This document shows positions 1 through 64,000 of a stretch of DNA of 64,000 nucleotides, in pieces (within the stretch, counting starts at the first letter, position 1; every line of letters starts with the position of its first letter). The stretch is from Marinobacter sp. SS13-12 (lineage in GTDB: Bacteria > Pseudomonadota > Gammaproteobacteria > Pseudomonadales > Oleiphilaceae), in contig NZ_JASSUA010000001.1 of assembly GCF_030227115.1 (NCBI RefSeq), positions 2,666,001 to 2,730,000 on the forward strand, given 5' to 3'. Below the pieces are notes generated by a model. That model did not search any database. It saw only the letters and a program-made list of their open reading frames with translations, and had not been told where the DNA came from. Both the position numbers and the translations under genes were made by a program.

Positions 1-201
1 GCCATCGTTGGTCTGGACATCTACAAGGGCGATGGTCTCGGTACAGGCTCAACAGCGACCGACGTACTGCGTGTAGATGTTGATGACGTCCTGATGGACA
101 TCAACGTTGCCGAAACTGTTATCGGCGGTGCAAACATCGGTACTATCGGTATCGACAACCTGCACATCAGCAACACCAAGCTGGCTGTTTACGGTCACTA
201 A
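1..201 (+). CDS. FilA-like secreted/pilus-associated protein, C-terminal end only
   Basis: The frame is open from base 1 and ends with TAA at 199-201, so only the last 66 residues are visible. They are rich in Gly, Ile, Val and Asp, with repeated I-G-x-I and I-D-N-L steps and the ending LAVYGH. This pattern resembles the C-terminus of the DUF6160/FilA-like family, exported proteins of uncertain function linked to a pilus-type system in Acinetobacter and Marinobacter. No catalytic motif is visible. It has its own strong terminator immediately downstream. The family call rests on pattern memory from a short tail, so it is tentative; that a real gene ends here is much safer. Confidence 0.5.
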   Translation, partial: AIVGLDIYKGDGLGTGSTATDVLRVDVDDVLMDINVAETVIGGANIGTIGIDNLHISNTKLAVYGH

Positions 202-228
202 GCTGATCGGATAACACCTCTGGTGTGA

Positions 229-255
229 ACGCCCCGTTCTGCGGGGCGTTTTTTT
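229..255 (+). terminator. Rho-independent terminator of the FilA-like gene
   Basis: A stem of AACGCCCC pairing with GGGGCGTT surrounds a short GTTCTGC loop and runs into a tract of nine T. It starts 27 bp after the stop codon, a typical intrinsic terminator. Confidence 0.9.
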
Positions 256-278
256 ATGCCTGAGAAAGGTTCAAGCAC

Positions 279-319
279 AAAAAAGAGCGGTGCCTTTACA
301 GGGTTGCCGCTCTTTTTTT
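279..319. terminator. Bidirectional rho-independent terminator
   Basis: AGAGCGG at 284-290 pairs with CCGCTCT at 307-313. The stem has an A tract on its left and a T tract on its right, so it can work in both directions. It lies between two convergent genes and most likely serves the leftward gene at 353-985. Confidence 0.85.
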
Positions 320-352
320 GTGTCGGTGCCTTGGTCGCGTGAACAGGGCGGT

Positions 353-985
353 TTACTGGTCCGGCACCTTGATAGAAAGATCAAACCCACCACCCGGTCG
401 TGGGGTGAGGGTGACAGGGCCCTCGTTAATGCCATGGGGCACCTGGATATTATCAATACCCGGCGGGTTGCCGATGGAGAAATTCAGGTTCTGGCCGTCG
501 TAGCCGATACCCAACTGGTCATTCAGGAATGTCTGGGTGAAAGGCTCATCCGGTATTTGCGCCTGTTGTCCGAAGATAATAGGCGGAATGTTGGGGGTGA
601 GGTCCCGAGGTGGCTGGGCCCGGGCCAGTTCTTCCTGGGGCAACAGCAGGGCCCGCCTGAGAAACTCCTCTTCCGCACTTTCCAGCGCGTCGGCTTTTCC
701 TTCCTGCTGGAAGCGCTGGAGGGCTTCGCGATAGGCCTCTTCTTCCGCTTCTGTCAGTACCGGCTCTCCCGGTGATATGGTCAGGGAGCGGAGAATCTGT
801 CGGCGGTCCGCGTCTGTTTTCTGTCTCTGTTTTGGCACCACGATAACGGCGGAATCCTTTACATAGGTTTCAACCATCTCATCGGATGTCATCGATTGCA
901 CGCCAGCCATCAATGGGGACGTAAAGGATGCTGCCAGGCTGGCGGTACCAGCCAGGGCAATGTAAAGGGGTGTGCGGCGTATCAT
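353..985 (-). CDS. Unrecognised exported protein, acidic and proline-rich
   Basis: This 210-residue protein is not a family I recognise. It starts with basic residues (MIRRTPL) and a hydrophobic Ala/Leu stretch ending near PLMAG, a plausible signal peptide. The middle, about residues 70-130, is charged and helical (repeated E-A-x-x-E patterns). The last 80 residues are rich in Pro, Gly, Asn and Ile and end in GGGFDLSIKVPDQ. I chose the ATG at 985 because AGAGG sits 7 nt upstream; the longer frame to 1009 needs a TTG and has no ribosome site. It converges on the FilA-like gene with a shared terminator region, so the two could belong to one secreted or surface system, but that is only inference from position. 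Confidence 0.7.
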   Translation of the reverse strand: MIRRTPLYIALAGTASLAASFTSPLMAGVQSMTSDEMVETYVKDSAVIVVPKQRQKTDADRRQILRSLTISPGEPVLTEAEEEAYREALQRFQQEGKADALESAEEEFLRRALLLPQEELARAQPPRDLTPNIPPIIFGQQAQIPDEPFTQTFLNDQLGIGYDGQNLNFSIGNPPGIDNIQVPHGINEGPVTLTPRPGGGFDLSIKVPDQ

Positions 986-1206
986 GACGTAGCCTCTTGC
1001 CGTGTCCAAACGCGAAAATGAGGCGCTGCTGAAAATCGACTGCAGTCAGTAGGCTCCTTACTACAAGTATTCTGCCGCAGCCGGCGTATTTCAAGGCGTT
1101 TCTGTGGCATTTGTGATCAGAATCGGAGTATTTGCAGTATTCTTCTGCAAGGCACCCCAAACGTGTTTATAGTCGTGGCTGATCAAACCGGTTTTACAGG
1201 GCATAT

Positions 1207-2244
1207 ATGTTGAAGGCAATTCGCAACCGCTGGCAGCACTGGGTGAACCAGCGGATTCCCCGCTCAGACCAGCGGGCATTCGGGCAGCGTAATATTTTCA
1301 TACTGCCGACCGGTGCCGGTGTCGTGTTTGGCTTCCTGCTGCTGATCATGCTGATTACCGGTATCAACTACCAGAACAGCCTGATCTACCTGCTGACCTT
1401 CCTTCTGGGTGCGGTTGCGGTGGCTGCCATGCACCAGACTCACCGCAACTTGTCCGGGTTGGAACTGACCCTGATTCAGGCAGGTGAGGGCTTCGCCGGA
1501 GACCCGATTCCGTTTCGGCTTCGCGCCGTATCTCCCCGCCACGATACCCTGGCTCTGTCCCTGGCCTGTGAGGATGTGATTCTGACCCAGCAGCATATCC
1601 CGGCTGGCCAACAGGCGGACCTGAACCTCTCGGTGGCTTCATACCAGCGGGGTTACCTGCAGCCGCAGCGCATCCTGGTGGAAACCCGCTTTCCATTCGG
1701 GTTGTTCCGAGCCTGGTCCTGGTTGCGGCCTGTCACCTCCGGCATTGTCTATCCCAACCCTCTGGTAGCGCCGGACGTGGCGAGCACGGTGCAGGATGGT
1801 GAAGAACAGTCGAAAGCCCGCTCGCTCGATGGCAATGATCATGCGGATATCCGGCCCTGGCGCGAAGGCGATATGAGCCAGCGGGTGCAATGGAAACGTT
1901 ATGCCCGCACCGGGGAGATGGTGATTGCGGACTGGGAAGGTGAGCAGGGTAGCCCTCACTGGCTCGATTACGAGGCCTTCGCCGGTACGGATCGGGAATT
2001 GCGGCTGGGCTACCTGACGCACCAGGTGCTGGAGCGTTCAAGGAACAATAGTCGCTTCGGACTGAACCTGCCCGGCCAGGTGATAGAACCGGACACCGGT
2101 GCGGCCCACACCAATCGTTGCCTGAAGGCGCTGGCAATTTTTGGCCTTGAGCAGCCCAGGGAGGGAGGGCCGCTACCCCATGGTACCCGTGCCGGCGAAG
2201 GCGCTCGACAAGCGGTCCATGCCGGCGGCGGGGGGCTTGCATGA
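1207..2244 (+). CDS. DUF58 domain membrane protein
   Basis: This 345-residue protein has two membrane segments near residues 28-75 and a C-terminal DUF58 region. It carries the signature run around S-L-D-G-N-D-x-A-D-I-R-P-W-R-E-G-D and Q-W-K-x-Y-A-R-T-G followed by an acidic D-W-E-G. DUF58 proteins have a von Willebrand A-like fold and normally act with a MoxR AAA+ ATPase and a TgpA-type transglutaminase. The TgpA partner follows with an ATGA overlap, so translation is coupled. No MoxR gene lies upstream; the preceding 221 bp contain no gene. CAGGG lies just upstream of the ATG. The biochemical role of the family is not settled. Confidence 0.88.
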   Translation: MLKAIRNRWQHWVNQRIPRSDQRAFGQRNIFILPTGAGVVFGFLLLIMLITGINYQNSLIYLLTFLLGAVAVAAMHQTHRNLSGLELTLIQAGEGFAGDPIPFRLRAVSPRHDTLALSLACEDVILTQQHIPAGQQADLNLSVASYQRGYLQPQRILVETRFPFGLFRAWSWLRPVTSGIVYPNPLVAPDVASTVQDGEEQSKARSLDGNDHADIRPWREGDMSQRVQWKRYARTGEMVIADWEGEQGSPHWLDYEAFAGTDRELRLGYLTHQVLERSRNNSRFGLNLPGQVIEPDTGAAHTNRCLKALAIFGLEQPREGGPLPHGTRAGEGARQAVHAGGGGLA

Positions 2245-4352
2245 TCATGCGCTGGCGAAACCGGGGCGGCTCCGCACAAACGCCGGAAAATACCGAGTTG
2301 GTGTCAGGCAGAGCGCTGATATGGCTGATTGCCAGCTTCGCACTGCTGCTGGTGCCACAATGGGACCGGTTGCCGGTCTGGCTCATCGCCAGTTGTGCGG
2401 TGCTTGCGGGCTGGCGCTGGTTGGCCCAGTCCGGGCGCTTGCGGCTACCCGGTAAATGGTTGCGAAGTGGCATCATGCTGGCGCTGGTGGCGGTCTATAT
2501 AGCCACGGTTCAGGGGCGCTTCACAGTGGAAACGGCATCTTCTTTCTTCGTGCTGGCGGTGGGATTGAAATGGCTGGAGACCCGCTCGGTGCGGGATTTC
2601 TACGTGCTGTTCTTCATCCTGGTGTATCTGGCCACGGTGAACTTCCTCTTCCATCAGGAAATTCACTGGAGTGTGATTAACCTGGTGGGGGTTGCCCTGC
2701 TGCTTGTCGGCCTGCAGGTGGTCAATGCACCGGACATTCCGGGTGCGATGAAATCGGGCTGGCGCCGCCTGGGCATGATGCTGGTGAAAACCCTGCCGAT
2801 TGTGGTGCTGCTGTTTGTGTTCTTTCCCCGCATGGCCCCGTTGTGGAGTGTGCCGCTGGTCTCCGGGGAGGCGCGCACGGGCATCAGCGATACCATGACA
2901 CCCGGTGATATCTCCAGTCTTGCCCAGAGCAGCGAGCGGGCCTTCCGGGTGACGTTTGGCGGTGAACTGCCCGCCTACCGGGACCGCTACTGGCGCGGGC
3001 TGATTCTGGACAGGCTTGATGGTGAAACCTGGCAGCAGGGCTTCGGGCGGCAACTCCGCAGGCCCGGGCGTGTCTCGGTCGATGGTGGCGTGGGCGAGCT
3101 GGAACCGAATCAGTACGATGTGTTGATGGAGCCCACGGATCAGATCTGGGCGTTTGCCCTGGAAAACTCCGAGGCGGTTTCCGATAACGTCAAACCCAAT
3201 GAGCAGGGGCTTTTCCGTTTTGACCGGCCGGCCGATAGCCCGGTCCGGTATCGCATGGCAGTGACCGGCGAAGACCGTTCCGATCAGACCGGGTCGGAGC
3301 CGGACGACGCGCAGCGCTATCTTCAACTGCCCCGTTCCGGCAATCCCAGAGCCAGGGCATTTGCCGAAGAACTGGCGGCGCAGTACGACAACCCTGAGGC
3401 CATTGTTCAGCACTTGCTGGACCGTTTTCGCCAGCAGGAGTACTTCTACACCCTGCGCCCGCCCGCCATGCCGGATGACGGTATCGACGCCTTGCTGTTC
3501 GATGAGAAACGGGGGTTCTGTGCCCATTATGCCGGTGCCGCCACCTTTGTGCTCCGTGCTGCCGGCATTCCCGCGCGGGTGGTGGTGGGCTACCAGGGCG
3601 GTGATTCCGGGGCCGATGACCAGTACCTGATTATTCGCCAGTACGACGCCCATGCCTGGGTCGAAGCCTGGTTGCCCGGGCAGGGCTGGGTGCGCATGGA
3701 TCCAACCGCCGCTATCGCTCCCCAGAGGATTGAGTCGGGCCTGAGGGAGGCCATGGCGGAAGAGGGTTCGTTTCTGGAAAATGAATGGACCTCACCGCAG
3801 CGCTACGGTGATATGGCGGTGCTGCAGTGGGCGTCGCTGAAACTGGACCTGATGAATTACCACTGGCAACGCTGGGTAGTGGGGTACCAGGGCCAGTCCC
3901 AGATGGACCTGATGTCCCGGTTGCCGGGCGGAATCGGTCTGCGCGAGCTTGGCTATATCACCGCCGGTATCATCGGTGTGGCCTTGCTGCTCGCCGGATT
4001 GGTGACCGCCTGGCAATATCGTCGCGTTGAAATCCGGGATCCTTTTGGCCGGGTCGTGGCGCGCTGGCACCGCCTGTGTGATCGTGCAGGTGTTCCAGTG
4101 CGGCATGGTGAAACGCCTTCCCAGCTGGCTTCCAGGCTTTCCCGGGCCAGGCCTGCCACAGCGGGGACCGCAAACGCCTTTGCCCGCATGGTTAACAAAC
4201 ATTACTATGGGGGAAAGTCGGGTACTGAACGTCGGGGCGACCTCGTCAGAATGAAACGGCTGCTGGCGACGATGAAACGCCAGGCTGACCGCAAACCAAA
4301 GGTTGATCGCCTGTCCTCGGGGTCTCCGAGGGCAATCACTGAAGGTGAATGA
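2241..4352 (+). CDS. tgpA: TgpA-type membrane transglutaminase (DUF3488-transglutaminase-DUF4129)
   Basis: This 703-residue protein has a hydrophobic N-terminal part with about five membrane helices (DUF3488) and a periplasmic transglutaminase-like core. One further helix near residue 575 precedes a C-terminal cytoplasmic tail with DUF4129-like sequence. The catalytic triad is visible: Cys427 in RGFCAHYAG, His471 in DAHAWVEAW and Asp487 in RMDPTAA. In Pseudomonas aeruginosa TgpA has been reported as important for viability, and its substrate is unclear. It overlaps the DUF58 gene by 4 bp and is followed directly by holB, so the three are probably one transcript. Length is normal for the family. 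Confidence 0.92.
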   Translation: MIMRWRNRGGSAQTPENTELVSGRALIWLIASFALLLVPQWDRLPVWLIASCAVLAGWRWLAQSGRLRLPGKWLRSGIMLALVAVYIATVQGRFTVETASSFFVLAVGLKWLETRSVRDFYVLFFILVYLATVNFLFHQEIHWSVINLVGVALLLVGLQVVNAPDIPGAMKSGWRRLGMMLVKTLPIVVLLFVFFPRMAPLWSVPLVSGEARTGISDTMTPGDISSLAQSSERAFRVTFGGELPAYRDRYWRGLILDRLDGETWQQGFGRQLRRPGRVSVDGGVGELEPNQYDVLMEPTDQIWAFALENSEAVSDNVKPNEQGLFRFDRPADSPVRYRMAVTGEDRSDQTGSEPDDAQRYLQLPRSGNPRARAFAEELAAQYDNPEAIVQHLLDRFRQQEYFYTLRPPAMPDDGIDALLFDEKRGFCAHYAGAATFVLRAAGIPARVVVGYQGGDSGADDQYLIIRQYDAHAWVEAWLPGQGWVRMDPTAAIAPQRIESGLREAMAEEGSFLENEWTSPQRYGDMAVLQWASLKLDLMNYHWQRWVVGYQGQSQMDLMSRLPGGIGLRELGYITAGIIGVALLLAGLVTAWQYRRVEIRDPFGRVVARWHRLCDRAGVPVRHGETPSQLASRLSRARPATAGTANAFARMVNKHYYGGKSGTERRGDLVRMKRLLATMKRQADRKPKVDRLSSGSPRAITEGE

Positions 4353-5378
4353 GTGAACACGTCCATAGCAACAATGGCCTGGCTACAGGATAGCTGGGAC
4401 AGGCTCATGCAGCGTATGACGGGTGGGCGGCTGCCACACGCGCTGCTGGTGACCGGCGAAAACGGCGTTGGCAAGCGCCTGTTTGCCGATGCCCTGGCAG
4501 GACTGCTTGTCTGTGAAAAGCCGGCCATGGCCGGCGGCGCCCCCTGTGGCAACTGCAAACAGTGTGAACTGGTCGCTGCCGGCACCCATCCGGATATCCG
4601 TGTTTATACCCCGGAAAAGTCCCGGATGATAAAGATCGACCAGATTCGTGCCCTGTCTTCGTTTGCGGTGGGCTCACCCCAGGTGGCGTCACGTAAGGTG
4701 GCAATCATCGACCGGGCTGACCAGCTCAACATCAATTCGGCCAATGCGTTGTTGAAGACCCTGGAAGAGCCCGCAGACGATGTCACACTGGTTCTGCTCC
4801 AGGAGAGCGGAAGGCCGGTACTGCCCACCATCCGTTCCCGTTGCCAGAGCCTGTTGATCGCCACCCCCGGCAGGGATCAGGCCGCCACCTGGCTGGCCGG
4901 CGCGGTGAAAGAGCTGGATGGTGACAGTCGCCCGACTCCGGAACAGTGCGAAAAAGCGCTGGGCCTGGCCGCCAATGCACCGCGCCTGGCGCTGGAATAC
5001 GTCACCGGTAATTTCATCACCACCCGGGATGAGGCGCTGGAAAACTTCCGCTGTTTCATGAAGGGGCAGCTCTCCCTTGCCGAGGCCGCAAAGCCTTTCA
5101 AGGCTATGGGGCTTGAAAGTGCGCTGTGGCTTTTTGAGGGCTGGGCCGGGGACCTGGCCCGCATCGGCGCTGGCAGTCAGCCCCGGGACAAGGACGCAGC
5201 GGACATGCTGACGTTCCTTGCCAGCCATAATCCGCCCTGGCGTGCCCATGAAATTCTGGATGCCATCCATGAATCCCGGGCCGCCGGTGTATACAATGTC
5301 AGTCCCGAGCTTGAGGCGGGGCGGTTACTCATTGCCTGGCAGAAACTGATGCCGGTACGTCGCCCTGCAGCGGGTTGA
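4353..5378 (+). CDS. holB: DNA polymerase III subunit delta prime
   Basis: This is the clamp-loader subunit delta prime, which helps load the beta sliding clamp. It has a P-loop-like GENGVGK at residues 35-41 and four zinc-binding cysteines (C54, C65, C68, C71) in the pattern C-x10-C-x2-C-x2-C. It also has the conserved SANALLKTLEEP segment typical of delta prime and gamma/tau. The GTG at 4353 starts right after the tgpA stop and has GAAGGTGA just upstream; an internal ATG at 4374 has no clear ribosome site. In related genomes holB usually follows tmk, but here it follows tgpA. pilZ comes next, the usual downstream partner. Confidence 0.95.
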   Translation: MNTSIATMAWLQDSWDRLMQRMTGGRLPHALLVTGENGVGKRLFADALAGLLVCEKPAMAGGAPCGNCKQCELVAAGTHPDIRVYTPEKSRMIKIDQIRALSSFAVGSPQVASRKVAIIDRADQLNINSANALLKTLEEPADDVTLVLLQESGRPVLPTIRSRCQSLLIATPGRDQAATWLAGAVKELDGDSRPTPEQCEKALGLAANAPRLALEYVTGNFITTRDEALENFRCFMKGQLSLAEAAKPFKAMGLESALWLFEGWAGDLARIGAGSQPRDKDAADMLTFLASHNPPWRAHEILDAIHESRAAGVYNVSPELEAGRLLIAWQKLMPVRRPAAG

Positions 5379-5447
5379 TTTTCCCTGTCGGGTGCCTGGC
5401 GGGATGGGGCAGTTTCAGGCAACTACTGCTATGATTGCGAAATATCA

Positions 5448-5463
5448 GGAGTTTCTGAACTCC
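5448..5463 (+). other. Small hairpin in the pilZ leader
   Basis: GGAGTT and AACTCC pair perfectly around a TCTG tetraloop, 30 bp before the pilZ start. There is no T tract, so it is not an obvious terminator. It could be a weak processing or leader structure. Confidence 0.35.
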
Positions 5464-5492
5464 GGTCATCACAATAAAGATAGGTGTTAACT

Positions 5493-5843
5493 ATGGGGCC
5501 CGGTTTTGGCGCACGCAGTGGCATTCTTACCCTGACGATCAAGGACAAGGCCGTACTTTATGCGGCGTATATGCCCTACATCCGACAGGGTGGCCTGTTC
5601 ATACCCACACAGAAGCAGTATCAGCTGGGCGATGAGGTTTTCCTGTTGCTGAACCTGATGGATGAGCCGGAGAAGATTCCGGTCGCTGGCAAGGTTATCT
5701 GGATTACCCCCAAGGGTGCCCAGGGCAACCGCGCCGCCGGCATTGGTGTGCAGTTCAACGGCGATGACGAAACCGCCCGCACCAAGATTGAATCCTATCT
5801 GGCGGGTTCACTGAGCTCGGACCGACCCACCCACACCATGTAA
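5493..5843 (+). CDS. pilZ: Type IV pilus assembly protein PilZ
   Basis: This 116-residue protein matches the original PilZ, required for type IV pilus assembly. It has the hallmark segments LTIKDKAVLYAAYMP, QYQLGDEVFLLL and KGAQGNRAAGIGVQF. Family knowledge: this PilZ class lacks the RxxxR c-di-GMP-binding arm, and no such motif is seen here; it works by binding PilB and FimX. I prefer the ATG at 5493, with ATAGGTG at good distance, over the GTG at 5484, because the GTG lies inside that ribosome site. It follows holB as in Pseudomonas and is followed by a hydrolase 8 bp downstream. Confidence 0.95.
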   Translation: MGPGFGARSGILTLTIKDKAVLYAAYMPYIRQGGLFIPTQKQYQLGDEVFLLLNLMDEPEKIPVAGKVIWITPKGAQGNRAAGIGVQFNGDDETARTKIESYLAGSLSSDRPTHTM

Positions 5844-5851
5844 GCGTTTCA

Positions 5852-6769
5852 ATGAACGACACCGCTCTGGATACCTTTCACGATGCCGAGGCTCTGTATC
5901 GGGAAAAAAACTGGCCACTGAACCATATCACCCTCGCAGGCCTGCACTGGCCTGCTGACAGCACCACCAACAACCCTCCCGTACTGATGACCCATGGCTG
6001 GCTGGATAATGCCCTGTCATTCGCCCGGCTGGCTCCGGAACTGGCTGGCCATCGGAATGTCTATGCACTGGACATGGCGGGACACGGCCATTCCGGGCAC
6101 CGGCCGCCGGGGCAGGGCTATCAGTTGATGGATTATGTGGCGGATCTGGCAGAGCTGGTTGACACCCATTTCAGGGAGGTACCGGGTGGCAGGATCGACC
6201 TTGTTGGTCATTCCCTCGGTGGCATCGTCAGTGTGCTTTATGCGGCAGCCTTTCCGGAACGGGTGCGCAGGCTGGTGATGATCGACAGCCTTGGCCCTAT
6301 AAGCCGCAAACCCGAGGAAGTGATCGGGCAGATGCGTAAGGCCATCACCAAACGAATGACGGGTTCCGGAAAACCGGTCGTATACCCTGATGTCGCGGCC
6401 GCAGCCAAAGCCAGGGAGGGGGGCATGATTCCCCTGTCTCCACCGGCGGCGAGGATGCTGGTTGCCCGCAGTATGAAAAAGTCAGGACAGGGTTTCGTAT
6501 GGCGGGCAGACCCCCGTTTACGTCATCCTTCCATGATGATGATGGACGAAGCACAGGTAACGGCCTGTCTGGAAAAGGTTGTTACCCCCACACGTTTTTT
6601 GCGTGCCGAGAAAGGGCTGCTTGCGAGTCGCCCCGAGCTGGGTTCACGAACGAATGCCATTGCAGAACTTGACCTGATGACCGTGCCGGGTGGCCATCAT
6701 TGCCACCTGGAAGGGGATGTCGGGCCGGTTGTCGATGCAGTCAGAGGCTTTTTAGACGATGCAGAATAA
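5852..6769 (+). CDS. Alpha/beta hydrolase
   Basis: This 305-residue protein of the alpha/beta hydrolase fold has the oxyanion segment HGWLDNA and the nucleophile elbow GHSLGG. A C-terminal catalytic histidine is likely in PGGHHCHLEG. There is no signal peptide, so it is cytoplasmic. Its natural substrate cannot be told from sequence; related proteins are annotated as serine hydrolase-like or esterase. It starts 8 bp after pilZ and overlaps the DUF4892 gene by 11 bp, so it is part of the same operon. Confidence 0.85.
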   Translation: MNDTALDTFHDAEALYREKNWPLNHITLAGLHWPADSTTNNPPVLMTHGWLDNALSFARLAPELAGHRNVYALDMAGHGHSGHRPPGQGYQLMDYVADLAELVDTHFREVPGGRIDLVGHSLGGIVSVLYAAAFPERVRRLVMIDSLGPISRKPEEVIGQMRKAITKRMTGSGKPVVYPDVAAAAKAREGGMIPLSPPAARMLVARSMKKSGQGFVWRADPRLRHPSMMMMDEAQVTACLEKVVTPTRFLRAEKGLLASRPELGSRTNAIAELDLMTVPGGHHCHLEGDVGPVVDAVRGFLDDAE

Positions 6770-7661
6770 GCGCTTGTCGCAGTTAGTCATGTTGGTCGCC
6801 GCTTTTTTAATCGGCGGCCCGGCCGTGGTGTCGGCGCAGATGCCGCCCCCGGAGCCTTTTCCGGATTCGCGGCTGGAACAGGAGATTACCATTTCGTCGC
6901 CGGGGCACCTGGTGCTGTTCAGCCCGGTTCGTGAGGTTAATAATGAAATCCGCTCGGCGGTTATGGCACGGCTTCCGGTCAAAGGGCTCGGCCAGTTGTA
7001 CGAGGTACAGGGCGGGGCCAACCGTGAAGAAGCCCGCGATCATTATCTGAGGGAACTGCAGACCCGTGGTGCCCAGATCCTGTTCGAGTGTTCCGGTCGA
7101 AACTGCGGGCGGAGTAATGTGTGGGCCAACCAGATCTTTGATCAATCCAGCCTCTATGGCCGTGATAACAACCAGGACTACCTGGTGGCGGGGTCCGTGG
7201 ACGAGAACGGTAAACCCTGGCTGACACTGGTCTACACGGTTACCCGTGCCAACCAGCGCCAGTATGTCTGGGTTGAGCACCTGGTGGCCCCCCAGGGTAC
7301 CGAGATTCCTGGACTGGGGAACGAGAGTGCGCGAATCAAGGGGCCGGTTATAGTACCCTGGAAGGGGGGTATCACGTACCGCTTTGAATGGAGCAGTGCA
7401 GATCGCCGCATTATCAATGACTGGGCCGGCGAAGAGGGCGCGAGGGTCATACTGACCGCCTATTCGGAACTGAAAGAAGACGAGAGTTTTGAAGAGTCTG
7501 CAGCGCGGGCGGAGGAAGCCGCAAAGTCTTTGGCACAGGTTCTGGCCAAGAGTGGTGTTTCCGAGAGCCGGCAGACAATCATTACGGTTGGCCCCGCGGT
7601 TGTGATACCCAATCCCGACCGCCAGGGTGACCGGGTGGAAGTGATGGTGATTACGAGGTGA
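6759..7661 (+). CDS. DUF4892 exported protein
   Basis: This 300-residue protein has a signal peptide (MQNKRLSQLV, hydrophobic core, cleavage near VSAQ). A DUF4892-like domain follows, with the pattern FSPVREVNNEIRS and a two-cysteine segment CSGRNCGRS near residue 110. The C-terminal part, from about residue 220, looks OmpA-like, with alternating beta strands and the ending GDRVEVMV. It may be periplasmic and contact the envelope. No function has been shown for the family that I know of. It overlaps the upstream hydrolase and is followed 5 bp later by a patatin gene. Confidence 0.75.
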   Translation: MQNKRLSQLVMLVAAFLIGGPAVVSAQMPPPEPFPDSRLEQEITISSPGHLVLFSPVREVNNEIRSAVMARLPVKGLGQLYEVQGGANREEARDHYLRELQTRGAQILFECSGRNCGRSNVWANQIFDQSSLYGRDNNQDYLVAGSVDENGKPWLTLVYTVTRANQRQYVWVEHLVAPQGTEIPGLGNESARIKGPVIVPWKGGITYRFEWSSADRRIINDWAGEEGARVILTAYSELKEDESFEESAARAEEAAKSLAQVLAKSGVSESRQTIITVGPAVVIPNPDRQGDRVEVMVITR

Positions 7662-7666
7662 AAGGG

Positions 7667-8878
7667 ATGAGCAAGCCGACAGATTCCACCTCTCAGGATG
7701 GAGATCAGAAGCCCAAAGACGACATCTCGCAAATCGTCACCAGTTCGGGCATCTCTGCGGCGCAGTCCTCCAGGGCGAAGGAGGAACCCGCTTCAGGCAA
7801 CACCGGCAAGGGCAAGACCGTTGCACTGGCGTTGGGTAGCGGTGGCGCAAGGGGCTATGCCCACATCGGTGCTATCGAGATATTGGTGGAACGGGGCTAT
7901 GAGATCATTGCCATATCCGGGTGTTCCATGGGGGCGCTGATTGGCGGCGTGTTTGCCGCCGGAAAGATGAAGGACTACAAGGACTGGGTAACCGGCCTGG
8001 GCCAGTTTGATGTGCTTAAACTGCTGGATGTCACCTTTAATTCCGTGGGCGCCATCCGCGGCGAAAAGATCTTTTCTGTGGTCCGGGAAATGATTGGGGA
8101 TACCCGGATTGAAGACCTGCCATTGGCCTACACCGCCGTTGCCACAGACCTTCTTGCCCACAAGGAAATCTGGTTCCAGGAAGGCCCGCTGGATCAGGCG
8201 ATCAGGGCTTCCGTCGCCATTCCGAGCGTGGTGACTCCGTTAGTGCTCAACGGGCGGGTGCTGGTGGATGGCGCCCTGCTGAATCCCCTGCCGATCATTC
8301 CGACGATTTCTTCCCATGCGGATATGGTGGTCGCCGTAAACCTCAGTGGTGAGGATGATCGTGGCCGGCGTCTGCCCGATGCGGCGTTCGAAAACCCCGG
8401 AGAGGGCGGCGTCGATATGGATGAGTGGGTGGACAAGGTCCGCGACAAGGCCTCCCGCTGGTTTGACTGGGATGCGATCAAGACGTTCTCGGCAAGAAAA
8501 GAGTCGGCGTCGCCTGACTCTCCGGAAGAAAAGATCAGTAAGGCGGTTAAAAAAGAGGAAACAAAGAAAATACTGCCCGCCATCAAACCGGAACCTGCAA
8601 AGCATAAGGATGATCACGAAACCATCGACTGGGACAAGCTCGGCATCGGCAAGTTCGACGTGATGAACCTGACCATCGAAACCATGCAGAGCGCTCTGGT
8701 GCAGTACAAGATTGCCGGGTATCCGCCGGATCTGCTGGTGAATATTCCCAAGAACGCCGGCCGCAGCTACGACTATCACAAGGCGCCGGAACTGATCCGG
8801 TTGGGACGTGAGCGCATGGCGGCTGCACTGGACCGCTACGAAAAAAACCTCAACAGCTCCGGGCCTCTGGCACTGTAA
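7667..8878 (+). CDS. Patatin-like phospholipase
   Basis: This 403-residue patatin-family lipid hydrolase has the oxyanion loop GSGGARGYAHIG and the nucleophile motif GCSMG. The catalytic Asp lies in VDGALLNPLP, so the Ser-Asp dyad is intact. Between the patatin core and the last 90 residues there is a Lys/Glu-rich low-complexity stretch, roughly residues 270-325. The ATG at 7667 is preferred, with GAGG 8 nt upstream; a GTG at 7658 is also in frame. There is no signal peptide, so a cytoplasmic or membrane-peripheral role is likely. It is the last gene of the holB-pilZ run. Confidence 0.88.
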   Translation: MSKPTDSTSQDGDQKPKDDISQIVTSSGISAAQSSRAKEEPASGNTGKGKTVALALGSGGARGYAHIGAIEILVERGYEIIAISGCSMGALIGGVFAAGKMKDYKDWVTGLGQFDVLKLLDVTFNSVGAIRGEKIFSVVREMIGDTRIEDLPLAYTAVATDLLAHKEIWFQEGPLDQAIRASVAIPSVVTPLVLNGRVLVDGALLNPLPIIPTISSHADMVVAVNLSGEDDRGRRLPDAAFENPGEGGVDMDEWVDKVRDKASRWFDWDAIKTFSARKESASPDSPEEKISKAVKKEETKKILPAIKPEPAKHKDDHETIDWDKLGIGKFDVMNLTIETMQSALVQYKIAGYPPDLLVNIPKNAGRSYDYHKAPELIRLGRERMAAALDRYEKNLNSSGPLAL

Positions 8879-8895
8879 TCATGGCAGCGGGAGCG

Positions 8896-8901
8896 TATAA
8901 T
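8896..8901 (+). promoter_or_regulatory. Probable -10 box of prmB
   Basis: A perfect TATAAT preceded by GCG lies 43 bp before the prmB start. No good -35 box is visible at the right distance, so this is a moderate call. Confidence 0.4.
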
Positions 8902-8938
8902 TCCGCCCCTTGACCATTTCCGGACAGGAAGAGAGCTT

Positions 8939-9823
8939 GTGACCAGCCCCATCGATGACCTGCATACCGTCAGGGATTACCTGCGCTACGTTTCCTCGCG
9001 TTTTGCCGATTCCCCGCTGTATTTCGGGCACGGCACCGATAATGTCTGGGACGAGGCGGTCCAGCTGGTCATGCGCAGCCTTCATCTGCCCCTGGAAAAC
9101 AACACGCTTTTCCTGGACGCGCGCCTGACCCGCGATGAGCGGCAACTGATCGTGGAACGCATGGAGCGGCGGATCAGTGAACGCGTGCCGTTGGCGTATC
9201 TGCTGGGCGAAGCCTGGTTTATGGGGCTGCCCTTCCACGTGGATGAGCGTGTGCTGGTGCCGAGGTCGCCTTTGGGGGAACTGATTCAGGGCGGTTTTCA
9301 GCCCTGGTTGGGAGATCATGCGGTAGGGAGAGTGCTGGATCTGTGCACTGGCAGCGGTTGTATCGGTATTGCTGCCGCCACCGTGTTTGATGAGGCGGAC
9401 GTGGACCTGTCCGATATTTCGCCCGATGCGCTGGAGGTCGCTGCGGCAAACATCGAGTATCATGAGGTCGGAGACCGGGTCAGAACCATCCGGTCGGACG
9501 TCTTTGACGGCATTGAGGGCCGTTACGATATCATCCTCAGCAACCCGCCCTACGTAGATGCTGAAGACATGGCGGACATGCCGGCCGAATACAGCCATGA
9601 GCCGGAACTGGGCCTGGCTGCCGGCGGTGATGGGCTGGACATCGCTCACAGGATACTCGCTGGCGCAGCGAAGCACCTCAACCCGGGCGGCCTGTTGATT
9701 GTTGAGGTGGGTAACAGCTGGGTGGCGCTGCAGGAAGCCTATCCGGATCTGCCCTTTATCTGGCTGGAATTCGAGAACGGTGGTGACGGTGTGTTCCTGT
9801 TGACTGCTGAAGACCTTAATTAA
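8939..9823 (+). CDS. prmB: Ribosomal protein L3 N5-glutamine methyltransferase
   Basis: This 294-residue SAM-dependent methyltransferase modifies a glutamine of ribosomal protein L3. The SAM-binding motif [12 protein letters not shown] and the catalytic NPPY (from Asn202) are intact, and the N-terminal helical substrate domain is present. The GTG start has GGAAGAG at good distance. aroC follows 24 bp later, the usual order in Pseudomonas and relatives. PrmC is the close paralogue, but the position next to aroC and the N-terminal domain favour PrmB. Confidence 0.93.
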
Positions 9824-9847
9824 GAACCCTGGATAAGATACTGAATC

Positions 9848-10942
9848 ATGTCGGGAAATAGCTTCGGAAAATTGTTTACGGTCACCAGCTTCGGTGAAAG
9901 CCACGGCGCCGCGCTCGGGTGCATTATTGACGGTTGCCCTCCAGGGCTGGAGCTGTCGGTAGAGGATATGCAGCGGGATCTGGACCGCCGCAAGCCGGGC
10001 ACATCGCGGCACACCACTCAGCGCCGAGAAGCGGATGAGGTCAAGATTCTTTCTGGTGTTTTCGAAGGCAAAACCACCGGTACCCCCATTGGCCTGGTGA
10101 TCGAAAACACGGACCAGCGTTCCAAGGATTATTCCAGGATCTCCGAGCAGTTCCGTCCCGCTCACGCTGACTACACCTACATGCACAAGTACGGTGTGCG
10201 GGATTATCGCGGTGGTGGCCGCTCCTCGGCGCGGGAGACCGCCATGCGGGTGGCCGCGGGTGCGGTGGCTCGGAAGTTTCTGGAGCAACGCCTGGGTATC
10301 ACCATCCGTGGTTACCTGTCGCAGCTTGGCCCGATAAAGATCGAGAAGCTGGACTGGGAGCAGGTTCACCAGAACCCGTTCTTCTGCCCCGATGCGGACA
10401 AGGTTGCGGAGATGGAAGCCTACATGGATGCCCTTCGGAAAGAAGGGAATTCCATTGGCGCGCGAATCAATGTCGTTGCCGAGGGCGTGCCCCCCGGACT
10501 GGGTGAGCCCATCTTCGATCGCCTTGATGCGGATCTGGCGCATGCGTTGATGAGCATCAATGCGGTCAAGGGTGTGGAGATCGGTGCCGGTTTTGGCTGT
10601 ATTGACCAGAAGGGCACGGAGCACCGGGATGAACTGACGCCCGAGGGCTTCCTTTCCAATCATTCCGGCGGCGTGCTGGGCGGCATCTCTTCCGGGCAGC
10701 CGATTCTGGCCAGCATTGCGCTCAAGCCGACGTCGAGCCTGCGATTGCCGGGGCGGAGTATTGATGTGAACGGCAATCCGGTGGAGGTGATCACGACGGG
10801 GCGGCATGACCCCTGTGTGGGTATTCGTGCGACACCGATTGCGGAGGCAATGATGGCCATAGTGCTGATGGATCACTACCTGCGCCATCGCGGCCAGAAT
10901 GCGGATGTGTCAGTGTCCACACCAGATATCGGCCAACTCTGA
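9848..10942 (+). CDS. aroC: Chorismate synthase
   Basis: This 364-residue enzyme turns 5-enolpyruvylshikimate-3-phosphate into chorismate with reduced FMN, the last common step to aromatic amino acids and folate. The three signature regions are present: [14 protein letters not shown] near the start, the [12 protein letters not shown] segment, and [17 protein letters not shown] near the end. The length is standard. It probably shares a transcript with prmB. The DAHP synthase of the same pathway lies at 39952-41025. Confidence 0.97.
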
Positions 10943-10957
10943 CACCCCACACTCACC

Positions 10958-10989
10958 CGTAGGTCGGATTAGCGCAGCGTAATCCGACA
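10958..10989. repeat. REP-like short palindrome, copy A1
   Basis: GTCGGATTA pairs with TAATCCGAC around GCGCAGCG, flanked on the left by CGTAG. Seven copies of this palindrome occur in the window, all outside genes. This one is single and lies 28 bp before long hairpin A. Confidence 0.85.
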
Positions 10990-11017
10990 ATAACCTGGCC
11001 AAACGGTGCAAGCCACA

Positions 11018-11112
11018 GCAAGCAGGGCCTCTCAAAACACGCCGCAAGTACGTCCATGTAGGCTCGATCGGGCCATCCCTGGCCCTCCACGGTTTTGAGA
11101 GGCCCTGCTTGC
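11018..11112. repeat. Long-hairpin element A (21-bp stem, 53-nt loop)
   Basis: Bases 11018-11038 are the exact reverse complement of 11092-11112, giving a perfect 21-bp stem that ends in AAAAC/GTTTT. The loop, 11039-11091, is exactly 53 nt. Read on the minus strand it matches the loop of element B at 41 of 53 positions. The stem arms differ from those of B and C yet remain fully complementary. The element sits between aroC and the MFS gene, in inverted orientation relative to B and C. Confidence 0.9.
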
Positions 11113-11155
11113 CGCGGCGGTCAGGCTTCTGTGATAACTCTCTGGAGATTTCGTT

Positions 11156-12304
11156 ATCTACTGGCGCCTTTCCAACCTCTACTTCTGGTTCTTCGCTCTC
11201 CTCGGCGGGCTGCTTCCCTATTGGTCCCTGTACCTCGAAGACCGGGGTTTTTCCTACCTTCAGATCGCCACTCTGATGGCGACCATCCAGCTCACCAAGA
11301 TTATCGCGCCCAATGTCTGGGGCTGGCTGGGGGACAGGACCGGGCAGCGGGTTCGGTTGGTCCGGTTCGGGGCGATTGTTGGTTCGCTGTTTTTTGCCGG
11401 TGTGTTTTTGGAGCCCGGGTTCTATGGGCTGCTGTTGGTGATGCTGGCGTTTACATTCTTCTGGAACGCGATTCTCCCGCTTTATGAGGTGATCACCCTG
11501 CGGGCGCTGGGAACCCAGCGGGACAAGTACGGCAAGGTTCGGCTGTGGGGGTCCGTGGGGTTTATCGGTGCTGTGGCGCTGGTGGGCGGGATTCTGGAGT
11601 TGGTTCCGATCAGTCTTTTGCCCTGGTTGTTATTGCCGGTGTTTGCAGGGATTGCGGTGTCGGCGTTTCTGGTGCCGTCGGAGCGGGGTGAGCGTAAGCC
11701 TCCCGCTCCCAAGGGCAGTCTGAAGGCGATTGTGACGCACCCCGCGGTGGTGACGTTTTTCCTGATGAACTTCCTGCTGCAGGTGTCCCACGGGGCCTAT
11801 TACACGTTTTTCAGTATTCACCTGGAGCAGCACGGGTACGGCAAGCTGGCAATCGGGCTGTTGTGGTCGCTGGGGGTGCTTGCAGAAATCGGGTTGTTTC
11901 TGGTGATGCACCGGCTGACTCGCAATTTTACTGTGCGGCAGATTGCGATTGGGGCATTGGCTCTGACGATGATTCGGTGGGTGCTGATTGCGGAAGTGAC
12001 GGATGTTTTGATCGTGCTGATTTTTGCGCAGCTGCTACATGCGGCCTCTTACGGCGCACTCCATGCCATTTCCGTACAGTACATTCAGGGCTTCTTCGGT
12101 CAGCATCATCACGGTCAGGGGCAGGCGTTGTACAGCGGGCTCACCTTTGGCGCTGGTGGTGCGATCGGCGCCTGGATGTCGGGCTTTCTGGTGGATGGCT
12201 TCAGTACCTCGGCCGCTTTCTGGGGCGGGGCGATTGCCATGGCTATTGCCATTGTCATCACCTGGCGGGGGTTGCGACCCCCACCGGTGGAAGACGATCA
12301 CTGA
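11156..12304 (+). CDS. MFS transporter (phenylpropionate permease-like), non-canonical start
   Basis: This is a 382-residue, 12-helix major facilitator of the MFS_1_like/HcaT-type group. It has a clear first helix (YWRLSNLYFWFF...), then SLYLEDRGFS, then the family A-motif GWLGDRTGQR after helix 2. The first ATG in frame is at 11276 and would remove helix 1. Upstream to the in-frame stop at 11135 there is no ATG, GTG or TTG. GGAG at 11144-11147 is 8 nt before ATC at 11156 and 5 nt before GTT at 11153, so translation may start on ATC. The substrate is unknown. It follows aroC, as in Pseudomonas, and converges on pilU with a 7-bp gap. Confidence 0.8.
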   Translation: MYWRLSNLYFWFFALLGGLLPYWSLYLEDRGFSYLQIATLMATIQLTKIIAPNVWGWLGDRTGQRVRLVRFGAIVGSLFFAGVFLEPGFYGLLLVMLAFTFFWNAILPLYEVITLRALGTQRDKYGKVRLWGSVGFIGAVALVGGILELVPISLLPWLLLPVFAGIAVSAFLVPSERGERKPPAPKGSLKAIVTHPAVVTFFLMNFLLQVSHGAYYTFFSIHLEQHGYGKLAIGLLWSLGVLAEIGLFLVMHRLTRNFTVRQIAIGALALTMIRWVLIAEVTDVLIVLIFAQLLHAASYGALHAISVQYIQGFFGQHHHGQGQALYSGLTFGAGGAIGAWMSGFLVDGFSTSAAFWGGAIAMAIAIVITWRGLRPPPVEDDH

Positions 12305-12311
12305 CGCCGGT

Positions 12312-13457
12312 TCAATCCGGCTCGTCTTCCTCGCCTTCTTCAATCTGCAATGACAGACCGCTGCCTGTCGGCCCGGTGGCGGATGGCGAGCTGCCGCCCT
12401 GGCCGTGAAGCTTGATCTTCAGACGCAGGTTGTTGGGAGAGTCGGCGTTTTTCAGGGCTTCTTCTTCGCTGATCTTGCCGTCCTTCCACAGGTTGAACAG
12501 CGCGAGATCAAAGGTCTGCATCCCAATGTTCGCAGATTTCTCCATGTTGGCCTTGATGTCTTCCATCTGGCCACGCAGGATCAAATCAGCAATGGTCGGT
12601 GTGCCCAGAAGAATCTCGATCGCGGCGCATCGCTTTTTATCAATGGTCGGGATCAGGCGCTGCGAAACAAACGCTCGCAGGTTCATTGAGAGGTCCATCA
12701 ACAACTGTGGACGGCGCTCTTCGGGAAAGAAATTAATGATCCGGTCCAATGCCTGATTTGCGTTGTTGGCGTGAAGGGTTGAAATGCACAGGTGTCCCGT
12801 TTCAGCAAAAGCCAGTGCGTGTTCCATGGTCTCGCGATCCCGGATTTCGCCAATCAGGATAACGTCCGGAGCCTGACGTAACGTGTTCTTCAGCGCCTTC
12901 TGGAAGCTGCGTGTATCCACGCCGACTTCACGCTGGTTGACAATGCACTTCTTGTGGCGGTGAATGAATTCCACCGGGTCTTCAATGGTAATGATATGGC
13001 CTGAGGAATGAGTGTTGCGGTAATCAATCAGCGCCGCCAGAGATGTCGATTTGCCAGACCCCGTCGCGCCTACGAACAGAACCAGACCACGCTTGGTCAA
13101 CATGACTTCTTTGAGAATCGGTGGCAGTCCGAGATCATCCACATTCGGGATTTCGGTTACGATGTTGCGAGCGACAATAGATATCTCATTGCGCTGACGA
13201 AAGATATTGACCCGAAACCGGCCGACATTGCGAATGCTGTAGGCCAGGTTCATTTCGAGTTCATGTTCAAACTCGGCCACCTGCTCCGTATCCATGATCT
13301 CGTAGGCAATGTCCTTGATCACGCCGGGTGCCATCGGGGTGCGATCGATTGGCTTCAGCGCGCCTTCAAACTTCGCGCAGGGTGGCGCACCAGTGCTCAG
13401 ATAAAGATCCGAGCCACCGTTCTTGGCCAGAACTCTGAGGTATTCATCAAATCCCAT
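12312..13457 (-). CDS. pilU: Type IV pilus retraction ATPase, PilU/PilT family
   Basis: This 381-residue ATPase drives pilus retraction. Walker A is GATGSGKST (residues 130-138), the Asp box lies in TIEDPVEF, Walker B is LIGEIRD and the His box is STLHANN. The N-terminal PAS-like domain with GGSDLYLSTG is intact. The ATG at 13457 has GGGAG 5 nt upstream. A PilU assignment is favoured over PilT by the C-terminal region, which lacks the usual PilT ending and carries an acidic, Gly/Ser-rich tail. PilT itself is not in the window. Its first 11 bp overlap the 3' end of the upstream LysR gene. Confidence 0.82.
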   Translation of the reverse strand: MGFDEYLRVLAKNGGSDLYLSTGAPPCAKFEGALKPIDRTPMAPGVIKDIAYEIMDTEQVAEFEHELEMNLAYSIRNVGRFRVNIFRQRNEISIVARNIVTEIPNVDDLGLPPILKEVMLTKRGLVLFVGATGSGKSTSLAALIDYRNTHSSGHIITIEDPVEFIHRHKKCIVNQREVGVDTRSFQKALKNTLRQAPDVILIGEIRDRETMEHALAFAETGHLCISTLHANNANQALDRIINFFPEERRPQLLMDLSMNLRAFVSQRLIPTIDKKRCAAIEILLGTPTIADLILRGQMEDIKANMEKSANIGMQTFDLALFNLWKDGKISEEEALKNADSPNNLRLKIKLHGQGGSSPSATGPTGSGLSLQIEEGEEDEPD

Positions 13458-14331
13458 GTAAACTCCCTTCTTCTGATTTAACGACTTCAATTAACGCCCT
13501 GGCGGCACCGGATAGCTGTCGCCCGGAAAGCCCGACTGCGCCCAGCACGCGGGTGACGGGGAAGCCAAGGTCGAGAGTCCGAACACTGTCATCCACCATG
13601 TTCAGCGGTAGAACGCTCCAACCCAATCCGACGCTGGTCATCATCTTGATGGTCTCAAGATAGTTTGTCGGCATCTGCGGGTGCAGGGGCAGACTTGCCT
13701 CCAGAAATAACCGGCTTACCACACGGTAGGTCGCCGTGGTGGTGTCCGGCAGCAGGGCCGGATGGCTGGCGAGATCCTTCAGCGCTGGCGAATCAATTGC
13801 AGCCAACGGGTGTTCCGGCCCTACCACGAACGCCATCGGGTCCGGCCATTGATCGTATATCATGAACTGGCTGTCCATACTGTCACTAAGTGTGACAAAG
13901 GCCAGTTCCGCGTTGCGTTTACGCATCTGCTCATAGGCGGCATCAGATTCCATAAACTGCAGGCTCAGTGACACCCCCGGATAGTCTCGGTTAAAGCGGT
14001 GAAGCCAGTTTGGCAGGTGATGAAGTCCAATGTGGTGGCTGGCTATGATCTGCAGTTCACCTTCAACGGTCGCCGAGTCCGGGGACAATGCCATGCGCGC
14101 ATTATGAATCTCATCAAGAATAATACGAGCGTGGGGTAGCAGTCGGGCGCCCGCATCCGTCAGCCGGATTTGGCGGTGGCTGCGGTCAATGAGCGCAGTC
14201 CCCAGCTGATTTTCCAGTGCCGCCAGGCGTTTGCTGATAGCGGGCTGGGTCAGGTGTAACAGCTCTGCGGCTTCCGAGAACGACTCCTGGTCCACTATGG
14301 TCAGGAACGCCTTTAATGCATTTGCGTCCAT
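13447..14331 (-). CDS. LysR-family transcriptional regulator, divergent from leuC
   Basis: This 294-residue protein has an N-terminal winged helix-turn-helix (MDANALKAFLTIVDQESFSEAAELL, then TQPAISKRLAALE) and a type 2 periplasmic-binding-like effector domain. I chose the ATG at 14331 by alignment of the helix-turn-helix; the open frame continues 130 codons further upstream only because it reads through repeat elements. A LysR gene divergent from leuC is also found in Pseudomonas, so a role in leu operon control is possible but not shown here. It overlaps the start of pilU by 11 bp. Confidence 0.9.
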   Translation of the reverse strand: MDANALKAFLTIVDQESFSEAAELLHLTQPAISKRLAALENQLGTALIDRSHRQIRLTDAGARLLPHARIILDEIHNARMALSPDSATVEGELQIIASHHIGLHHLPNWLHRFNRDYPGVSLSLQFMESDAAYEQMRKRNAELAFVTLSDSMDSQFMIYDQWPDPMAFVVGPEHPLAAIDSPALKDLASHPALLPDTTTATYRVVSRLFLEASLPLHPQMPTNYLETIKMMTSVGLGWSVLPLNMVDDSVRTLDLGFPVTRVLGAVGLSGRQLSGAARALIEVVKSEEGSLHGI

Positions 14332-14402
14332 GGTCTTGGTCTCTTTGACTGCGGCTCTGGTGGAGGTCCTATGCCGGAAACTGGGAGCTGCCTTCAAAGC
14401 AC

Positions 14403-14436
14403 CGTAGGTCGGATTAGCCGAAGGCGTAATCCGACA
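14403..14436. repeat. REP-like short palindrome, copy B1
   Basis: CGTAGGTCGGATTA pairs through GTCGGATTA with TAATCCGAC around GCCGAAGGCG. It is in forward orientation and forms a head-to-head pair with B2, 22 bp to the right. Confidence 0.85.
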
Positions 14437-14458
14437 ATTTTCGCAGCAAAGCCCACAA

Positions 14459-14491
14459 CGTCGGATTTCGCTTCGCTCTATCCGACCTACG
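14459..14491. repeat. REP-like short palindrome, copy B2 (inverted variant)
   Basis: This is an inverted copy of the same family, ending in CGACCTACG, with a variant centre (TTTCGCTTCGCTCTA). GTCGGAT and ATCCGAC still pair. It lies 38 bp before long hairpin B. Confidence 0.8.
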
Positions 14492-14529
14492 ATGAATCGT
14501 TTGTTGCAGGCTCGAATAAGGTTCGAGAA

Positions 14530-14634
14530 GCATGGCGACAGGGGCCTCCCAAAACCGTGGAGCGCCAGGGACGGCGCGACCGAGCCCCCATGGATGGGTT
14601 CACGGCGTGTTTTGGGAGGTCCCTGTCGCCATGC
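14530..14634. repeat. Long-hairpin element B (26-bp stem, 53-nt loop)
   Basis: Bases 14530-14555 pair with 14609-14634. Of 26 pairs, 25 are Watson-Crick and one is a G-T wobble (14544 with 14620). The stem ends in AAAAC/GTTTT and closes a loop of exactly 53 nt containing GCCAGGGACGGC. It lies in the divergent region between the LysR gene and leuC, about 130 bp before leuC. Confidence 0.9.
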
Positions 14635-14702
14635 GACCTTCACCAAGCCTAATATGCCGAACAGGAATGCACAACATAAAAAACATGAATTGAGGTTATC
14701 CA

Positions 14703-14735
14703 GCGGTAAGCGGTAAGATAGAACCATAGCGGTAA
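14703..14735 (+). promoter_or_regulatory. GCGGTAA direct repeats upstream of leuC
   Basis: GCGGTAA occurs twice in tandem at 14703-14716 and a third time at 14729-14735, 32 bp before the leuC start. Such repeats in a LysR-leuC divergent region could be protein-binding sites. No clean LysR T-N11-A box is evident, so the role is open. Confidence 0.35.
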
Positions 14736-14766
14736 AACCAGAAACCCCCGGATAGTGAGAGAGAAC

Positions 14767-16185
14767 ATGGCGGGCAAGACCTTATACGACAAATTGTGGG
14801 ACGACCATCTCGTCAAGCAGCGGGACGATGGCTCCGCATTGATCTACATTGATCGGCACCTGCTTCACGAAGTCACCTCACCACAGGCCTTTGAAGGGCT
14901 TCGCCTGGCTGGGCGTAAGCCCTGGCGGCTGGACGCCAACCTGGCAACGCCGGATCACAACGTGCCTACCACGGACCGTGCTCGCGGTGTGGAAGGCATC
15001 GTCGATCCGGTGTCACGCATCCAGGTGGAAACCCTGGACAAGAACTGCGACGAGTTCGGGATTCTTGAATTCAAGATCAAGGACCAGCGCCAGGGTATCG
15101 TGCATGTGATCGGGCCGGAGCAGGGCGCAACGCTTCCGGGTATGAGCATCGTGTGTGGCGATTCTCACACCTCTACCCATGGCGCCTTCGGCTGTCTGGC
15201 CCATGGTATTGGTACGTCCGAAGTCGAGCACGTGCTGGCGACCCAGTGCCTGGTACAGCAGAAGATGAAGAACATGCTGGTGAAGGTGAATGGCAAGCTC
15301 GGGCCTGGCGTGACTGGAAAGGACGTTGTACTGGCCATCATCGGCAAGATTGGTACTGCGGGTGGCACTGGCCACGCGATCGAGTTTGGTGGCGAGGCGA
15401 TTCGTAACCTCTCCATGGAAGCCCGCATGACCATCTGCAACATGTCCATCGAGGCTGGCGCCCGGGTGGGTATGGTGGCAGTGGATCAGACCACTATCGA
15501 CTACGTGAAGGATCGCCCTTTCGCTCCGAAGGGCGAGATGCGCGACAGGGCCATTGAATACTGGAAGACCCTTCACAGCGATGACGACGCCGTGTTCGAC
15601 AAGGTGGTGGAGCTTGAAGGCTCCGAGATCATGCCGCAGGTGAGCTGGGGTACGTCTCCGGAAATGGTCGCCGGCGTAGGTGGCAACGTGCCGGACCCGG
15701 ATGCGGAATCTGATCCCATCAAGCGGGAAGGTATTGTCCGCGCCCTCAAGTACATGGGCCTGAAACCCAATATGCCGATTACCGAGATCAAGCTGGACCG
15801 TGTGTTCATTGGTTCCTGCACCAACAGCCGCATCGAAGACCTTCGGGAGGCAGCGGCGGTGGTCAAAGGGCACAAGGTATCACCATCGCTCAAGCAGGCC
15901 ATGGTTGTGCCGGGCTCCGGCCTGGTGAAGGTTCAGGCCGAGCAGGAAGGGCTGGACAAGATTTTTCTCGAAGCTGGTCTTGAGTGGCGTGACCCGGGCT
16001 GTTCCATGTGTCTGGCCATGAACGCCGACAAGCTCGGGCAGGGAGAGCATTGTGCATCCACCTCCAACCGCAACTTTGAGGGCCGTCAGGGCTTTGGTGG
16101 GCGTACGCACCTGGTGAGTCCGGCGATGGCGGCTGCAGCAGCGATCAATGGCCACTTTGTTGATGTCCGCAAGATGATGAACTGA
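14767..16185 (+). CDS. leuC: 3-isopropylmalate dehydratase large subunit
   Basis: This is the large subunit of the aconitase-type enzyme that isomerises 2- to 3-isopropylmalate in leucine synthesis. It has 472 residues from the ATG at 14767, with GAGAGAG upstream; a GTG 12 bp earlier is less likely. The 4Fe-4S cysteines are visible in IGSCTNSR and in GCSMCLAMN, and [14 protein letters not shown] is typical. leuD follows 17 bp later with its own AGGAGA site. The enzyme works as a LeuC-LeuD heterodimer. Confidence 0.97.
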
Positions 16186-16202
16186 TCCACAGGAGAGACA
16201 CC

Positions 16203-16850
16203 ATGCGAGCGTTAAAGCAACACAAGGGCATCGTTGCCCCCATGGACCGATCCAATGTGGATACGGACATGATTATTCCCAAGCAGTTTCTGAAGTCCAT
16301 CAAGCGCACTGGCTTCGGCCCCAACCTGTTTGATGAGTTGCGCTACCTGGACGAGGGCAAGCCGGACCAGGATTGTTCCCAGCGGCCGATAAACCCGGAC
16401 TTCGTGCTTAACCAGGACCGCTACAGGAACGCCAGCGTACTGCTGGCCCGTCGCAACTTCGGCTGTGGCTCCAGCCGCGAACACGCGCCCTGGGCGCTGG
16501 AAGATTTCGGGTTCCGCGTTATCATAGCGCCCAGTTTTGCGGATATTTTCTACAATAACTGCTTTAAGAATGGGTTGTTACCTATTGTTCTGGATGAAGA
16601 AATTGTTGATCGACTTTTCCAGGAAGCAGAAGCTGAAGAAGGATATCAACTGGCCGTCGACCTGGAAGCAAAAACCGTTACCACGCCCTCCGGCGAGTCG
16701 TTCAGTTTCGAGGTGGATGATTTCCGCCGGCATTGTTTGTTGAATGGCCTGGACGACATTGGCGTAACGCTGGAGGATGCGGAGGTGATCAAGGCCTACG
16801 AAACATCGCGGCGGGAAACGGCGCCTTGGCTTTTCGGGGCGGGTGGTTGA
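16203..16850 (+). CDS. leuD: 3-isopropylmalate dehydratase small subunit
   Basis: This 215-residue partner of LeuC has the swivel-domain signatures [12 protein letters not shown] and [15 protein letters not shown], normal for the family. The stretch at about 16540-16680 is clearly more AT-rich, with AT-ending codons, than the rest of the gene and its neighbours. leuB is the next gene but is separated by an inverted pair of REP-like palindromes. Confidence 0.96.
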
Positions 16851-16878
16851 TCGGCGTTTGGTAAAGAATGAGCGAGTT

Positions 16879-16911
16879 TGTCGGATTACGCCTTCGGCTA
16901 ATCCGACCTAC
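16879..16911. repeat. REP-like short palindrome, copy D1 (inverted)
   Basis: TGTCGGATTA and TAATCCGACCTAC pair around CGCCTTCGGC. It lies 28 bp after the leuD stop and forms an outward-facing pair with D2. Confidence 0.85.
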
Positions 16912-16925
16912 ATCGGATCGCGAAC

Positions 16926-16957
16926 CGTAGGTCGGATTAGCGAAGCGTAATCCGACA
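16926..16957. repeat. REP-like short palindrome, copy D2
   Basis: CGTAGGTCGGATTA pairs with TAATCCGACA around GCGAAGCG. It ends 26 bp before the leuB start. No long hairpin accompanies this pair. Confidence 0.85.
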
Positions 16958-16983
16958 CTGTGAAAAATTTCAAAGGAAACAAA

Positions 16984-18057
16984 ATGTCCCGAACTATCCT
17001 GCTGCTCCCGGGCGACGGCATTGGCCCGGAAATTGTTGCGGAAGCGGAAAAGATCCTGCACAAGGTCAACGAAACGTTTAGCCTGGATCTGCACTTCGAG
17101 ACCGCTCTCGTTGGCGGTGCGGCAATCGATGAAACCGATACACCGCTCCCGGACGAAACCCTGGACAAGGCCCGCAAGGCAGACGCCATTTTGCTGGGTG
17201 CTGTTGGCGGCCCGCAGTGGGACAACCGCCCCATGGCCAGTCGCCCGGAAAAAGGGTTGCTGGGCCTGCGCTCCAATCTCGAGCTGTTTGCCAACTTGCG
17301 CCCCGCGATTCTGTATCCGCAGCTCGCCTCCGCGTCTTCGCTGAAACCGGAAGTGGTTTCCGGCCTGGACATCATGATCGTCCGTGAGCTGACCGGTGGC
17401 ATCTACTTTGGCCAGCCACGGGGTGTTCGTGAACTGGAAAGTGGCGAGCGTCAGGGTTACAACACATACGCTTACACCGAATCGGAAATTCGTCGTATAG
17501 GCCGGGTAGCCTTTGAGGCCGCCCAGCAGCGGGGCAAGAAACTCTGTTCAGTGGACAAGGCGAATGTTCTGGAAGTCACTGTTCTGTGGCGGGAAATCAT
17601 GGAAGATCTGCGTCGGGAATACCCGGATGTGGAGCTTTCCCATATGTACGTGGACAATGCCGCCATGCAGCTCGTCCGCGCGCCCAAACAGTTCGATGTG
17701 ATTGTGACTGGCAACATGTTTGGTGATATTCTTTCGGACGAAGCGGCAATGCTGACAGGCTCCATCGGTATGCTGCCGTCTGCTTCCCTGAACTCCGAGA
17801 AGCAGGGTATGTATGAGCCCTGTCACGGTTCCGCGCCCGATATCGCGGGCAAGGGCATTGCCAATCCGCTGGCCACTATTCTCAGTGTCGCCATGATGTT
17901 GCGGTACAGTCTCGGTGAGGATAAAGCAGCCGGGGCAATTGAGGCGGCGGTCAGCAAGGTGCTGGATCAGGGCCTGAGAACGGCGGATATCATGTCTGCC
18001 GAAGGCCGGAAAGTGTCCACCTGTGAGATGGGTGATGCGGTTCTGGCGGCGCTCTGA
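16984..18057 (+). CDS. leuB: 3-isopropylmalate dehydrogenase
   Basis: This 357-residue NAD-dependent enzyme oxidatively decarboxylates 3-isopropylmalate. It begins [15 protein letters not shown] and contains the substrate and metal-binding run [16 protein letters not shown] and the NAD-site region [15 protein letters not shown]. The ATG at 16984 has AAAGGAAAC upstream; the frame continues upstream only through the REP-like repeat. A weak hairpin (CGACAAC/GTTGTCG, 18082-18103) follows the gene, then asd. Confidence 0.96.
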
Positions 18058-18176
18058 GGCCGGTAATGTTTTGAGACCCGACGACAACGCGATGCTGTTG
18101 TCGCGGGATCATCCATCCTGTCCCTGCCAGCGATAAAGGCAGAGGGCGGGCATAAAACGAGGTTCAAAGGTCGCAC

Positions 18177-19292
18177 ATGAAGCGAGTTGGACTTATTGGC
18201 TGGCGCGGTATGGTGGGCTCTGTCCTCATGCAGCGCATGCGTGAAGAAAACGATTTTTCGGATATCGAACCGATCTTCTTTACTACGTCCCAGGCCGGCA
18301 AACCGGCTCCGGACGTAGGGAAAGAGGGGGTGCCTGCATTGCAGGATGCCTTCGATATCGACACCCTGAAAACCCTGGACGTGGTGGTGACCTGTCAGGG
18401 TGGCGATTACACCGGTGCGGTGTACCAGAAACTCCGGGATGCCGGATGGCAGGGCTACTGGATTGATGCGGCCTCCACGCTGCGGATGGTTGATCACTCC
18501 GTCATTGTGCTCGATCCGGTCAATCGCAATGTGATTGACGACGCACTGGCCAAGGGCGTGAAAGACTACGTCGGTGGCAACTGCACCGTCAGCCTGATGA
18601 TGCTGGCCCTTGGTGGCTTGCTGGAGCAGGACCTCATCGAGTGGGTGTCGCCCATGACATACCAGGCTGCTTCAGGCTCAGGCGCGCAGAACATGCGTGA
18701 GCTGCTGAACCAGATGGGTGAGCTCAAGGAGGCCGTGGGCAGCGAGTTGGCAGATCCTTCATCCGCCATTCTCGAGATTGACCGCAAGGTCACCGACACC
18801 ATGCGCTCTGACGGTTTCCCCACTGAGCACTTTGAAGTACCACTGGCAGGCAGCCTGATTCCGTTTATCGACAAGCAGCTTGATAACGGCATGAGCAAGG
18901 AAGAATGGAAAGCTGGCGTTGAGACCAACAAGATTCTTGGTCGCAGCGATAATCCTATTCCCATCGATGGCATCTGTGTCCGTATCGGTGCCATGCGCTC
19001 CCATAGTCAGGCGCTGACTATCAAGTTGAAGAAGGATCTGCCGATATCCGAAATAGAGTCGATTCTGGCGAAAGCCAACGACTGGGTAAAGGTGGTTCCC
19101 AACGAGCGTGATGCCACCATCCGGGAACTCACGCCTGCGAAGGTAACCGGAACCCTGAGCGTTCCGATCGGTCGCATCCGCAAACTTGCCATGGGGCCGG
19201 AGTATATCTCTGCGTTCACGGTAGGTGACCAGTTGCTGTGGGGTGCGGCTGAACCGCTGCGCCGGATGCTCCGCATCCTTCAGGAGAAGTAG
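18177..19292 (+). CDS. asd: Aspartate-semialdehyde dehydrogenase
   Basis: This 371-residue enzyme reduces aspartyl phosphate to aspartate semialdehyde, the branch point to lysine, threonine and methionine. The N-terminal NADP motif is [11 protein letters not shown] and the catalytic Cys136 sits in GGNCTVSLM. The length and the Gly-Trp-Arg-Gly-Met motif fit the gram-negative proteobacterial type. A strong hairpin follows at 19349-19382. The order leuB-asd-fimV is conserved in Pseudomonas-like genomes. Confidence 0.96.
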
Positions 19293-19348
19293 CGCGGTCC
19301 CGCAGCGGGCAAGATTATGCCAACTGTGTCCGGTTTCAGGGAACCGGT

Positions 19349-19382
19349 CAGGGGCGGAGGCTGAAATACGCCTCCGCCCCTG
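19349..19382 (+). terminator. Probable terminator of asd
   Basis: CAGGGGCGGAGG pairs perfectly with CCTCCGCCCCTG over 12 bp around a 10-nt loop. Only a modest T-rich stretch (TTATTTTC) follows. Confidence 0.75.
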
Positions 19383-19469
19383 TTATTTTCGGAAGCGTTT
19401 TGTAAATGTTCCGGCCCGTATAGGCTCGGAAGGGCAGGTTTTTGGCTGTTGGAGTTACCGGATCATCGT

Positions 19470-19490
19470 TTGGTAACAATATGTTACCAA
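19470..19490. promoter_or_regulatory. Palindrome in the fimV upstream region, possible operator
   Basis: TTGGTAAC-AATAT-GTTACCAA is a perfect interrupted palindrome with 8-bp arms, about 195 bp before fimV in an AT-rich 300-bp region without genes. Such symmetry suits a dimeric regulator. No regulator can be named. Confidence 0.45.
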
Positions 19491-19530
19491 GTATTTGTGA
19501 AAAAATGGTACAAGGTCTGCAGCTGCATGA

Positions 19531-19552
19531 TTGATAAAAGAGGTATTATCAA
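19531..19552. promoter_or_regulatory. Second palindrome in the fimV upstream region
   Basis: TTGATAA and TTATCAA are 7-bp arms separated by AAGAGGTA, about 130 bp before fimV. Together with the palindrome at 19470-19490 it suggests a regulated promoter. The rest of 19383-19683 shows no open frame and no other clear element. Confidence 0.4.
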
Positions 19553-19683
19553 CAATACTTGCGCAACTGAATATTAAAAACATTACATAATAACGATAGT
19601 AATCAAGACGGAAGTCATCCAACCTCGTCCGATATCTGTTCCCAGGAACAGTAACGAATAACGGAGACTGGTAAGGAAAAAGC

Positions 19684-22600
19684 ATGAAGGTACGCAAGCT
19701 TGCGGTTGCTCTGGCTCTGGCGGGAGGGCTCGGTTCCGGCGTCGCACAGGCCCTGGGTCTGGGAGAGATTGAATTACAGTCCTATCTGAATGAGCCTCTG
19801 GACGCAGAGATCAATCTGCGTAAAAGCGAGGGAGTGGACCCCGGTGATGTGTTTGTAAACATCGCTCCCGAGTCAGCCTATGACAGGGTTGGTATCGACC
19901 GGAACTATTTCCTTACCAAACTCGATTTCCGGGTGACAACGGCCAGAGATGGCAGCCTGGTGGTCAACGTATCGTCCAGGGAGCCCTTGCGGGAGCCCTA
20001 CCTCAACTTCCTGCTGGAAGTGACCTGGCCAAACGGCCGGCTGATGCGTGAATACGCCGTGTTGGTGGATCCTCCGGTTTACGCCGAGGAGTCAGGGGTA
20101 CAGGAGCAGATTTCCGCACCTGCCACTCGACAGGCATCGCAGCCGTCACAACGACAGGCCCAGCCACGGGCCCAGGCGAGGTCGCAGGAACCACAACGCT
20201 CTACTTCACAGCGTTCTCGTACCTTTGGCCCCACTGGTCCGTCGGATACCCTGTGGAACATCGCGGTCAGCGTTCGCCCGGACAGCAGCCTTTCCACACA
20301 GCAGGTAATGCTGGCGTTGCAGGATCTTAATCCGGATGCCTTCATCGGTGGCAATATCAACCGCCTCAAGCGCGGTGAAGTTCTGCGTGTGCCTTCCATC
20401 GAAGATATCCGCAGCCGTTCCCGTGACGAGGCCACCAGGCAGGTCGCATTGCAGAACGAGGCATTCTCCAGCCCCGAGCGTACGGTAGACGCTACTGATA
20501 CCCAGGTAGCGTCCGGGCAGGATACCCAGGGGGCAACTGGCGGTGATGAACTGAGATTGCTTGCCAGTGATGACAGCGGTTCTCGCGATGCAGACGAAGG
20601 TGGTTCAGCAGGTGGGGATGGCAATACTGCAGGTGGTGTTGATGCTGGCTCCGCCGTTGCGATGGAAGAGCTTGAAAGTGCCCGCCGCGAGAACGATGAA
20701 CTCACTGGACGTGTCGATGACCTGCAGGAGCAGGTAGAGACGCTCCAGCGGTTGCTTGAACTCAAGAACACCCAGCTTGCGGAGATTCAACAGGCGGACG
20801 CTGAGGGAAGCGAAGAGCAACCCGTCGATGCGCCGGATGACGAAACCCTTGCCGATCAGGTAGCGGAAGACGGCGTTGAAGCCGAAGGTGATTCCGAAGC
20901 GGATCTCGCGGAAGCGGAACCTGATCAGGCCGATACCGCTGAAACCGATGCCGTTGACGCTGATGAAATGGCTGATGACCAGGTAGCTGCTGCTGATGAC
21001 GACGAGGCAGAGCCGTCGGCAATGGGTGAAGAGCCTTCAGCATCGGACGGCGAGCCTTCAGCAATGGATGAAGACAGTGGCATGGAGGATGAAGACCTTG
21101 CCGCAACCGGGTCCGATGATGCTACCGCAGATGACGAACGCGACGAAGAGGCTGCAGTTGCAGCACCGTCATCACAGCAGCCAGGCCAGCAGCCCACTAC
21201 GCCGCCGGCGCAGCCTGACCAGGGCTTCCCGGGCAATATCATCAGCGCCATTACCAACAATACCCTTTACCAGGTTGCGTTGGGCGGTGGTCTGATTCTT
21301 CTGCTGCTGCTGTTACTGCTTCTGGCCCGTCGCAATGCCAATCGCGAAAAAGAGTTCTACGATCAGCTAAACGGCGATGCCGACAGTGACACTGACACCT
21401 TCGACCTGACACTGGACGACGAGGAAGGCGCGGAGAGTCCGGAAGGCGATCCATTGGCAGAAGCGGACACCTACATTGCCTATGGCAGAATGGACCAGGC
21501 TGCCCAGTCCCTTGAAACCGCCATTTCGCGCGAGCCAAGCCGCACAGATCTCCGGCTGAAGCTTTTGGGGGTCTATGCCGATACACAGGACCGGGCATCG
21601 TTCGAGAAGCAGCTCGGCGAAGTTGAGGCACTGGATGACGATGAGGCTATTGCCGAAGCCCATGATATGCGGTCGCGCCTTGAAGAAGCCGAGTCAATGC
21701 CGAGCATTGATGACCTTGAGTCACAGCTGAGGTCCGATTCGTACGGTACTGAGGCCTCCGTGGACAAGGCGGATGACACCGCTGAGGACGGCCTTTCTGA
21801 TGAATTCGCTTCTGATCGCTACGAATCCCGTCCAGGCGAAGAGGAAGAAGATGAGTTTGGCAGTCTGGAAACGGACTTTTCCGAACTGGATCTTGATGAG
21901 CAGGAAGAAGCGCGCACTGACAGGGAATCCGGTCCGGATGACATGATTGAATACGACCTCTCCGGTGTGGAGTCTTCCACAGATGAAAAGGATGAACTGA
22001 CGGAGCAGGGCGCCAGCGAGTCCGAGGCTGATGACCTGGCTGACAACTCTTTCGATTTCACCCTGGAGGATGAGTCCACCGACGAGGCGGCGAAGGCAGA
22101 CGATGAAGAAGATCTGAGCTTTGAGCTCGATGACGTTGATGCTGATGCCGACGAATTCGCCTCACTGGAGCTCGATGAAGAAGAGCTGGAACCCTCCGGG
22201 TCTGAGCCTGAGCCTGAGACTGCGGAAGCTGAGGAAAGCAAGCCAGAAGAGGATGACTTGCAGGAAGGCGATCTCGATTCGCTGGACGAGTCATTCCTTG
22301 ATGAGCTGGATGCAGAACTGGACAAGGTTGCCGGAGATGAGGGTGCATCTGGCGACAGCGATGAAAATGAGCTGGATGATCTGGAGCTCGATGTTTCTGA
22401 CGAGGACCTTGCTTTGATGGAAGAGTTCGCAGACTCCGGCGATAGTGCAGGTACAGATGGTACTGACGTGGAAAACGACGCTGCACCACTCGACGAGGAA
22501 CTGGGGCTTGAAGACGCGCTGAGCGGCGAAGAGCCCGCAGACCCGGAAGAGACTGTTGCCGGTGCCGAAGCTGTTGAAGAAGAGCTGCCGGAACTTGGCG

Positions 22601-22878
22601 CAGATGCAGAAAGTGACGAGGCGAACGAAGAGCCTCCCGTTGCCTCTACGGCGACTGCGTCAAAATCAGCTGACATCGATGAGTCCGATCTGGGCGACGA
22701 CGATGACTTTGACTTCCTGTCGGGCACCGATGAGGCGTCAACCAAGCTGGATCTGGCCAGGGCCTATGTTGAGATGGGCGATGTGGACGGAGCCCGGGAT
22801 ATCCTGGAGGAAGTTGCTCTGGAGGGAAATGAGGAGCAGAAAGCGGAAGCGCAGGATCTCCTTAAAAATCTGTCCTGA
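19684..22878 (+). CDS. fimV: FimV-type pilus assembly and polarity hub protein
   Basis: This 1064-residue inner-membrane protein is needed for type IV pilus function and for polar organisation. It has a signal peptide (residues 1-23, ending AQA), the FimV N-terminal domain starting LGLGEIEL, and a LysM wall-binding domain near residues 185-240 with SDTLWNIA. A coiled coil lies near 327-370 and one membrane helix near 529-550 (a run of Leu). A very acidic cytoplasmic part follows, closing with the conserved FimV C-terminal TPR at about 1019-1062. The family binds FimL, which is also in this window (54968-56674). The long AT-rich leader suggests its own promoter. Confidence 0.95.
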   Translation: MKVRKLAVALALAGGLGSGVAQALGLGEIELQSYLNEPLDAEINLRKSEGVDPGDVFVNIAPESAYDRVGIDRNYFLTKLDFRVTTARDGSLVVNVSSREPLREPYLNFLLEVTWPNGRLMREYAVLVDPPVYAEESGVQEQISAPATRQASQPSQRQAQPRAQARSQEPQRSTSQRSRTFGPTGPSDTLWNIAVSVRPDSSLSTQQVMLALQDLNPDAFIGGNINRLKRGEVLRVPSIEDIRSRSRDEATRQVALQNEAFSSPERTVDATDTQVASGQDTQGATGGDELRLLASDDSGSRDADEGGSAGGDGNTAGGVDAGSAVAMEELESARRENDELTGRVDDLQEQVETLQRLLELKNTQLAEIQQADAEGSEEQPVDAPDDETLADQVAEDGVEAEGDSEADLAEAEPDQADTAETDAVDADEMADDQVAAADDDEAEPSAMGEEPSASDGEPSAMDEDSGMEDEDLAATGSDDATADDERDEEAAVAAPSSQQPGQQPTTPPAQPDQGFPGNIISAITNNTLYQVALGGGLILLLLLLLLLARRNANREKEFYDQLNGDADSDTDTFDLTLDDEEGAESPEGDPLAEADTYIAYGRMDQAAQSLETAISREPSRTDLRLKLLGVYADTQDRASFEKQLGEVEALDDDEAIAEAHDMRSRLEEAESMPSIDDLESQLRSDSYGTEASVDKADDTAEDGLSDEFASDRYESRPGEEEEDEFGSLETDFSELDLDEQEEARTDRESGPDDMIEYDLSGVESSTDEKDELTEQGASESEADDLADNSFDFTLEDESTDEAAKADDEEDLSFELDDVDADADEFASLELDEEELEPSGSEPEPETAEAEESKPEEDDLQEGDLDSLDESFLDELDAELDKVAGDEGASGDSDENELDDLELDVSDEDLALMEEFADSGDSAGTDGTDVENDAAPLDEELGLEDALSGEEPADPEETVAGAEAVEEELPELGADAESDEANEEPPVASTATASKSADIDESDLGDDDDFDFLSGTDEASTKLDLARAYVEMGDVDGARDILEEVALEGNEEQKAEAQDLLKNLS

Positions 22879-22902
22879 TTCGCTATAATCAGGGAAGGAA
22901 GC

Positions 22903-22952
22903 GCAAAACGCCGGCTACCGGGCCAAGCCTGGACCAAATGCCGGCGTTTTGC
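22903..22952 (+). terminator. Hairpin terminator after fimV, or leader hairpin of truA
   Basis: GCAAAACGCCGGC pairs perfectly with GCCGGCGTTTTGC over 13 bp, and the loop can form a smaller stem. The right arm runs into TTTTGCTTTGT. A TATAAT at 22884-22889 lies 13 bp before it, so the hairpin might instead fall in the 5' leader of the truA-trp run. Confidence 0.75.
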
Positions 22953-22984
22953 TTTGTCATCAGCACCGAATTCCGGACGACTCA

Positions 22985-23881
22985 TTGTTTCTTACACCGC
23001 AACCACTGACCACCGATAGCTCCATCGGGGCGGGGCGTGTAGCGCTCGCTTTCGAGTATGACGGCCGGGGATTCCACGGCTGGCAGTATCAGAAGTCCGG
23101 TGTCCGCTCGGTTCAGGGCGAGTTGACACATGCCGTATCAAAAGTGGCGGACCACCCGGTTGAACTGGTCTGCGCGGGCCGCACCGACGCTGGTGTCCAT
23201 GCCAGTTACCAGATTGCCCATTTCGAAACGCCCTCGGTACGTAATCCCCGCTCGTGGGTAATGGGTATCAACACCTCCCTGCCTTCGGATATTGCCGTGC
23301 ACTGGGCCGGCAATGGTGTGGGGGACTTCCATGCCCGTTTCTCGGCAACGTACCGGCGTTACCGGTACGTGATTTATAATCACCCGGTACGGCCGGGCAT
23401 CCTCAGTGGTCAGGTCAGCTGGACCTTCCGGCCACTGGATGCCGGCGTGATGAATCAGGCGGCCCAGTTCCTGAGAGGGGAGCACGATTTCTCGTCATTT
23501 CGTGCCGCCGGTTGCCAGTCCAGATCGCCCATCCGGTTTCTTGAGGCCATCAACGTAACCCGAAAGGGAGAATTCGTCGTAATTGATGTGCAGGCCAATG
23601 CATTTCTACACCACATGGTCCGTAATATCGCCGGCGCACTGATGGCCGTTGGTAGCGGGCAGCAGCAGCCGGAATGGATTCGTGAGATACTTGAGAGCAG
23701 GGACAGGACCGTTGCGGGCGTGACTGCGCCACCCCATGGATTGTACCTGGTGGATGTGGGGTACCCAGCCGGATTCCCGATTCCCGCGGCACAATGTGGG
23801 CCAGGCTTTGTGGCGCCCTGGTTCAGCGACGCCGACAACAGACCGCGCCCCCCGACTCACATACATCGAAAGCAGCGATAA
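22985..23881 (+). CDS. truA: tRNA pseudouridine synthase A
   Basis: This enzyme makes pseudouridine at tRNA positions 38-40. The catalytic Asp68 sits in [11 protein letters not shown], preceded by [12 protein letters not shown]. There is no ATG near the N-terminus; TTG at 22985 gives 298 residues and a sensible start, with GGACGA upstream, while TTG at 22949 would lie inside the terminator hairpin. The C-terminal 30 residues are Pro/Arg-rich. trpF begins 7 bp after the stop, so the two are co-transcribed. Confidence 0.92.
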
Positions 23882-23888
23882 CAGCCCT

Positions 23889-24518
23889 ATGAAAACCCGA
23901 GTCAAAATCTGCGGGATTACCCGGAAACAGGACGTTGTAAATGCGACAAGGGCCGGTGCGGACGCTCTGGGGTTTGTGTTCTACGAGTCCAGCCCCAGAT
24001 ACGTGGCGCCAACCGCTGCCAAAGCGCTTGTCCGTGCGTTGCCGCCGTTTGTATCGGCAACAGGGCTGTTCGTTAATCCGGACGCGGAGTTTGTGAGGGA
24101 AGTTCTGTCACAGGTGCCTCTGGACATGCTGCAGTTTCATGGCGACGAATCCCCGGAGTTCTGCAACAGTTTCGGTGTGCGCTGGATCAAGGCGGTACGG
24201 GTACGGCAAAGCTCGGACATTGAAAATGCCTACCGGGATTACGGCAATGCCAGCGGGTTGCTGGTTGACGCCTGGGACCCGGATAAATACGGCGGAACAG
24301 GGCAGGCCTTCAACTGGTCACTGATTCCGGAGGCCCGCCCGTTGCCGCTGATATTGGCCGGCGGCCTGGCTTCTGATAACGTATTCCGCGCTGTCGCGGA
24401 GGTTCGGCCCTGGGCGGTTGATGTCAGTGGTGGTGTAGAGAGCAGCAAAGGCATCAAAGACGTTCAAAAAATCACTGATTTTATAAACGAGGTTCACCGT
24501 GTCGATGAAACTGACTGA
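23889..24518 (+). CDS. trpF: Phosphoribosylanthranilate isomerase
   Basis: This 209-residue TIM-barrel enzyme performs the Amadori rearrangement in tryptophan synthesis. It begins [11 protein letters not shown], with the catalytic Cys8, and contains [15 protein letters not shown] for the catalytic Asp, and the phosphate-binding LAGGL and DVSGGVE. Its end overlaps trpB by 20 bp. Together with trpB and trpA it forms trpFBA; trpC, trpD and trpE are not in the window. Confidence 0.96.
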
Positions 24519-25719
24519 AGAAATGCTCAAGGCGCTTCCGGATGCACGGGGCCATTTCGGTGCCTACGGCGGTAGATTTGTGTCCGAAACGCTGTTTGAT
24601 TCGCTGCTGACCCTTGAGCGCGAGTATAAGAGGCTCAAGGACGATCCGGAGTTTCAGGCCGAATTCGACAGGGACCTGGCGCACTATGTGGGCCGTCCCA
24701 GCCCGCTGTACTTTGCCGAGCGGCTGACCCGGGAAACCGGTGGCGCCCAGATCTGGCTCAAGCGCGAAGACCTCAATCATACCGGCGCCCATAAGGTAAA
24801 CAACACCATAGGCCAGGCACTTCTGGCCCGCTTCCTGGGCAAGAAGCGTGTCATCGCCGAAACCGGTGCTGGCCAACACGGTGTGGCTACCGCTACCGTC
24901 TGTGCCCGTCTGGGGCTTGAATGCCACGTGTTCATGGGTGAAGAAGACATCCGGCGGCAGTCTCCGAACGTTTACCGGATGAAGCTGTTGGGCGCCGAGG
25001 TCCATTCGGTTACCAGTGGCACCCGCACCCTGAAAGACGCCATGAACGACGCAATGCGGGACTGGGTCGCGAACGTTGACGATACCTTCTACATTATCGG
25101 CACCGTGGCCGGGCCCCATCCTTATCCTCTGCTGGTCCGTGACTTCCAGTCGGTAATTGGTCGCGAAACCCGCCAGCAGTCTCTGGACCGGACCGGCAAG
25201 CTGCCAGACGCTCTGGTCGCCTGTGTCGGCGGCGGATCCAACGCGATTGGTATGTTCTATCCGTTCCTGACCGACGAAAGTGTGGAGCTGTATGGTGTGG
25301 AGGCAGGAGGTCTTGGTATCGACACCGGCCAGCACGCTGCACCGCTCACTGCCGGTCGTCCGGGCGTGCTGCACGGCAACCGAACTTACCTGATGGAAGA
25401 TGAGAACGGCCAGATTGCCGGAACACACTCGGTCAGCGCCGGTCTGGATTACCCGGGTGTGGGGCCGGAGCATAGCTGGCTCAAGGATATTGGTCGTGCA
25501 CACTATGTGTCGGTGACCGACGACGAGGCTCTGGACGGCTTCCGCAAGCTGACCCGCGTTGAGGGCATCATGCCGGCGCTGGAAACGGCCCATGCCGTTG
25601 CGTACGCGATCAAGCTTGCCGCCTCCATGGATAAAGACAAGATGGTGGTGATTAATATTTCCGGGCGCGGCGACAAGGATATGCAGACCATCGCCGAGAT
25701 AGATGGTATCGAGGTTTAA
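24499..25719 (+). CDS. trpB: Tryptophan synthase beta chain
   Basis: This 406-residue PLP enzyme joins indole and serine. Lys99 in GAHKVNNT binds [11 protein letters not shown] holds the phosphate and AETGAGQHG is intact. The GTG at 24499 with GAGG 6 nt upstream is preferred over the ATG two codons later. Overlap with trpF and the close trpA point to one operon. In Pseudomonas aeruginosa trpBA are separate from trpF, so this arrangement is of the other gammaproteobacterial type. Confidence 0.97.
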
Positions 25720-25739
25720 GCTACAGCAAAGGAGCTGGC

Positions 25740-26552
25740 ATGAGTCGAATCGAAGGGGTTCTGAAATCCCTGAAAGGGCAGGGTCGCAAGGCGCTGATTC
25801 CCTACATTACCGCCGGTGATCCACACCCGGATCAGACCGTTGATCTGATGCACACGCTGGTGGACGCGGGCGCGGATATTATCGAGCTGGGCGTGCCCTT
25901 CTCGGACCCCATGGCAGATGGCCCGGTGATCCAGCGGGCCTGTGAGCGGGCGCTCAAACACGGCACTTCCCTGCGCCAGGTGTTGGCGATGGTGAAAACG
26001 TTCCGTGAGAAAGACGATGCGACCCCCGTTGTGTTGATGGGCTATCTCAATCCCATGGAAGCCATGGGGCAGGAAAAATTTGCTGATGCCGCCGTTGATG
26101 CCGGTGTGGACGGCATCCTCACGGTGGACCTGCCGCCGGAAGAAGCGGACGAGGTGGCGCCGTTGTTCACTGCCCGCAACCTGGATGCGATATTTCTGCT
26201 GGCGCCGACCACCACCGATGACCGGATTCGTGCAATCAGTGAGCACAGTTCCGGCTATGTGTACTATGTTTCATTTAAGGGCGTAACCGGAGCTGGCAAA
26301 ATTGATGTGGATGAAGTGGCCGCCAAGGTCGCTCACATTCACGAACTGACCGCTCTTCCGGTTGCTGTCGGCTTTGGTATTCGTGACGCAGCTACTGCCT
26401 CCGCTGTCGGACGGGTATCCGATGGTGTAATTGTCGGCAGTGTGCTGGTGGATACAATAGCCCGGAATCAGGCAGATCCTGATCAGCTCAAGCGGGCGTT
26501 GACAGATCTGCTTCACCCGATGCGCGAAGCACTGGACAGCCTGGCCTCCTGA
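25740..26552 (+). CDS. trpA: Tryptophan synthase alpha chain
   Basis: This 270-residue TIM-barrel subunit cleaves indole-3-glycerol phosphate. The catalytic Glu49 and Asp60 are in [16 protein letters not shown], at the classical positions. AAAGGAG precedes the start. It forms the alpha2-beta2 complex with TrpB. accD follows 41 bp later. Confidence 0.97.
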
Positions 26553-26593
26553 CAGACAGGTATCCGGCAGGCAACAAAGGACAGGATGAGACC

Positions 26594-27520
26594 ATGAGTA
26601 ACTGGCTGGACAAGATCATGCCGAGCAAGATTCGCTCGGAATCCAAGCAACGGACCGGGGTTCCCGAAGGCCTCTGGAAGAAATGCCCGAAATGCGGCGC
26701 CTTTCTCTACAAGCCGGAACTCGACAAGAACCTGGATGTTTGTCCCAAATGTCAGCACCACTTGCGGGTAACGGCCCGTCGGCGCCTGGATATCTTTCTG
26801 GACAAGGAAGGCCGCCAGGAAATTGCGGCTGACCTGGAGCCGTGGGATCGCCTTAAGTTCAAGGACAGCAAACGTTACAAGGACAGGCTGACCCAGAACC
26901 AGAAGGCCACCGGTGAAAAAGACGCACTGGTCGCCATGCGCGGTACCTGCCTGGAGACACCATTGGTTGCGGTGGCCTTCGAGTTCAATTTCATGGGCGG
27001 CTCCATGGGCCAGGTTGTGGGCGAGAAGTTTGTCCAGGCGGCCAACGTATGCCTGGAAGAACGGATTCCCCTGGTGTGTTTCTCGGCCAGTGGTGGCGCG
27101 CGAATGCAGGAGGCCATCCTGTCGCTGATGCAGATGTCCAAGACCGCTGCGGCGCTTGAGCGCATGAAGCAGGAAGGCATTCCCTACATCTCCGTGATGA
27201 CGGACCCGGTGTTTGGTGGTGTTTCCGCCAGCCTGGCCATGCTGGGCGACCTCAACATCGCCGAGCCCTACGCATTGATCGGGTTTGCCGGCCCCCGTGT
27301 TATCGAGCAGACGGTTCGCGAAAAGCTACCCGAGGGCTTCCAGCGCAGTGAATTCCTGCTGGACCATGGCGCGATCGACATGATCCTGCACCGTCACCAT
27401 ATGCGCGAACGCATTGCAGCGCTGCTGGCCAAGTTTGCCGGTATGGACAAGCCTGCCACGGAAGCACCGATCGAGTTTGAAGTATCGGAGCGACCGGAAA
27501 ACGATGTCCCCGCAGAATGA
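26594..27520 (+). CDS. accD: Acetyl-CoA carboxylase carboxyltransferase beta subunit
   Basis: This 308-residue subunit carries out the first committed step of fatty acid synthesis together with AccA. Its zinc ribbon is complete with C31, C34, C50 and C53, and the crotonase-like fold shows ASGGARMQE and [10 protein letters not shown]. The E. coli protein is known to bind its own mRNA through the zinc ribbon. The end overlaps folC by 17 bp, a conserved accD-folC pairing. Confidence 0.97.
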
Positions 27521-28820
27521 TTCCGTCGCCCGGCATTCGAACGTGCCGGGCGACGGAGCCACACTTGAGCAGTGGCTCGGTTATCTCGAATCCATCCATC
27601 CTTCCGAAATTGACCTTGGCCTTGACCGGGTTCTCCTGGTCTTGCGGCGACTGTTCCGTCGCAATCCGTCGGCGCGAATCATTACTGTCGGTGGCACCAA
27701 CGGCAAGGGCAGTGCCGTTGTAGCGATCGAACAACTGTTGATCAGGGCTGGCCGTTCGACCGGCGCCTACACCTCTCCGCACCTGCAGCATTACAATGAG
27801 CGAGTCCGGATCAACGGTTCGAATGTCACCGATGACAGTCTGGTTCGTGCTTTTGAGCGGGTTGAGTCGGCCCGCGGCAACACCACGCTGACCTACTTCG
27901 AGTTTGGCACTCTGGCTGCCTTTGTCTTGTTCGAGGAAGCCGGCGTGGAAGACTGGGTTCTCGAGGTAGGGCTTGGGGGCCGGCTGGATGCGGTGAACGT
28001 GCTGGATCCGGACCTGGCGATCATTACCTCGGTGGATATTGATCACGTATCGTTTCTCGGGGATAACCGTGAGGTTATTGGCTTCGAGAAGGCGGGGATA
28101 CTGCGCCCTGGAATCAATGCCATCTATGGGGATACAGATCCTCCTGCGTCCGTGCTTCAGCAGGCGTCGGCCCAGAAAGTTCACCTTGAACGCCCGGGTG
28201 AGACCTATCAGCTGGTACCGACGAAGAACGACGGGCAGGCAGCGAACGTATTCATCCTCAAGCAGGCGCGTTATGGTGACGAGGTAAGGCTTCCCGATAC
28301 CGGGCTTCCTGTCCATAGCCTGGCAGCTGCCGTTGTTGCTATACGTCAGCTCGAGCCTGGCCTGGAACTGGCGGCTATTGAACAGTTGCTTGCCGGGCTT
28401 GCGCTGCCGGGACGTTACGAAGTTTTGAATGCCTCTCCCCGGGTCATTGCGGATGTCGGCCATAACCCTCATGCCGCTGACTGGCTGGCCAACCGAATCG
28501 GTCGCCAGCGAAAGGCTGACGGGCGTGTTATCGCCATCTATGGAGCCCTGGCCGACAAGGACGTGGAAGGCGTTGGCCGGGCAATGAGCCGGGTTGTCGA
28601 TCAGTGGTATCTTGCCGGGCTGGAGGTTCCCCGCGGCCTGGGTTGCCAGGAACTGGCAGCACGCTTGACGGGAATCATCGGCGAGGCCTCGCTGGCGCTG
28701 TCGTCATCGGTCGGGGAGGCTCTGGAAAACGCCCTGGCGGAAGCAACTCAGGATGACCTGGTCATTGTGTTCGGATCGTTCTTTACCGTTGCGGCTGCCC
28801 GTGACGCTCTGGGAAAATGA
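27504..28820 (+). CDS. folC: Dihydrofolate synthase / folylpolyglutamate synthase
   Basis: This 438-residue ATP-dependent ligase adds glutamate to dihydropteroate and to folates. The P-loop GGTNGKGS is at residues 63-70, and TSPHL and the Mur-ligase-type core ([13 protein letters not shown]) follow. The ATG at 27504 lies inside the accD end; it gives the standard length and a normal N-terminus. A gene for a DedD-like protein follows after 120 bp without any gene. Confidence 0.95.
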
Positions 28821-28941
28821 CCCATCTTAAATATCCGTCATGCCTGCCATGAGGCTTTGAGTTCTCAACAGGTGGCGGTTACTATCGGGCACAGTATTGG
28901 TCAATGTTGGCGAGTCGTGAATTAACAGGGGATTGCGTAAC

Positions 28942-29580
28942 GTGGATGGACTGAAGCAAAGAATCATCGGGGCGCTCGTGCTGGTGTCTCTTGCCGTTAT
29001 CTTTGTGCCGATGATGTTTGATGAACCACACTCCGAACGTGAATCCACTTCCATCAAAATTCCCGAGGAGCCACCGTTCCCCGAAGTTGAAGCGCCGGAA
29101 CCAGAGGTTGCCGAAGCACCTGCCTACCGTCTTGAAGAATCCGGTAATGGCGATCAGCAGCCTGCAGTGGAAGAGCCTGCCTTTGGAGATTCGCCGCAGG
29201 CGGTGTCAGAGGTGGAAGCGCCAGAGCCAGAGCCTGCCCCCACCGTTGAAGAGCCTGAAGTATCGCAACAGGAAGCCCGCGAGCCGGAAACGCAAGAACC
29301 TGTCAGGGAGGAGGATGCTGCCGAGTTTACCCGGTCTCTGGAAGGCGCCTGGGTGGTGCAACTGGGCAGTTTTGGCAGCGCTGATAACGCCAGGAACCTT
29401 CGGAACAAGGTGCGTGACAAGGGCTACAACTCCCACCTTCAGGAAGTAACCCGTGGCGATGCCGAGCTTACCCGGGTTTTCAGTGGACCGTTTGCTGAAA
29501 AAGCGGAAGCCGAAAAAGCCAAGCAGGTCCTCGACAAAGCCTTCGGCCTCAACAGCCTGGTAACGTCAGGCGACAAATAG
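28942..29580 (+). CDS. SPOR-domain cell division protein (DedD-like)
   Basis: This 212-residue protein has a short cytoplasmic start (DGLKQRIIG), one membrane helix (residues 10-28), a long Glu/Pro-rich linker and a C-terminal SPOR domain (WVVQLGSFGSADNARNLR...). SPOR domains bind denuded septal peptidoglycan, so it should localise to the division site. The GTG at 28942, 9 nt after AGGGGA, is preferred over the TTG at 28933, which is too close. The position between folC and cvpA is the classical place of dedD. Confidence 0.88.
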   Translation: MDGLKQRIIGALVLVSLAVIFVPMMFDEPHSERESTSIKIPEEPPFPEVEAPEPEVAEAPAYRLEESGNGDQQPAVEEPAFGDSPQAVSEVEAPEPEPAPTVEEPEVSQQEAREPETQEPVREEDAAEFTRSLEGAWVVQLGSFGSADNARNLRNKVRDKGYNSHLQEVTRGDAELTRVFSGPFAEKAEAEKAKQVLDKAFGLNSLVTSGDK

Positions 29581-29674
29581 AGCGTCGGGCTGCCTCAGTA
29601 TTGCGTAATGGACGGTTTGGTCAGGTGACGTTTCCTGATAGAATTCGCGCTTCCTTTTCTCCACCGGGTTTTTC

Positions 29675-30244
29675 ATGGATGCGCTGATCTGGATCGACTG
29701 GGTCATCATTGCCCTGATTACTGTTTCTACCCTTATCAGTCTCAAGCGTGGCTTCATCAAGGAAGCGCTGTCGCTGATAACCTGGGTGGGTGCGTTCATT
29801 ATTGCCCGAACGTTTCATCCCCAGATGCAGTCTCTCCTCGAGGGCACCGTCGAGACGCCACTGGTGCGCCTGGTAGCGGCCTTTGCCATTCTGTTTTTTG
29901 CCACCCTGATCGTTGGTGCCATCGTCAACAACCTGATTGGCCATCTGGTCAAGGCTACCGGCCTGTCGGCAACCGATCGGGTGTTGGGCATGGGATTTGG
30001 CCTGTTACGGGGGCTGGTGGTGGTGATTGTCGCAATCGCCTTTACCCGCTATACACCCCTGGCCGAAGATACCTGGTGGCGTACGTCAGTGATGATTGAG
30101 CGTCTGGCCGTGGTGGAGGACTGGTCACGAAGGACCCTCGGAGACGAATTCGCGCGCTTTCTCGGGCCCGCAGGTGGAGGCATGGACGACTCCCCGGAAT
30201 CGCAACAGGAAGATAACGTGGAACCCGCTTCCGCGTCCCGCTAA
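29675..30244 (+). CDS. cvpA: CvpA family membrane protein
   Basis: This 189-residue inner-membrane protein has four predicted helices and the family's typical opening ([23 protein letters not shown]). CvpA is linked to colicin V production and to envelope stress tolerance; the mechanism is unknown. It has a polar tail of about 30 residues. purF follows 35 bp later, the conserved cvpA-purF pair. Confidence 0.93.
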
Positions 30245-30279
30245 CATTCAGTTTTAACGCTTCGGAGATTACCGTATCC

Positions 30280-31803
30280 ATGTGTGGCATTGTCGGCATA
30301 GTCAGTACTTCCAACGTGAATCAGTCGCTTTACGACGCGCTGACCGTATTACAGCACCGGGGCCAGGATGCAGCGGGAATAGTTACCTTTCAGAATGAGC
30401 GTTTTTTCCTTCGCAAGGACAACGGGCTGGTGCGGGATGTATTCCGTACCCGTCATATGCGTCGGCTGGTGGGCAATGTAGGTATCGGCCATGTCCGTTA
30501 CCCTACCGCCGGCAGCTCCAGCTCTTCCGAAGCTCAGCCTTTCTACGTCAACAGCCCCTACGGCATTACTCTGGCCCACAACGGTAACCTGACCAACGCC
30601 GAAGACCTCAGCAATGACCTGTTTCGCACCGATCTGCGCCATATCAACACCAATTCGGACTCGGAAGTACTGCTGAACGTATTTGCCCACGAACTGCAGA
30701 AGCTGGGTAAGCTCGACCCGACCAAGGAAGAGATTTTTTCCGCCGTGCGTGCGGTGCACAAACGGTGCCGCGGCGCCTATGCCGTCATTGCAATGATCAC
30801 CGGTTATGGCATCGTCGGCTTCCGCGACCCCAATGGTATCCGTCCGGCCTGTTATGGCGTGCGAAAGACCGAGGAGGGTGAGGAGTACATGATTGCCTCT
30901 GAAAGCGTCGCCCTGAGTGCAGCCGGTTTCAAACTGGTGCGCGACATAGCCCCTGGTGAGGCGGTCTACATTGAAACCGATGGCACGCTCTATACCCAGC
31001 AGTGTGCAGAAGAACCCCACCTGTATCCGTGCGTGTTCGAGCATGTGTATTTCGCAAGACCTGACTCCATCATTGACCAGGTGTCAGTTTACAAGGCACG
31101 CCTCAGAATGGGGGAAACCCTGGCGGAGAAGGTCCTGCGGGAACGGCCGAATCATGACATCGACGTGGTAATGCCCATACCCGATACCAGCCGTACCTCT
31201 GCGATGCAGATGGCGCACCGGCTGGGGGTGAAGTTCCGGGAGGGGTTCATCAAGAATCGCTACATCGGCCGCACCTTTATCATGCCCGGCCAGAAAATGC
31301 GCAAGAAGTCAGTACGCCAGAAGCTGAACCCGATTGACCTGGAGTTCCGTGGCAAGAACGTGATGCTGGTGGACGATTCTATCGTACGGGGCACCACCTG
31401 TAAGGAGATCGTGCAGATGGCCAGGGATGCCGGTGCCCGCAAGGTCTATTTTGCCTCAGCGGCACCCCCGGTGCGTTATCCCAACGTGTACGGTATCGAC
31501 ATGCCGTCGGTGAATGAACTGATCGCCCATGATCGCAGCGTTGACGAGATTGCGACCTTGATTGGCGCAGACTGGCTGCTGTACCAGGATCTGGAAGACC
31601 TGATTACCTGTGTCAGTGACGTTAACCCCGATATTGAAGGCTGGGAGTGCTCGGTGTTTACCGGCAACTACATCACCGGCGATGTGGACGCTGCGTATCT
31701 CAACAAGCTGGAAGCCGCCCGCAACGATGAGAATCGCTTCGAGGGCGGTTCCGGAGATTCTTCCGATAACGGTATTATTGATCTGTATAACGATGAAGAT
31801 TGA
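30280..31803 (+). CDS. purF: Amidophosphoribosyltransferase
   Basis: This 507-residue enzyme is the first committed step of purine synthesis, making phosphoribosylamine from PRPP and glutamine. Cys2 of MCGIVGIV is the glutaminase nucleophile, and the PRPP-binding loop is [10 protein letters not shown]. The length matches the E. coli type without an N-terminal propeptide. No PUR box could be confirmed upstream. Confidence 0.97.
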
Positions 31804-31833
31804 CCACGCCACGGTCGTAAACAGGAGTTTGTC

Positions 31834-33075
31834 ATGACCTATCGCCGCGAAGAGCACGTCCTGATCCCGGAATCGGATCTTGAGGGCATGTCGGTGGATA
31901 CTCTCGCGGTCCGTGCAGGGCAGATCCGTACTGGCCAGCTGGAACACAGCGATGCGATTTTTCCCACCTCCAGCTTTGTCTATGGCAGTGCTGCCCAGGC
32001 GGCGGCACGGTTCGGAGGCGAAGAGCCGGGCAATATCTATTCCCGTTTCACCAATCCCACGGTGCAGGCGTTCGAGGCCCGGATTGCAGCGATGGAAGGC
32101 GGTGAACGGGCAGTGGCGACGTCTTCCGGCATGGCGGCAATTCTTGCCACCTGCATGGCATTGCTGAAGTCCGGAGATCACGTGATCTGTTCAAGGGGCG
32201 TGTTCGGTACCACCAATGTGCTGTTCCAGAAATATCTGGCCAAGTTTGGTGTTGAAACCACTTTTGTGGGCCTGACCGACATGACGCAATGGCAGGCTGC
32301 CGTGCGGCCGGAAACCCGAATGGTGTTTATCGAAACACCGTCCAATCCGCTGTGCGAAGTGGCGGATATGGCGGCCCTGGCCAAACTCTCCCGTGACAAT
32401 GACGCCCTGTTCGTGGTGGACAACTGTTTCTGCACACCGGTTCTGCAGCGCCCGTTCGAGCATGGTGCAGACATCATTATTCACTCCGCAACCAAGTACC
32501 TGGACGGACAGGGTCGCTGTGTTGGCGGTGTGGTGGTTGGTCCCGACAAACTTATGGAGGAGGTCTATGGCTTCCTCCGCTCAGCCGGCCCCACCATGAG
32601 CCCGTTCAACGCCTGGGTTTTCCTCAAGGGTCTGGAAACCTTACCAATCCGTATGCGCGCCCACTGTGACAATGCGTTAGAGTTGGCCAAATGGCTGAAA
32701 GGGCAGGGCACAGTAGACCGGGTATTCTATGCCGGCTTGCCCGACCATCCGCAGCATGAGCTGGCGAAACGCCAGCAGAGCGGATTCGGCGGGGTGCTCT
32801 CGTTTACCGTGAAAGGTGGGAGAGAGCAGGCCTGGGCGTTTATCGACGCAACCCGGATGATCTCCATCACAGCCAATCTTGGTGATGTCAAAACAACGAT
32901 TACACATCCGGCCACAACCACTCATGGCCGACTGTCTCCGGAGGACAAGGAGCAGGCGGGTATTACCGAAAATCTGGTACGGATCTCGGTAGGTATTGAA
33001 GCTGTTGAGGATCTCAAAACCGACTTGCAGCGTGGGTTTGAGGCTCTTGAAAATTACCGTCAGGGAACTGTCTGA
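31834..33075 (+). CDS. metZ: O-succinylhomoserine sulfhydrylase
   Basis: This 413-residue PLP enzyme of the Cys/Met metabolism family makes homocysteine directly from O-succinylhomoserine and sulfide. Lys221 in SATKYLDGQGR binds PLP. The position after purF is the place of metZ in Pseudomonas. The sulfide would come from CysI (60109-61761) and the homocysteine would go to MetH (62364-64000). AGGAG precedes the ATG. Distinguishing MetZ from MetB by sequence alone is imperfect; the context favours MetZ. Confidence 0.9.
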   Translation: MTYRREEHVLIPESDLEGMSVDTLAVRAGQIRTGQLEHSDAIFPTSSFVYGSAAQAAARFGGEEPGNIYSRFTNPTVQAFEARIAAMEGGERAVATSSGMAAILATCMALLKSGDHVICSRGVFGTTNVLFQKYLAKFGVETTFVGLTDMTQWQAAVRPETRMVFIETPSNPLCEVADMAALAKLSRDNDALFVVDNCFCTPVLQRPFEHGADIIIHSATKYLDGQGRCVGGVVVGPDKLMEEVYGFLRSAGPTMSPFNAWVFLKGLETLPIRMRAHCDNALELAKWLKGQGTVDRVFYAGLPDHPQHELAKRQQSGFGGVLSFTVKGGREQAWAFIDATRMISITANLGDVKTTITHPATTTHGRLSPEDKEQAGITENLVRISVGIEAVEDLKTDLQRGFEALENYRQGTV

Positions 33076-33081
33076 GCATTC

Positions 33082-35682
33082 ATGGCTGAGAGCGCAAAAG
33101 CAAAAAAATCAGGAGAGCTGACAGACAAACAGTTGCGGTTCCGTCGTTTTCTGGCCCAGGGGGCCCGGGAAGGAGCGGTGATTGCGCTGATTGCGCTGTG
33201 TATCTATCTGGGCATGGCACTGGTGACCTTCAGCCCTTCGGACCCCGGCTGGGCCAGTATAGGGCATGAAACCAGTGTGCAGAATTACGCCGGCCGCACC
33301 GGCGCCTGGCTCGCCAGCCTGCTACGCGATTTTTTTGGTCACGTGGCCTTCCTGTTTCCGGTGATGATCGCGGCCTATGCCCTGATGCTCATCCGCCGCC
33401 GGAATGATCCCATCGATATGCACGTGCCCTTGTTCCTGGTGCGATTCGGCGGGTTTCTGCTGATCCTGTTGTCGGCAACCAGCCTGCTGTCACTGTATTC
33501 CGTGTTCGGGCTCGGGGTTACCTCCGGTGGTGTGCTTGGTGCTGCGGTTTCCGAGGCCATGGTGCGCTTCTTCAACCTGCCGGCGACAACGCTGTTACTG
33601 ATCTCCATCTTTCTGTTTGCACTGACGGTGAGTACCGGGCTGTCCTGGTTCTGGTTGATGGATCAACTGGGCAACCTGACCCTGCGGGCGGCTAACAGCA
33701 TCAAGAGCCTGTTTTCGTCTTCCGCCAAGGCGCGGACTGCGCCTGACGCTCCCGGGCCGGCAGCGACTGCACCCCCGAAGAAACCTGTGGAACCGCCCGT
33801 GTTGCGGGACAAGGTAGCCGCATCGGCCAGGAACAAGGCTGCTGGTGTGCCCTGGTGGAGACGTCTGCTGGGTCTGGGCCCCCGCAAGGACAAGACAAAG
33901 CCTGCGGCCCCCCCGAAACAACGGCGTGAACCGGGGCTAGAGGGTATGCAATCCGTGGACGATGCCGAACCGGCGCGGCTTGAAAGCTTCAGCTCCCGGG
34001 ATGACCGTGCTCCGGTTGCCGATGTGCCTGAAGCCGGCCTGAAAAGCGGCAAAAAGCCACCCACAGGTCCCGCTGGCAAGTCCCTCAAGATCTCCCCGTT
34101 CAAGCGTGAAGATCAGTCCACCACCAACGGCAGTGGAAAAAGCAAACAGGCATCTCTGCTGGAAGACATCGAGAGCCCCATTCCTCCGATTTCGCTTCTG
34201 GATCCGCCGGAAGAGCACAAGGAAAGGGGCTACTCCGAGGAGTCGCTTCAGCATATGTCGCGCCTTCTGGAAGAGAAACTGGCGGATTTCGGGGTTTCTG
34301 TGGAAGTGGTCGAGGTTAATCCCGGGCCGGTTATTACCCGTTTCGAAATCAAGCCTGCTGCCGGGGTCAAGGTAAGCAAGATCTCCAACCTTGCGAAAGA
34401 CCTGGCCCGTTCACTGGCAGTTCTCAGTGTCCGTGTGGTTGAGGTTATTCCCGGTAAGTCGGTTGTCGGTATTGAAATTCCCAATGAAGAACGGGAAATG
34501 GTCCGGCTCAGTGAGGTATTGAGTGCCCGGGTGTTTACCGAATCCTCCTCTGCGTTGACCCTGGCGCTGGGCAACGACATCGGCGGCAATCCGATGGTGG
34601 CGAACCTTGCCAAGATGCCGCATCTGCTGGTTGCAGGTACCACGGGTTCCGGTAAGTCGGTAGGCGTGAATGCCATGCTCCTGAGCATGCTGCTGAAAGC
34701 CACACCGGAAGAAGTCCGCTTTATCATGGTGGACCCCAAGATGCTGGAGCTGAGCATCTACGACGGTATCCCACACCTGTTGGCACCGGTAGTCACCGAC
34801 ATGAAAGATGCCGCCAACGCCTTGCGCTGGTGCGTGGCGGAGATGGAGCGACGTTACCGGCTGCTTGCGAGCCTCGGTGTTCGCAATCTGGCCGGGTACA
34901 ACCGCAAGGTAAAAGACGCCGCTGCAGCGGGAGAGCCCCTGCTGGATCCGACCTGGAAGCCGGATGAATATCTGGCAAATGATGAACAGGAGCGGCCAGA
35001 GCTGGAAACACTGCCGTTCATCGTGGTGGTGATCGACGAATTCGCCGACATGATGATGATTGTTGGCAAGAAAGTGGAAGAACTCATCGCGCGGATTGCA
35101 CAGAAGGCCCGTGCCGCCGGTATTCACCTGATTCTGGCCACCCAGCGGCCGTCGGTTGATGTCATTACCGGCCTGATCAAGGCCAATATTCCCACCCGTA
35201 TGTCGTTCCAGGTGTCGTCCAAGATTGACTCCCGCACGGTACTGGACCAGGGCGGAGCAGAGCAGCTGCTGGGGCATGGCGACATGCTTTACCTGCCCCC
35301 GGGCTCCGGGCTGCCGGTACGTGTTCACGGTGCCTTCGTGGATGACGACGAAGTGCACCGGGTTGTGAGTGCCTGGAAAGCACGCGGTGAGCCGGTTTAT
35401 GTCGATGATGTGCTCAACGGCGCCGAAGGCGAAAACCTTCCCGGTGTGCCCAGCCTGAGCGATGGCGGCGGGGACAGCGAAGGGGACGCCCTGTTTGACG
35501 AGGCTGTTGCGTTCGTCACCGAGGGTAGACGTGTTTCAATTTCATCCGTGCAGCGGAAATTCAAGATCGGCTATAACCGGGCGGCAAACCTGGTCGAGGC
35601 CATGGAAGCATCCGGTGTGGTCAGCTCTGCCGGGCACAATGGCGCCCGCGAAGTACTGGCACCACCGCCACCACGAGATTAG
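33082..35682 (+). CDS. ftsK: DNA translocase FtsK
   Basis: This 866-residue septal DNA pump has four to five N-terminal membrane helices (to about residue 195) and a Pro/Lys-rich linker (about 210-390). The RecA-like motor has Walker A GTTGSGKS (Lys525) and Walker B VVIDEFAD (Asp652, Glu653). A C-terminal winged-helix gamma domain, about 800-860, recognises KOPS and activates XerD. The linker is shorter than in E. coli, as usual in Pseudomonas-type FtsK. lolA follows within 15 bp. Confidence 0.96.
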
Positions 35683-35694
35683 GAGTACCGATTG

Positions 35695-36351
35695 ATGATG
35701 GAATCACCAAAGAGTTTGTGGATCGTATCCGTGCTGGCAGTGGTGCTGATGTTTGCCCTGCCGGCCCACGCTGAAGAGGGCGGGGAAGAAGCCGCAGCGG
35801 AACTGGCGTCCATGCTGGAGAGTTACCAATCCTTTCAGGCCAGCTTCATCCAGATTGTGGTTAACGAAAACGGCAACCGTGTGCAGGAAAGCCGTGGTTC
35901 CCTCAAGGCCAAGCGCCCGGGCCTGTTCTACTGGGAGACCAGCCAGCCCCACTCCCAGTTCGTGGTCAGCGATGGCAACAAGGTAGAGGTTTACGACCCC
36001 GACCTGGAGCAGGTCACTGTCCACAGTCTGGACGAAAAAGTCTCGACGACGCCTGCGTTGCTGCTCAGTGGTGAAGTAGACAATCTGGATGAAACCTACG
36101 AGGTGTCAATGCGCAGTGTCGGCGAAAACACCCGGGAATTTACCCTGGAACCCAGAAGAGAGGATTCGCTGTTCGTGTCTCTGCGTCTGACCTTCTTCAA
36201 GGGCGAGTTGCAGGAGATGCGTATGCAGGATTCGTTGTCCCAGTTGAGCGTGCTCAGCTTCGACGATATCCGTCTCAACGAAGAAGTGAGCGACAGCGCC
36301 TTTGTCCTTGAATACCCCGATGGCGTGGATGTGATCCGGGACGGAGCCTGA
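35695..36351 (+). CDS. lolA: Outer-membrane lipoprotein carrier protein LolA
   Basis: This periplasmic chaperone carries lipoproteins from LolCDE to LolB. It has a signal peptide ending in PAHA, then the typical SFQASFIQ, SRGSLKAKRPGLFYWE and the SQFVVSDGNKVEVYDPDLEQV block. AGGAG at 35681-35685 suits the in-frame TTG at 35692 or the ATG at 35695; I give the ATG. It overlaps rarA by 1 bp. The order ftsK-lolA-rarA-serS is widely conserved. Confidence 0.94.
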   Translation: MMESPKSLWIVSVLAVVLMFALPAHAEEGGEEAAAELASMLESYQSFQASFIQIVVNENGNRVQESRGSLKAKRPGLFYWETSQPHSQFVVSDGNKVEVYDPDLEQVTVHSLDEKVSTTPALLLSGEVDNLDETYEVSMRSVGENTREFTLEPRREDSLFVSLRLTFFKGELQEMRMQDSLSQLSVLSFDDIRLNEEVSDSAFVLEYPDGVDVIRDGA

Positions 36352-37694
36352 TGCAGGAAAGCCTGTTCGATGAACAGCAGGGGTTTCGGCCACTGGCTGC
36401 ACGAATGCGCCCGGAAAACCTCGACGAGTACGTCGGCCAGGCCCATCTGGTGGGTGAGGGCAAGCCCCTTCGCCGGGCCGTGGAGCAGGGCCAGCTCCAT
36501 TCCATGATCCTCTGGGGGCCTCCTGGCGTCGGCAAGACCACGTTCGCTCGCCTGCTTGCCAACCTCAGTGACCTGAGTTTCGAGACCGTCTCCGCGGTTC
36601 TGAGCGGTGTAAAGGATATCCGCGCGATTGTGGAGCGGGCGAAAAATCGCAAGCGCAGTGAAGGCCGGGATACCCTGCTGTTCGTGGACGAGGTTCATCG
36701 CTTCAACAAGAGCCAGCAGGATGCGTTCCTTCCCCACATTGAGGATGGCACCTTCATTTTCGTTGGCGCCACCACAGAAAACCCTTCTTTCGAGCTCAAC
36801 AGTGCACTGCTGTCCCGCACCCGGGTTTATGTACTCAAGAATCTCTCCGATGACGATATTCTGGAATTGCTGAACCGGGCGCTGTCCTCTCCGGAGGGGT
36901 TGGACGGACGTTTCACGGTTGATGGTCCCGTTCTGGACCTTATGGCGTCGGCCTCAGGCGGAGATGCCAGGCGGGCGCTGAATATCCTCGAGGTGGCAAC
37001 GGATCTTGCCGAGCCGGATGATGACGACGCCGCGAGAATCACCCGCGATCACCTGGAGCAGGTTCTGCAGACCAGCCTGAGACGCTTCGACAAGGGCGGC
37101 GATGTTTTCTACGATCAGATATCGGCGCTGCACAAGTCGGTGCGTGGCTCGGACCCCGATGGGTCCTTGTATTGGTTATGCCGTATGCTTGATGGCGGCT
37201 GTGATCCCCTTTACGTGGCGCGCCGGCTGGCCAGAATTGCCAGTGAGGACATCGGCAACGCCGACCCCAGGGCACTGCAGATTTCCATGGACGCCTGGGA
37301 GGCCCAGGAGCGACTGGGTTCGCCGGAAGGGGAGTTGGCCCTTGCCCAGGCGGTGACCTACCTGGCAATGGCGCCAAAGAGCAATGCCGTCTACAAGGCC
37401 TTCAACCAGTGTATGGCCGAGATCCGCAATGATCCGGACTATGACGTGCCCGTTCACCTGCGCAATGCGCCCACCAAGCTGCTTGAATCGATGGGCCATG
37501 GTGATGAATACCGTTACGCCCACGATGAGCCGGAGGCCTTTGCCGCCGGCGAATCCTACCTGCCGGAAGCTATCCATCAACGCCGGTACTACCAGCCCGT
37601 CAATCGTGGCCTGGAAATCAAACTGGCTGAAAAGCGGGATCGACTTGATCAGTGGAACCGTAACAGCCCCCGCAAGCGTTATCCGCAAACCTGA
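36351..37694 (+). CDS. rarA: Replication-associated recombination protein A
   Basis: This 447-residue AAA+ ATPase (MgsA/RarA, relative of human WRNIP1) acts at stalled forks. Walker A is GPPGVGKT and Walker [16 protein letters not shown]; sensor 1 is GATTENPSF, and the C-terminal tetramerisation domain is present with [16 protein letters not shown]. It starts on the ATG overlapping the lolA stop. No crcB lies between it and serS, as in Pseudomonas. Confidence 0.95.
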
Positions 37695-37742
37695 AATAGT
37701 CTGCCGGGCCATGCCTGCTGTAGCCACAGACATCCTCGCAGG

Positions 37743-37748
37743 TATAAT
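37743..37748 (+). promoter_or_regulatory. Probable -10 box of serS
   Basis: TATAAT lies 68 bp before serS in the only gap (121 bp) of this gene run. The -35 region is weak (TGTAGC at about the right distance). Confidence 0.4.
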
Positions 37749-37794
37749 GCCCAGTCAATCGTCAGAAAACAGACACTTGTCCACTTACCTTTGA

Positions 37795-39918
<2,124 letters not shown>

Positions 39919-39926
<8 letters not shown>

Positions 39927-39938
39927 GCCTTCAGCCGC
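39919..39938. other. Perfect hairpin across the SUMT stop codon
   Basis: GCGGCTGA and TCAGCCGC pair over 8 bp around GCCT, with the stop codon inside the left arm. There is no T tract. It lies between convergent genes and could slow or end transcription from either side. Confidence 0.45.
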
Positions 39939-39951
39939 GCTATTGGAGGGA

Positions 39952-41025
39952 TCAGCCGCGCCGCTTCGGCAACACGTCTTTGAGCTTGTCCCGCATGTCG
40001 TGCAGGGCTTTTTCAGTGGTTTCCCAGTCAATGCAGGCGTCAGTGACCGACACGCCGTACTTGAGATCAGCCAGGTTTTCCGGAATCGACTGGTTGCCCC
40101 AGTTCAGGTTGCTTTCCACCATCAGGCCCTGGATGGACTGGTTGCCCTCCAGAATCTGGTGGGTAATATCCTGGATAACCAGTGGCTGAATGCCCGGGTC
40201 CTTGCTGGAATTGGCGTGGCTACAGTCGACCATGATCGATTGACGCAGTTTCGCTTTTTCGAGCGCCTGTTCGCAGAGGGCAACGCTGACTGAATCGTAG
40301 TTGGGCTTGCCACCGCCGCCACGGAGAACCACGTGGCCATAGTTGTTGCCACGGGTGCGGATGATCGCCACCTTGCCCTGCTGGTCGATGCCCAGGAAGC
40401 TGTGGGGATGTGAGACCGACTTCATGGCATTGACCGCGACATCCAGGCTGCCGTCGGTACCATTCTTGAAGCCGATGGCCATGGACAGACCGCTGCTCAT
40501 CTCCCGGTGCGTCTGGGATTCAGTGGTACGGGCGCCGATGGCGGACCAGGAAATAGTGTCCTGCAGGTATTGCGGGGAAATCGGGTCAAGGGCTTCGGTG
40601 GCCGTGGGCAGGCCCAGTTCGGAAATATCCAGCAACAGGCGACGGCCAATGTGAAGGCCCTGTTCGATATCAAAGGTATCGTTCAGGTGTGGGTCGTTAA
40701 TCAAGCCCTTCCAGCCGACGGTGGTGCGTGGCTTCTCGAAATACACCCGCATGACAATCAGCAGGGTATCGCTGACTTCATCCGCCAGCTTCTTGAGTTT
40801 TACAGCATAGTCCCGGGCAGCTTCAACATCATGAATGGAGCAGGGGCCCACCACCACAAACAGGCGATGATCCTTGCCGTCCATGATGTCATAGATGGCC
40901 TGGCGGCCGTTTTCCACGGTTTCCGCAGCCTTGCCGGAAAGCGGCAATTCCTGCTTCAGCGCTTCAGGTGTGATCAATGGTTCCTGACTCGCCACATTCA
41001 GATTCTCTAGTTTGGTGCCCGACAT
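39952..41025 (-). CDS. 3-deoxy-7-phosphoheptulonate synthase (DAHP synthase, class I)
   Basis: This 357-residue enzyme joins phosphoenolpyruvate and erythrose 4-phosphate, the first step of the shikimate pathway. The class I AroF/AroG/AroH signatures are clear: VVGPCSIHD, MRVYFEKPRTTVGWKG, GARTTESQTHRE and MVDCSHANSSKD. Which feedback type (Phe, Tyr or Trp) it is cannot be read safely. The ATG at 41025 gives the standard length, and the longer frame upstream is not coding-like. It is divergent from the DUF1631 gene. Confidence 0.94.
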   Translation of the reverse strand: MSGTKLENLNVASQEPLITPEALKQELPLSGKAAETVENGRQAIYDIMDGKDHRLFVVVGPCSIHDVEAARDYAVKLKKLADEVSDTLLIVMRVYFEKPRTTVGWKGLINDPHLNDTFDIEQGLHIGRRLLLDISELGLPTATEALDPISPQYLQDTISWSAIGARTTESQTHREMSSGLSMAIGFKNGTDGSLDVAVNAMKSVSHPHSFLGIDQQGKVAIIRTRGNNYGHVVLRGGGGKPNYDSVSVALCEQALEKAKLRQSIMVDCSHANSSKDPGIQPLVIQDITHQILEGNQSIQGLMVESNLNWGNQSIPENLADLKYGVSVTDACIDWETTEKALHDMRDKLKDVLPKRRG

Positions 41026-41149
41026 TCTGTTGTTATCCCCGTCGCATAAAACATGACTGGCCGGCGTTAAGTTGCAGTAAACCCCGGCGAGTTGGTTATA
41101 CTGCGTTATTTGATAGACCTTTTCAACGCTTCTGACGCGCGGAGAACGG

Positions 41150-42973
41150 ATGCAGCAGAGCACGCAGAACAAGGGGAAAGTCCTGCCCCGGAAGCGGGTT
41201 CCAGAGAAGATGGCCGACGTGCTCTCCGGCATTCGTGTACCGGATCTTCCTTACCCGGCCCGAAAGCTGTCACCGGACGCGGTCAGCGACTGGGGGCCGC
41301 TAATGCTTTCCTGCTGGACAGAGCAAAGGGACGAGCCTGTCACCCATGTAATTCGCTCGGTTTCCCTGACCTGGTCTGTCCGGCAGATCAACTCCGCCTA
41401 TGTTGCCGACCGCATCATGGGCGTCTTCCTCAAAACCAGTGGTTTGCACCCTGAGCTCGCCCGTCGCATCGCCCGCCTGAGGTTCTTTTTTGCCTGGCGA
41501 ATGAATCTTGAAGGCGCCGGTGCACTCCATGAAACGCTGATTCAGTGGCTCGACAGCCTGCAGGACTGCCGCGGCTGGAGTGCCTCAGGTGGACGCTCGG
41601 CCAGGGCAATTCTGGATCAGCTGGACGCACTGATTATAGCGGTTTCCGGCAGTTTCGATTCCGGCGATATCGAACCGGTGCTGGTTTTTTGCCGCCAGTG
41701 GGAAGAGGACGCCACCAGACGGGAGCAGCAGAACGACAGACTGCGTCAGCGCCTGCTCGAAACGGAGCAGGGGGCCGCCAGGCAGCGACGGGCGGAGCAG
41801 ACAGCGCGTGCTCTGGTGGGGCGGGCCCTGCAGAATCGTCAATTACCACAGGCAGTGGTGAATTTCGTTTTTGATCACTGGTTCGGATTGCTGAAACAGA
41901 TCGTCTGGGAAGAGGGCACCGAGGGTGAAAACTGGCGACATGCCGGCAAGCTCCTGGAGTGGCTGGTGTGGATTGGCGATCCCGGCCTTTCGGACCGGGA
42001 CCGGAACCGGCTCTACACGGTCGGTGAACAGATTGGTGATCGCATAACCGACGTGTGGAACCGGGTTCAGAAGAAGCCGCTGGAAGAAAAAGCCCTGGCC
42101 GGTGTTCAGTCCGTCATGGTTGCACGCCTACGGGGTGAAACACCGGATCTTGTGCCTGCTCTGCCGACCGATAACCGCTTTTCCTGGGATTCTTCCTGGC
42201 TCACCTTCTCCGAACCTGCTGAAGAGGACGTATCGCCCCTGAAGGGCAAGTGGTACGTTGAGGGCGAGGGCGCAAAGGAACAGCGCAGATTCTTCTTCGC
42301 GCTGCTGCCAGACACCTGTGAAGTGCTCTGGACCAATGGCGCGGGCGTCAAACTCGGTATACAGCCCTGGGCGAGATTTGTGGCTGGTCTCGATAGCGGC
42401 ACCCTGCGCCGTTTGCCACCGCTGAAACCCTTTGGCGAGGTATTGGCGGAAACGGTTACCTCATTGTCGGTGGTGCTTGATCGTCAGAAGCTTCAGCGCG
42501 CAAAAGCAGCGAAGGAAGCAAAGGCTCGAGCTGACGCGCTGCGCCTGGAAAAGGACGAGGCAGAACGGCGACAACGGGAAGAAGAAACTGCCAGGCAGGA
42601 GGAACTTACCCGCAGGAAACAGGCCGCAGAGGCTCAGCGCGTGGCCGATGAAGAGGCCGAACAGGATCGCTTGTTGCGCGAGAAAGTCGCCGCAGCGCAG
42701 CAACTTGTTGACGGTATCAAACTTGGTGGCTGGATCGTGGAAGAAAGCTCCGGGACGGGCCAGGACCCGGTTCGCCTGAAACTGGCGGTGCGGATCAACG
42801 CCTCGAAAAAACTGGTATTTGTGGACCGGTTGGGCCTGAACCGCCGTGAGTTCCTGGTAGACGAACTGGTAGCGGAAATTGTTGCGGGCCGCATTCGCGT
42901 ACTGGGGGCCTCTGCAGAATTTGACGACACCCTTTCCAGGGTCGTAGGGCGCATCCGGGTGGGCCGGAATTGA
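41150..42973 (+). CDS. DUF1631 family protein
   Basis: This 607-residue protein resembles DUF1631. An N-terminal helical part with FVFDHWFGLLKQIVWEEG and WRHAGKLLEWLVWI leads into a middle domain. A long charged coiled coil follows at about residues 445-515 (K, E, A, R-rich). The C-terminal domain of about 80 residues reads as VDGIKLGGWIVEE, then KLAVRINASKKLVFVDRLGLNRRE, resembling the PilZ-like tail of DUF1631 proteins. No enzyme motif is seen. A PilZ gene follows 31 bp later. The family is poorly characterised; c-di-GMP signalling is a guess from context. TATACT at 41097 may be its -10 box. Confidence 0.72.
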   Translation: MQQSTQNKGKVLPRKRVPEKMADVLSGIRVPDLPYPARKLSPDAVSDWGPLMLSCWTEQRDEPVTHVIRSVSLTWSVRQINSAYVADRIMGVFLKTSGLHPELARRIARLRFFFAWRMNLEGAGALHETLIQWLDSLQDCRGWSASGGRSARAILDQLDALIIAVSGSFDSGDIEPVLVFCRQWEEDATRREQQNDRLRQRLLETEQGAARQRRAEQTARALVGRALQNRQLPQAVVNFVFDHWFGLLKQIVWEEGTEGENWRHAGKLLEWLVWIGDPGLSDRDRNRLYTVGEQIGDRITDVWNRVQKKPLEEKALAGVQSVMVARLRGETPDLVPALPTDNRFSWDSSWLTFSEPAEEDVSPLKGKWYVEGEGAKEQRRFFFALLPDTCEVLWTNGAGVKLGIQPWARFVAGLDSGTLRRLPPLKPFGEVLAETVTSLSVVLDRQKLQRAKAAKEAKARADALRLEKDEAERRQREEETARQEELTRRKQAAEAQRVADEEAEQDRLLREKVAAAQQLVDGIKLGGWIVEESSGTGQDPVRLKLAVRINASKKLVFVDRLGLNRREFLVDELVAEIVAGRIRVLGASAEFDDTLSRVVGRIRVGRN

Positions 42974-43004
42974 TCCGGTAACCGGCAACGTCAGGTGGGA
43001 AATC

Positions 43005-43415
43005 ATGAGTGATATTGATTACAACTTTGGTGACTACGACGAATCTCCGGAATCCGGGGATAACCGGTGCGAATACCGACTGACGGCGAGCGCGAAGGTG
43101 ACGATGGAGCTGGAGTCGTCGGTTCCGGAGGGCGCCGGCAGCGGCGACGAACGTACAATCGTGTCGCGAACCAGTGATCTGTCTGCCAGGGGAATCCGCC
43201 TCGCTACCTCTGAGCCGTTAACAACGGGGGCAATACTGCCTGCCTGGGTGTGCCTGGAAGAAGTCTCCGAACCCTTCCGGTTAATGGTGGAGGTGGTGTG
43301 GTGTCGTCCGGCCGATGACAGTGGCTGGCTGGTGGGGCTGCAGATTCTGGAGTCTGACGATACGGCGTATCTGGAATGGGTTGAAGCGGTTGCCAGGGCG
43401 ATGGCGGAAGGTTAG
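43005..43415 (+). CDS. PilZ-domain protein
   Basis: This 136-residue protein has a PilZ-like beta-barrel: NRCEYRL near residues 21-27, then TSDLSARGIRLAT and a closing WLVGLQILE. The D-x-S-x-x-G element of c-di-GMP-binding PilZ domains is present as DLSARG. The arginine arm (RxxxR) is not clean, since RCEYR has the right spacing of two arginines. Binding of c-di-GMP is therefore plausible. An acidic N-terminus of 20 residues precedes it. It is co-directional with the DUF1631 gene. Confidence 0.78.
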   Translation: MSDIDYNFGDYDESPESGDNRCEYRLTASAKVTMELESSVPEGAGSGDERTIVSRTSDLSARGIRLATSEPLTTGAILPAWVCLEEVSEPFRLMVEVVWCRPADDSGWLVGLQILESDDTAYLEWVEAVARAMAEG

Positions 43416-43418
43416 GGG

Positions 43419-43446
43419 TCCCGGCAGGGCATAGGCCCCGCCGGGA
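43419..43446. terminator. GC-rich hairpin between convergent genes
   Basis: TCCCGGC pairs with GCCGGGA, and the inner AGGGC/GGCCC can add to the stem. It lies 4 bp after the PilZ stop and 14 bp from the fabI stop. No T tract is present, so its strength is uncertain. Confidence 0.5.
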
Positions 43447-43459
43447 ACTGCAGGCGCTG

Positions 43460-44245
43460 TCAGTCTTCCAGTTCGCCCATGCCGGTGATGTTGAAGCCGG
43501 CATCCACGTACATGATTTCGCCGGTAATGCCACTGGCCATGTCGGAGCACATGAAAGCAGCGGCATTGCCAACTTCATCAGTGGTTACATTCCGGCGCAG
43601 GGGCGCCCTGCGGGCGTTCTCCGCAAGCATTTTGCGGAAGCTTTTGATACCGGAGGCTGCCAGGGTCCTGATGGGCCCTGCGGAGATGGCGTTCACCCGA
43701 ATACCATCACGCCCCAGGCTGCCGGCCATATAGCGCACGTTGGCTTCCAGTGACGCCTTGGCCAGCCCCATTACGTTGTAGTTCTGCAGCACCTTTTCTG
43801 CGCCCAGGTAGCTCAGGGTCAGCAGCGAGCTGTTTTCGTGCAGCATCTTGCGCCCGGCCTTGGCCAGGGCCACAAAGCTGTAGGAGCTGATCTCGTGGGC
43901 GATACGAAAGCCTTCACGAGTGGTGACGTCCACGTAGTTGCCATCGAGTTCATTGCCCGGCGCAAAGCCAACGGAATGCACAATAACGTCGACATTATCC
44001 CAGTGCTTGCCCAGATCGGTGAACACGGCTTCGATTTCGTCATCGCTGGCAACGTCGCATGGAAAGATCAGTGAACTGCCCCAGCCTTCGGCGAATTTCT
44101 CTACCCGGGATTTAAGCTTTTCATTCTGGTAGGTGAAAGCCAGTTCGGCACCCTCTCTGGCGAAGGCATCTGCAATGCCATAGGCAATTGAATGCTTGCT
44201 TGCAACGCCGACAATCAGTGCTTTCTTGCCACTGAGTAATCCCAT
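43460..44245 (-). CDS. fabI: Enoyl-ACP reductase FabI
   Basis: This 261-residue NADH-dependent reductase completes each cycle of fatty acid elongation. The catalytic Tyr146, Tyr156 and Lys163 are at the E. coli positions ([19 protein letters not shown]), and the nucleotide-binding [13 protein letters not shown] is intact. The family is the target of triclosan and diazaborines. It is downstream of yejF with a 90-bp gap, so it may have its own promoter. The same neighbourhood occurs in Pseudomonas. Confidence 0.97.
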
Positions 44246-44335
44246 AACAGTTCTCCCTGTGTTTCAGTTTAAGGCATTATCCATGAACCGCAGCGGTGCG
44301 GGTAACGCTCAATTGGTCGTAGTGTCCGGCCGGTC

Positions 44336-45925
44336 TTACCGGGTGTAGAAAAGCGCCGCTCCAAGCAGTTCACGGGTGTACTCGTGTTTCGGTGTGTTAA
44401 AAATTCCGGATGCTTCGCCATATTCCACCACGCAGCCGTTTTTGAGCACCAGCAGTTTGTGGCTGAGTGCCCGGACCACGGACAGGTCGTGGCTGATAAA
44501 CACATAGCTTAGACCATATTTGTCCTGTAGATCTCTCAGAAGGGTAATCACCTGCTTTTGCACCGTGCGATCAAGGGCCGAGGTGGGCTCGTCCAGAATG
44601 ATCAGCTCCGGCTGCAGCACCAGCGCCCGGGCAATGGCGATTCGCTGCCGCTGGCCGCCGGAAAATTCATGGGGGTAGCGGTGCCGGGCGTCCGGGTCCA
44701 GGCCCACGTCGTTCAGTGCCTGAATAACTTTGCGGTCCTGTTCCTGCGGGGTGGCCGGTGCGTGAATTTCAAGCCCCTCCCGAACAATTTCAGCTACCGA
44801 CATGCGGGGGCTGAGGCTGCCGAACGGGTCCTGGAATACGATCTGGAGTCGGCTGCGCCAGGGGCGAAATGCTTTCTGGTCTAAATGGGACAACTCCGAT
44901 CCGGTGAGCCGTATGCTGCCGGTGCTACCGGTAAGTTTCAGCAGCGCGTGGCCAATGGTGGTTTTGCCGCTGCCGCTTTCACCCACGATGCCAAGCGTCT
45001 CGCCCTGGTTGAGGGAAAAGCTGACGTTGTCTACCGCCTGGAACCAGGCTTTCGGCTTGCCCAGCAGGCTTTTTCGGGTAATAAAGCGAACATCCAGGTT
45101 GTCCACATCCAGCAGCGGGTTGTTGTTGACCATGGCACCTGAAGGAGACGCGGGGGGTTCCGCGTCAAGCAGGCGACGGGTGTAGGGATGCTTCGGTTCG
45201 CTGAACAGGGTTTCCGTCGGGGCCTCTTCCACCAACTGGCCCCGTTCCATAACCACCACATGATCCGCATATCGACGCACAATGGACAGGTCATGGGTAA
45301 TCAGCAGAATGGCCATCCCCAGCTTGTGCTGGAGGTCTTTGAGCAACTCCAGGACCTGTTTCTGCACGGTAACATCGAGGGCGGTAGTCGGTTCATCCGC
45401 GATCAATAGGTCCGGCTCATTGGCCAGTGCCATGGCGATCATCACCCGTTGCTTCTGGCCACCCGATAATTGATGCGGGTAGGCGTTCAAGCGATCCTCC
45501 GGCGAAGGTATGCCCACCAGTTCCAGCAGCTCGATACAGCGGGCCTTTGCCTGTGGGCCGCGCATGCCCTTGTGCAGCGCGAGCGTCTCGCTGATCTGTT
45601 TTTCAACCGTGTGCAGCGGGTTGAGGGAAGTCATCGGCTCCTGAAAGATCATGCTGATCTGACGGCCGCGGATCTGCCGCAGGCGTTTCTGGCTGACTTT
45701 CAGCATGTCCTCGGCCTGGAACAGGATCTCACCGCTCGGGTAACCGGCGTGGCGCTCATCCAGAAGCCGTAGAATCGACAGCGCCGATACCGATTTCCCG
45801 GAACCGCTTTCCCCCACCAGCGCGACGGTCTCGCCCCGGTCTATCCGGAGCGACAGCCCCTGGACGGCTTGAATGGTGGCGTCGAAGGTGATGGACAGGT
45901 CCTTGATTTCCAGAAGCTGCGACAT
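44336..45925 (-). CDS. yejF: Peptide ABC transporter ATPase, YejF type (fused double NBD)
   Basis: This 529-residue protein holds two ATP-binding domains in one chain. Each has a Walker A (GESGSGKS), a signature (LSGGQKQR in the first, FSGGQRQR in the second) and a Walker B ([16 protein letters not shown]). It energises the YejB-YejE channel. The ATG at 45925 starts 2 bp after the yejE stop. Family members import oligopeptides, microcin C in E. coli, and in some alphaproteobacteria muropeptides. Confidence 0.95.
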
Positions 45926-45926
45926 A

Positions 45927-46955
45927 TCAGTTCTTTCTCGGGTCAAAGGCATCGCGCACCGCTTCGCCGACGAAGACCAGCAAGGTCAGCATGATGGACA
46001 GGGAAACGAAGGCCGAAATGCCAAGCCAGGGTGCATGGAGATTGGATTTTCCCTGGGCAATCAGCTCGCCGAGCGACGGGGAGCCGGAGGGCAGGCCGAA
46101 ACCCAGGAAATCCAGGGAGGTCAGGCCGGTGATGGCGCCGGTCAGGATGAATGGCAAAAACGTAAGCGTGGCGACCATGGCGTTGGGCAGAATGTGCCGG
46201 AACATGATCTTGCGGTTGCCCAGCCCCAGGGCTCTGGCAGCCTTCACATACTCAAAGTTGCGGGCACGGAGGAACTCCGCCCGCACCACATCCACCAGCC
46301 CCATCCAGCTGAAAAGCAGCATGATGCCCAGCAGCCACCAGAAGTTCGGCTGCACGATACTGGATAGAATGATCAGCAGATACAGAACCGGAAGCCCGGA
46401 CCAGATCTCGATGAACCGTTGTCCGACCAGGTCGATCTTGCCGCCGTAGAAGCCCTGGATGGCGCCGACAATGACCCCGACGATGCAGCTGAGTATGGTA
46501 AGGATGAGTCCGAACAGAACCGAGATCCGGAATCCGTAGATGACCCTTGCCGCAACGTCACGGCCCTGATCGTCGGTACCTATCCAGTTCTCTGCGCTCG
46601 GGGGCGCGGGCGACGGAACTTCCAGGTTGTAGTTGGTGGTGTTGTAGCTGAAGCGTATCGGGGGCCAGATCATCCACCCGTTATCGTTGATTTCATCGGC
46701 AATAAAGGAATCGCGGTAATCGGCTTCCGTGGGCAGAAAGCCACCGAAAGTTTCTTCGGGCACGCTTTCCACCACCGGGAAATAGAGATCCCCCTTGTAG
46801 TAGGCGACCAGCGGCACGTCGTTGGCGATCACTTCGGCGATCAGGGAGAGCCCGAACAGGGTCAGGAATACCCACAGAGACCAGAAGCCGCGGCGGTTTT
46901 TGCGGAAGTTGGCAAGCCGGCGCTGCTGGATCGGGGTCAGCTTTACCAGACTCAT
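45927..46955 (-). CDS. yejE: Peptide ABC transporter permease, YejE type
   Basis: This 342-residue permease has six helices and the large periplasmic loop after helix 1 (about residues 45-130) that is typical of YejE. The ATPase-contact EAA loop lies near [22 protein letters not shown]. It overlaps yejB by 4 bp (ATGA), so the subunits are translationally coupled. Confidence 0.95.
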
Positions 46956-48037
46956 GATCCCTCCCGGCTTTCAAAATCAATGCGCGGGTCCACCAGAACG
47001 TAGGTGATGTCGCTGATCAGCTTCAGCACCAGGCCCATGAGCGTGAAGATAAAGAGCGTGCCGAAGATCACCGGGTAATCACGGTTCAGGGCCGCTTCAA
47101 AGCCTAGCAACCCCAGCCCGTCCAGGGAGAAGATCACTTCGATCAGCAGCGAGCCGGTAAAGAACAGTGAGACCAGTACCCCGGGAAGACTGGCAATGAC
47201 GATCAACATCGCGTTGCGGAACACGTGCCCGTATAGCACCTGCTTTTCTTCCAGACCCTTGGCGCGGGCAGTCACAACGTATTGCTTGCTGATTTCATCA
47301 AGGAAAGAGTTCTTGGTCAGCAGGGTGAGGGTGGCGAACCCCCCGATCACATTGGCGGTGACGGGCAGTGCCAGGTGCCAGAAATAATCGCCGATTTTCT
47401 GGTACCAGTTAAGTTCGTCGAAATTGGATGAGGTCAGTCCCCGCAAGGGAAACCAGTCCAGGTAGCTGCCGCCGGCAAACAGGACAATCAGCAGTATGGC
47501 GAACAGGAAGCCGGGAATGGCATAGCCCACCACGATGGCAGAACTGCTCCAGACATCGAACCGGGAGCCGTCGGTGACGGCCTTGCGGATGCCCAGTGGA
47601 ATGGAAATCAGATAGATAATCAGGGTGGACCATAATCCCAGGGAGATCGACACCGGCATTTTGTCCAGTATCAACTCGATGACTGACCGGTCACGGTAGA
47701 ACGAATCGCCGAAATCGAAAGTGGCGTAGTCGCCGAGCATTTTCAGAAAGCGCTCGTGGGCTGGCTTGTCGAAGCCGTACATGACTTCGATCTCCCGGAG
47801 CAGCTCCTCGGGGAGCCCGCGGGAGCCACGGCTATCGCCAGTTGAAGAGGTAACTTCGCCGCCCGAGCCACCGCCACTGGCCCTGGCGAGAGCACCGCCA
47901 CCATGCCCTTCGGTTTCCGCAATCAATTGTTCAACCGGGCCGCCCGGGGCGGCCTGAACAATCACGAAATTAAGCAGCATGATACCAAGCAATGTGGGGA
48001 TGATCAGCGCCAGACGCCTGAGGATGTAACTGCCCAT
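46952..48037 (-). CDS. yejB: Peptide ABC transporter permease, YejB type
   Basis: This 361-residue permease starts [18 protein letters not shown] and has the EAA loop [22 protein letters not shown] Gly-rich segment (about residues 43-68) sits in the first periplasmic loop. It pairs with YejE to form the channel. yejA lies 38 bp upstream. Confidence 0.95.
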
Positions 48038-48075
48038 TCAGCGGAACTCCGTCTCGTTTATGTCAGAGAACTGCA

Positions 48076-49899
48076 TCATTGGTCAGTGCTTTTCACCCAC
48101 CAGTTATTAATATCAACGCCATTTTTGGGCACAGTATCCGGCCGTGTCAGGAAGGACCAGTAGGCGATGCGGTCCTTGGCCAGGTACCAGTTCGGTATCA
48201 CGTAATGCCCGTGGAGCAGCACCCGGTCCAGAGCGCGTACCCGGTGAACAAGTTCCTCCCGGCTCGGTGCCTGGATCACCATGTTGACAAGGTCATCAAC
48301 CACCGGGCTGTCGACGCCCATGTAGTTGCGCGATCCTTTTACGTCGACAGTGGACGAGTGCCAGTACTCTCTTTGCTCATTACCCGGAGAGTCGGACTGT
48401 CCGATACCCTGCACGGTCATGTCGTAGTCGAATTCACGGATTCGCTGGATGTATTGGTTGGTATCTACCAGCCGTACCGACACATTGATACCCAGCTTTG
48501 CCAGATTGTTCTTGAAGGGCAGTACCACCCGCTCGAATGTTTTCTGGTAAATCAGAATCTCGAACGCCAGGGGTTGACCGGTTTCGAGATTCACCATGGT
48601 GCCATCTTTTACAGCGTAGCCGGCGTCCCGGAGCATGGTAAGTGCAGTACGGAGGTTGTCGCGCAGGCCGCCTTCACCAGCAGTAGAGGGTGGCTGGTAT
48701 GCTTCTGTGAAGACGTCCGCGGGTAACTGGTCCCGGTAGGGTTCCAGAATCTCCAGCTCCCGGCCTTCGGGGAGGCCGGATGAGGCCAGCTCACTGTTCT
48801 CGAAGTAGCTGGAGGTACGGGTGTACTGCCCGTAGAACAGGTTTTTGTTGGCCCATTCAAAGTCAAACGCGTAGCTGAGTGCTTCGCGCACTTTCGGATC
48901 ACTGAACACCTCGCGGCGCGTGTTCATGGCAAACGCCTGCATTCCGGCCGGGCGACCATGCTTGACCGCCTCGGTTTTTACCTTGCCCGATTCGAACTGG
49001 TCACCCCTGTAGGCGGTTGCCCAGTTCTTGGCTGAGGATTCCACGCGAAAATCAAAGTTGCCAGCCCGGAACGACTCCAGTGCCACGGTGTCGTCCGTGT
49101 AATAGTCGTATTGGAGGTTATCGAAATTGAACTTGCCTTTGCGGACGCCAAGGTCCTCTGCCCAGTAATCCTCCACTCGCTCGAAGGTGATGGAGCGACC
49201 TGGCTCGAAGTCTCCGATCCGATAGGGGCCACTGCCCACGGGGGGTGTCAGGCCGTTATCTCCGAACTCACGATTCTCCCAGTAATGACTGGGAAGGACG
49301 GGCAGCTGACCAAGAATCAGGGGCAGTTCCCGGTTGTTGGTCTGCGCAAAATCGAAGCGGATTCGTCGCTCATCCTCAATCGTGACGTCTGTTACGTCCG
49401 CATAGTAATTGCGATAGAAAGGGTGGCCCTTGGTGGTCAGGACGTCGAAAGAAAATTTCACGTCTTCGGCGGTAATCGGCTCGCCGTCGTGGAAGCGGGC
49501 TTCTTCGCGCAGGTTGAAAGTGACGTAACTCCGGTCCTCAGGTGTCTCTATGGATTCTGCAATCAGGCCATAGGCTGAGAAAGGCTCGTCTGCAGACGCC
49601 TCCATCAACGTATCGTAAACGTAGGTATTAATGCCGGCTGCGGCCACGCCACGTATTACGAAAGGGTTGAAGGAATCAAAACCATTGGCCACCACCGCCA
49701 TTCGTATGGTGCCCCCTTTTGGGGCATCCGGATTAACGTAATCAAAGTGGGGAAAGCCTTCTGGGTAACGGGTATCCCCGTGCATCGCAATGCCGTGTTT
49801 CGCGGCAGTATCGGCTGAGATGGATTGCCATGGCAGGAGAGCCATGGCAACAAAAGTAAAAGCACTGATGAGGGATGGGGCTTTCCGTGTTCTTGTCAT
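48076..49899 (-). CDS. yejA: Peptide ABC transporter substrate-binding protein, YejA type
   Basis: This 607-residue cluster C binding protein has a signal peptide ending near SISA and the opening AMHGDTRYPEGFPHFDYVNPDAPKGG that marks the YejA group. It contains the conserved FNLREEARFHDGEPITAEDVKFS and a C-terminal WYLAKDRIAYW. It should deliver peptides to YejB-YejE. mltD ends only 26 bp upstream, so a joint transcript is likely. Confidence 0.95.
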   Translation of the reverse strand: MTRTRKAPSLISAFTFVAMALLPWQSISADTAAKHGIAMHGDTRYPEGFPHFDYVNPDAPKGGTIRMAVVANGFDSFNPFVIRGVAAAGINTYVYDTLMEASADEPFSAYGLIAESIETPEDRSYVTFNLREEARFHDGEPITAEDVKFSFDVLTTKGHPFYRNYYADVTDVTIEDERRIRFDFAQTNNRELPLILGQLPVLPSHYWENREFGDNGLTPPVGSGPYRIGDFEPGRSITFERVEDYWAEDLGVRKGKFNFDNLQYDYYTDDTVALESFRAGNFDFRVESSAKNWATAYRGDQFESGKVKTEAVKHGRPAGMQAFAMNTRREVFSDPKVREALSYAFDFEWANKNLFYGQYTRTSSYFENSELASSGLPEGRELEILEPYRDQLPADVFTEAYQPPSTAGEGGLRDNLRTALTMLRDAGYAVKDGTMVNLETGQPLAFEILIYQKTFERVVLPFKNNLAKLGINVSVRLVDTNQYIQRIREFDYDMTVQGIGQSDSPGNEQREYWHSSTVDVKGSRNYMGVDSPVVDDLVNMVIQAPSREELVHRVRALDRVLLHGHYVIPNWYLAKDRIAYWSFLTRPDTVPKNGVDINNWWVKSTDQ

Positions 49900-49925
49900 A
49901 GATCTCGCGCGCTTCCGGTTCAGGC

Positions 49926-51659
49926 TCAGGGACTGTTTCTTATGTCCACATAGAGTACCAGACTTTGCCCGGGCTGCAGATAACGTGACGTGTTGAGATC
50001 GTTCCAGCTTGCGATATCCCTCACATTCACCGCGAAACGGTTGGCGATGGTCGACAGGGAGTCGCCTTTACGGACCTGGTATCCCACCTTGCGGACCATG
50101 CCCTTGCCCCTGTTGTTGCTGGCCAGCATGGCAGGCTGCTTGGATTTGGACCAGATAACCAGTTTCTTGCCAGGCATCAGCGGGTCGCCCGGTGCCATGC
50201 CATTCCAGGATGCAACCTGCCGGACAGAGACACGGTGTTCGCGGGCAATATCCCAGAAGGTATCACCTGAGCGAACAGTATAGTCAACGCGGGTGCCATT
50301 GCTGTTCTTGCCGCTGCGCTGCTGTTTACTGGCAAGCCGCTCACTGGCGCTGAGTGCATAGGTCTCTGACTGCTTGGCTGCAGAAGGAATCATCAACCGT
50401 TGGCCGATACGGATAATGTGGCTGTTGAGATTGTTGACCTGCTGGATAACCGAAGGCGTTGTAGAATAACGTTTTGCGATGGTGCTGAGCGTATCGCCCG
50501 AAACCACCTTGTAGTTGTTCCAGGATACGCGTTGCGAAGGGTCGGTTTTCTCGAGTGCCGCGGTGAAGGTACTGGCATTTTCCCTTGGCACCAGCAGACG
50601 GTGGGGGCCGTCCGGTGACGTCGCCCAGCGATTGAAAGACGGGTTAAGCAGGTAGATTTCGTCAATGTCCACGCCCGCCAGTTCCGCGGCCTGGGCAAGA
50701 TCCAGCTGTGAGCCAGTTTTCACTACCTCAAAATAGGGCTCATCGGAAAGCGCCGGTAATTCAATGCCGTACTTCTCCGGCTGGTCAAATATCTTGGCAA
50801 GCGCGATCAGTTTGGGTACGTAATGGCGGGTTTCCCTGGGCAGATCCAGTGACCAGAAATCAGTCGCTGCATTCTTGTTGCGGTTACGCCTCATAGCACT
50901 GGAAACGGTGCCGCCGCCGCTGTTATAGGCAGCCAGTGCCAGCATATAATCGCCATCAAAACGGGTTGCCAGCCTGTCGAGGTAAGTCAGTGCCGCGTCC
51001 GTGGCTGCTATCACATCACGCCGGTCGTCGTGCCACCAGCTCTGGGTCAGGCCGAAATACTTGCCGGTTGACGGAATGAACTGCCACAGGCCAGCAGCGC
51101 GGCCATGGGAGTAGGCGAACGGGTCGAACGCACTTTCCACCACAGGGAGCAGAGCCAGTTCTGTGGGCAGACCGCGCTTCTCGGTTTCCGTGACAATGTA
51201 GTGCAGGTAACGGCTTCCTCGCTCTACAACGCGGTCAATGTAGCGCGGGTGTTTCTTGTACCAGTTGAGCTGGGCCTGGACCCTGGGGTCACTGGCGTCA
51301 TGGTCCAGTGCGAACCCGGATCTCAGTCGTTGCCAAAGATCCGATACGGCGACCTCCTCAGCGGAATTTTCCTGTTTGGGAGTGTCCAGTTTCTGCCTGG
51401 CATCTTCCGCTGTTTTTTTGAGTGAGGGCTCGATGGCATCATCCAGTTGCGTGCGGGACGATTTGTCAGCTGATTTGTTGTCAGGGTCGGATTCAATGGA
51501 TTCTTTGAGATCCTCGTCTCCGGCAGCAACGGTTAACCTTTCGGTTTCAAGAACGTTTGCGGAGGCTTCTGTGTGATCTCGCTCTGCAGGGGCGAAGATG
51601 CTGCAACCACTGGTTAGTGTGCCAAGAAGAAACAGGATTGATACTCGCGAGACCGACAT
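49926..51659 (-). CDS. mltD: Membrane-bound lytic murein transglycosylase D
   Basis: This 577-residue lipoprotein cuts peptidoglycan to 1,6-anhydromuropeptides. A signal peptide leads to a weak lipobox with Cys19 (TSGC). The family 1D catalytic Glu175 is in LLPVVESAFDP, followed by SHGRAAGLWQFIPSTG. Three C-terminal LysM domains lie near residues 380-425, 460-505 and 525-572. E. coli MltD has two, so three is at the upper end. The ATG at 51659 is preferred; the longer frame starts inside a hairpin region. gloB is upstream and yejA directly downstream. Confidence 0.95.
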   Translation of the reverse strand: MSVSRVSILFLLGTLTSGCSIFAPAERDHTEASANVLETERLTVAAGDEDLKESIESDPDNKSADKSSRTQLDDAIEPSLKKTAEDARQKLDTPKQENSAEEVAVSDLWQRLRSGFALDHDASDPRVQAQLNWYKKHPRYIDRVVERGSRYLHYIVTETEKRGLPTELALLPVVESAFDPFAYSHGRAAGLWQFIPSTGKYFGLTQSWWHDDRRDVIAATDAALTYLDRLATRFDGDYMLALAAYNSGGGTVSSAMRRNRNKNAATDFWSLDLPRETRHYVPKLIALAKIFDQPEKYGIELPALSDEPYFEVVKTGSQLDLAQAAELAGVDIDEIYLLNPSFNRWATSPDGPHRLLVPRENASTFTAALEKTDPSQRVSWNNYKVVSGDTLSTIAKRYSTTPSVIQQVNNLNSHIIRIGQRLMIPSAAKQSETYALSASERLASKQQRSGKNSNGTRVDYTVRSGDTFWDIAREHRVSVRQVASWNGMAPGDPLMPGKKLVIWSKSKQPAMLASNNRGKGMVRKVGYQVRKGDSLSTIANRFAVNVRDIASWNDLNTSRYLQPGQSLVLYVDIRNSP

Positions 51660-51686
51660 ATAACGACTTCCGGTTGGCTGGGCGAC

Positions 51687-51714
51687 GCCGGGATGATCTG
51701 TCTGAAATCCCGGC
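51687..51714. other. Hairpin between gloB and mltD
   Basis: GCCGGGAT and ATCCCGGC pair over 8 bp around 12 nt, 27 bp before the mltD start. It could end gloB transcripts or sit in the mltD leader. No T tract is seen on the minus strand. Confidence 0.45.
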
Positions 51715-51824
51715 ATATTTAGTAGTTTACGGCGCAAAAGTTATACGGATTCTATTGGAACGCTTTTCAGGGGGTCAACAAGACTCTGGTTACGTCATTG
51801 ATAGAATTTGTTACCCGCGACTCC

Positions 51825-52619
51825 CTAAAAGGTATCCTTGCCATGCCGGGTTACTGCGAAAACGTCACTCTCCGACGTGATGGTCAGTCCTGCCTTGCCG
51901 GCATGTCTTTTTGCTGAATCGATCACCGCCTGATCATCCCATCGAAGGAAGGGGTTCAATCGTTTTTCGTCACCCAGGATGGACGGCACGGTTGGTTCGC
52001 CGTCGTCCCGGCGCTTCTGGCACCGGGCTTCAAACTCACGCAGTTGCGCGTCATCCGGCAGCCAGTGCCTGGCAAACTTCAGGTTGGCCATTGTGTATTC
52101 GTGGGCACAATAGACGGCTGTTTCATCCGGCAGGTTGCGGATGCTCTCCAGGGACTGTTTCATCTGCTCCGGCGTTCCTTCGAACAGTCGCCCGCACCCG
52201 CAGACAAACAGCGTGTCGCCACAGAACAGCACCGGACGGTCGTTCACATGACAATCCGTAAAATAGGCGATGTGGTCGAGTGTATGGCCGGGCACAGCCA
52301 GCACATTGAAGGTCAGGTCCTGCCACACCACTTCATCACCAGGGTGGACCTCGCTGGTGGCGCCCTTGAAGGGTGAATTGGCGGGGCCGATGATGCGGCA
52401 TCCGGAAACCGTTTTGGCCAGGGTATCGACTCCGCCAACATGGTCCGGGTGGTGGTGGGTGACCAGAATGGTATCAAGCTCCAGTCCGTTCTCAGCAAGG
52501 AACCGAGTGGCAGGTTCCGCCTGGCCAGGGTCGACAATCAGTGCCTTGCGGTCTTCGGTGTTGAACAGGCACCAGATGTAGTTGTCATTAAAAGCTGGAA
52601 TAGCGCTGATGGTCAGCAT
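51825..52619 (-). CDS. gloB: Hydroxyacylglutathione hydrolase (glyoxalase II)
   Basis: This 264-residue metallo-beta-lactamase-fold enzyme splits S-lactoylglutathione in methylglyoxal detoxification. The binuclear metal site THHHPDH is at residues 54-60, with the further ligands in [16 protein letters not shown] and CAHEYT. The start [10 protein letters not shown] is typical. The ATG at 52619 has GGGAG unusually close; the ATG at 52631 has no ribosome site. It is divergent from the methyltransferase gene, a conserved gloB-methyltransferase-rnhA-dnaQ arrangement. Confidence 0.95.
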
Positions 52620-52727
52620 AGGCTCCCACATGTGCAAAACGAATGTGACTGTTATGATAGTGCATTAACAGCGACGTCCCAACATCAAGGCCGCAACGAA
52701 CGCGCAATGAACGAAGGGAATGCAGCG

Positions 52728-53549
52728 ATGACCCCAGCAGGTGAGATTGATTACTCTGCCCGACAGCAAAGTTTTGAAAGCTGGTTCCAGACCCCCCTGG
52801 GCCGTTTGTTGCTGGCGGATCAGAGGGCTTGCGTTGATCATCATATTCAAAAGCTCTCGGGGGCCAGGCAGTTGCAGGTTGGCCTTAGCCACCGCCTGCC
52901 GCTGGCAAGCACCGCCGATTTTTCCCAGAGAATCCTCACCACCCCTATGTGGAATTCCGCGATACCTGACGGCGTAGCGGTCTGCGATGCGGATGAATTG
53001 CCCTTCCCCGGGGATTCCATGGACCTGGTAATACTTCACCATACGGCTGACTTCTCACCGCATCCCCACCAGGCATTGCGTGAGGCGTCCAGGGTTCTTC
53101 GCGGAGAAGGGATGATGGTGTTGATCGGGTTCAATCCTTTCAGCCTCTGGGGGCTTCGGAAGCTGGTATCAAGGCACCGCGGAGGCCCCTGGGGCGGGCG
53201 CTTCATGATGAAACGGCGGATGGAAGACTGGCTCCGGTTGCTTGATTTCTCCGTGGAGTCCGCAGGTTCCTCCTTTTTCCAGGTGCCGCTCCAGCGTGCA
53301 GTGTTGAGTGATGGCCCGGGAATCGTGGAGCGTGTTTGTGGCAACCGGTTCCTGCCGGTAGGCGCCTATTACTGTATCCTTGCCAAAAAACGGGTTTACT
53401 CAAGAATACCCCGCAAGCCGGTCTGGCAGGGAAAGAAGGTGATTGCGATGCCGGGCAGAGGAGCCGTTGGAGCCTCGCTTTCGTACCCCGGGAAAGGACG
53501 TAACCGCAGCGGGGCTGCGCTTAACCATAATCAACTCGAGGAATACTGA
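52728..53549 (+). CDS. Class I SAM-dependent methyltransferase-like protein with weak motif I
   Basis: This 273-residue protein belongs to the Methyltransf_11-like group always found between gloB and rnhA. Post-I to motif II features are visible ([18 protein letters not shown], then [19 protein letters not shown]). The glycine-rich SAM motif I expected near residue 50 reads LQVGLSHRL and lacks the usual G-x-G. The ATG at 52728 has GAAGGGAA 7 nt upstream and is preferred over the ATG at 52707. The last 40 residues are basic. The substrate is unknown. Confidence 0.8.
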
Positions 53550-53992
53550 TGGTCGGTAAGGTTGTTCTCTACACCGATGGCGCCTGCAAGGGAAACCCGG
53601 GGCCGGGAGGTTGGGGTGTAGTGCTGAGCTATGGCAACGCCAGCAAGAAGTTGCATGGTGGTGAAGCCAATACCACCAACAACAGAATGGAATTGATGGC
53701 AGCCATACGGGGCCTGGAGGCGCTGAAGCGCCCCTGTGAAGTAGAGCTGTACACGGATTCCCAGTATGTTCGGAAGGGCATCACGGAATGGATGCATGGC
53801 TGGAAACGGAACGGCTGGAAAACGTCGGCGAAAAAACCGGTCAAAAACGAAGATCTCTGGCGGGAACTGGACAGCGAGGTGGCGAGGCACACGGTGAACT
53901 GGCACTGGGTAAAAGGCCACTCCGGAAATCCGGGGAATGAGTTGGCGGACGAACTTGCCAATCGCGGTGTCGAAGAACTGGCGAACGCATAA
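53549..53992 (+). CDS. rnhA: Ribonuclease HI
   Basis: This 147-residue enzyme removes RNA from RNA-DNA hybrids. The catalytic set Asp10, Glu48, Asp70, His124 and Asp134 sits at the same numbering as in E. coli. The basic protrusion ([16 protein letters not shown]) is present. It overlaps the methyltransferase stop by 1 bp and is followed 12 bp later by dnaQ. Confidence 0.97.
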
Positions 53993-54004
53993 CAAGCAGG
54001 GCGA

Positions 54005-54718
54005 ATGATGAGACAGATTGTACTGGATACGGAAACCACCGGTATTGACCCGTCAGAAGGGCACCGAATCATTGAAATAGGGTGTGTGGAGCTGATGGAA
54101 CGCCAGACCACCGGGCGCCACTACCACGTGTATATTAATCCGGAAAGGGAAGTCGAAGCCGAGGCTATAACCGTTCACGGCATAACCAACGAATTTCTTA
54201 CCGACAAACCAAAATTCTCCGACATCGCTGACGAGTTCTTTGACTTTATCAAGGGCGCCGAACTTGTCATCCACAACGCGGCGTTTGATATCGGTTTCAT
54301 GGATTCGGAATTCGCCCGCCTGAAACCGGTCCGCAAAACGGCTGATCACTGTGGCGTGGTGGATTCCCTGGCCATTGCGAGAAAGAAACACCCGGGCCAG
54401 AAGAATAACCTGGACGCGCTGTGCAAACGGTATGGCGTCGACAACAGTAGCCGGGATCTTCACGGCGCCTTGCTCGATGCTGAGATTCTCGCCGAAGTCT
54501 ATCTTCTGCTGACAGGTGGTCAGACAGCGCTATCGCTGGATGCGGCTGGCGATGAGGCCGGGGGCGGGGGTGGTATCCGTCGCCTGGCAGCGGACCGAAA
54601 ACCGCTTGACGTGGTCCGTGCCAGCGATGAAGAAGCGTCAGCCCATGAAGAGTTTATGGCGTTGCTTGCAAAGCAGGCGGGTGGAACTGTCTGGGACAGG
54701 CTGACAGAGAAAGACTGA
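54005..54718 (+). CDS. dnaQ: DNA polymerase III epsilon subunit (3'-5' proofreading exonuclease)
   Basis: This 237-residue DEDDh exonuclease has motif I LDTETTGIDP, the middle VIHNAAFDIGF and a final HGALLDAEILAEVY. The C-terminal part after residue 180, Gly-rich then helical, is the tether that binds DnaE. Two ATG codons in tandem can start it. rnhA and dnaQ are co-directional here, not divergent as in E. coli. Confidence 0.96.
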   Translation: MMRQIVLDTETTGIDPSEGHRIIEIGCVELMERQTTGRHYHVYINPEREVEAEAITVHGITNEFLTDKPKFSDIADEFFDFIKGAELVIHNAAFDIGFMDSEFARLKPVRKTADHCGVVDSLAIARKKHPGQKNNLDALCKRYGVDNSSRDLHGALLDAEILAEVYLLLTGGQTALSLDAAGDEAGGGGGIRRLAADRKPLDVVRASDEEASAHEEFMALLAKQAGGTVWDRLTEKD

Positions 54719-54793
54719 ATCAAGCCAGGATTGGATAACAGCCCCGCAGTGAGAACTGTGCCGGACTGTACTTTTTGTTACATTCCCGCTTTC

Positions 54794-54821
54794 TTGAGCT
54801 ACTTGAGTTTTGTGTTATAAG
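54794..54821 (+). promoter_or_regulatory. Candidate sigma-70 promoter of fimL
   Basis: TTGAGC at 54794-54799 and TATAAG at 54816-54821 are 16 bp apart. The predicted transcription start, near 54828, falls right at the edge of the terminator-like hairpin at 54829-54852. Confidence 0.45.
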
Positions 54822-54828
54822 TAATGAT

Positions 54829-54858
54829 AAGTTCGCGAGTTTTCGCGAACTTTTGTTT
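54829..54858 (+). terminator. Terminator after dnaQ or leader hairpin of fimL
   Basis: AAGTTCGCGA pairs perfectly with TCGCGAACTT around GTTT and is followed by TTGTTTTA. It is 110 bp after dnaQ and 116 bp before fimL. The rest of 54859-54967 shows no open frame. Confidence 0.75.
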
Positions 54859-54967
54859 TAGCTGGGAAGGGCAAATCCGGCTCATAAAAAGGCTCCGGAA
54901 AAAACCGAAAGGGTCACATTCCAAGAACAGGACGCGGTAGTTTCCGCATAATTTACAGGAAGCGTTT

Positions 54968-56674
54968 ATGGTTCAATCGTCTCTGGCGACGAAATCACAG
55001 TCATTTGATCTGGTCAAGAGTGAGATTGAGCAGACCATAAGACAGGCAGAGTCCAGCCTGGAACGCTTTCAGGAAAATCGGGAGAGCGGTGAGGACCTGC
55101 AGAACTGTGTGGATTTTCTGAACCAGCTCCGTGGTATTTTCATTCTTGTTGAGCTGCGTGCAGGCACCTTGCTGTGCCAGGAAGCCGTCAGCATGGCGAA
55201 CGACGTTCCCGTTGGCGCCAATGACGACAAGAACATACTCCTTACCACGCTCAACAGTGCGCTTTTCATTTTGCGCCGTTATGTTGAGTACTATCACCAG
55301 CAGCGTGCCGATCACCCCGAGCTTCTTTTGCCGGTCATCAATGACCTGCGCGAGGCCAGGAAGGAAAAGCCCTATCCGGAATCGTGTTTCTTCGATGTGG
55401 ATGTGAAAGAGCGGCCTGATTTCTGTGCCGGGATTTCCGTGCCATCGTTTGAAGGCAACGAGGCTGACTATGAAATTCTTGCTCGCCGGATGCGCCTTAC
55501 CTTTCAGGTAGCGTTGCTGGGTGTTCTTCGCGAGAAAAACGAGGTGGTCAGCAAAAAACTGTTTGGTCGCGCCGCCCGGGGTTTCGCCCGTTTATGCCAG
55601 GGGCAACCCATGGGGCAGATGTGGTGCCTGGTAGCCATTGTTGCGGATACCATGCTCGACCGCGCCATGGGGTTCAGTAAAGCCCGCAAGCGCATGTTCA
55701 TGAGAATTGAAAAGTATTCCCGTGAGGTGGTTTACGTGGGCAAGGTGGCTACCGCAAAGGACGCCCCGGATTCCCTGATAAAAGACCTGATTTATCTGTT
55801 ATACCGCAGCGGCTCCGCGAACCCGGAGGTAACATCCGTTCTCTCGGCGTTCCGCCTTGCACCGGCGGAATTCCCGGATTCCATGCTTGATGCTCATGCC
55901 CGCCGGCTGTATGGCCCCGGCTCGGATGTACTCAAATCTCTGTCCACAGCCCTGCAGGACGAGCTGAATCAGCTCAAGGACAAACTGGATATTGTTGAGC
56001 GCGGCATCGAGCCGGATCTGGCTGAACTTTCCTCCATTGCCGAAGCCCTGGAGCGCATGGCGAATACGCTGGTAATGCTGGATCTGAACCAACTCGGTGC
56101 GATGGCCCGTGCAGAAGCAGCCAAGCTGCGAACCTGGGAAGAAGAAAAGCGGTTGCCGGCGGGCGATGAGCTCTACAAACTGGCAGACTCCGTGCTTGGC
56201 ATCGAAGATGCCGTGATGCAGATTGTGACCCGGGGCATTACCTCGGAAACCGACGCACTGGCAAGTGGGCCAAGAAACCGGGAAGAGTCCCTGTATCTGA
56301 AAGAAGCCACGTTTGTCGTGGCCGATGAGGCCAGAAGCGCGCTGACCCTTGCAAAACGGGCCATTACGGCCTTTATCGAGTCCGACTACGACAAGCTCCA
56401 CCTGGCCAACCTGCCGACCACTCTGCACAGCATCTGGGGCGGATTGCACATGCTCGATGATGCGGGTGCGGCATCTGTACTTGAACGCGTGGCCGGGTCT
56501 ATCCAGGCGCGCCTGCTGGACGCCAGAGAGGCGCCCCCGGCCCAGGTTCTGGAAGCACTGGCGGATGCCCTCACATCCCTCGAGTACTACATTGAAAGTA
56601 TTGGCAAGCGCGAAGAGCGTAACGCCGATCTTTTGCGGCTGGCAGAATCGTCGCTGGATGATGTGGGTCTATGA
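54968..56674 (+). CDS. fimL: FimL, ChpA N-terminus-like regulator of twitching and cAMP
   Basis: This 568-residue protein resembles the N-terminal non-phosphorylatable Hpt-like region of ChpA. Its position just after rnhA-dnaQ and before the SCP2-sohB-oxidoreductase run matches FimL of Pseudomonas aeruginosa (about 560 residues). It is helical throughout, with FLNQLRGIFILVELRAGTLLCQEAV near the start and a second Hpt-like part near the end (SIWGGLHMLDDAGAASVLERV) that lacks a phospho-His. FimL is known to bind FimV and PilG and to raise CyaB-made cAMP. It is a single-gene unit with its own terminators on both sides. Confidence 0.88.
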   Translation: MVQSSLATKSQSFDLVKSEIEQTIRQAESSLERFQENRESGEDLQNCVDFLNQLRGIFILVELRAGTLLCQEAVSMANDVPVGANDDKNILLTTLNSALFILRRYVEYYHQQRADHPELLLPVINDLREARKEKPYPESCFFDVDVKERPDFCAGISVPSFEGNEADYEILARRMRLTFQVALLGVLREKNEVVSKKLFGRAARGFARLCQGQPMGQMWCLVAIVADTMLDRAMGFSKARKRMFMRIEKYSREVVYVGKVATAKDAPDSLIKDLIYLLYRSGSANPEVTSVLSAFRLAPAEFPDSMLDAHARRLYGPGSDVLKSLSTALQDELNQLKDKLDIVERGIEPDLAELSSIAEALERMANTLVMLDLNQLGAMARAEAAKLRTWEEEKRLPAGDELYKLADSVLGIEDAVMQIVTRGITSETDALASGPRNREESLYLKEATFVVADEARSALTLAKRAITAFIESDYDKLHLANLPTTLHSIWGGLHMLDDAGAASVLERVAGSIQARLLDAREAPPAQVLEALADALTSLEYYIESIGKREERNADLLRLAESSLDDVGL

Positions 56675-56708
56675 GGCGATGAGAGACGACGTCGGATAAC
56701 TGAAACTG

Positions 56709-56738
56709 AAAAACCCTGCACGTTGGCAGGGTTTTTTT
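56709..56738. terminator. Bidirectional terminator between fimL and SCP2 gene
   Basis: AAAAACCCTGC pairs with GCAGGGTTTTTTT around ACGTTG, with A and T tracts on the two sides. It serves both convergent genes. Confidence 0.9.
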
Positions 56739-56760
56739 ATGGGTGGTTCTCAAACGGGCA

Positions 56761-57075
56761 TCAACCCATGTTGAACAGTTCACCCAGTTTGGTTGCCAGC
56801 ATCATGTCGCCTTCAGCGCGCAGCTGGCCAGCCATGAATGCCTGCATGCCATCGGTTTCGCCGGACACGATGCCTTTGAGAGTCTCGGAGTTCATGATCA
56901 GCGTAACAGAAGGGTCGTCGTGGGTGCCTTCGACGGCCTTGCAGGTGCCATCCTTGATAATCACGTGATAGTTATTGTCGTCTTCGATATCGAATTGGAA
57001 GACCAGGTCCAGGCCTTCAGCGGCGTCTGCGTTGAAATTCTGTTCGAGCTTTTCAAAGATTGGAGCTACAGACAT
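56761..57075 (-). CDS. SCP2 sterol-binding-domain protein
   Basis: This 104-residue stand-alone SCP2 domain has an N-terminal amphipathic helix (VAPIFEKLEQNFN) and a beta sheet with LVFQFDIEDDNNYHVIIKDG. It closes with GDMMLATKLGELF. SCP2 domains hold fatty acids, acyl-CoA or sterols in a hydrophobic tunnel. In a Marinobacter-like organism a role in lipid or wax-ester handling is conceivable but unproved. The ATG at 57075 is chosen because the longer upstream frame is not coding-like. Confidence 0.88.
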   Translation of the reverse strand: MSVAPIFEKLEQNFNADAAEGLDLVFQFDIEDDNNYHVIIKDGTCKAVEGTHDDPSVTLIMNSETLKGIVSGETDGMQAFMAGQLRAEGDMMLATKLGELFNMG

Positions 57076-57273
57076 TATTTTACCCTTTTTGGTGTTTGTC
57101 TTGGCGTATTGACGGCGGGCCGAGCCGACGTAGCATTCGACTTTAGGGTGAGATAATAGCAGTGTCAAGCTCGATCGAACGCTTGTTTTAATTTTCTTTA
57201 TCACCGTGATGGGTTGTACCTCAGGGCACCTCGGTTACAATCGAGCGCTCAAGAATAATCCTGGAGAAGCAAC

Positions 57274-58338
57274 TTGGAATTTCTGACAGAGTTCGGTTTG
57301 TTCATCGCGAAAACGGTCACCCTGGTGGTGGCAGTGATGGTCATTATTTCGGTGATTATGTCCGCCGCACAGAAAGATAAGGACGATCATGGTGGGGATG
57401 GTGAGCTGAGGGTTCGCAAACTCAACGAGAAGTACCGCAAACTGAGGGAGTCTCTTCAGGCCAGGCTGCGCAGTGAGTCCGAACGAAAAGTGTTCGAAAA
57501 GGCCCGCAAGAAAGCGGATAAAGCCAAAGAAAAGGCGGCCAAGGCGAAGCGCAAGGCTGGTGATGCCGAAGAGGACGCAAAACCCAGGGTGTACGTGCTG
57601 GATTTTGACGGTGACATCAAGGCCAGCGACACCGACTCCCTGCGCCGGTCCATCACAGCGGTGCTCAGCGTGGCGGAACCGGAAACAGATGAAGTGGTCA
57701 TCCGCCTGGAAAGTGGCGGCGGGCTGGTTCACTCCTATGGCCTGGCTGCCGCCCAGCTTGATCGCATACGCGCCAAAGGCATCAAGCTGACCGCCTGTGT
57801 TGACAAAGTGGCCGCGAGTGGCGGTTACATGATGGCCTGCGTGGCGGATCGCATTGTGGCTTCACCCTTCGCCATTCTGGGCTCCATTGGTGTGGTCGCC
57901 CAGTTGCCCAATTTCCATCGCTTTCTGAAGAAGAACGATGTGGATGTCGAGATTCTTACTGCCGGCGAGCACAAGCGGACCCTGACCATCTTTGGTGAAA
58001 ACACCGAAAAGGGCAGGGCGAAATTCCTGGAGGACCTTGAAGACACTCACGTGCTGTTCAAGGAATATGTCGGCGAGCGCCGGCCCGGCCTGGACATGAC
58101 AGCGGTCGCCAACGGTGACATCTGGTTTGGACGCCGGGCACTTGAGGTCAACCTGATCGACGAAATCAAAACCTCCGACGAATTTCTCATTGAAGCCTGC
58201 GACCGTGCGGACGTAATCTCGGTAAGTTACCAACGGAAGCGCACACTACCGGAAAAGCTTGGACTGGCCACCAGTGCGGCACTTGAACACACCGTATGGC
58301 GAGTACTGGGCGCGTTCCGCAACCAGAAAATCCAGTAG
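57274..58338 (+). CDS. sohB: Inner-membrane peptidase SohB (family S49)
   Basis: This 354-residue membrane protease related to signal peptide peptidase has one helix (residues 8-30), a charged Lys/Ala/Glu coiled segment (about 45-100) and the S49 core. The dyad Ser182 (ASGGYMMAC) and Lys234 (GEHKR) is intact, both four residues from the E. coli positions. It uses a TTG start with GGAGAAG well placed. An acuI-like gene follows 25 bp later. Confidence 0.95.
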   Translation: MEFLTEFGLFIAKTVTLVVAVMVIISVIMSAAQKDKDDHGGDGELRVRKLNEKYRKLRESLQARLRSESERKVFEKARKKADKAKEKAAKAKRKAGDAEEDAKPRVYVLDFDGDIKASDTDSLRRSITAVLSVAEPETDEVVIRLESGGGLVHSYGLAAAQLDRIRAKGIKLTACVDKVAASGGYMMACVADRIVASPFAILGSIGVVAQLPNFHRFLKKNDVDVEILTAGEHKRTLTIFGENTEKGRAKFLEDLEDTHVLFKEYVGERRPGLDMTAVANGDIWFGRRALEVNLIDEIKTSDEFLIEACDRADVISVSYQRKRTLPEKLGLATSAALEHTVWRVLGAFRNQKIQ

Positions 58339-58363
58339 AGCCAACAACAACGGGGAAAGAATC

Positions 58364-59365
58364 ATGACCAACGACACCGAGTTCAAGGCATGGCGCGTTC
58401 AGGAGCAGGATGGTGAATACATCGGTTCTGAACAGACGCTGCACGTATCGGATCTGCCCGAGAATGACGTCCTGATCCGGGTCAGCCATTCTTCCCTCAA
58501 CTACAAAGACGCCCTGTCCGCCTCCGGCAACAAAGGCGTCACCCGCAACTTCCCCCATACACCGGGCATCGACGCTGCAGGGGAAGTTGTGGAAGCCTCT
58601 GCAGGCCCATTTTCCCCCGGCGACAAAGTACTGGTCACAGGCTACGACCTGGGCATGAACACCGATGGCGGCTTCGGTGAATACATCCGCGTGCCGGCAG
58701 GCTGGTGTGTTTCCATGCCCCGGGGCTGGGAGGCGCGCACCGCCATGATCTACGGCACCGCCGGCCTCACGGCAGGCCTGTGCGTGCAAAAACTGCTGAC
58801 CATGGGTGCCGCCCCCGAACAGGGCAAAGTCGCGGTAAGCGGCGCCAGCGGTGCAGTGGGCAGCGTGGCTGTTGAACTGCTTGCCAACCTGGGCTTTGAG
58901 GTAGTGGCGATAAGCGGCAAGCAGGATCATGCCGACGCACTCAAGCACCTGGGCGCCAGCGAAGTGCTGGGTCGCGATGCCCTGGCGGCCGAAAAGAAAC
59001 CAATGCTCAAACCGGCCTTTGCCAACGCGGTGGACACCGTCGGCGGCGGTCCGCTGGCAGAGCTGCTGAAGCAGATTCACCCGGGCGGTTCAGTGTCCTG
59101 TTGCGGCCTGGTAGCGGGCCCACAGCTGGAAACCACTGTGCTGCCGTTTATCCTGCGGGGTAACAACCTGCTGGGTGTGGATTCTGTTGAAATCCCACTG
59201 GCTGAGAAACAGGCGGTATGGGACAAGTTCTCTGGTGACTGGGCGTGTAAGAAGACGGAAGCGTCGGCTCGTGATATTGGGCGTGGTGAGTTGGATGGTG
59301 CCTTGAAAGCCTTCCTGAAAGGGGAGTCCGCCGGGAAAATAGTTCTGGATCATTCCAGGCAATAA
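58364..59365 (+). CDS. acuI: YhdH/AcuI-type quinone oxidoreductase (acryloyl-CoA reductase family)
   Basis: This 333-residue medium-chain reductase has the NADPH motif SGASGAVGSVA, with YGTAGLTAGLCV before it and the opening SSLNYKDALSASGNKGV. In other bacteria YhdH/AcuI reduces toxic acryloyl-CoA to propionyl-CoA, for example from DMSP breakdown. No DMSP genes are nearby, so the role here may be general detoxification. The ATG at 58364 follows GGGGAAAGA. It is probably co-transcribed with sohB. Confidence 0.88.
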   Translation: MTNDTEFKAWRVQEQDGEYIGSEQTLHVSDLPENDVLIRVSHSSLNYKDALSASGNKGVTRNFPHTPGIDAAGEVVEASAGPFSPGDKVLVTGYDLGMNTDGGFGEYIRVPAGWCVSMPRGWEARTAMIYGTAGLTAGLCVQKLLTMGAAPEQGKVAVSGASGAVGSVAVELLANLGFEVVAISGKQDHADALKHLGASEVLGRDALAAEKKPMLKPAFANAVDTVGGGPLAELLKQIHPGGSVSCCGLVAGPQLETTVLPFILRGNNLLGVDSVEIPLAEKQAVWDKFSGDWACKKTEASARDIGRGELDGALKAFLKGESAGKIVLDHSRQ

Positions 59366-59367
59366 AA

Positions 59368-59401
59368 TGTAGGTCGGATTAGCCGAAGGCGTAATCCGAC
59401 A
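59368..59401. repeat. REP-like short palindrome, copy C1
   Basis: GTCGGATTA and TAATCCGAC pair around GCCGAAGGCG. It starts 3 bp after the acuI stop and is in forward orientation, like B1. Confidence 0.85.
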
Positions 59402-59422
59402 ACTGTTCGCGGCAAACCACAT

Positions 59423-59456
59423 TGTCGGATTACGGCTTTGCCTAATCCGACCTACG
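59423..59456. repeat. REP-like short palindrome, copy C2 (inverted)
   Basis: This is an inverted copy ending in TAATCCGACCTACG, 21 bp after C1. The pair faces inward, exactly as B1-B2. Confidence 0.85.
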
Positions 59457-59485
59457 TTTGACTGGGAGAAAAGTTCGCGAGAATG

Positions 59486-59584
59486 AAGAGGGGGCCGGTA
59501 ACCAAAACTGTGCGGAGCCAGGGATGGCGGAGCTCAAGCCGAACAGGACGTCTTGAGGCGTGTTTTGGTTACCGGCCCCCTCTT
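59486..59584. repeat. Long-hairpin element C (23-bp stem, 53-nt loop)
   Basis: Bases 59486-59508 are the exact reverse complement of 59562-59584, ending in AAAAC/GTTTT. The loop is exactly 53 nt and contains GCCAGGGATGGC, as in element A. It lies 29 bp after palindrome C2 and between the convergent acuI and DUF934 genes, so it could also act as a terminator; TTGTTC follows the right arm. Confidence 0.9.
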
Positions 59585-59612
59585 TGTTCGTTAGGGGAGT
59601 CAAAAAGAAGAC

Positions 59613-60116
59613 TCAGGAAGCCCGGCGGCGGAACAGGGGGACGTCTGTGTCTGTAGCGGCTTGATAACCCTGGGTGAAGAAGTTCAGGCAGCGCGCTGCC
59701 TTGTTGATGTCCTTGTCGGCTCGCAGCACATAGGTGTCAAAGCCACAGCGCTTCATAAACTGAAGCTGGTCCAGCAGCACATCCCCTACGGCACGAAGCT
59801 CGTTGCGATAGTTCAACCGTTCCCGCAACAGCCGGGCAATACTGTAACCGCGACCGTCGCTAAACTTCGGAAAATTCACCGCGATAACCGGAAGTTCATT
59901 CACCACACCAGCCAGAATCTCCGGCTCCTCATGGCTGTCCAGCCAGACCCCGATATCATCGCGGTTCTCGAAGTGCTCCTTGCCGGCCAACCACAGGTCT
60001 GCCGGGATCAGTGAGGGCTGATCCGGAATATCCAGAGAGTCCCCGTCCGCAGGTCGGGGGACGACCGCCCAACTGTCCTGACGGATACTGCCGTCGCTGG
60101 TAATCAAATCAGGCAT
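59613..60116 (-). CDS. DUF934 protein, partner of sulfite reductase
   Basis: This 167-residue protein of the DUF934 family regularly follows cysI in Pseudomonas-type genomes. It has VNFPKFSDGRGYSIARLLRERLNYRNELRAVGDVLLDQL and the segment RCGFDTYVLRAD. Members are presumed to assist sulfite reduction; the mechanism is unknown. It overlaps the cysI stop by 8 bp, so it is translated in step with it. The ATG at 60116 is the natural start. Confidence 0.9.
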   Translation of the reverse strand: MPDLITSDGSIRQDSWAVVPRPADGDSLDIPDQPSLIPADLWLAGKEHFENRDDIGVWLDSHEEPEILAGVVNELPVIAVNFPKFSDGRGYSIARLLRERLNYRNELRAVGDVLLDQLQFMKRCGFDTYVLRADKDINKAARCLNFFTQGYQAATDTDVPLFRRRAS

Positions 60117-61761
60117 ACACCCGCTCCTTGAATGGCTCGATGCCGATACGGCGATAGGTGTCCAGGAAAGGCTCTTCCTCGGTCCGGTGATCGACGTACA
60201 CATTAATAATTTTCTGAATTACTTCGGGCATGTCGTCCCGGGCGAACGATGGCCCCAGAATTTTGCCGATGGCCGCATCGTGATGGGACGAGCCGCCCAG
60301 ACTGATCTGGTAGAACTCCTGACCCTTCTTGTCGACACCAAGTACGCCAATGTTGCCTACGTGGTGGTGGCCACAGGCATTCATGCAGCCGGAGATGTTG
60401 AGGTCGATGTTGCCAATGTCATAGAGGAAGTCCAGGTCGTCGAACTGTCGCTGGATGGCTTCGGCGACAGGAATGGACTTGGCGTTGGCAAGGGCGCAGT
60501 AATCGCCGCCCGGGCAGCAAATCACATCGGTCAGCGTGTTGAGGTTGGCAGTTGCAAAACCCATCGGGGTGATGGTTTGCCAAAGCTCGAACAATTCATC
60601 TTTTCGGACATCCGCCAGAACCACATTTTGCTGGTGGGTCACCCGCACCTCGCCAAAGCTGTACCGGTCCGCCACCTCCGCAATCTGCTCAAGCTGACGA
60701 TCACTGACATCACCCGGTGGCGTGCCGGTTTTCTTCATGGTCAGCGTTACGATGGCATAGCCCGGATGTTTGTGGCTATCCACGTTGTGGGTAATCCACT
60801 GATCGAACTCGCGGTTCTCGAAGCGCTGGGTCGCCAGGGTATCGGTTACATCGGGAACCTGTTGGTAGTCGGGCTCTGTGAAGTAGCCCTTGAACTGGCG
60901 GATGGCCTCTTCGGTCAGGCGGGTAGGCGAGTCCTTGATATGAGACCATTCCTCTTCCACCTTCGCGGCGAAACCTTCCGGGGTCAGGGCCTTGACCAGG
61001 ATCTTGATGCGGGCCTTGAACTTGTTGTCGCGGCGGCCGTAGCGGTTGTAGACACGCAGTACGGCTTCCAGATAGGTCAGAAGATCAAGCTCCGGCAGGA
61101 ACTCACGGATCACCGGCCCCACCATCGGGGTGCGGCCGAGACCACCACCAACGTGGACCCGGAAACCCAGCTCGCCCTGATCGTTGCGAACCATCTGCAG
61201 GCCGATATCGTGCACCTGGATGGCAGCGCGGTCAGTATGCTCGGAGGCGTTCACCGCCACTTTGAATTTGCGGGGCAGAAAGGCAAACTCCGGGTGGAAC
61301 GTTGACCACTGCCGGATAATCTCGCAGTAAGGGCGCGGATCGGTAATTTCGTCAGCCTGCACGCCGGAAAACTGGTCGGTAGTGGTGTTACGGATGCAGT
61401 TACCACTGGTCTGGTTGGCGTGCATTTCCACTTCCGCCAGTTCCGCCAGAATGTCTGGCACATCTTCAATAGCCGGCCAGTTGAGCTGAACGTTCTGGCG
61501 GGTTGTAAAGTGGGCATAACCTTTGTCATAGTCTCGTGTTATGCGAGCCAGCCTGCGAAGCTGTGCTGAGCGGAGCATTCCGTAGGGAACGGCGATACGC
61601 AGCATCGGTGCAAGACGCTGCACGTACAGTCCGTTCTGCAAGCGCAGCGGAAGAAACTCGTCTTCACGCAGTTCGCCAGCCAGAGCCCTTTCGGTCTGAT
61701 CACGGAATTGTGCAACGCGCTCGGCCGCTATCTGCCGATCGTGTTCGTCATAAACATACAT
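60109..61761 (-). CDS. cysI: Sulfite/nitrite reductase, sirohaem haemoprotein (CysI type)
   Basis: This 550-residue enzyme reduces sulfite to sulfide with six electrons. Two ferredoxin-like halves carry the sirohaem contacts (HFTTRQNVQLNW, SGNCIRNTTTDQFSG). The 4Fe-4S cysteines are in ICCPGGDYCALA and SGCMNACGHHHVG. The position next to DUF934 marks the assimilatory ferredoxin-type or CysI-like form common in Pseudomonas. Sirohaem would need the SUMT at 39087 plus an enzyme elsewhere. The 219-bp region upstream is AT-rich. Confidence 0.93.
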   Translation of the reverse strand: MYVYDEHDRQIAAERVAQFRDQTERALAGELREDEFLPLRLQNGLYVQRLAPMLRIAVPYGMLRSAQLRRLARITRDYDKGYAHFTTRQNVQLNWPAIEDVPDILAELAEVEMHANQTSGNCIRNTTTDQFSGVQADEITDPRPYCEIIRQWSTFHPEFAFLPRKFKVAVNASEHTDRAAIQVHDIGLQMVRNDQGELGFRVHVGGGLGRTPMVGPVIREFLPELDLLTYLEAVLRVYNRYGRRDNKFKARIKILVKALTPEGFAAKVEEEWSHIKDSPTRLTEEAIRQFKGYFTEPDYQQVPDVTDTLATQRFENREFDQWITHNVDSHKHPGYAIVTLTMKKTGTPPGDVSDRQLEQIAEVADRYSFGEVRVTHQQNVVLADVRKDELFELWQTITPMGFATANLNTLTDVICCPGGDYCALANAKSIPVAEAIQRQFDDLDFLYDIGNIDLNISGCMNACGHHHVGNIGVLGVDKKGQEFYQISLGGSSHHDAAIGKILGPSFARDDMPEVIQKIINVYVDHRTEEEPFLDTYRRIGIEPFKERVYA

Positions 61762-61980
61762 AGTGGAACGTCCTGCTGAAACGCTGAAAATACGGCTTTC
61801 GTGCCTGTTCTTGCCGGGGAGAATATCACCGTGCCATTATTCTTAAAATGATTATTTCAAAATATGTTTATCGATTTGAGTGATATAGAAAGGGAGATAT
61901 TGCTGGACGGATGTCAATTTTCAGCCTAGATTTAAAAAGGCGTGCTTGAAAAATACATAACAAAACAAAGGGGAAAGACT

Positions 61981-62085
61981 ATGAAGAAGACAATGCGATC
62001 AGATAGCCAGGCGGACGCCGTAGCGGCCGTATTGCTGATAGTCCTTGTGGTTGCCTTCGCTGTGATCTGGGTATCCGGCCAATAA
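61981..62085 (+). CDS. 34-residue single-helix membrane peptide
   Basis: ATG at 61981 has AGGGGAAAG 5 nt upstream, a very good ribosome site for so small a frame. The peptide starts KKTMRSDSQ, then has one hydrophobic helix of about 20 residues (AVLLIVLVVAFAVIWV) and ends SGQ. I do not recognise it. Its stop is 3 bp from the stop of the convergent DUF2970 gene, which is also a small membrane protein. Confidence 0.6.
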   Translation: MKKTMRSDSQADAVAAVLLIVLVVAFAVIWVSGQ

Positions 62086-62088
62086 AAC

Positions 62089-62322
62089 CTACTGGCCGGA
62101 AAGCACCACCTTTACCACCACAATCAGGGTGACGACAAAGCCCACGGTAAACAGGATACCGGCGATAATATAGGGCCAGGGACTGTGGCTTCCGAAATCT
62201 TCCTCCCGGCGCTTGTCGGACTGCACTCCGAGAGCGCCGGCGAGAATGCTCTGCATGACTTTTAGAACACCCGGCCCCTTTTTGCGGGCAGGTTGTTTTT
62301 CGTGATCCTGTTGCTCGGCCAT
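62089..62322 (-). CDS. DUF2970 small membrane protein
   Basis: This 77-residue protein has a polar N-terminus, the segment VLKVMQSILAGALGVQSDKRREEDF and a C-terminal helix (YIIAGILFTVGFVVTLIVVVKVVL). This order is typical of DUF2970, proteins of unknown function. The ATG at 62322 is preceded by AAGGAAG. It lies 41 bp downstream of metH on the same strand and could be read from it. Confidence 0.82.
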   Translation of the reverse strand: MAEQQDHEKQPARKKGPGVLKVMQSILAGALGVQSDKRREEDFGSHSPWPYIIAGILFTVGFVVTLIVVVKVVLSGQ

Positions 62323-62363
62323 ACTTCCTTCCATCTGATCAGGTTTGGCTCTTCCGGCCGTCG

Positions 62364-64000
<1,637 letters not shown>

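Follow-up and report, generated by a model that had tools for sequence, protein, structure and literature searches.

A dispersed YPAL-like hairpin repeat in Marinobacter with paired candidate docking sites for CsrA

Three long hairpins in the window (the whole 64-kb stretch of Marinobacter sp. SS13-12 DNA that we analysed) are members of a large, dispersed repeat family. Our preferred reading, held with modest confidence, is that this family is a YPAL-like RNA repeat that offers a predicted two-site dock for CsrA on host transcripts and whose arms are kept complementary by copying. It is built on the copies and their structure, a strand asymmetry in the stems, the sequence and spacing of the sites, the csrA gene and the homology of the core to YPAL.

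The preliminary description reported three hairpins with stems of 21, 26 and 23 bp around a fixed, conserved 53-nt loop. All three lie where it placed them (Table 1), every core measures 53 nt and, on recount, the inverted core of copy A is identical to that of copy B at 41/53 positions. The stems extend to 27, 26 and 28 bp in A, B and C if 2, 1 and 2 G-T pairs are allowed. On either strand, the three copies fold more stably than dinucleotide shuffles by 7.1 to 8.5 standard deviations, and 0/200 shuffles equaled them. A covariance model made from 20 copies of this genome, with A, B and C among its training copies, matches exactly these three places in the window (E 6e-21 to 4e-17). Copy A neighbours genes for chorismate synthase and an MFS protein and is antisense to both. 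Copy B is flanked by a gene of the LysR type and one of the aconitase family, presumably leuC, and copy C has a zinc dehydrogenase gene and a DUF934 gene as neighbours.

Table 1. Positions of the three copies and of the parts of copy B in the window
Feature	Position	Strand	Description
Copy A	11011..11119	-	Model match; stem of 27 bp, 11012-11038 / 11092-11118; core 11039-11091
Copy B	14528..14636	+	Model match; stem of 26 bp, 14530-14555 / 14609-14634
Copy B core	14556..14608	+	The former "53-nt loop", with two hairpins inside
Copy B hairpin 1	14562..14577	+	GCGCC-AGGGAC-GGCGC; putative CsrA-type site, from sequence and family covariation
Copy B hairpin 2	14587..14598	+	CCCATGGATGGG; putative CsrA-type site, from sequence and family covariation; CCA instead of ACA precedes NGGA
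Copy C	59481..59589	+	Model match; stem of 28 bp; core 59509-59561

The supposed fixed loop proved to be neither fixed nor a loop. Across the 107 copies identified in this genome (see below), the element is about 110 nt long, with stems of 25-29 bp in 89/107 copies (modal length 28) and a core of 52-59 nt in 104/107. Inside the core are two covarying hairpins with CANGGA loops, which the first view of the loop had overlooked. Both are present in 102/107 copies, and the distance from GGA to GGA is 20-22 nt in 101 of these 102. Copy C is among the five copies without two CANGGA loops; its second hairpin (ACAGGACG) has an incomplete CANGGA and is a defective site. The loops found across copies were CATGGATG (n=97), CAGGGATG (n=38), CAGGGACG (n=35), CATGGACG (n=21), CAAGGATG (n=10) and CACGGACG (n=5). 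The N of CANGGA is free, being T in 64, G in 30 and A in 8 of the 102 first hairpins, and T in 52, G in 41, C in 5 and A in 4 of the second.

The long helix and both small hairpins covary. Among 20 copies of this genome, double changes that kept pairing occurred at 30/38 pairs, and an alignment of 100 matches, drawn from 76 of 80 loci in named genomes, had them at 37/38 pairs, including 29/30 of the outer helix. In the same alignment, which was fitted to the structure, contains three rows that are the opposite strand of others and comes from loci picked by the second-hairpin pattern, 94.5% of cells were paired, compared to 56.1% after shuffling and 37-47% after sliding. The outer 18 stem bases have a mean identity of 40% between copies of this genome, a figure without composition control. 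No outer stems among the 107 copies are identical, the best pair agreeing at 16/18 bases. A proposed extension of the outer helix by TTYGG/CCRAA was dropped, as the 13 joint cases did not covary. CC[AG]A lies within 14 nt downstream of the stem in 58/107 copies, compared to 12/107 at control positions; given this motif, the element may extend past the hairpin.

The preliminary description had suggested a covariance-model search of this genome and its relatives, and the idea of a family called for further copies in the same genome. A core-motif search returned 23 sites, of which 20 are hairpins with 24-33 bp stems and three are stemless exact matches (L002, L004 and L008). The covariance model found at least 107 distinct places, a lower bound obtained by scoring 150 of 1965 first-look candidates. 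These places are what is left of 110 model rows after removal of three opposite-strand duplicates, and one is weak (E 0.047). Matches also occur throughout the genus and beyond. All 18 other genomes of the genus had them, from 3 to at least 130 each, the high counts being lower bounds because 132 candidates were scored per genome. At the level of the order, with stricter filters and 26 candidates per genome, at least 51/145 genomes (at least 37/91 genera) were positive at E 1e-5. Screening of named genomes with a consensus gave at least 120 stretches, from which 80 listed loci were used and 76 confirmed by the model. Marinobacter, Rheinheimera, Idiomarina, Microbulbifer, Methylotuvimicrobium, Stenotrophomonas, Luteimonas, Yersinia similis and Pectobacterium, among others, were matched. 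Thus, relatives of the family are spread across Gammaproteobacteria. With the core of copy B as sole query, a 56-base core stretch matched none of 50,697 phage records, nothing in an E. coli collection and three plasmid records.

The second hairpin resembles, in part, the sequence selected by CsrA. The SELEX consensus is reported to be RUACARGGAUGU, with ACA and GGA invariant and GGA inside a hairpin loop (PMC4347634). ACANGGA is present in 87/102 second hairpins and NACANGGAYGT in 85/102, with the strict form TACARGGATGT in 4/102 only; ACANGGA occurs in only 23/102 first hairpins. According to a second study, SELEX winners have mainly six-base loops, AC and GU pairing and mostly no more than four contiguous pairs, and one CsrA dimer bridges sites 10-63 nt apart, with an optimum above 18 (PMC7652899). 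Some hairpin 1 stems are longer than is usual for the selected hairpins; the two CANGGA sites, 20-22 nt apart in 101 of the 102 copies that have both, fall inside the range for one dimer. The same study names R44 as an RNA-binding residue of CsrA (PMC7652899). The genome examined here has one csrA, whose product matches the RsmA/CsrA proteins of solved structures at E 9e-31. Both R44 and L4, another RNA-binding residue of CsrA, are present, counted from the aligned Met. We detected csrA in 29/29 genomes searched, this one included, and did not find the element in 7 of these 29. As csrA is present in genomes with and without the element, its presence is necessary but not discriminating. On these grounds, the two hairpins are candidate docking sites to which CsrA may bind.

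Mismatches in the stems are distributed unequally between the strands. Read on the GGA strand, the pooled count is 106 G-U to 14 A-C, made up of 53:7 in 104 copies of this genome, 14:0 in 30 copies from G016, a sister genome, 26:3 in 33 copies from other families and 13:4 in 40 further copies from the genus. Three copies of this genome and one from another family with stems below 20 bp, and one weak match at L129, were excluded from this tally; the four sets overlap, with 28/30 G016 copies orthologous to copies of the genome studied, so that a pooled p value would overstate the significance. If the structure acted as DNA, G-T and A-C should be equally frequent on the GGA strand; since they are not, transcribed RNA is indicated. 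The excess indicates either constraint on the GGA-strand RNA or a transcription-linked bias, and transcription-linked C-to-T mutation could be the source of part of it.

Gene context supports transcription of the GGA strand, frequently by read-through, and leaves some copies unexplained. A co-oriented gene lies upstream of 66/104 copies in this genome (p 0.008) and of 52/82 unpaired copies (p 0.02). Copies behind a co-oriented gene have a G-U:A-C ratio of 38:2, compared to 15:5 for the others (Fisher p 0.036); split by class, the copies lacking such a gene give 11:4 and 4:1, in which the excess is not significant. Convergent spacers hold 27 copies and divergent spacers 14 (p 0.06), copies between co-directional genes lean weakly towards the sense strand (39:24, p 0.08), and 24/104 copies, copy A included, are antisense to both neighbours. 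These assignments come from a home-made ORF caller, with four copies overlapping a called gene and three having no call on one side.

Comparison with the sister genome revealed that the two arms of a stem change together. G016 is 95% identical to the genome studied at one locus compared, and 87/107 sites could be mapped on both sides in the parts of G016 covered. Of these 87, 64 were compared, leaving out 22 that are shorter by more than 75 bases and one that is longer by more than 110 bases in G016. A stem is present in both genomes at 63/64 compared sites. The loop is inverted in G016 in 8/63 orthologous hairpins, one of which is doubtful, as its loop identity is 55% and it is perhaps another copy; some sites with poorly matching loops may likewise be replacements by another copy. 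Among the 46 sites with an unflipped loop of 90% identity or more, double changes affected 173 of 1104 stem pairs (15.7%) and one-sided changes another 82; flanks were 93.9% identical (6.1% differing per base) and loops 96.9%. Arms mutating independently at the flank rate would have given about 4 double changes. A first pass over 28 sites had yielded 129 pairs changed on both sides, 28 on one side and 515 the same, with five flips. Thus, arms change together faster than flanks. Since double changes exceed flank divergence, independent compensating mutations are not an easy explanation.

The double changes frequently occur in runs, and at one site (C1:1629151 compared with L146) the length of both arms has changed by a matched amount. 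Turnover is uneven: 14 of 44 full-stem sites have no double change and 18 have at least five. We read 8 of the places that are shorter in G016. Three contain half elements, four contain no element and one has a pair reduced to a single copy. No clean empty site with a target duplication was among the eight, and the four element-free places have no recognisable remnant and no clean junction. In the three half-deleted copies the remaining arm is nearly unchanged; if single arms evolve slowly, for which three cases are a small sample, this would suit a process dependent on the hairpin. We favour template switching as the means by which one arm would be copied from the other. The preliminary description had left a choice between selection for a structure and arm-to-arm copying. 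Our evidence favours both together, with the G-U excess on one side and double changes above flank divergence on the other.

Neighbouring copies are arranged in a regular way. All 11 pairs in this genome that lie less than 500 bp apart point outward, minus then plus (for example C1:2382753-2383142), and this order is independent of the direction of neighbouring genes. Nine close outward pairs were found among the loci of named genomes (L266, L270, L277, L280, L283, L287, L291, L299 and L305, with a weak partner in L266), and L247 and L304 have three adjacent weak matches in tandem. In other families, outward pairs occur in L072, L073, L121, L123 and L126, and L129 has one inward pair and one weak outward pair. 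Separately, GTAG-type REP palindromes (TAGGTCGGATTA) lie at 10960-10971, 14405-14416, 16899-16939 and 59370-59454 of the window, no more than about 125 bp from each of the three hairpins, and occupy several gaps of outward pairs elsewhere. The window has 6 matches to TAGGTCGGATTA, compared to 0.06 expected.

The preliminary description could name no described family for these hairpins. Two related ones exist, which is half of the named-family match that it had set as a refutation: the core is shared with YPAL/RU-2 of Yersinia and TwoAYGGAY is close; full membership in either was not reached. The YPAL/RU-2 core is homologous, with 39/48 identities to copy B and 39/46 to copy A, at alignment scores of 29 and 31; when the B core was shuffled 500 times, no score exceeded 15. 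Like the Marinobacter element, YPAL/RU-2 is a dispersed, intergenic, long hairpin. However, YPAL/RU-2 is described as a single repeat of about 168 bp, the full length of which is not matched by our element of about 110 nt, whose stems vary freely in sequence and pair closely. YPAL is reported to accompany genes upstream of it and perhaps to influence RNA stability (PMC2759123, PMC2229807). It is also reported to be mobile, to duplicate 3-26 bp of its target and to have targets that lie at or beside dyad symmetry (PMC2229807). Within a literature in which few subscription journals were covered, we found no work joining YPAL and CsrA.

For the TwoAYGGAY RNA motif (RF01731), CsrA binding has already been proposed (PMC4333381). 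It is listed from human gut, Gammaproteobacteria and Clostridiales (PMC2864571). None of the 44 matches listed in this genome, from 150 of 204 candidates scored, reaches its cut-off of 43 bits, the best being 42.6 bits; none in the window is at the gathering score, and three loci of other families score 35.2, 32.3 and 32.0 bits. The N of the loop is a pyrimidine, as AYGGAY demands, in 64/102 first and 57/102 second hairpins; in contrast to TwoAYGGAY, the second loop base in Marinobacter is frequently G. The external stem of the Rfam v11 motif is described as poorly conserved in sequence (PMC4333381), and that of our element is likewise variable. The family thus belongs with repeats of the YPAL/TwoAYGGAY kind and is a proven member of neither.

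The consensus of Ysr224 (RF02770) resembles the reverse complement of the Marinobacter core, and in the rows compared it matches the opposite strand of the element, with 0/36 listed matches reaching its 70-bit cut-off. Ysr224 is probably this repeat, annotated in the reverse direction. Compared with L129 and this genome, this Yersinia sRNA family apparently models the antisense of the repeat core, and its listed strand is perhaps open to question. As for other Rfam families, an E-value scan gave 24 matches for 7 loci, all under gathering scores. Apart from Ysr224 and TwoAYGGAY, most of these were microRNA precursors, some of which had E-values below that of TwoAYGGAY, and we take them as chance fits to any long hairpin.

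Two other kinds of element invite comparison. The GGA hairpins would sequester CsrA as do the CsrB and RsmX-Y-Z sponges, which are highly expressed sRNAs with numerous sites (PMC4333381); in contrast, the repeat would offer two sites in each of many scattered copies. REPs are reported to measure 20-40 bp, many with a GTAG or CGTC tag (PMC3733652). REP, BIME and REPIN elements are also high-copy intergenic palindromes, at times in inverted pairs, but our element is about 110 nt long and free in stem sequence, and no REP-style fixed tag was present at the stem base in the copies inspected. CsrB, for its part, has about 20 GGA motifs.

A model that accommodates these data is that each copy acts as an RNA element of about 110 nt on the GGA-bearing strand. 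In this model, a helix of nearly free sequence, mostly 25-29 bp, would close a junction with two CANGGA hairpins, and the spacing of 20-22 nt between GGAs would give a single CsrA dimer a two-site dock. Transcription of a copy would come mostly through read-through from the upstream gene; once part of a transcript, the copy would recruit or titrate CsrA there and alter the stability of that transcript. With about 100 copies, a genome would offer roughly 200 CsrA sites. Effects on host genes and titration of CsrA are the expected consequences. One arm would be copied from the other, most likely when replication switches template at the hairpin, an event that could invert the loop as well.

Several of these observations would also suit a MITE-like mobile DNA element, in which a transposase or recombinase sees the hairpin as single-stranded DNA and the likeness to CsrA sites is incidental. 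Such an element would account for the high copy number, the patchy distribution, the 11/11 outward inverted pairs, the loops inverted between sister genomes and the core homology to YPAL, reported to be mobile (PMC2229807). Insertion is also compatible with the 4/8 shorter G016 places that lack both element and recognisable remnant. However, the strand-specific G-U excess is unexpected for a DNA structure, and the other shorter places tell of loss, with half an element left by deletion in 3/8 and a pair reduced to one copy in another; none is a clean empty site with a duplication. Moreover, no two of 107 outer stems are alike (16/18 bases at best), so that recent copying of whole units is not visible. 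We regard this explanation as unlikely. Rather more doubtful is a REP-like hairpin at mRNA 3′ ends, with a helix that blocks 3′ exonucleases or aids termination and inner hairpins that bind another factor or nothing. The location of 66/104 copies behind a co-oriented gene and the 27 convergent compared to 14 divergent spacers (p 0.06) agree with it, as do reports that Yersinia ERIC repeats affect neighbouring genes through RNA hairpins and that YPAL possibly acts on RNA stability. However, a lone helix would have no use for two CANGGA hairpins at a constant spacing of 20-22 nt, and the copies inspected lack the U run that follows the stem of standard intrinsic terminators. That lack also disfavours intrinsic termination as the main function.

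The last alternative concerns the stems only and is compatible with the other readings: pairing could be kept by ordinary compensatory selection, with no copying from arm to arm. G-U intermediates are present and exceed A-C, 94.5% of cells are paired across taxa, and 82 stem pairs changed on one side, all of which such selection would produce. It would not readily produce 173/1104 double changes where about 4 are expected from flanks that differ by 6.1% per base (46 sites), nor double changes in runs, nor the matched change in arm length at C1:1629151 and L146. The nearly unchanged surviving arm of the three half-deleted copies, few as these are, also speaks against it, and we think it improbable that selection acted without copying.

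If CsrA binds the copies, about 200 regulator sites per genome would come from a repeat until now described as a miniature insertion sequence, and the biology of repeats would be joined to that of the Csr/Rsm system. If true, it would also tie together YPAL, TwoAYGGAY and Ysr224, which have been described separately. In a bolder version, which we put forward as a speculation that is rather unlikely to hold in full, the family wires about 100 transcripts per genome to CsrA through a portable dock, the stem of which is re-made arm from arm and the loop inversion of which is an on/off switch, making a phase-variable network at the RNA level across Gammaproteobacteria. In addition, arm copying and loop inversion at hairpins may have left a natural record in the stems; closely related genomes would then reveal how often template switching occurs and how long its tracts are.
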